From a virus, in IMG/VR virus record IMGVR_UViG_3300017749_000130, positions 1-23,916 of that record: DNA of 23,916 nucleotides, one strand, 5' to 3'. The position numbers and the translations under genes were made by a program. The notes beneath the pieces are model-generated. The model was not told the origin of the DNA and searched no databases. It saw nothing but the letters and a program-made list of their open reading frames with translations. Positions 1 through 23,916 of this stretch are shown here, one piece after another (the first letter of the stretch is position 1; each line of letters starts with the position of its first letter).

Positions 1-1969
1 CAACAGACATACCTTCATAAAGTTTAATCTTCTTAGGTAATTCCTTTTTTGCTTCTTCAACAAATTCTTTAGCATTTTCTTTATCATCCTTAGAAACATC
101 TTCTACTGGGTATTCTTCGTCGCCAACTTTAAAAGTCTTTTCGCCTTTTGCAATTGCTTCTGCTCTTGCAGCACCGAATTCATTTCCTTCTTCGATTTCT
201 GCTGATTCAAATTGTAAAGAATCAATTCTGATATTCATTGAAGCCATTTCCATTGGGTCTGTGCCATCTTCGTAGTCTACTGTTGCAAATAGTTCACCCA
301 TTTCTATGATTTTAAATCTTCCAGGGAATCTAACATTCTCACCGTAAACTGTTTCACCTTTATTAACAGCTTTCATAGCTTTCTTTAATTTAGGGTGTAA
401 ACCTTCGTTAAGACTTTCACCATCAACAGTTCCTGCAGATTCAAATTTACCTGCTTGCATATCTTTTAATTTATCCTCTTTCTTCTTTAAAGTATCTTGA
501 AGTCCTGTAATCTTACCAGCATCTGGTTCTGAACCATCTTCTGGATTTTGAGCTTGAGATAATAATTCTTGAGTTTTTGAAATATCTTTCTCCATATCTG
601 CAATTTTACCTTTTTGCTCGTCAGTTAATGTATCAGTCTCGGTCTCTCCTTCTTTATTCGCTTCTTTAGCAGCAGCAATCGCGTCTTCAATGTTTGCTTC
701 AACTTCTGTAACGTCTTTCATTGGACCAAATTCTTCTGGCTTTACAAACTCAGAGCCTCCTCCCCATTTAGGGATAAATTCACCTAGTGTATAACCATTT
801 TCACCTTCTTTAGCTGAATCACCATCACCACCTGCAAGAATAACAATTGTTTTAGGTACTTCTTTACCTTTAATTTTGTTAACTAGTGCAACTTTAGCTT
901 TATATTCTGCATCAGCAGCAACTTTAAGTTTTCCTGCTAGAGATTTAGCTTTTGCAAGTGCAGCTTCATCGTTAGCACCCTTTGCCTTTGAGAATAAATC
1001 TGCAACTGCTCCTTCTAAAAGAGCTACGTTTTCAGACGCCCATGTAGAATAAAAAGATTCTGAAATACCTACTGCTTCTTTCTTTGCCTCCTCAGCAATC
1101 TTTGCTGAAGCAGAAGATGCCTTTTGAATTGCTTCGATTTCTTTAATATATGCTTTTATACCCTCTAGTTCTTTTAGATCATCTCCACCATCTTTTTCAC
1201 CACTAGCAATATCTTTTGCTAATTGATTTTGTTTATCCTGTAGGTCTTTAAGTTTTTCAGCTAATTTTTCAGCAGTTGCATCGTTCTTCAATACCATTTG
1301 AATCTGAGCGTTAGTTTCAACTCCTTGTTCAGCAACTTGGTTCTTAAGCATTTGTTTTTTTCTGAAATATAATTTACCCAACACACTATCTTTTGAGATG
1401 TTTGCTTCTTCTTCAGTTAATTCTGCTTCAAATTCTGAAAGTGCATTCTTATTTCTCTCTTTCTCATATTCTGCTTGAGCCTCAAATTTAGCTTGTTGTT
1501 TTTCAGCTTTAGCGTTAAATACCTCTAATTTAGAACCAGATAATTTATCTTTTTTGGCTTTGATAGCATCTTTCAAGTCTTTCATTTCTTTAGCTGTTTT
1601 AGCAGCTTGCATATTAGCATCAGCCAATAACAACATCTTTTCATAGTTCTTAAACTGACCCTCACATTTAGCAATTGCTAGACCACTTTTCATCGATGCG
1701 AAAAGCTTAGCTATCATTTCTTCTTCTAAAATAAGACCGTCTGCGGATTCTGTAATTTGTTTTGAAAGTTGTTCTAGGTTAGTTAAGATAGTATCAACGT
1801 CTTTTACAATCTCTGCTCTAACTTTTTCACCTTGAGATTTTTTATCAAGTGATATAGTTTTAGAGTCTGTTTTAACAGCAGGTGCTGTTGTATCTTGTGG
1901 TTTAGAAATCTCTCCAGCCATAAAATCTTCCATAAGTCTTAGAGGGCTCTTTAAATTTAATTTTGCCAT
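1..1969 (-). CDS. Large coiled-coil protein of unknown function, 3' end beyond the window
   Basis: An open frame of 656 codons runs from ATG at 1969 to the left edge with no stop, so the C-terminus is missing. I do not recognise the family. The protein begins MAKLNLKSPL, is rich in Ala, Lys and Glu and is largely predicted helix: about residues 30-310 are heptad-like charged coiled coil. A less helical stretch (around residues 385-420, with a hydrophobic TIVILAGG strand and Gly-rich patches) is followed by another Glu/Lys-rich helix. Next comes a short globular-looking segment near residue 520 (GLHPKLKKAM, then RFPGRFKIIE). It is the first gene after gp23 and its terminator, and has its own AGATATATAAA box 39 nt before the start, so it is probably expressed late. 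In T4 this place holds vertex protein gp24, which this does not resemble. A virion, prohead-core or injected role is inference only. Confidence 0.8.
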   Translation of the reverse strand, partial: MAKLNLKSPLRLMEDFMAGEISKPQDTTAPAVKTDSKTISLDKKSQGEKVRAEIVKDVDTILTNLEQLSKQITESADGLILEEEMIAKLFASMKSGLAIAKCEGQFKNYEKMLLLADANMQAAKTAKEMKDLKDAIKAKKDKLSGSKLEVFNAKAEKQQAKFEAQAEYEKERNKNALSEFEAELTEEEANISKDSVLGKLYFRKKQMLKNQVAEQGVETNAQIQMVLKNDATAEKLAEKLKDLQDKQNQLAKDIASGEKDGGDDLKELEGIKAYIKEIEAIQKASSASAKIAEEAKKEAVGISESFYSTWASENVALLEGAVADLFSKAKGANDEAALAKAKSLAGKLKVAADAEYKAKVALVNKIKGKEVPKTIVILAGGDGDSAKEGENGYTLGEFIPKWGGGSEFVKPEEFGPMKDVTEVEANIEDAIAAAKEANKEGETETDTLTDEQKGKIADMEKDISKTQELLSQAQNPEDGSEPDAGKITGLQDTLKKKEDKLKDMQAGKFESAGTVDGESLNEGLHPKLKKAMKAVNKGETVYGENVRFPGRFKIIEMGELFATVDYEDGTDPMEMASMNIRIDSLQFESAEIEEGNEFGAARAEAIAKGEKTFKVGDEEYPVEDVSKDDKENAKEFVEEAKKELPKKIKLYEGMSV

Positions 1970-2007
1970 GTTAGTTATTTTCTATTTTAATTAAAAATTT
2001 TGTATAG

Positions 2008-2018
2008 TTTATATATCT
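2008..2018 (-). promoter_or_regulatory. Late-promoter-like box AGATATATAAA
   Basis: Exact copy of the 11-nt motif found six times in this window, always between virion genes. It lies between the gp23 terminator and the start at 1969, so it is well placed to restart transcription for the left-edge gene. It resembles the T4 gp55-dependent TATAAATA box; the promoter function is inferred. Confidence 0.5.
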
Positions 2019-2032
2019 ATCAAAACTTGGAT

Positions 2033-2060
2033 AAAAGAAAAGGCCCTCAAAAGAGGGCCT
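2033..2060 (-). terminator. Rho-independent terminator after gp23
   Basis: AGGCCCTC and GAGGGCCT form a perfect 8-bp stem with a 4-nt loop (2041-2060). Read on the minus strand the stem is followed by TTTTCTTTTAT. It sits about 30 nt beyond the gp23 stop and should end the main head-gene transcript. Confidence 0.9.
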
Positions 2061-2088
2061 TTAACTAATTTATATGAACTTTACTAGA

Positions 2089-3519
2089 TTATAGTAATGT
2101 TGCACCGTTATCTCCTAAATCAATTGAGAATTTCTCATATTGAGTTCCTGGGTGGAATCCAGCTTCAACTAATGCGTATCTAGATTTTACAGCTACTTTT
2201 GGAGCCATAGTACCTTCAACGATAGCTTGTACTGATTCAGCCATTAAGTAAGGCATGAATACAAGACCTGGACCGTTACCATCACCTTTTCTACCAACTA
2301 AGATCTCTAAAGATCCGAATTCGATAGATGGGTCAGTATAAACATTAATACCAGCGATTGAACCTAAAGGATAGATTGAACCTGCAACTTGGTTTACAGT
2401 GTTAGCCATTGGATATGCAACGAAACCAGCAACTGATTGTAACGCAGAAGCTACTAATCCACCTACTACAGCGAAGTTACCAGCACCTCTTCTACCATTT
2501 TGCGCGATTAAGTTCGCAGCAGCAAGTACAGAAGTTAAGATTTTTCTGTGTTGATCAGCTTTAGTTTCACCACCAGCTAATGTATCGAAAAGAACATCAT
2601 CGATACCACTACCAGCGATAGATCTCATCTTAGTTAAGATGTGCTCGTTGATAGACTGAGTTAATTCGTTAGTTAAAACTGCTTCTACTTGAGCAACAGC
2701 ATCAACACCGAATTGTTTAAGATCTTGAACTTGTTCTCTAGTAACTGCAGCAGCAACTTGGAAAGTTTCAGCAGCAACTGATTTAGAGAATAAGCTTAAG
2801 CCCATTACTTTGTCTGGAGTTTGTTCCCCTACGCCTCTTGACATTGGAGCGTTATTAGCATCAGCACCAGAGAAACCAGGAATATGGTCTTCTAAAGCTT
2901 TTACTAATTCTACTTTTACATTACCTAAGTCAACACTAAAACAGTCAGCTACAGAACCATCATTAGCTTTAGTATTACCAGCTTCAGTTAATTTGTAGAT
3001 TCCATGTCCATCAATTCTAGATGCTTTTGGTAATAATTCAGCGAATGGAGCTGCATTTAAAGCACCAATAGTTACAACACCATCCTTGTCATCAGAATAA
3101 ACTTTCACGTAAGTTGGAGCAGTTGTACCAGCTACTTTACCACCTTCGTATACGAAGTCTAGGTAAGATAAAAGACCCATTGGTCCAGCCATAGGTACAA
3201 CAGGTACTAAATCTAGACCGATTGTTTGTGCAGCAACTTGCATTGCTAAAGGTAAAAGAGTTGGAGCTTTATCGCCCGAACCTTTTGCAGCGCCAGCAGC
3301 GCCGTTTGCAGGAGCACCTGCAGGGAATGAGACTGCGCCCATACCAAAGATGTTACCAGCAGACCCTAGAGCCATTGTTGATGCATCTTCATAAAGCTTG
3401 TGATTGTGACAGTATTCTGACATCCAAGCTAGCTTTGAGCTTTCGTTAATACCAGTAGCTTCCTCAATGATTGGAGACCACGTGTTTCTAACTTCAGCTT
3501 CGTTAATTAAATTTGCCAT
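2089..3519 (-). CDS. 23: Major capsid protein, T4 gp23-like
   Basis: Forms the hexamers of the head shell. The 476 residues compare with 521 in T4 gp23. The N-terminal region is helical and is followed by a Gly/Ala-rich linker. Then comes a segment (residues 85-125: LLPLAMQVAAQTIGLDLVPV, then PMAGPMGLLSYLDFVYEGGK) that matches the T4 region around PNLIAFDICGVQPMNSPTGQ. The C-terminal half holds the sheet-rich HK97-type core, with GIDDVLFDTLAGG and PSIEFGSLEILVGRKGDGN. T4 gp21 cleaves after (I/L)-x-E; LYE at residues 42-44 just before the linker is a possible maturation site, which would remove a propeptide shorter than the 65 residues of T4. It follows the protease/scaffold gene as in T4 and is bounded by a strong terminator. 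The start has no Shine-Dalgarno, only AATTTCAAA before ATG. Confidence 0.93.
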   Translation of the reverse strand: MANLINEAEVRNTWSPIIEEATGINESSKLAWMSEYCHNHKLYEDASTMALGSAGNIFGMGAVSFPAGAPANGAAGAAKGSGDKAPTLLPLAMQVAAQTIGLDLVPVVPMAGPMGLLSYLDFVYEGGKVAGTTAPTYVKVYSDDKDGVVTIGALNAAPFAELLPKASRIDGHGIYKLTEAGNTKANDGSVADCFSVDLGNVKVELVKALEDHIPGFSGADANNAPMSRGVGEQTPDKVMGLSLFSKSVAAETFQVAAAVTREQVQDLKQFGVDAVAQVEAVLTNELTQSINEHILTKMRSIAGSGIDDVLFDTLAGGETKADQHRKILTSVLAAANLIAQNGRRGAGNFAVVGGLVASALQSVAGFVAYPMANTVNQVAGSIYPLGSIAGINVYTDPSIEFGSLEILVGRKGDGNGPGLVFMPYLMAESVQAIVEGTMAPKVAVKSRYALVEAGFHPGTQYEKFSIDLGDNGATLL

Positions 3520-3615
3520 TTTGAAATTTTATTATTTTTGGTTTTTGTTTAAATGTTTCTCTCGAAACTCGACTTGCTTGGGTTTTTCGCTTCTGTCACC
3601 CTTATCGTCGATTAA
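3520..3615 (-). promoter_or_regulatory. Long structured-looking leader of gp23
   Basis: About 100 nt without a recognisable gene, long for a genome where most gaps are 0-40 nt. It is less AT-rich than the other gaps and holds nested complementary segments (TCGAC with GTCGA, and ACCC with GGGT), so the capsid mRNA leader could fold. A 16-codon frame starting GTG at 3599 and ending at 3549 also exists. I cannot tell whether either matters. Confidence 0.3.
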
Positions 3616-3626
3616 TTTATATATCT
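3616..3626 (-). promoter_or_regulatory. Late-promoter-like box AGATATATAAA upstream of gp23
   Basis: Exact motif copy abutting the stop codon of the protease/scaffold gene (TAA at 3627-3629). It is 96 nt upstream of the gp23 ATG and would give a capsid mRNA with an unusually long leader for this genome. Promoter role inferred. Confidence 0.5.
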
Positions 3627-5129
3627 TTATTTTTTAAATCTTTTCTTTAAGCTTTCAGCGTATCCAGAAACGTCATATAATGGCTCGTCTTTCTTCTCAG
3701 TCGTAGCTGATTCGTTAACTGCCGCTAATTTTTCTAGGTCAACTTTTACCTCTCTTAGATCTCTAGTTTCCCAGAAGTTTCTAACTTGATACTCAGTATT
3801 TAAAGTATGGTATTTTGCTTGAGCTTTAATTTGATTTTGTTTTCCTTCAGTTAGAGATTCAAACTTATCTTTATATTCTGCAGGAGCTGCAGTCATATAG
3901 AATGGTTCGTCATTTCTAGCTTCAACAACAGCATTTGCGTTATCAATGATTGCACTGATTTGCGCCTCATTCATAAATGCTCTTTTTGTAACTCTGTTTC
4001 TAACTTCAGTTTTTGCATCTTCGTTTAGTGTATTGTAAGCTTCTTGTATAGAACTTGATACTACATTTAAAAATGCAGGGTTTTCATTTTCTTTTACTTG
4101 TGCAGCTTCAACTAATGCATCTAACTTAGATGAAATTTCTTTTTTGTAAGACTCTAATGGATCGTGTGCTCCATCTTCACCTTCAGTTTCTTCATCACCC
4201 TCACCAGCTTCAGCTTCTTCAGTTTCACCTTCTGGCTCAACTTCAGATACATCTTTAGTTTCATCTTCTAATTCTTCAGCAGGCTCACCGATGTCACCCT
4301 TAGGATCTACATCACCTTCTTTTGAATTATCTCCAACGTTTTCAATATCGTCTTCTGCTTCTTCTTTTTCTTGACCAGGCTCTTCAGCTGCATCTTCTTC
4401 TTCAGAAACTTCTTCAGATTCAGAGTGGAATTCTTCGTCTTCGTCTTCAACTACTTCTTCAGCACCTTCACCAGCTTCATCTTCTTCAGCTACTTCTTTA
4501 GCTCCATCTTCACCTTCATCTTCAGCAGGTATTTCACCAGCTTCAGCCTCTTCAGTTTCACCTTCTGGCTCAACTTCAGATACATCTTTAGTTTCATCTT
4601 CTAACTCTTCAGCAGGTTCTCCTGATTCATCTTCAACTTCTTCTTCAACTAAATTTTCGTTGATTTGAGTTGCAATATATTCAGTGTATTCTGAAACTGT
4701 CTGTAAGTTTTCTTTTAAGTATTCAACATACTCTAAAAGATTTTTACTTGTATCAACACCTTCATTATGAGATTCTGCTAAATAATTAGCAAAGTCTTTA
4801 ACTTTAGTAATACCTTCTGCGATATGTTCAGTATATTGAATACCTTGATCTAATTTTTCAGCAATAGCCTCAGTATAAGATATACCTTTATCTGCTTTTT
4901 CAGCAACGTGTTCTGAGTACTGAATTGACTCATCTAATTTGCCAGCTAAATACTCAACATATTCTGATAGAGTATTGACACTTTCAACGATATGGTCGTT
5001 ATGAGATTTTACATTCTCTAACGTGTTATCTTCGCTTTGAGCTCCGATAGACTCTTTAATGCCTTTAATTTCATTAGCTAAGTACTCAGAATACTTATTG
5101 AAATCTTCAGCTTTTACAAATTCTGCCAT
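3627..5129 (-). CDS. 22: Possible internally started scaffold protein (nested in the protease gene)
   Basis: In-frame ATG at 5129 (M207 of the fusion), preceded by A-rich AAAGAAAAAAAC like other starts here. It begins MAEFVKAEDF, exactly where the protease linker ends and the helical scaffold region begins. Translation from it would give a 500-residue protein without the protease, comparable to lambda C/Nu3, where the scaffold is started inside the protease gene. The ATG and the domain boundary are visible; its use is inferred. Confidence 0.4.
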   Translation of the reverse strand: MAEFVKAEDFNKYSEYLANEIKGIKESIGAQSEDNTLENVKSHNDHIVESVNTLSEYVEYLAGKLDESIQYSEHVAEKADKGISYTEAIAEKLDQGIQYTEHIAEGITKVKDFANYLAESHNEGVDTSKNLLEYVEYLKENLQTVSEYTEYIATQINENLVEEEVEDESGEPAEELEDETKDVSEVEPEGETEEAEAGEIPAEDEGEDGAKEVAEEDEAGEGAEEVVEDEDEEFHSESEEVSEEEDAAEEPGQEKEEAEDDIENVGDNSKEGDVDPKGDIGEPAEELEDETKDVSEVEPEGETEEAEAGEGDEETEGEDGAHDPLESYKKEISSKLDALVEAAQVKENENPAFLNVVSSSIQEAYNTLNEDAKTEVRNRVTKRAFMNEAQISAIIDNANAVVEARNDEPFYMTAAPAEYKDKFESLTEGKQNQIKAQAKYHTLNTEYQVRNFWETRDLREVKVDLEKLAAVNESATTEKKDEPLYDVSGYAESLKKRFKK

Positions 5130-5747
5130 GTTTTTTTCTTTTATTTCTGTATTTGTGTTTGTTGTAATAATTTCTTTTTCAATAACTTCAGTTTCTCCGT
5201 TCATTTCGTAGATCCAAAGACCTGAATTATTATCAAAACCATAAGATTCATTTACTCTCTTTAACTCAGCATTAGCAAATCCAGGATCTGCAACTAAGTC
5301 ATAAGTAAATAATTGTTTGATTTTAACTTGACCGTTTGATTCTACGGCTCCCGCAGCTCTTGAAGAGATCTGTAAAGGTACACCAGCATCAACTAGTGCT
5401 TTAGCTTGACGACCAGCGTCAGTATCTAATAGTCTAATTTTACCCTTTACGTGCTTTGAGTCTTTATCGTAGAAAAGTTCCTCTATAATATGCGAAACAT
5501 TTTTTAGAGAAACATCAAATTGTTGAGGATGGTCTAACTCACCTAATAGTTTAGAAGACTTAATCTTGTCTTGTAACTGTTCGATTTGAGGTATATACTC
5601 ATCTTCAGTATAAATTCTGTTGTTTTTATTCTTAGTGTCTATTTCACCAAAAATACCTTCGAGAATGTACTCTTTATTTTCCTTTGAAGCTACGCTCAGT
5701 TGGGAAGAGGACATTTCGACGATTAATAAATCGTTAGCTTTTGCCAT
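3627..5747 (-). CDS. 21: Prohead protease (gp21) fused to a scaffold/core domain (gp22-like)
   Basis: The N-terminal ~165 residues are a T4 gp21-type maturation protease: GELDHP supplies the catalytic His (H73) and QISSRA the Ser (S128 or S129), followed by TYDLVADPGF. After a linker (166-206) the protein continues in frame for 500 residues that look like a scaffold. This part has a helical region with five tandem 14-residue repeats (263-332, consensus YTEHIAEKLDQGIQ), a very acidic Glu/Asp region (about 367-540) containing a duplicated 28-residue block, and a helical C-terminal domain. In T4 the protease (212 aa) and scaffold gp22 (269 aa) are separate genes. Here M207 (ATG at 5129) is preceded by AAAGAAAAAAAC and could start a free scaffold protein. 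The gene sits between the gp67-like gene and gp23, where 21 and 22 belong. Protease assignment is firm; the scaffold role is inferred from position and composition. Confidence 0.88.
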   Translation of the reverse strand: MAKANDLLIVEMSSSQLSVASKENKEYILEGIFGEIDTKNKNNRIYTEDEYIPQIEQLQDKIKSSKLLGELDHPQQFDVSLKNVSHIIEELFYDKDSKHVKGKIRLLDTDAGRQAKALVDAGVPLQISSRAAGAVESNGQVKIKQLFTYDLVADPGFANAELKRVNESYGFDNNSGLWIYEMNGETEVIEKEIITTNTNTEIKEKNMAEFVKAEDFNKYSEYLANEIKGIKESIGAQSEDNTLENVKSHNDHIVESVNTLSEYVEYLAGKLDESIQYSEHVAEKADKGISYTEAIAEKLDQGIQYTEHIAEGITKVKDFANYLAESHNEGVDTSKNLLEYVEYLKENLQTVSEYTEYIATQINENLVEEEVEDESGEPAEELEDETKDVSEVEPEGETEEAEAGEIPAEDEGEDGAKEVAEEDEAGEGAEEVVEDEDEEFHSESEEVSEEEDAAEEPGQEKEEAEDDIENVGDNSKEGDVDPKGDIGEPAEELEDETKDVSEVEPEGETEEAEAGEGDEETEGEDGAHDPLESYKKEISSKLDALVEAAQVKENENPAFLNVVSSSIQEAYNTLNEDAKTEVRNRVTKRAFMNEAQISAIIDNANAVVEARNDEPFYMTAAPAEYKDKFESLTEGKQNQIKAQAKYHTLNTEYQVRNFWETRDLREVKVDLEKLAAVNESATTEKKDEPLYDVSGYAESLKKRFKK
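4201..4283 (-). repeat. 83-bp direct repeat, copy 2
   Basis: Copy of the block at 4534-4616 with two mismatches over 83 bp. It encodes the acidic segment beginning PAEELEDETK and ending EEAEAGE, about residues 489-516 of the fusion protein. The copies are offset by 333 bp (111 codons), so the frame is kept. It looks like a recent internal duplication or gene-conversion tract. Confidence 0.9.
4534..4616 (-). repeat. 83-bp direct repeat, copy 1
   Basis: Partner of 4201-4283, encoding about residues 378-405 of the protease/scaffold fusion. The sequence between the copies is also acidic but not an obvious third copy. Confidence 0.9.
4752..4961 (-). repeat. Five tandem 14-codon repeats in the scaffold domain
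   Basis: Residues 263-332 read as YVEYLAGKLDESIQ, YSEHVAEKADKGIS, YTEAIAEKLDQGIQ, YTEHIAEGITKVKD and FANYLAESHNEGVD. An aromatic at position 1, an acidic or polar residue at 3, hydrophobic residues at 5, 9 and 13 and Ala at 6 recur. Related fragments flank them (KYSEYLANEI at 219-226, SEYTEYIATQ at 352-361). Fourteen residues are two heptads, consistent with an elongated amphipathic helix. Confidence 0.8.
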
Positions 5748-5768
5748 ATCTATGGTTTTTATTATTTT

Positions 5769-5780
5769 TAATATATATCA
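5769..5780 (-). promoter_or_regulatory. Variant late-promoter-like box upstream of the protease gene
   Basis: Minus strand reads TGATATATATTA, sharing GATATATA with the exact copies. It ends 21 nt before the ATG at 5747. Weaker match, same position relative to the gene as at the portal gene. Confidence 0.35.
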
Positions 5781-5808
5781 CGTCTTATTATGCAAATATC
5801 TTAATATG

Positions 5809-6153
5809 TTAAATGCCTGCTAGAGGATCGTCTTCTTCGCCACCCTCTTCTTCTTTATCAGCTTCTTTCTCTTCTTCTTTCTCCTCTTCAGCGTCTTCAG
5901 TTTCTTTATCTAGATAATATTTAACTAGAACGTCTATTTCGCCTTCAGCAAATGCATCTTGACCATACTCGTTAAAGAAATAATCTTTAAATTCTTTTTC
6001 TGTTTTAGATGCCGTAATTGCACCTAAAATCTCAGCTGATTTAATCTCAGCACCAGAATCTAATTTTACTGGTTCTACATATACATCCGATTCTTCTCCG
6101 GCTTTTAATGCATCTTCAGTAATAAATTCTTTAAATGTTTTGTAAATCTTCAT
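5809..6153 (-). CDS. Small acidic prohead-core protein, gp67/gp68-like
   Basis: A 114-residue protein between portal and prohead protease, the place of T4 genes 67 and 68. It starts MKIYKTFKEFITED, has a short mixed helical middle (residues 30-80) and ends in a 30-residue tail of almost only Glu, Asp and Lys, then DDPLAGI. The acidic tail recalls T4 gp67, the highly acidic core protein (80 aa) cut up by gp21 during head maturation; the N-terminus is more like the start of gp68-type core proteins. No enzymatic motif is visible. Position and composition support a core role, but sequence similarity is too weak to choose between 67 and 68. Confidence 0.6.
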   Translation of the reverse strand: MKIYKTFKEFITEDALKAGEESDVYVEPVKLDSGAEIKSAEILGAITASKTEKEFKDYFFNEYGQDAFAEGEIDVLVKYYLDKETEDAEEEKEEEKEADKEEEGGEEDDPLAGI

Positions 6154-6155
6154 GT

Positions 6156-6166
6156 TTTATATATCT
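6156..6166 (-). promoter_or_regulatory. Late-promoter-like box AGATATATAAA touching a start codon
   Basis: Exact motif copy that ends only 2 nt before the ATG at 6153. As a sigma-type box it would start RNA inside the core-protein gene, so it could serve the downstream protease gene but not the first codons of the gene it touches. Confidence 0.4.
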
Positions 6167-6192
6167 CTTTTTCTTAATTATCTAGGACTATA

Positions 6193-7791
6193 TTAGAATC
6201 CCATACCATCATCTTCTGGTTCTGGCTCCTCTGCCGCGGCTTTTTGGGCTTTAGCTTTAAATGCCTTATTAGCTCTAATTTCATCTTCAGATAACTTCAA
6301 GTATTTAGTAACAAGATATTCTTGGTCAAAGTAGTATTCTTCTTCCATAGTTTCTTGGTTGGTTGTCATTAATGAGTCTCTCATACTTGAGATAAAGTCT
6401 AATCTCAACTGCATGATTTCTTGATTTTTTAATTCAGCAAATACATTCTCTTCATTAAATCTTAAAGCTACTTGAGTTTTAAACTGTGGGTCGTCGCTAA
6501 ACTCAGGGTATTTAAGACACATTTGAATGTAAAGAGGTTTTACTAGAATCTCTTGGAATACCGATCTTAATCTATTAATAAACTTAGCAAATTTAATTTC
6601 ATCTCTTACCATACCATCGCCTGCTAATGCATAATCACCACCATCTTCTTCATATAAGAATCTATTGTAAGGAATTTTAGAAACTTCTTTAAGTTTATCT
6701 TGAAAATATTTAAGTGCTTCGGTATCTGATAGGTCTGGTCCTTCACCGCCAAGAGTTTCAATTTCTGGCGTTTCACCATCTTTAGAAGGTAACCAATACT
6801 CTTTAGAGAATTGTAACATTGGTTTGCCGTCTGTTGTTAATGAACCTGATTCGAAGTCAAAGTCAACAACTTCTTTATAGTTATTCATTAGTTGAGCTAA
6901 CGATTGTTTTGCTCTTGTTTTAGATTTACCACCAACAGGGATAATAAACTTCATTCTAAATGAAGCATTGGTCACTGCCCAGATTACTCTGGTGTGTTCC
7001 ATAATTCTAAGTAGGTTAAACGATCTAATTAATCTCTCAACATAACTAACTCTTGAAGCAGTTGAAAGAGAAGAATAAGAAAGGTAAATGATTTGAGAAT
7101 CATATAATACCCTTTCTTTTACTGGATCATCTTTATATTGAATCCATACCTTCTTGCCATCGTCTTTATTAAAACCTGGCATTAAGGTTACTGGATCTAT
7201 TTCTTTAAAACCTATAATTTCTTTTTGGTCAGGGGAATAAATTATTTCAAAAGCAAGATATCCATCAATAAGAAATTTTCTAAAGAAGTACCATGCTGAT
7301 TGTTCACCATTAAAACCAAAATAGTGATAGATTTGTCTAAAGTATTTGTTAAGGTCTTTGTTAACCTCTTCGGAAACATCAAGACCCATAATAGAAGGTT
7401 GTGCAAAGAAATTCTTTTCATCATATACAACTGCTTCATCACAAAGTATATCTAGAATATCTTCAACTTCATCGTTCATCGCGAACCTTCTAAGTTCGTC
7501 TCTTTTACCAGGATAATCAATATCAAAGAACGGTACGTTCTTCTTCATATTAATATCTGCCATGGATAGTGCAGCAAATGCACCATAAATATCATCGTTG
7601 TCTAGGCCAAACGGGTTCATCTCTCTATAGCCAAACTGGTCTTCCATTGGACCAATCGCTTGAGATTGTCTAAGTACCATGTCATCATAGCGCATACCAA
7701 AAGAACTTAGCGTTTTCAAAGCATTTGAAAGGCTAAATGGTCTGCTATTTGAACTAAATGGTCCGTTTCTTTTATCAGTAAATCCTGCCAT
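6193..7791 (-). CDS. 20: Portal vertex protein, T4 gp20-like
   Basis: Dodecameric portal at the unique head vertex through which DNA is packaged and released. The 532 residues compare with 524 in T4 gp20. Recognisable portal segments include a region rich in DEVEDILDILCDEAVV (about residues 105-120) and the wing region YLAFEIIYSPDQKEIIGFKE. The run FKEIDPVTLMPG follows, with RVSYVERLIRSFNLLRIMEH and an acidic region around LYEEDGGDYALAGDGMVRDE near residue 390, typical of the gp20 stem/crown. The C-terminal ~25 residues are Ala/Glu/Lys-rich and probably disordered (ends DDGMGF). It starts at ATG 7791, 19 nt after an AGATATATAAA box, and is followed by the core and protease genes in T4 order. 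Confidence 0.92.
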   Translation of the reverse strand: MAGFTDKRNGPFSSNSRPFSLSNALKTLSSFGMRYDDMVLRQSQAIGPMEDQFGYREMNPFGLDNDDIYGAFAALSMADINMKKNVPFFDIDYPGKRDELRRFAMNDEVEDILDILCDEAVVYDEKNFFAQPSIMGLDVSEEVNKDLNKYFRQIYHYFGFNGEQSAWYFFRKFLIDGYLAFEIIYSPDQKEIIGFKEIDPVTLMPGFNKDDGKKVWIQYKDDPVKERVLYDSQIIYLSYSSLSTASRVSYVERLIRSFNLLRIMEHTRVIWAVTNASFRMKFIIPVGGKSKTRAKQSLAQLMNNYKEVVDFDFESGSLTTDGKPMLQFSKEYWLPSKDGETPEIETLGGEGPDLSDTEALKYFQDKLKEVSKIPYNRFLYEEDGGDYALAGDGMVRDEIKFAKFINRLRSVFQEILVKPLYIQMCLKYPEFSDDPQFKTQVALRFNEENVFAELKNQEIMQLRLDFISSMRDSLMTTNQETMEEEYYFDQEYLVTKYLKLSEDEIRANKAFKAKAQKAAAEEPEPEDDGMGF

Positions 7792-7810
7792 AATATAGTA
7801 TTATTTCTGT

Positions 7811-7821
7811 TTTATATATCT
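7811..7821 (-). promoter_or_regulatory. Late-promoter-like box AGATATATAAA upstream of portal
   Basis: Exact motif copy, overlapping the TGA stop of the upstream 193-residue gene by one base and ending 19 nt before the portal ATG. This is a spacing expected for a T4-type late promoter with a short leader. Confidence 0.5.
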
Positions 7822-8402
7822 CATTTATTTGAATGGTTTCTGAACATAGCTCTTACGGCTCCAACACCCTTGCCTTCTAGATCTGTAAAATCGCAAAGTG
7901 CTATCCTTGACCAATGTTCATAACCTACTACTGCTTGTTGTTTTTTAAGACTTGGAATATATTGTCTAATTGCAAAATCAAAACCAAACCTACCTAAGAA
8001 ACCCTTTGCTCCGTCGTAGCTTATTCCTAACGGTGCCTGATTTTTAGCTGGTTTACCATCTTGCCCTTTAATAAATCCTTGAAATCTCTCATAAACTACA
8101 TCTAATAGTTCTTCTTTAATATTGGGTGGTAACATATTTAAATTAATCCCGCAATCATTACCACCAGACGGGTCTAATGCCAATACACATGGGTTCTTAT
8201 CCCACCACTCTGCTGACTTTGGCGTATCATATCTAAATACGTATATCTGTCCAGGTCTAAATCTTCTAGCAGTACTCTGTACTGCATTTTCTCTAATAGA
8301 CTTTTTTGAATCTTCAAACCAAGATTCAGCAGCAGTCTTGGCTCTAGCTTTACCACCAGATTCCTTTGCTAATTCTCCTATACCTTTTTTAATAGCTCCC
8401 AT
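7821..8402 (-). CDS. Uncharacterised 193-residue protein between gp4 and portal
   Basis: Starts at ATG 8402 in a TAATG overlap with gp4. The N-terminal ~45 residues are basic and helical. The rest is a compact domain with RFRPGQIYVFRYDTPKSAEW, then NPCVLALDPSGGNDCGINLN and MLPPNIKEELLDVVYERF. The run from GQIYVFRYD to INLNMLPP (a beta-rich part with a buried Asp and Gly-Ile-Asn-Leu-Asn turn) looks like a segment I associate with conserved hypothetical or structural proteins of marine T4-like phages; I cannot name a function. The C-terminal part has aromatic/basic residues (FAIRQYIPSLKKQQ). No catalytic motif is evident. Co-transcription with gp55, gp4 and portal suggests a late, head- or neck-related role, which is inference. 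Confidence 0.75.
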   Translation of the reverse strand: MGAIKKGIGELAKESGGKARAKTAAESWFEDSKKSIRENAVQSTARRFRPGQIYVFRYDTPKSAEWWDKNPCVLALDPSGGNDCGINLNMLPPNIKEELLDVVYERFQGFIKGQDGKPAKNQAPLGISYDGAKGFLGRFGFDFAIRQYIPSLKKQQAVVGYEHWSRIALCDFTDLEGKGVGAVRAMFRNHSNK

Positions 8403-8878
8403 TATTTAAGTGTTTTTTCTGTTAATACAATAAATCTCATATTACGACTTTCACACCATGCTTGTGCGTATTTATATTTGTCAGTATTTTTAACGTATTG
8501 TTCTGCTAAAAATTTATATGAATTAAGAGCTTTTTTAGATTTTGTTTTAGGAGGGAGTGGTTTTTTAATTTGAGCTTCTGGTTTTATTTCAACCATAAAC
8601 TCTTCTTCAATACCTTCTTCATTTTTAGTCTTCATATAGAAATCAGGATAATACTTATGTTGTTTATTATCTTGTCTAGAAATATATTTAATTTCTACAG
8701 GTTCACTTGACCACTTTAATACATTATCTTTAGTATCACACATAATACAAAACTTTCTTTCCCAAGAGGAACGGTAAATGATCGGCGTTGGGCCGATATA
8801 TTTCTCAGGATTTTGAGGCTCATAATAGCCTTGTACAAATCCTGAATTCCCAGTTGGTTTTAAGTTTTTTATTGACAT
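8402..8878 (-). CDS. 4: Head completion protein, T4 gp4 (gp50/65) family
   Basis: Needed in T4 to finish filled heads before tail joining. The 158 residues match the T4 gp4 pattern: YRSSWERKFC near residues 35-44 (T4 has YRSNWEKFFF), LKWSSEPVEIKY, YYPDFYM and MVEIKPEAQ. The last part has NTDKYKYAQAWCESRNMRFI followed by VLTEKTL (T4: NTDKWKAAQSLAEKRGIKFR and ILTE). E40, D79, E97 and K99 form the E...PD...ExK arrangement of PD-(D/E)xK nucleases such as TnsA, so a nuclease-like fold is likely; whether it cuts DNA is not shown by the sequence. ATG 8878 overlaps the gp55 stop (TAATG), and its own stop overlaps the next start in the same way, suggesting coupled translation. Confidence 0.88.
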   Translation of the reverse strand: MSIKNLKPTGNSGFVQGYYEPQNPEKYIGPTPIIYRSSWERKFCIMCDTKDNVLKWSSEPVEIKYISRQDNKQHKYYPDFYMKTKNEEGIEEEFMVEIKPEAQIKKPLPPKTKSKKALNSYKFLAEQYVKNTDKYKYAQAWCESRNMRFIVLTEKTLK

Positions 8879-9255
8879 TAGATATTAAACATACCGGATT
8901 CACCATCACTATTCTTAGTGTTGATACGATCCATTGACATTGTATTTTTATATTTAGTCGGATGTATTTTATTCCAGCCCTTCGCATACCCTCTCTTTGC
9001 TATCTCTGTGAAATAGGCAAAGGCGTTAGTATATTTAGGATTAAAGTTACGCCAGTATTTTAAGAGGTCTAGTATTGCAAACTGTAAACAATCGTTTCTA
9101 TCATCACTATTTACGTAAACTAATTTTCTTATTGCCCTCTCTGCTAAAAGAATTAACATCTTTTCAGCATCCCTAGTTAACTTATCATCCTCTAAAGACT
9201 GCACAATCTGATTGTATAGATCTTTATTATTTAGATAATTCTTTTTTCTTGGCAC
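8878..9255 (-). CDS. 55: Late-transcription sigma factor, T4 gp55-like
   Basis: Directs host RNA polymerase to late promoters in T4-like phages. The 125 residues (T4 gp55: 185) keep the family core: YLNNKDLYNQIVQSL at the N-terminus (T4: YVNNKELLQAII), a region-2-like segment with DRNDCLQFAILDLLKYWRNF, then NPKYTNAFAYFTEIAKRGYA. T4 reads [20 protein letters not shown] and PHAYITQACFNAFVQ here. The protein ends GESGMFNI, a short hydrophobic tail in the position of the clamp-binding tail of T4 gp55. The start is GTG at 9255; no ATG is available in the frame near the conserved N-terminus. It is the first gene after a terminator and has a possible TATAAT box of its own. It leads an operon with gp4 and portal, an arrangement unlike T4, where 55 lies near 47/46. 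Confidence 0.85.
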   Translation of the reverse strand: MPRKKNYLNNKDLYNQIVQSLEDDKLTRDAEKMLILLAERAIRKLVYVNSDDRNDCLQFAILDLLKYWRNFNPKYTNAFAYFTEIAKRGYAKGWNKIHPTKYKNTMSMDRINTKNSDGESGMFNI

Positions 9256-9264
9256 GTTTGCTTT

Positions 9265-9284
9265 GTTTAATTTACTATTATATG
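9265..9284 (-). promoter_or_regulatory. Possible promoter of gp55 (CATATAATAG)
   Basis: TATAAT at 9277-9282 (minus strand) lies directly behind the terminator of the upstream gene and 21 nt before the GTG at 9255. Similar TATAA-type boxes precede the clamp gene and uvsX. No clear -35 element is seen; early or middle expression is a guess. Confidence 0.3.
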
Positions 9285-9314
9285 AAAAAAAGCCCGAATG
9301 TTTCGAAACGGGCT
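9285..9314 (-). terminator. Rho-independent terminator after the 392-residue gene
   Basis: On the minus strand AGCCCG (from 9314) pairs with CGGGCT (to 9291), with an inner TTTCGAAA palindrome in the loop, and is followed by seven T. It separates the 148/gp15/392 operon from the gp55 operon. Confidence 0.88.
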
Positions 9315-9342
9315 TTTAATGGGATTTAGGAAGAAAGTTTAA

Positions 9343-10521
9343 TTAAAATGCATCTTTAGAATCTAAAGCAATTTTAAACTTTTCAATTCTTGCAGGCTCA
9401 TCTTTTATGAATACTGTAAGTATATCATTCTTTCCTGCATTATTATATTCAAGAGCGTCTACTCTCATTACCTGGTCTTTTGGATAACCATCAGATTCTA
9501 CTTTTAATTGAGCAGAGACATATCCATCTTCAATATCTAAAATATCTTCATTTTGTGCAGTAGATAAAACTTCAGAAATTCTTTTGATTTCAGACTTTAA
9601 TAAGTTATCCGCAGCTTTAATATCTGGTAAGTTTCTATCAGCTTCTGCTAATCTACCTACTTGATCGTGTAGGAATGATAACATCTCATTGTAAAGATTA
9701 ATCTTTTCGTTTTTAGCAGCTCTTCTTTCTGATAAAGATTCTAATAAAGACTCTACTAATTCTGTAATATCATCTCCTGTTTGTTCTGCTACATATTCTA
9801 CTGCAGCATCTGCTAATAATTTTTTAAACTGAGAAATTTTAGTAGTTTCATTTACTCTATAAATAAATACATTATTTTCAGCTTTCATTGTGTAAACTTT
9901 AATATCGTTATTTACAGACTCTTTTACAAAATCTAGCTCTACAAAAGATTTAAAATTTTCTGCTGCTAATTCAAATAATCTAAAAACTGACTTATCTTCA
10001 TATTTAATATAACCGGCAGCAAATACGTTTTCTGTTAAAGACTCATCTTTAGCCATTGCAAATTCTATTTTGCCTGCATAATATGATTCTTTATTCCAGT
10101 GGAATTTAATAGTTGTAGCAGATTCATTAACACTATTAAGTGAATCTTTAGTAGATTTTATCTCTTTATTAATAGATTTTACAGCTTCCTTTTTTCCGGA
10201 AACTCTAAGTTTTTTAGCCTCTTCGTTTAAAAAGTCTAATTTTTCACTTAATTCGTTAAATTTGTCAAAATTATCTAAAGAACCTTTCTCTATATTGTTA
10301 ATAACTGATTTATTTTTAAAATCATAATAAAAGGTTACACCATTTTCATTTATTTCAAATAAATCTTTAGCTTTTAAAAGATTATTAAAAACTTCTGATG
10401 TATAATTAGATTCTTGAATATGACTACCTGTAATCTTGAAGTTCTTTCCAGCTACGTTAAAGATATAACCAAAACCTTCTTCAACTGTAGGTGAAATAAC
10501 TGTTTTTCTTGAATTTGTCAT
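9343..10521 (-). CDS. Uncharacterised 392-residue protein, probably virion-related
   Basis: Not recognised. Residues 1-85 look globular (EGFGYIFNVAGKNFKI, then VTFYYDFKNKSV). Residues 85-135 are a charged coiled coil, and a second beta-rich part follows (TIKFHWNKESYYAGKIEF, then FAAGYIKYEDKSVFRLFELA). A long helical region (about 250-335, SERRAAKNEKINLYNEMLSF) leads to a C-terminal beta segment (VSAQLKVESDGYPKDQVMRV). No Cys, no signal peptide and no catalytic motif are seen. It is the last gene of an operon with the gp15-like gene, ends at a terminator, and has a variant late box before its start. A structural or assembly role is inferred from that context. Confidence 0.75.
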   Translation of the reverse strand: MTNSRKTVISPTVEEGFGYIFNVAGKNFKITGSHIQESNYTSEVFNNLLKAKDLFEINENGVTFYYDFKNKSVINNIEKGSLDNFDKFNELSEKLDFLNEEAKKLRVSGKKEAVKSINKEIKSTKDSLNSVNESATTIKFHWNKESYYAGKIEFAMAKDESLTENVFAAGYIKYEDKSVFRLFELAAENFKSFVELDFVKESVNNDIKVYTMKAENNVFIYRVNETTKISQFKKLLADAAVEYVAEQTGDDITELVESLLESLSERRAAKNEKINLYNEMLSFLHDQVGRLAEADRNLPDIKAADNLLKSEIKRISEVLSTAQNEDILDIEDGYVSAQLKVESDGYPKDQVMRVDALEYNNAGKNDILTVFIKDEPARIEKFKIALDSKDAF

Positions 10522-10546
10522 TTTGTTTGTTTTTATTTCTATTATA

Positions 10547-10556
10547 CTATATATCA
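10547..10556 (-). promoter_or_regulatory. Variant late-promoter-like box before the 392-residue gene
   Basis: Minus strand reads GATATATAG followed by TATAATAG, 25-30 nt before the ATG at 10521. It shares GATATATA with the six exact copies but lacks the final AA. Confidence 0.3.
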
Positions 10557-10562
10557 GTTAAA

Positions 10563-11639
10563 TTATTCATCTATTTTACCACCAAATGGGTATTCACTTC
10601 CTTCAACTGTATAATTATCTCCTAGCATTGTTCTATCTTTCTCAATTGGCTTACCTATTAAGGTCTCTGTATTGCCAATATTAAACATTCTATTTGATTG
10701 TTTTCTTCTTCTTGATACTTTCTTAATTTGAGAATCAGAGCTTACTAAACCACCTAAAAATGCTAATACATTAGGATCTGTACAATCTTTACCCTCTTCT
10801 ACTTTAATCCACTCTTGTCCGTTAGATTCCCATTTTGCAGGATAATAGCTATCATAATAAATATTAGGTATAAAGTCTGGTTCTATAAAACTATTAGGAT
10901 CTCCATAATTTCCACAAATACCATTTTCGTATACGGTCCTTGTAAACTTTCTATAAGTATCTTCTTCAAAATCAAATGAAGGAATAAATGAATTAATATC
11001 TAAACTAAATGTAATTTTATGATTTGCTTTATCATCAAAGCTATATTCTACAGGTCTTTCTTGTGTATAATCATCTGGCATTTGATATTCAGATGAAATT
11101 CTATAGGTACCTTCTTCTAAATGGCCAGCGTCAATATGATAAAAATTAGCCTTATACATTTTTTTAACGATAGCCTCTGTTACTTTAAATAAATCTAATT
11201 GACTTGATACTAATATTTCAATATCGACTCCAATTACACACGGTATCATTTCGAATTCTGCAACATAGCCCTCCATTAGGCCATCTTCATTCATCATGGC
11301 GTACTTACCTAAATTTCTTTTATTGACTAACTTACCAGGATCTACTGCAAACGAAGTTAAATTGACAATACCTCTAGGTACTTTATCATAATTTCCATCT
11401 GCAAATTCACCATCAGGATCACATCCAGTGCCATTTACATTTGAGAATAAAAAGCTATCTTTTAAGAAATTTTCATCACCAGACACTGCATAAAAGAATG
11501 GGACATCAACAACCGATCTTTCATCATTGCTAACTTGTCTCCAAAAACTTAGTTTACTATTTAAATCTGCTAATAAACCTACTACAATATGTCTAACAAC
11601 GGAATCATCTTTATTAAATTTAAGATTGTAAGTTGCCAT
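10563..11639 (-). CDS. 15: Candidate tail sheath stabiliser / tail completion protein, gp15-like
   Basis: In T4, gp15 caps the tail tube and sheath and joins the tail to the neck. The 358-residue protein (T4 gp15: 272) shows the same layout. An N-terminal helix (DSVVRHIVVGLLADLNSKLS) is followed by a short strand and VVDVPFFYAVSGDENFLKD (T4: RRYATLMGDLFSNIQIKR, then RVPITYASKEHFMMKL). Then comes MIPCVIGVDIEILVSSQLDL and FKVTEAIVKKM (T4: MIYELSIFTRYEDDMFQIVE, then QILPYF), and a strand-rich end RPVEYSFDDKANHKITFSLD (T4: RRRIEWSLTFEVNGW). The alignment is by eye and the identity is low, so this is a candidate. The extra ~85 residues lie in the acidic loop after residue 70 and in the C-terminal tail. 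It follows a 148-residue unknown with a 13-nt gap. Confidence 0.5.
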   Translation of the reverse strand: MATYNLKFNKDDSVVRHIVVGLLADLNSKLSFWRQVSNDERSVVDVPFFYAVSGDENFLKDSFLFSNVNGTGCDPDGEFADGNYDKVPRGIVNLTSFAVDPGKLVNKRNLGKYAMMNEDGLMEGYVAEFEMIPCVIGVDIEILVSSQLDLFKVTEAIVKKMYKANFYHIDAGHLEEGTYRISSEYQMPDDYTQERPVEYSFDDKANHKITFSLDINSFIPSFDFEEDTYRKFTRTVYENGICGNYGDPNSFIEPDFIPNIYYDSYYPAKWESNGQEWIKVEEGKDCTDPNVLAFLGGLVSSDSQIKKVSRRRKQSNRMFNIGNTETLIGKPIEKDRTMLGDNYTVEGSEYPFGGKIDE

Positions 11640-11652
11640 TAATTATCTTTAA

Positions 11653-12099
11653 TTAGTTTACATTATCACCGCCACCGTTATCTTGTGCTACTGATCCTGT
11701 AAAGTTTGTCCAAAAACCCTTACCCTGTAACCATGCCAGAGCAGCATCAACATCGCCACCAAAAGATTGTGCACTTCCGGCTATAAAAGGTTCTCTAGAA
11801 ATTTCTTCACATTTGCGAATAAATTGCATATCTCCTGCAACATGTTTAAATCCAATGTATGCTGGAGTAGGATTGCCATTATTATCATATGTATTTCTTA
11901 CGCCTGTTTTAACAGGAAATGCTATATGATTTCCAGCGCCGTTTTGACCTTCGTCTTCTGCACCCTGGTGCCATGTAAGGCCAGTAGCTGTAAAGTTTAT
12001 TGAACTTTCAGTTCTTTGAACATATCCGTCAGTTGCATTTCCATGCTGAGCTACAGATGCAATGTTTGTATCATTTTGTGTAAATGCGTAGTGTGCCAT
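11653..12099 (-). CDS. Uncharacterised 148-residue protein, first gene of the virion block
   Basis: Not recognised. It is rich in Gly, Asn, Ala and Thr with few charged residues, reads as mostly beta structure and loops (residues 1-60, MAHYAFTQNDTNIASVAQHG), has one Cys, and ends with a low-complexity Gly/Asn/Asp tail. The middle contains GFKHVAGDMQFIRKCEEISR, a probable helix. There is no signal peptide or membrane segment. The composition and the two late-type boxes before its start fit a small surface or structural protein. It is followed at 13 nt by the gp15-like gene. Confidence 0.7.
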   Translation of the reverse strand: MAHYAFTQNDTNIASVAQHGNATDGYVQRTESSINFTATGLTWHQGAEDEGQNGAGNHIAFPVKTGVRNTYDNNGNPTPAYIGFKHVAGDMQFIRKCEEISREPFIAGSAQSFGGDVDAALAWLQGKGFWTNFTGSVAQDNGGGDNVN

Positions 12100-12119
12100 A
12101 TTTTAAATATTTTATTTGT

Positions 12120-12130
12120 TTTATATATCT
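12120..12130 (-). promoter_or_regulatory. Late-promoter-like box AGATATATAAA (proximal)
   Basis: Exact motif copy ending 20 nt before the ATG at 12099, the same spacing as at the portal gene. It marks the switch from replication genes to virion genes. Confidence 0.5.
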
Positions 12131-12133
12131 GCT

Positions 12134-12160
12134 TATTTATATGATATAGTTTATATATCT
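12134..12160 (-). promoter_or_regulatory. Tandem late-type boxes: AGATATATAAA and TATAAATA
   Basis: A second exact AGATATATAAA (12150-12160) starts 2 nt after the gp46 stop codon. It is followed in the transcription direction by TATAAATAAGC containing the exact T4 late consensus TATAAATA (12134-12141). With the proximal box this makes three candidate late boxes in 41 nt. Confidence 0.45.
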
Positions 12161-12162
12161 TT

Positions 12163-13833
12163 TTAATCTATATTCTCTATCGTAAACTTAGAAAATCCAT
12201 TTTCTCTATATATTTCAATCTTTTTATCAAAAATCTCATGTGGTAAAACAGAGTGGTTAATTACAAAGGTATTTATTTCGTGCTCTTTAATTACTTGGTT
12301 TAAAATCTTTAATATATTGTAAACACCATCATGGTCTACTGAAGATAATAACTCATCTAAGAACAATAAGTTTAGTTGTGGGAATCTTAACTTTAAGATT
12401 TTAATGATTGCGATAATAACAATAAAGTCTGCTTTCTTACGCTCACCTGTTGAAAGTGTCATTGGATTAATATCTTCACCTAGGTGATTAATAATACAAT
12501 TAAACTTCTCATCAAATCTAATATGAAATTGCAGGTGCATCGTTTGTGCCATTGCAGCTATATTAGTATTAAGTCCTGGTAGGATAGTTTTAACTGCAAG
12601 ATTCTTTACGCCATCTTCACCTAATATATTTTCTACAATTTCCATAAAATTATAGTCTGCATTTAGTCCATCTTTACTTGCAGATTTCTCAGCTTCTTTC
12701 TCTTCAAACTCTGTAATAAGACCTCTTAAGTGATCGAAGTCTGCACCCTCTGGAGTATCTTTTAATTTAACTAGTTCTCCTTTGAGCCCTCGCATTGTTA
12801 CTTTATTATCTGAGATCTGACCCTCTAGTTCTAACTTAGTCTCTCTTGCTGCAATTACTTTTTCTTGTAATTCATCCATCTCAGCCTTAATTGATTTGAT
12901 CTGATCTGTACTAGATTCTATCTTATCTGCAAATTCTACCTTCTGTGTTTTATGCCAATCCGAAGTTAACTTAGTTTCACATGTTGGACAATGCCCACTC
13001 TCATATAACTTTAACTTCTTATTTAGATAATCAATCTCTCTTTTAATATCTCCAGCTTCTGTACGCTTCTCGTTATATTGGGTATTGAAGGTATTCATTG
13101 CACCCTCTTCTTTTTTACGATTAGCTTCAATATCTAATACTACTTCGTGAAGAGCTACTAATTCATCTTTTAATTCTTGGATCTTAGATTTATTTACAGT
13201 TTTAGATTCCTCTAATAAAGTATTTAGTTTACCTTTAACTGATCCAATTGAATTCATTATCTCATTTAACTCAGCATCAAAAGCATCAATATCATATTTA
13301 ATATCTCTACGTTCATCTTTGATTTGCCTTTGCATATCATTAAGAATAGAGAAACCAAACATTCTATCGATAATCTGTTTCTTATCTTGATTAGACATAG
13401 TTAAAAAGGATTTAAAATCATTTACTGATAGAATAATTATATTCTTGAATACGTGGTATGGAATACCGAATACTTCATCTTCTAAATACTCTTGTACAGA
13501 TTTCTTACCTGCTTTATCAAATTCAACCCCATTAATTAAAACACTAAATCTATTCGGTGCAATACCTCGCTCTATTTCTATAGCCATAGTACCACATTGT
13601 AAACCAATCTTTACGTGCAGTTCTTTATTAATTCGATTAGGTAAGTCTGCTAATTTAACACCTTCTACTTTTCCATATAAACCATAAATAATTGCATTAG
13701 CAATAGTAGTTTTACCATGGCCATTTTTACCTAGAGTTAAAAATAGCTCTGAGGTATCTTTCTTAAATTCTATTCTCTGTACTTGATTTCCGTAGGAAGC
13801 AAAGTTCTTAAATTCAATGTAGTCTATTCTCAT
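12163..13833 (-). CDS. 46: Recombination nuclease ATPase subunit, gp46 (SbcC/Rad50 family)
   Basis: With gp47 it forms the SbcCD/Mre11-Rad50-type complex that resects DNA ends for recombination-dependent replication. The 556 residues equal the T4 length (560). Visible motifs: Walker A GKNGHGKTT (35-43), a zinc hook CPTC (C282, C285) at the tip of a long coiled coil (about 165-390), ABC signature LSTGERKK (460-467), Walker B LLFLDE (489-494), D-loop SSVD and switch His H527 (VINHS). All key residues are present. The start is ATG 13833, in a TAATG overlap with gp47 (same 47-46 order as T4). No terminator is seen after it, so replication-block transcripts may run into the virion block. Confidence 0.96.
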   Translation of the reverse strand: MRIDYIEFKNFASYGNQVQRIEFKKDTSELFLTLGKNGHGKTTIANAIIYGLYGKVEGVKLADLPNRINKELHVKIGLQCGTMAIEIERGIAPNRFSVLINGVEFDKAGKKSVQEYLEDEVFGIPYHVFKNIIILSVNDFKSFLTMSNQDKKQIIDRMFGFSILNDMQRQIKDERRDIKYDIDAFDAELNEIMNSIGSVKGKLNTLLEESKTVNKSKIQELKDELVALHEVVLDIEANRKKEEGAMNTFNTQYNEKRTEAGDIKREIDYLNKKLKLYESGHCPTCETKLTSDWHKTQKVEFADKIESSTDQIKSIKAEMDELQEKVIAARETKLELEGQISDNKVTMRGLKGELVKLKDTPEGADFDHLRGLITEFEEKEAEKSASKDGLNADYNFMEIVENILGEDGVKNLAVKTILPGLNTNIAAMAQTMHLQFHIRFDEKFNCIINHLGEDINPMTLSTGERKKADFIVIIAIIKILKLRFPQLNLLFLDELLSSVDHDGVYNILKILNQVIKEHEINTFVINHSVLPHEIFDKKIEIYRENGFSKFTIENID

Positions 13834-14948
13834 TATTTGTCAGTATCGTAGTTATATGCACATTGTGTATACAATTGTTTTAACTTGCTCTTTAGTCTTA
13901 TCGTCAAATCATCGTCTTGTTTCATACTATCAATATACATATTACAAAGATTAAGAATATTGTAATTCTTATACATCTCTTCAATTTCATCTATATCATA
14001 AAAGTCTTTATCGATATATGAATCTTCTTCGTAAATATTAGGCTCTAATTTTCTTGATATATGTTGTATCTCATTAACCAACTGGCTCAATGCATTGGTT
14101 GTGGCGATTTGTGAAGGTACGAATAGATCTACAAAGTTATTTTCTATTTGCTCCTTAAACTTGCCAAGAGGCATATCATATAGAGCTTTAATATTGTATC
14201 TTAAAAACTTGGGGGAAATATGATTCTCAAAGAAAGTCTCTTCCATTGTTTCTAGATTAACTAGATCAAATCCTTTCGGATTATCTCTATCGGATCTTGT
14301 TAATTGATATGGTACACCGACCATTAGTAGTTTACCTCTTTCCTGTCTGAAGTGGATATGACCAGAGTAAACTCTTGTATATTTGTCATAGATGTTAGAA
14401 TCTGTACCATGCTCATTCTTAACTTTAGCATTAAGGTAAATACCTCTAACTTCTGAGTGACAATATACAATATCTGCTTGTGGATAATCTGCTAGAGTTT
14501 CTGCTTCATGTTCTGCATCTCTTCTCCATGGCATTAATAATACATTCTTACCAGACCAATTTAAAAGTTCTGGCTCTTTGTAAACCTGTACATTAGGAAT
14601 CCATTTTAAACTATCGATTGATGAAATATCATTTGACTTTTTAGCCCAAATATCATGGTTACCGCAAATTACATAACATGGCAAAATCTGACCTAGTCTT
14701 TCAAATAGATCCACGGCATAGCTTAATACCTTAATATTAATAGACTGTCTATTATCAAAGGTATCTCCTACTTGTACTAATACATCACCTGGTTGTACAT
14801 GCTTCTTCAATGTTGGGATAAACATATTCTCGAAGAAGTCTTTTTGGATATTTAGCCACTCGACCGAGTTTGCTCTTACACCAAAGTGTAAGTCTCCAAG
14901 GACCCATACTCTTTTGGCTCCTTGTTTAATTACCTTAGGTTCAATCAT
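13833..14948 (-). CDS. 47: Recombination nuclease subunit, gp47 (SbcD/Mre11 family)
   Basis: Mn-dependent nuclease partner of gp46. The 371 residues (T4: 339) carry the metallophosphoesterase set: GDLHFG (D19, H21), GDTFDNR (D62), GNHD (96-99), an HSEVRG His and SGHIHF near residue 200. The C-terminal ~150 residues form the helical capping/gp46-binding part, with FVDLFVPSQIATTNALSQLV, and an acidic helix with EEDSYIDKDFYDIDEIEEMY. The start codon at 14948 directly follows the stop of the upstream gene without a gap, and its stop overlaps the gp46 start, so the three genes are likely translated together. Confidence 0.95.
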   Translation of the reverse strand: MIEPKVIKQGAKRVWVLGDLHFGVRANSVEWLNIQKDFFENMFIPTLKKHVQPGDVLVQVGDTFDNRQSINIKVLSYAVDLFERLGQILPCYVICGNHDIWAKKSNDISSIDSLKWIPNVQVYKEPELLNWSGKNVLLMPWRRDAEHEAETLADYPQADIVYCHSEVRGIYLNAKVKNEHGTDSNIYDKYTRVYSGHIHFRQERGKLLMVGVPYQLTRSDRDNPKGFDLVNLETMEETFFENHISPKFLRYNIKALYDMPLGKFKEQIENNFVDLFVPSQIATTNALSQLVNEIQHISRKLEPNIYEEDSYIDKDFYDIDEIEEMYKNYNILNLCNMYIDSMKQDDDLTIRLKSKLKQLYTQCAYNYDTDK

Positions 14949-15386
14949 TTAAAATAACTTTTTAATGTTCTTCTTTTCTAAAATACCAGTTTTAAGATCT
15001 AGCTCTTGTATTAAATCCTCTTTATATACATTTGAAAGTGAACTATAAAATTTTGTAGGTTTTATATCAAAATAAACACACATTTCACTAAAAATATCAA
15101 TCCTAGACCATTTCGCTCCCATTTCATCTACAATATATCCATAAACTTCATTTATATCATTTTTTCTAAGTTTATTACATTTACCTAATTCATCTACTTC
15201 GTTAAATACTTTAAACCTAGAAAGTCCAATTAATTTATGAATTTTCCTGGCAATCATATCAAAATGAATTCTTTCTTCTTCATCTTGATTTTGTTTTATA
15301 CTAGGGTCTAGTTCAAAGCTAATATTACCTAGTTCAAATTCAGGAGTGTCAAAATTATTATTAAAAATTTTATCATTTTTTGCCAT
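14949..15386 (-). CDS. 33: Candidate late transcription co-activator, gp33-like
   Basis: T4 gp33 (112 aa) bridges the polymerase beta-flap and the sliding clamp to activate late promoters. This 145-residue protein has an acidic N-terminal extension and a helical middle with HFDMIARKIHKLIGLSRFKV. The C-terminal half resembles gp33 by eye: YGYIVDEMGAKWSRIDIFSE, then MCVYFDIKPTKFYSSLSNVY and KEDLIQEL. T4 reads IIEKMVEEFGMSYLEATTAF, then LEENSIPETQF and IPSGIIEKIQSEA. It ends NIKKLF, a short basic-hydrophobic tail where T4 gp33 has its clamp-binding LDFLL; the polymerase fragment in this window ends ALF. Identity is low and the gene lies between gp41 and gp47, not beside 32/59 as in T4, so the call is tentative. 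Confidence 0.5.
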   Translation of the reverse strand: MAKNDKIFNNNFDTPEFELGNISFELDPSIKQNQDEEERIHFDMIARKIHKLIGLSRFKVFNEVDELGKCNKLRKNDINEVYGYIVDEMGAKWSRIDIFSEMCVYFDIKPTKFYSSLSNVYKEDLIQELDLKTGILEKKNIKKLF

Positions 15387-15401
15387 AGTGTGTTTATTAT
15401 T

Positions 15402-16718
15402 TTATATTGAATGAATATTTGAGTTGGACATTTCATGTGTCTCTTGAAGTCTCATATAATTCCAATCTATATTTAGTTTACATTTTGTTCCCTTACCCTC
15501 ACCATCTCTAATCTTTAATACTTTTAACCAGTATTCTTGATTAGCTCTCATTAAATCGTCTTGAATAATACCAAGCATTACATCTGCTGTATGTGAAAGT
15601 CCTGCAGATTCTGCGATGTCAGTCATAGTTATGTCCGATGCATTATAGCCTGATCTTGTTATTTGGGTTGCGGTTACGATCAACCAGTCATTACGAATAC
15701 CCATAGCACGAAGGTCCTCTGCAATTTGCTTGATCTTCATATATGTATTCTCCGTATTTTGGTTACGATAATTGGCTAAGATATTAATATAGTCAATTAC
15801 AACTGCGCCCACTTTAATTTGTCTTTCTTCTTCAATTTGATTTACATAAGCTTCAATATCTAGTACTGTAGCTTGCGATGTAGGAAACTGTTTTACATAT
15901 AGGTTACCAGGAGGAGTAAATCCATCACCTACAGTTTCTAACCTACGTTTAATATGTTCTTTATTCTTAGCTTTCTCTGCATACTCATTAATGTTAACTG
16001 AAAGTAGATTAGAACCAATTCTTTTTACAAATTTATGTGCTGCCATCTCTGCAGTAATAACTACAGTATTAGTTCCCATCTTTACGAAATTGGCTGCATC
16101 ATTCGCTAAGTAAATAGACTTACCAATATTTTGTTCACCTGCATAAACGATTAAGTTACCACCTTTGTCATAACCACCACTTAACATATCATCTAAGAAA
16201 TTGTAACCTGTACTTACCTTTTCAGTTTCTTTCTGATCGTGAGCTTCCCAATCAAAGAAGTCTAGACCTAGATCTGAATTAAATGTCAGATTATTTCTAT
16301 CATTGATAATACCTTTTACTTTGGTTACAATTGATTCTACATTTTCTGGAGTAACCTGTGTAGTTTTAATAAATTCAATTGTATCTGTAAATGAAGTGTT
16401 AAATGTTCTCCATTTAATCCAAGATTCTGCAGTAGATGTTAACCACTCTTCATCATACTTATTTAAGTCTACCTCAAATATAATATTAAGAATATTTTCA
16501 CTAACTCGTTCTTTAGATTTAGGATGGTTTTTTACAAGAAGTTCTAATTGCTCTTTAGAAGGAGTCTCATTGAATTTAGTATAAAACTTATTAGCTAAAA
16601 AGCTTAATGCATCAATTTCTTCTGATGTATAAAAGCCTGATTTAATTGCTTGTAGATATTTAACTTTTTCTAATGAAAGTCTAAAAAATATTTTTTCAAA
16701 ATCTTGTCCGAACTGCAT
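15402..16718 (-). CDS. 41: Replicative DNA helicase, gp41 (DnaB family)
   Basis: Hexameric 5'-3' helicase of the replication fork. The 438 residues (T4: 475) show an N-terminal helical domain (1-140), a linker and a RecA-like motor: KVSTGYNFLDDMLSGG, Walker A GEQNIGKS (194-201), TAEMAAHKF (motif 1a), Walker B VVIDYINIL (D309), sensor ATQITRSG (motif H4 region) and SAGLSHTADVMLGI. The C-terminus (LQETHEMSNSNIHSI) is polar. No separate primase gene (gp61) is seen here. It follows the 99-residue unknown gene by 8 nt and precedes the gp33 candidate by 15 nt. Confidence 0.95.
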   Translation of the reverse strand: MQFGQDFEKIFFRLSLEKVKYLQAIKSGFYTSEEIDALSFLANKFYTKFNETPSKEQLELLVKNHPKSKERVSENILNIIFEVDLNKYDEEWLTSTAESWIKWRTFNTSFTDTIEFIKTTQVTPENVESIVTKVKGIINDRNNLTFNSDLGLDFFDWEAHDQKETEKVSTGYNFLDDMLSGGYDKGGNLIVYAGEQNIGKSIYLANDAANFVKMGTNTVVITAEMAAHKFVKRIGSNLLSVNINEYAEKAKNKEHIKRRLETVGDGFTPPGNLYVKQFPTSQATVLDIEAYVNQIEEERQIKVGAVVIDYINILANYRNQNTENTYMKIKQIAEDLRAMGIRNDWLIVTATQITRSGYNASDITMTDIAESAGLSHTADVMLGIIQDDLMRANQEYWLKVLKIRDGEGKGTKCKLNIDWNYMRLQETHEMSNSNIHSI

Positions 16719-16726
16719 ATTATTTT

Positions 16727-17026
16727 TTATTCAAATGGATTAACTATTATTTTAAAAGCCTCTTTACCGGGCTCTTCATTTGTTTGTTCGCATAAACCCA
16801 TAGTAACTAATTCCTTTGCAGACTCTAAAATCTTTGTATGATCTGAATCTGGGAATCTATAAGTTTTTAATGCATGGTAGGTAAAGCTACCTTTATATCT
16901 GTCAGGATTTCTATTACATAGTTTTACTTCAGCTTGTAAAACATCTAGAGCGGTTGGATAATCTGGTAAATCTTTTTCTATCCCTAGGATATACTTGATT
17001 GGCAGTTTATCTTTATTCAGTTTCAC
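16727..17026 (-). CDS. Uncharacterised 99-residue protein between uvsX and gp41
   Basis: Starts with GTG at 17026, overlapping the end of uvsX by 14 nt; no ATG exists near the N-terminus. It looks like a small helix-rich domain: PTALDVLQAEVKLCNRNPDR, then KGSFTYHALKTYRFPD, a helix HTKILESAKELVTMGLCEQT and a last strand EAFKIIVNPF. The order helix-helix-strand with a terminal beta hairpin is reminiscent of winged-helix folds, but no defining motif is seen. Its place between recombinase and helicase makes a replication accessory role reasonable; T4 loader gp59 is much larger (217 aa) and I see no similarity. Confidence 0.7.
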   Translation of the reverse strand: MKLNKDKLPIKYILGIEKDLPDYPTALDVLQAEVKLCNRNPDRYKGSFTYHALKTYRFPDSDHTKILESAKELVTMGLCEQTNEEPGKEAFKIIVNPFE

Positions 17027-18125
17027 CTAGCTCTATTAATTCGTCAATATCAAGTTCTCTATGTTCTGTACTGTAATTGAAGAGTGGCTGAATTTTCTTT
17101 TCAATTTTCTGTAAGATTTCTTGAGTAAAAACTTTATCTGTAAAAAATTCAGAATTGGGTACTGCTTCATCTAGATGTTTACAAATCCAACCCCTTGCGG
17201 TAGCCTTAGGAGTTTTAACTCCCTTTTCAATACTACCCTTTGCAATACCGATTTCTTCCCAATCAATATATTGTTCTAGTCCAACAAATCTATTCATACC
17301 TTCTGTAAAGTGTAAATGAAATTTAATTGGATGTGGTTTTGCAAATCTGTTTTTATTTGGTTTAGCTGTTACAATAATACCAGTCTTTTCACCACCTTCT
17401 TTTAACTGAGCTTTACCTAAGAATAAAACTATTGAAGCTGCATATTCTGGTCCAGTACCACCACCTGCTACAGTCTGGGAAATAAATGACTGTGTTTGAT
17501 ATGTATGGTTAGTAAACAAGAATGGGATCTTAAGATCCGCAAGTGGTGTCATAATAATTCTAAAGATAGATTTAAGAACTTTCGATCTAGTCATATCTGA
17601 TTTCTCAGAACCTGACTTAGCGTCTTCAATCTCTTTCATTGTTGCTAAGTTACCAGCAGAATCTAAGATAATCATAATCTTAGGTACTTCACCACCAGCT
17701 CTTTTTACCTCTTGCATTTTTGAAGTAATAGATGTTACAGAAGTTCTAAACTCTTGTACAGTATTACATGGTTGGTAATTGACTTTAGTAGTATCAATAC
17801 CAAACTTCTTCATTAGTTCTCTATCAACTGCTGCTTCTGAATCATAAAAAATAACACTATATCCCATATCAATTGCTCTTGCAATAGAGTTTAGAATCAA
17901 ATAAGTTTTACCAGTTCCTGAAGGACCTGCAATTGAACAAGATCTATTATTAGGCCAACCTCTAAAAAGTGAACCACTGACACATGCGTTTAAGTGATAG
18001 TTACCAGTGTCAATCCATTCTGTAACCTCACTAAAATTAGAATGTTCCATAACGGAACCTAGCGGATTAAGGTCCGCTAATTCTTTATTAATGTCATCAA
18101 AACTAAATGTTTTCTTTTTTGCCAT
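17013..18125 (-). CDS. uvsX: RecA-like recombinase, UvsX
   Basis: Strand-exchange protein for recombination-dependent replication and repair. The 370 residues (T4: 391) carry Walker A GPSGTGKT (67-74), VIFYDSEAAVDRELMKKFGI (the acidic strand after Walker A), Walker B IMIILDS (D155) and TNHTYQT. The glycine-rich DNA-binding L2 loop AGGGTGPEYAASIVLFLG follows, then KPNKNRFAKPHPIKFHLHF, as in UvsX. The acidic C-terminus (LDIDELIELGETE) fits regulatory tails of RecA-type proteins. ATG 18125 lies after a 47-nt gap with a TATAA-type box, so it may head its own transcript. No uvsY is visible next to it. Confidence 0.95.
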   Translation of the reverse strand: MAKKKTFSFDDINKELADLNPLGSVMEHSNFSEVTEWIDTGNYHLNACVSGSLFRGWPNNRSCSIAGPSGTGKTYLILNSIARAIDMGYSVIFYDSEAAVDRELMKKFGIDTTKVNYQPCNTVQEFRTSVTSITSKMQEVKRAGGEVPKIMIILDSAGNLATMKEIEDAKSGSEKSDMTRSKVLKSIFRIIMTPLADLKIPFLFTNHTYQTQSFISQTVAGGGTGPEYAASIVLFLGKAQLKEGGEKTGIIVTAKPNKNRFAKPHPIKFHLHFTEGMNRFVGLEQYIDWEEIGIAKGSIEKGVKTPKATARGWICKHLDEAVPNSEFFTDKVFTQEILQKIEKKIQPLFNYSTEHRELDIDELIELGETE

Positions 18126-18139
18126 TTTATTATTTTTAT

Positions 18140-18160
18140 TTATTGTTATATGGTAGTATT
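18140..18160 (-). promoter_or_regulatory. Possible promoter of uvsX (CCATATAACAATA)
   Basis: The minus strand in the 47-nt gap before uvsX has CATATAAC (18143-18150), similar to CATATAATAG before gp55 and TATATAATTA before the clamp gene. Three replication or regulatory genes sharing this form, and not the AGATATATAAA form, hints at a different promoter class. Weak evidence. Confidence 0.25.
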
Positions 18161-18172
18161 TGATATAGTTTC

Positions 18173-18382
18173 CTATACCTTATCTAGTACGTTATCGTCT
18201 CCAAACTCTTCTTTCTCTTTAGCCCTAAGTTCGTTAAGCTCTTTTGTAAGCTCTTTAGCTCTATCAGAAAGACTGTCGATATTTACTTGAATATCTGCTA
18301 AACCATGTAAAATTCTTTGATATTCTAGAATATACTTTTGTTGATTTTTTGGTAAATCCTCTATATTAATTCCTTCTGCCAT
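18173..18382 (-). CDS. Small coiled-coil protein, unknown
   Basis: A 69-residue protein starting at ATG 18382 in a TAATG overlap with the preceding small gene. It begins MAEGINIEDLPKNQQKYILE and continues as one long charged helix with heptad-like hydrophobics (ILHGLADIQVNIDSLSDRAK, then ELTKELNELRAKEK), ending acidic. The size and helix recall small phage replication or anti-host accessory proteins, but nothing identifies it. It is co-transcribed with the polymerase fragment. Confidence 0.65.
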   Translation of the reverse strand: MAEGINIEDLPKNQQKYILEYQRILHGLADIQVNIDSLSDRAKELTKELNELRAKEKEEFGDDNVLDKV

Positions 18383-18561
18383 TAATCGTATCCTAATATT
18401 GCATCGTCCCTAGTACCTTCATCATTGAAAATATCTAGTTGATTTGGGTTTTCTACTTCTTTTAATTTTTTAACTTCCCAATAGGCTCTTCTAACTGCCT
18501 CTCCTAATTGCATATCGTTTGGAAATTTTTCTACTAGTTGGTTAATTTGTTCTATTGTCAT
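18382..18561 (-). CDS. Small 59-residue protein after the polymerase fragment, unknown
   Basis: I choose ATG 18561 (MTIEQINQLVEKF), which leaves a 4-nt gap to the polymerase stop at 18566. An upstream in-frame ATG at 18585 would add MHQHYFKI and overlap the polymerase by 20 nt, and is less likely. Two helices are predicted (QINQLVEKFPNDMQLGEAVR, then AYWEVKKLKEV) with a loose acidic tail DEGTRDDAILGYD. Within the tail, NQLDIF resembles a clamp-binding QxxLxxF-type peptide only loosely. Function unknown. Confidence 0.6.
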   Translation of the reverse strand: MTIEQINQLVEKFPNDMQLGEAVRRAYWEVKKLKEVENPNQLDIFNDEGTRDDAILGYD

Positions 18562-18565
18562 AATT

Positions 18566-19774
18566 TTAAAATAATGCTGATGCATAAATCAGGTTAGTGT
18601 CTAATGTCTGTAATTTAATAGCTTTTAATACTCTATTAAGTGGGTCAATCATACACTTTTCAAATTGTGTATCATAGTCTACTTTAGGTGCGATCTCATA
18701 AGGATGTTCACCTGGTAAATAAGCAAATACTTCAGAGATTGGAGTTTTACAATTGTAGATCTTAAGCTTCTCACCGTTACCAATCAATTTATATTTGTTT
18801 TTATATTTAGAATTGTTATTCAAGTTATAGTTATAGTAACCTGCTGCCTTTACATTAGCTGGACATTTTAGTCCTACTTGAAATTCAATTTGGTCATCTA
18901 CAATATACTTTTCAATATTATTAGTTCTTCTATTAAATGAGATGTCGTCAATATTTGCTAATGCAAATTCTTTTTTAGTCTCTTTCATAAAGCTAACTAA
19001 TTGTTGTAGCTCTTCAGCGCCAGGTGTTTTCTGTGACCTGAATAAAATTCTAAGTGCTTCTACTAATTTCTCTCTTGCAAACTTTGGTGTAGAAGATTGA
19101 ATAGTATCAAAGCCGATTGTCTTTACTTTCTTAAGCGATGAATGTCTATCAGTAGTTTCTAGTTTATCATCCCATGCAATATTTTGAATATACTTTTTCT
19201 TTGACATCCAAATACCATTATATGCAAGAGATTCTAGTTCAAAGAATAAGAAGTTATCAGTATTAGATACATCAGCATATTTTTGCATACATTTAGTAAT
19301 ATAGTCTTGAAGTCTAAATGCATAGAACGCTAGGATAAATTCATCAATAGGTAAAACATTATCTTCATCTTCCCAGATAATAGATTCATAAAGGTCTTGA
19401 AACTGAACGTAACATGAATCTGTGTCAATATAAATTACTGCAGGTTTTTCAATTTTACCCTTTACTTTAATATTGAATTGTTCGTGTACTTTAGTATCTT
19501 TATGCCAAAAATCATTAACGTATTTGTTAAGGATGGTTTCGGAATAAAGAATAGCATCTTTACCTTGTTTAGTAATGGACTCTGCAATATCAATATTAAA
19601 AAAGTGAAACCACTTATTACCGAATGCACCATAAATAGAGTTAAGAGTAAGTTTTACAGCTTGTTCATAAGCAGTATACTTAGCGGAGAGTTGCTTGTAA
19701 TGTTTTACAAGCACTTCCGCCTCTTCTTTACTTAGTTGATCGGTTGGTTTATTTTCTAATGCAGTAACATCCAT
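18566..19774 (-). CDS. 43: DNA polymerase (gp43), C-terminal half only
   Basis: Family B replicative polymerase, but only 402 residues against 898 in T4. It opens in the fingers domain: after ~40 helical residues comes motif B, AVKLTLNSIYGAFGN (K41, N45, Y48, G49; T4: LKLTLNSLYGALGN). Motif C YIDTDS (D117, D119) and the KKKY motif (192-195) follow, then the thumb region and a short hydrophobic C-terminus ALF that could bind the clamp. The 3'-5' exonuclease, the N-terminal domain and palm motif A (the first catalytic Asp, DxxSLYP) are absent, and the adjacent upstream gene is the clamp with a 3-nt gap. The other half must be encoded elsewhere for an active enzyme. The fragment is not decayed: motifs intact, normal start, tight operon. 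Confidence 0.93.
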   Translation of the reverse strand: MDVTALENKPTDQLSKEEAEVLVKHYKQLSAKYTAYEQAVKLTLNSIYGAFGNKWFHFFNIDIAESITKQGKDAILYSETILNKYVNDFWHKDTKVHEQFNIKVKGKIEKPAVIYIDTDSCYVQFQDLYESIIWEDEDNVLPIDEFILAFYAFRLQDYITKCMQKYADVSNTDNFLFFELESLAYNGIWMSKKKYIQNIAWDDKLETTDRHSSLKKVKTIGFDTIQSSTPKFAREKLVEALRILFRSQKTPGAEELQQLVSFMKETKKEFALANIDDISFNRRTNNIEKYIVDDQIEFQVGLKCPANVKAAGYYNYNLNNNSKYKNKYKLIGNGEKLKIYNCKTPISEVFAYLPGEHPYEIAPKVDYDTQFEKCMIDPLNRVLKAIKLQTLDTNLIYASALF

Positions 19775-19777
19775 TTA

Positions 19778-20521
19778 TTACGCAGTTTGACAAGTTGATA
19801 CTGTAAGTAATGTACTAGATTCTGTAGATTCAAATACGATTTTAGAATCTGAAATATGCACTGTTTGCTCTTCTTTATCTAAAAGGTTTAAGTATTTCTT
19901 GTAAACTGTTACTGCTCCAGATCCATTTGATTCTGGATTAATTGTAGCGTTAAATGATTTCCCACTTACTGCAACTCCTGTGCCATTAGCTTTTACGCTG
20001 AAAGTCTCATCTTTATCTAAGCCAAATAGATTTTTAACTTTATTAATAGTATGCGTATCCATTGTAAAACTAAATTTAGTATCGTCAGTTGCGAAAATAG
20101 CTGCTTGTTGATCCGGTGTTAGGTCTTTAAATCCTAATGAAGGCTCTGAACAAGATAGAGTAATTTCTAACTCATCATTAAAGATTCTAAGTGTAGATGC
20201 AACGAACTCATTTTCGTTTTCTAAGAACTCAATTTCACCTTTGATAGCATCATGCTCAAAGTGTTTAATTGCATCAATTACTTTAGCTCCTTCAAAGAAA
20301 GCTACTTTCATTTCCTTATCAGTATCTGGAAATTCACTGATTTGGAAGATTTTATCACATGGAATATTATGTGATTTTACTGCGTCTCTCTGTGGTAGAT
20401 AAACTGCAGAATGTATTTGTCCATCTTTAATTTTCATATAGACAAATGAGTCAATAAGCTTTACACGGTTAATAAACCCTGTTAGCTCGTGCTGGTCAAT
20501 TCGATCAATTTGTAATTTCAT
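19778..20521 (-). CDS. 45: Sliding clamp / processivity factor, gp45-like
   Basis: The T4 clamp is a trimeric ring that tethers polymerase and, with gp33 and gp55, activates late transcription. The 247 residues (T4 gp45: 228) show a two-domain clamp-like pattern of strands and helices. The N-terminal part has MKLQIDRIDQHELTGFINRV and DSFVYMKIKDGQIHSAV, and a central AKVIDAIKHFEHDAIKGEIE. A second domain begins DTKFSFTMDTHTINKVKNLF, then DETFSVKANGTGVAVSGKSF, and ends with KIVFESTESSTLLTVSTCQT. The helix after FTMDTHTI matches T4 KAEDLQQLLRVSRGL in position. Sequence identity is low, so the call leans on fold pattern, length and position immediately before gp43, as in T4 (45-44-62-regA-43). 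The loader genes 44/62 are not between them. Confidence 0.72.
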   Translation of the reverse strand: MKLQIDRIDQHELTGFINRVKLIDSFVYMKIKDGQIHSAVYLPQRDAVKSHNIPCDKIFQISEFPDTDKEMKVAFFEGAKVIDAIKHFEHDAIKGEIEFLENENEFVASTLRIFNDELEITLSCSEPSLGFKDLTPDQQAAIFATDDTKFSFTMDTHTINKVKNLFGLDKDETFSVKANGTGVAVSGKSFNATINPESNGSGAVTVYKKYLNLLDKEEQTVHISDSKIVFESTESSTLLTVSTCQTA

Positions 20522-20544
20522 CTAAGTATATTTTTTGTTTGATA

Positions 20545-20574
20545 ATTATATAGTAAAATGCTAGTTAGTTTCAA
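20545..20574 (-). promoter_or_regulatory. Possible promoter of the clamp/polymerase operon
   Basis: On the minus strand TTG (20574-20572) is followed after 19 nt by TATATAAT (20552-20545), close to the -33/-7 spacing of Bacteroidetes promoters, although the downstream element does not match TAnnTTTG well. It lies directly behind the terminator of the outer-membrane gene, where a new promoter is needed. Confidence 0.3.
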
Positions 20575-20606
20575 TAAAAAACCCAGGGATCCTAGAAACC
20601 CTGGGT
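20575..20606 (-). terminator. Rho-independent terminator after the outer-membrane gene
   Basis: ACCCAGGG (20581-20588) and CCCTGGGT (20599-20606) form a perfect 8-bp stem with a 10-nt loop; on the minus strand it is followed by TTTTTATTG. It isolates the outer-membrane gene from the replication operon. Confidence 0.9.
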
Positions 20607-20629
20607 ATTTCAAACCAAATCTGATTAGC

Positions 20630-21046
20630 TTAGAATTTTAAGCCAAATCCGATTTGAAGGTTAGTAGTTTCAGCTCCTAAATCGTAAACGATTTTTGGAT
20701 CTACAAACATTGCTCCTTTGTGGAACTCAAACATTTTACCTACACCTAATTGAGCTTGATCGAAATCAAAGTCGTTTAGTGCAACATAGCCAAAAAAGCC
20801 TTTATGGAAATATCTTCCTTCTAGACCTAAGACCATGTCTTCTGTTGAGTCAGCTTGTGTCAAATTCATTCCAACCATATAGTTGTCAGAAAAAGCATAG
20901 CCAATTGTTGGCTGGATTGATAACTCAGTCCAAGCCGTGTTAGTAATATCGCCAGTACCTACGTACCAGTCACCTTTTGCATTTTGTGCATTTACACTTA
21001 AAGTTGTTAAAACTGCAAGCGTCATTGTTAAAATAAAATTTTTCAT
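20630..21046 (-). CDS. Small outer-membrane beta-barrel protein with signal peptide
   Basis: A 138-residue protein starting MKNFILTMTLAVLTTLSVNA, a typical signal peptide with likely cleavage after A20 (VNA-Q), giving a 118-residue mature chain. The rest alternates short amphipathic strands with turns (LSIQPTIGYAFSDNYMVGMN, then MVLGLEGRYFHKGFFGYVAL, ALNDFDFDQAQLGVGKMF and TTNLQIGFGLKF). It ends in Phe, the C-terminal signature of outer-membrane barrels, and has length for about 8 strands. Barrels of this size occur in Bacteroidetes (OmpX/OmpW-like or porin-like proteins). It is a single-gene unit between two terminators, with a TATAAATA box upstream, so late expression is likely. A role in changing the host surface (blocking re-adsorption) or stabilising the envelope is speculation; host origin is likely. 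Confidence 0.8.
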   Translation of the reverse strand: MKNFILTMTLAVLTTLSVNAQNAKGDWYVGTGDITNTAWTELSIQPTIGYAFSDNYMVGMNLTQADSTEDMVLGLEGRYFHKGFFGYVALNDFDFDQAQLGVGKMFEFHKGAMFVDPKIVYDLGAETTNLQIGFGLKF

Positions 21047-21082
21047 TTGTTAATTAATTTGGTTTATTGATTATTTGAAATA

Positions 21083-21175
21083 CTAGTCTACTCTAGGAAT
21101 TGATGAGCTAGTATTAGCCGCCGAGTCGGAATCGGAGGTTTGCTTTAATATTTTTGTTAACGATTTATCGTTCAT
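21083..21175 (-). CDS. Possible 30-residue Ser-rich peptide upstream of the outer-membrane gene
   Basis: ATG at 21175, preceded by ACAAAGAA, opens a 30-codon frame ending in TAG at 21083. The peptide begins MNDKSLTKILKQ, continues with a Ser/Asp/Ala/Thr-rich stretch (DSDSAANTSSS) and ends IPRVD. It lies 18 nt after a TATAAATA box and 36 nt before the outer-membrane gene. Codons are plausible but include GC-richer ones (tcg, gcg, gac) than neighbours. It may be a small late protein or chance; no homology can be claimed. Confidence 0.35.
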   Translation of the reverse strand: MNDKSLTKILKQTSDSDSAANTSSSIPRVD

Positions 21176-21192
21176 TTCTTTGTTAATGTGCT

Positions 21193-21200
21193 TATTTATA
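21193..21200 (-). promoter_or_regulatory. T4-type late promoter box TATAAATA
   Basis: Exact T4 late consensus TATAAATA followed by AGC, as in the copy at 12134-12141. It is placed to transcribe the 30-residue frame and the outer-membrane gene after the nrdA terminator. Promoter use is inferred from the presence of gp55. Confidence 0.5.
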
Positions 21201-21243
21201 CAGGGGTTCTGTGTTTTGTTCCAAAAAAAGTTAATAAACTTGT

Positions 21244-21282
21244 AAAAAAGATGAAGCCAGGTAGTAGCGAACTCCTGGCTTC
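21244..21282 (-). terminator. Rho-independent terminator after nrdA
   Basis: GAAGCCAGG (21253-21261) and CCTGGCTTC (21274-21282) give a perfect 9-bp stem; on the minus strand ATCTTTTTTACA follows. A second small hairpin, CCGAG/CTCGG (21286-21301), precedes it. It ends the nrdB-nrdA transcript. Confidence 0.92.
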
Positions 21283-21332
21283 GTTCCGAGAACTATCTCG
21301 GTCCTAAGAAGTGGACTTAACCACAACTAATA

Positions 21333-23159
21333 TTATCCGTCACATGCAACACAATCTGGATCAGTGGCTGCTTTCGCAATATCACCTCTTAACACAGATT
21401 CTGTTCTCATATAATAAAGTGTTTTAACTCCCTCTTTAAAAGCTTCTAAGTGTACTTTATTAATAAACTTAGTATCTGCTTCTGTTGGGAACGCTAGGTT
21501 TAAACTTACAGCCTGATCAACATATTGTTGTCTAACACCTGCTTGTTTAACTAGGTCTAATTGGTTTATCTCTTTAAAAGTTTTAAATATATCTTTTGCT
21601 GGAATCCATTTATCTTGCTCTAACTCTGGAAGTGCCTCAAATTTCTTTTTAGAAATTAAATTATCCTTTACAGTAATATTAGTAGCCACTTGTACATAAT
21701 GGTCATCTAAGAAATCTAGACCCTGTACCGAACCTCCGTCTTCTAGAATTTTATTCCATGTTGGTTTTGTATCTCTATTAATTGCAGCTAAAAAGCCTTC
21801 TAATACTGGATTCTTTCTAATAAATGTACCCTTTGCTGTTTGTTCTGTGAACACGTTAGCAGCCCAAGGCTCAATGCCTGCAGATACATTACCTGCTAGT
21901 TTTGAGTTGCTTACAGTAGGTGCAATGGCTCTTAGGTGAGTATTTCTCATACCAGTTCCTTTACACCATAGTGGTTCGCCATATTCCAATGCCATATCTC
22001 TTGAAGCCTTTTCACTTTCGGTCTTTAACTGCGAAAAAATCTTACGAGTCTCAAATTGAGCTGGTAAACCTTCAAATGGAATACCTCTTTCTTGTAAATA
22101 AGTATGCCACCCAAGAACTCCAAGTCCTAGTGCTCTACCTTTTTCTGCAGATCTTACAGAATTCTCAAAACCTCTCATGAATTTTGCCTTCTGAATAAAT
22201 TCATCTAACACTCCATCTAGGAACCAAGTTGCAGTATAAACTAGATCGGTATTCTTCCACTCATCATATTTTGCTAAGTTAACAGAAGATAGACAACATA
22301 CAAAAGAGTGAGACTCATCTGTATGTAGGGTTATCTCAGAGCAAATATTAGTCATATAAACTTTAAGGCCGTTCTGCTTGTATGCCTCTGGATTTGCTCT
22401 ATTGATATTACCCTTAAACATTACATAAGGCTCTCCTGTTGCTTTTCTCTTTCTTAAAACACCAATCCACCTCTTACGCGCTTCAGGGTCTCCCATTTGC
22501 ACTTTCTGCATAAAACCATCTGGTACTACAACACATTGGTGCATATTAAGAGATTGTCTATTAACATCGCCTTTAGGCTCTCTAATTTCCAACCATTCCC
22601 AGAAGTCACCGTGTTCAATATCAATATTAACTGATGCTGCTCCTCTACGAACAGAACCTTGATTAGTTGCCAGTATTGTTGAGTCGTATATTTTACAAAA
22701 CGGTACGACACCATCACTTGTTCCATTACCTGCTATATTACTTCCAGCGGGTCTAATTTGATTTACTCCAATGCCAACTCCACCGCCATGTTTTGCGAGT
22801 AACATCATCTCCAGATTTTTAGAACCAATGTCATGGATAGAATCCGCAACATCAATACCGAAACAAGAAATAGGAAGACCTCTTTCTAATCCTGTATTAG
22901 ATAAAACTGGAGAGGCTAGGTTTAACCAGCCTTTCCATATATAATCAAAAAATTTGCTTGCCATTTCAGGTTTACCTAAACGTCTTGCTACTGTAGTCGA
23001 AACTCTCCAATATGCGTCTTTTGGTTTTTCACCATTAAATAAGTAACCTGCTGATATTGTTTTAATATAAACCTCAGTATTTGCCCATTCTGGAAAATCA
23101 ACTCCTAATTTCCAGCCTAAGTATTCTGCGTGGTTTACTGTTTTATTATTGTCTTTCAT
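21333..23159 (-). CDS. nrdA: Class I ribonucleotide reductase, large (alpha) subunit
   Basis: Reduces ribonucleoside diphosphates to supply dNTPs for phage replication. The 608 residues contain the catalytic set: C99 (ISCFGI), C273 with N271 and E275 (TNICSEI), C288/C289 (VCCLSSVNL), the radical-transfer Tyr pair Y582/Y583 (TLYYMRTES) and a C-terminal redox pair C603/C606 (DCVACDG). The N-terminus starts almost directly at the barrel's helical lead-in (HAEYLGWKLGVDFPEW). The ~90-residue ATP-cone present in E. coli (761 aa) and T4 (754 aa) NrdA is missing, so dATP inhibition through this subunit should be lost. Cone-less NrdA paired with cone-bearing NrdB is known in flavobacteria (Leeuwenhoekiella). 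It is 8 nt after nrdB and ends at a strong terminator. Confidence 0.96.
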   Translation of the reverse strand: MKDNNKTVNHAEYLGWKLGVDFPEWANTEVYIKTISAGYLFNGEKPKDAYWRVSTTVARRLGKPEMASKFFDYIWKGWLNLASPVLSNTGLERGLPISCFGIDVADSIHDIGSKNLEMMLLAKHGGGVGIGVNQIRPAGSNIAGNGTSDGVVPFCKIYDSTILATNQGSVRRGAASVNIDIEHGDFWEWLEIREPKGDVNRQSLNMHQCVVVPDGFMQKVQMGDPEARKRWIGVLRKRKATGEPYVMFKGNINRANPEAYKQNGLKVYMTNICSEITLHTDESHSFVCCLSSVNLAKYDEWKNTDLVYTATWFLDGVLDEFIQKAKFMRGFENSVRSAEKGRALGLGVLGWHTYLQERGIPFEGLPAQFETRKIFSQLKTESEKASRDMALEYGEPLWCKGTGMRNTHLRAIAPTVSNSKLAGNVSAGIEPWAANVFTEQTAKGTFIRKNPVLEGFLAAINRDTKPTWNKILEDGGSVQGLDFLDDHYVQVATNITVKDNLISKKKFEALPELEQDKWIPAKDIFKTFKEINQLDLVKQAGVRQQYVDQAVSLNLAFPTEADTKFINKVHLEAFKEGVKTLYYMRTESVLRGDIAKAATDPDCVACDG

Positions 23160-23167
23160 ATTAATAT

Positions 23168-23916
23168 TTAATCAAATAAATCGTCTTCGTCCCAGTTTTC
23201 ACCTTCACCAGCTTTTGCGTAGTCAGTTGGTCTAACTGCGAAAAAATCTGTGTGAGTATGTCCACCTGTTAAATGATAGAACCAGTCTAATTCTCCTGCT
23301 TGTTCTTCATTAAACTCGAATTCAGATTCGTACCCTAATTCAACTAATTTCTCATTAGTTCTCTTGTTAATAAATTCTTTTAAATCTTGAGCTTTTAAAT
23401 TATCTAAATCGCCTTGCTCAAATATTTTATCAATAAACTTATGCTCCATTTGGCGCATTAAGTCTGCTGCTTGTAATACGTCAGCATAAACCTCTTGTTT
23501 CAGTTCAGGATATTCCTGACACATGTGTTTAAATAATTGACATCCCATTCTAGAATGTAGAGACTCGTCTCTTACTGACCATTTCATTTGTTGACCAATA
23601 CCTTTCAATAAATTTCTCATTTGGAAAGAGTATAAAACTGCAAAAGAACTATAGAGGCTAACTCCTTCTGCAAAAGCAGAAAAAATTGCTAAAGATCTTG
23701 CAACCTCTTTTCTTGCATTAGCATCTTTAGCTAAGTCTTCATGTGTATATTCAGCTGTGGTTGAAGTTAATAAGTCAAATTTATCTGCCATTGTAGGTTC
23801 ATGTAAGAATGCTTCAAAATCTTCTAGGCCTAAAGTTTCATTTAGATATGAATAAGCTGTAGCGTGAATTGTTTCTTGTGAACCGAACATCATAGCCATT
23901 TGCTTAATTTCGTGCC
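23168..23916 (-). CDS. nrdB: Class I ribonucleotide reductase, small (beta) subunit, 5' end beyond the window
   Basis: The frame runs open into the right edge (codons before the Met at 23899 read HEIKQ), so the visible 248 residues are the C-terminal part. They include GSQETIHATAYSYLNE, giving metal ligands Glu/His and the radical Tyr in the E. coli ETIHSRSY arrangement. AEGVSLYSSFAV (the next Glu ligand) and SVRDESLHSRMG (Glu and His ligands) follow. The C-terminal tail is acidic and ends DEDDLFD, the part that docks on NrdA. All visible ligands and the Tyr are kept, pointing to a tyrosyl-radical diiron class Ia-like enzyme. Whether the missing N-terminus holds an ATP-cone cannot be seen. 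It leads nrdA in the same operon. Confidence 0.95.
   Translation of the reverse strand, partial: HEIKQMAMMFGSQETIHATAYSYLNETLGLEDFEAFLHEPTMADKFDLLTSTTAEYTHEDLAKDANARKEVARSLAIFSAFAEGVSLYSSFAVLYSFQMRNLLKGIGQQMKWSVRDESLHSRMGCQLFKHMCQEYPELKQEVYADVLQAADLMRQMEHKFIDKIFEQGDLDNLKAQDLKEFINKRTNEKLVELGYESEFEFNEEQAGELDWFYHLTGGHTHTDFFAVRPTDYAKAGEGENWDEDDLFD

Follow-up and report, generated by a model that had tools for sequence, protein, structure and literature searches.

A predicted outer-membrane beta-barrel protein in a moron-like cassette of a T4-like phage, with a possible role in superinfection exclusion

A marine T4-like phage represented by a 23.9-kb virus record carries, between nrdA and gp45, a moron-like cassette of ~0.65 kb that encodes a predicted outer-membrane beta-barrel. 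We read the protein as a putative moron-like modifier of the infected-cell surface, most likely one that serves superinfection exclusion, and put the probability of this reading at roughly 0.45. Superinfection exclusion is suggested because the timing class of the gene, the membrane location of the product and its homology to host proteins point in the same direction. In this scheme the barrel would be synthesised before the structural proteins, cross the inner membrane through Sec and be assembled into the outer membrane by BAM. As a version of a host protein with trimmed loops and loop 1 retained, it would change the infected-cell surface; most likely it would bind or dislodge a host surface partner that serves as phage receptor, and further phages would then fail to adsorb, resulting in superinfection exclusion. 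Early expression is frequent among superinfection-exclusion proteins (PMC9586334). The barrel is an uncharacterised protein present in hundreds of uncultured marine phage contigs, and a search of annotated phage records gave no significant match to it. Should it prove to alter adsorption, it would offer a concrete way into the question of how within-cell competition is controlled by phages that infect abundant ocean Bacteroidetes, and the homologous host outer-membrane protein (OMP) would become a candidate receptor.

The window, by which we mean the whole 23.9-kb stretch analysed, contains head and tail structural genes and replication genes, all on the minus strand. Genes for the major head protein, portal, protease and tube lie on one side, and gp46/47, gp41, uvsX, the C-terminal half of a polymerase, gp45, nrdA and nrdB on the other. 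Some of these names were assigned by PHROG match and others by gene order and the layout of T4. The phage is T4-like and appears lytic. Bacteroidetes are its likely hosts, because the nearest annotated relatives of the major head protein belong to an uncultured megaphage (48%) and to Prevotella Lak phages (~40%), and because a contig binned with Flavobacteriales carries a relative of the barrel cassette. A hydropathy scan of the annotated window genes revealed none that is envelope-like apart from the barrel, in agreement with the reading made earlier from the letters of the DNA (hereafter the sequence-only reading). The DNA polymerase is probably split, as its ORF (window 18566-19774, minus strand, 402 aa) matches no more than the C-terminal half of the family profile. 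Features of the cassette and its surroundings are listed in Table 1; related loci carry L numbers below.

Table 1. Positions in the window of the barrel cassette, its boundaries and the motifs compared with it
Feature	Position	Strand	Remarks
CDS, predicted 138-aa outer-membrane beta-barrel protein	20630..21046	-	signal peptide ~residues 1-20, eight strands, C-terminal Phe
Putative signal peptide region MKNFILTMTLAVLTTLSVNAQ	20984..21046	-	AF2 helix 2-22; aligns with signal peptide of host relatives
Barrel promoter TTGGAAC-17-TATAAATA	21193..21224	-	same class as gp45 promoter
Structured 5' leader, three covarying hairpins	21048..21183	-	covariance model R1 match, E 9e-14
Upstream ORF, 30 codons, MNDKSLTKILKQTSDSDSAANTSSSIPRVD and stop	21083..21175	-	within leader; frame conserved in 19/20 leaders
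TCCTAGA element	21092..21098	-	in loop of leader hairpin 3; complementary to terminator loop
nrdA intrinsic terminator	21253..21282	-	upstream boundary of cassette
Barrel terminator CCCAGGG-TTTCTAGGAT-CCCTGGG + T6	20582..20605	-	loop within 20588-20598 invariant, stem variable in relatives
gp45 promoter TTGAAAC-17-TATAAT	20545..20574	-	downstream cassette boundary; reference for promoter class
Late-type motif GATATATAAA, comparison set outside cassette	2008..12159	-	5' ends 2017, 3625, 6165, 7820, 12129, 12159

The barrel ORF runs from an ATG at 21046 to a stop at 20630, exactly as first noted. It is a real and conserved gene that is under purifying selection (pN/pS 0.07/0.46 in the mature part; as a ratio, about 0.11-0.16). 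The signal peptide claimed by the sequence-only reading is seen as an N-terminal signal sequence ending in NAQ, for which we infer the cleavage site, and the terminal Phe is the last residue in all 59 distinct family members. The structure prediction proposed there as a check gave eight strands in an AF2 model (residues 26-37, 41-51, 56-65, 71-81, 84-91, 99-108, 113-122 and 127-137, short adjoining strands merged; mean pLDDT 78, pTM 0.69), which was built from a shallow alignment of 22 aligned relatives and is of moderate confidence. In Foldseek searches, the best fold match in the PDB was 6x9z, a de novo eight-strand transmembrane barrel (TM 0.60/0.68), and the viral matches in BFVD were mostly phage outer-membrane barrels at sequence identities of ~7-17%. 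The predicted signal helix, eight strands and terminal Phe are the general hallmarks of an outer-membrane beta-barrel, and the proposal of such a barrel finds further support in weak PF13505 matches (16 of 22 members) and in homology to Flavobacteriales OMPs.

IMG/VR yielded 171 relatives of the barrel by single-sequence search and 311 by profile search. Among the INPHARED phages, tblastn with the window barrel and with the barrel of the distant relative L108 found no match at E<=1; a sequence search of the PDB returned nothing meaningful, PHROG gave no significant match for the family, and no paper on the family was found in the literature. The best of the PF13505 (OMP_b-brl) matches had an E of 5.8e-5 and the window barrel itself had none, while the host relatives scored 18.6-30.6 against a cut-off of 28.7, with one of seven above it. 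PF24653 (Phage_OMP) was matched at E<=1 by 0 of 22 family members, and weakly by two host relatives and no others. Searched in this way, the family appears to match no curated family convincingly.

Outer-membrane barrels encoded by phages are well recognised, with Lom, PF24653 and many BFVD entries as examples. The sequence-only reading had called phage-made surface barrels uncommon, which is overstated given the large number of such phage proteins in BFVD and the existence in Pfam of the cyanophage family PF24653. Members of the latter and the BFVD barrels of S-CBWM1, Vibrio nt-1 and Cellulophaga phi17:2 are also small phage-encoded outer-membrane barrels; the BFVD proteins match the window barrel in fold, but at the low identities given above. 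Lambda Lom and Ail (OmpX-like, moron-borne) are likewise eight-strand barrels encoded as a separate unit on a phage genome, but the fold match to Ail is weak (E 0.02, TM 0.4-0.5) and the window barrel has no sequence match in the Ail/Lom family. In addition, Ail and Lom have long protruding loops, unlike the 4-8-residue surface loops of the window barrel. With T5 Llp and T1-type Cor, both of which act in superinfection exclusion, the proposed likeness lies in outer-membrane location and early-class expression (PMC9586334). Llp and Cor are small lipoproteins, whereas the window barrel is a predicted integral barrel without a lipobox. What distinguishes the barrel family is its loop trimming with respect to host proteins and its leader architecture.

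The host relative that the sequence-only reading had expected in Bacteroidetes was found by profile search, with matches at E<=1e-3 in 65 of 296 Flavobacteriales genomes, in one of which the match is a previously found phage-like contig. Those viewed in context adjoin housekeeping genes, for example alaS, hisS and purA (names assigned by eye). The closest host homologues are 222-234 aa long and share 38-45% identity with the phage barrel over 60-80 residues; one chromosomal 222-aa protein (L227 3641-4309) is 45% identical across the first 60 residues, and the homology is strongest in the signal peptide and the first two strands. These chromosomal eight-strand, PF13505-like OMPs have in common with the phage barrel the signal peptide MKKFIL..NAQ, strands 1-3, loop 1 (SWTEW), the periplasmic D54/G59, an FxRYY strand, a VEP/DPK strand and the C-terminal Phe. 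The phage barrel differs from them in its shortened loops, with ~25 residues missing from loop 2, 30-35 from loop 3 and 15-30 from loop 4, in having its own leader and terminator, and in occurring in some phages only. Because loop 1 is kept and loops 2-4 of the host proteins are ~15-35 residues longer, we read the phage barrel as a loop-trimmed form of the Flavobacteriales OMP family, a description that implies no direction of transfer. A peptide-pattern scan of genome contigs for a cellular source identified only two phage-like contigs in MAGs.

The gene had been described as an isolated unit bracketed by terminators, and both parts of this description hold. The barrel is flanked by intrinsic terminators, and its unit includes a promoter, a leader and a terminator of its own. 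Some phages have an empty site, and elsewhere (L011, L014, L015, L082) this leader and barrel occur together in different surroundings. Close relatives share the gene order nrdB-nrdA-barrel-gp45-gp43, with the barrel at the nrdA-gp45 junction in L084-L096, L107 and L118. L097, whose nrdA and gp45 are 90% and 85% identical to those of the window, has no barrel at this junction or anywhere in its 101-kb record; its nrdA terminator runs directly into the gp45 promoter, and in the window the barrel unit stands between the two. An extra gene with its own promoter and terminator that lies between conserved genes and is missing in close relatives corresponds to a phage moron as defined by sequence; classically, moron expression comes from a prophage and does not depend on the lytic programme.

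The barrel start lies ~140 nt from the promoter, and the leader in between is conserved as an RNA. In an alignment of 19 relatives, 94.9% of the pair cells are kept and 31 have both partners replaced; 500 shuffles never scored as high, and slid controls reached at most 67%. When 312 kb were scanned with the R1 model, E<1e-9 was obtained only before barrels (best others E ~0.8-1), and Rfam gave no leader match above the gathering score and only tRNAs elsewhere. The distance from the ATG of the upstream ORF to CTAG equals 1 modulo 3 in 19 of 20 leaders despite seven different lengths, whereas that from CTAG to the barrel start shows no frame conservation (10, 8 and 2 in three classes). Since the frame is conserved upstream of CTAG but not downstream, the comparison argues for translation of the upstream ORF, although its pN/pS of only ~0.7 is weak. 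The terminator has a variable stem but an invariant loop, TTCTAGGA, which is complementary to CCTAGA of the leader and, among the terminators compared, occurs only behind the barrel. Pairing between the two loops is suggestive, and we regard it as a lead only, because a 7-nt complement arises in ~4-8% of shuffled leaders per sequence; several relatives have complements of 8-10 nt. A probable role of the leader peptide and the hairpins is to adjust translation or the stability of the mRNA, and the frame-conserved ORF within a covarying RNA represents a testable regulatory element. In distant groups the leaders before barrels are different RNAs. Two other conserved structured leaders, neither with an Rfam match, precede related barrels (L068 5842-5982 and L043 5851-6000, plus relatives; alignments A3 and A4).

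In the relatives, TTGGAAC or GTGAAAC stands 17-18 nt upstream of a TATAA-type box, as in the gp45 promoter, which is itself recognisable in most phages read, with or without barrel. The motif GATATATAAA has a different distribution: in the window it occurs six times on the minus strand and never on the plus strand (0.17 expected), and every site is 12-106 nt before a structural gene, none before the barrel. It is likely, and offered here as, a candidate late promoter of this phage group. Among 60 distinct barrel loci, 32 have a gp45-type TGRAAC-TATAAT promoter, one (L108, barrel 47% identical) has GATATATAAA 51 nt before the barrel, 26 have neither motif and one is too short to judge. With its gp45-type promoter and missing late motif, the barrel of the window lineage most likely belongs with gp45 in timing class. 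The gp45 gene of T4 is an early or middle gene, and from the promoter likeness we infer early or middle synthesis of the barrel. The sequence-only reading had the gene as late, which for the window lineage is not borne out; a late motif was found in L108 alone. That motif, the 26 loci with neither motif and the adjacency of barrels to holin and endolysin genes are among the points against superinfection exclusion.

The adjacency is what chiefly favours a lysis or release factor, since envelope and lysis genes recur beside barrels. The barrel would then act with holin or endolysin genes to open or destabilise the outer membrane, replacing spanins or working beside them. At the nrdA-gp45 site, a Phage_holin_10 gene (PF23987; Pam3 gp28 family) stands where the barrel would be in the sister phages L097 and L101; in L108 the barrel adjoins such a gene, with late-type motifs on both; and in L038 an Amidase_2 endolysin, Phage_holin_4_1 and a TM protein precede the barrel. 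In many distant lineages the gene behind the barrel encodes a 74-80-aa two-TM protein, and small u-spanin-like or i-spanin-like proteins are encoded close to it in L011 and L054. However, the promoter of the window lineage is gp45-like rather than late, the neighbours in the window are nrdA and gp45, several barrel contexts have no lysis-gene neighbours, and we know of no lysis protein that is an intact eight-strand barrel. Overall, we hold a function in lysis to be doubtful, though it is the strongest of the alternatives. The two-TM protein is encoded directly behind the barrel in L036 (6444-6671), with homologues in L038, L081, L083, L154 and L193; it has no Pfam or PHROG match and may be a holin-like or exclusion partner. 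The products of L011 4335-4529 and L054 4896-5081 are small lipoproteins with a C-terminal TM segment that resemble unimolecular spanins. The gene immediately before the barrel in L042, L154 and others looks by eye like one for a ribonucleotide reductase.

With standard topology, the mean entropies of loops L1 and L2 are 0.61 and 0.56, compared with 1.11-1.45 for the periplasmic turns. Such conservation is unusual for surface loops and, as an arms race over a variable receptor fits poorly with L1-L2 being more conserved than the periplasmic turns, it speaks against superinfection exclusion. Conserved rather than variable loops would suit outer-membrane maintenance, in which a minimal OMP keeps the envelope intact after host shut-off and leaves adsorption unaltered. 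The host-related sequence and strong purifying selection are consistent with this, and the leader could stabilise the mRNA. However, the barrel is accessory and missing in close relatives, and a single small barrel would be an odd means of preserving envelope integrity; we therefore consider maintenance unlikely, somewhat more so than lysis. Also unlikely is a specific form of surface change, in which the phage has turned a host OMP into a loop-trimmed decoy or replacement that hides infected cells from phages using the long loops of the host protein, and in which expression is controlled by a leader-peptide RNA with a hairpin loop that contacts the terminator loop of the same gene.

The patchy distribution of the barrel over several contexts would also be expected if a host gene had been acquired by chance and travelled as an ordinary moron together with its promoter and terminator, neutral or under weak selection and playing no part in infection. 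This is improbable in view of the pN/pS of ~0.11-0.16, the residues invariant across 59 distinct members, the conserved leader and the conserved two-gene module. Equally improbable, in our view, is a late transcription unit of the T4 type, read from TATAAATA, whose product would be a virion or surface protein. The exact TATAAATA pointed out upstream is indeed present (21200-21193, minus strand), 147-154 nt from the barrel start with the conserved leader and its short ORF in between, but it occurs at chance frequency (four in the window against 4.4 expected) and is not conserved: among the loci read it is exact only in the window phage and its 100%-identical copy, and relatives have TATAAT, TATAAA or TATAAC at that position. 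L108 speaks for a late unit, whereas the window barrel lacks GATATATAAA, and a T4-type late gene via TATAAATA is rejected for the window lineage. Replacement of a host porin, another suggestion of the sequence-only reading, is rejected as unlikely for an eight-strand barrel of such size with 4-8-residue loops. Of the functions which that reading put forward, receptor masking or a block to superinfection is still the one we favour, as a proposal.

Behind nrdA, a conserved structured element occupies window positions 21250-21330 (minus strand). It consists of CTTAGGACCGRGATAGTTCTCGG followed by the hairpin GCCAGGAGTTCGCTACT.CCTGGC with a T-tract, and has no Rfam match. Whether or not a barrel is present, L097, L101 and L105 have an almost identical element and L115 has a related one.
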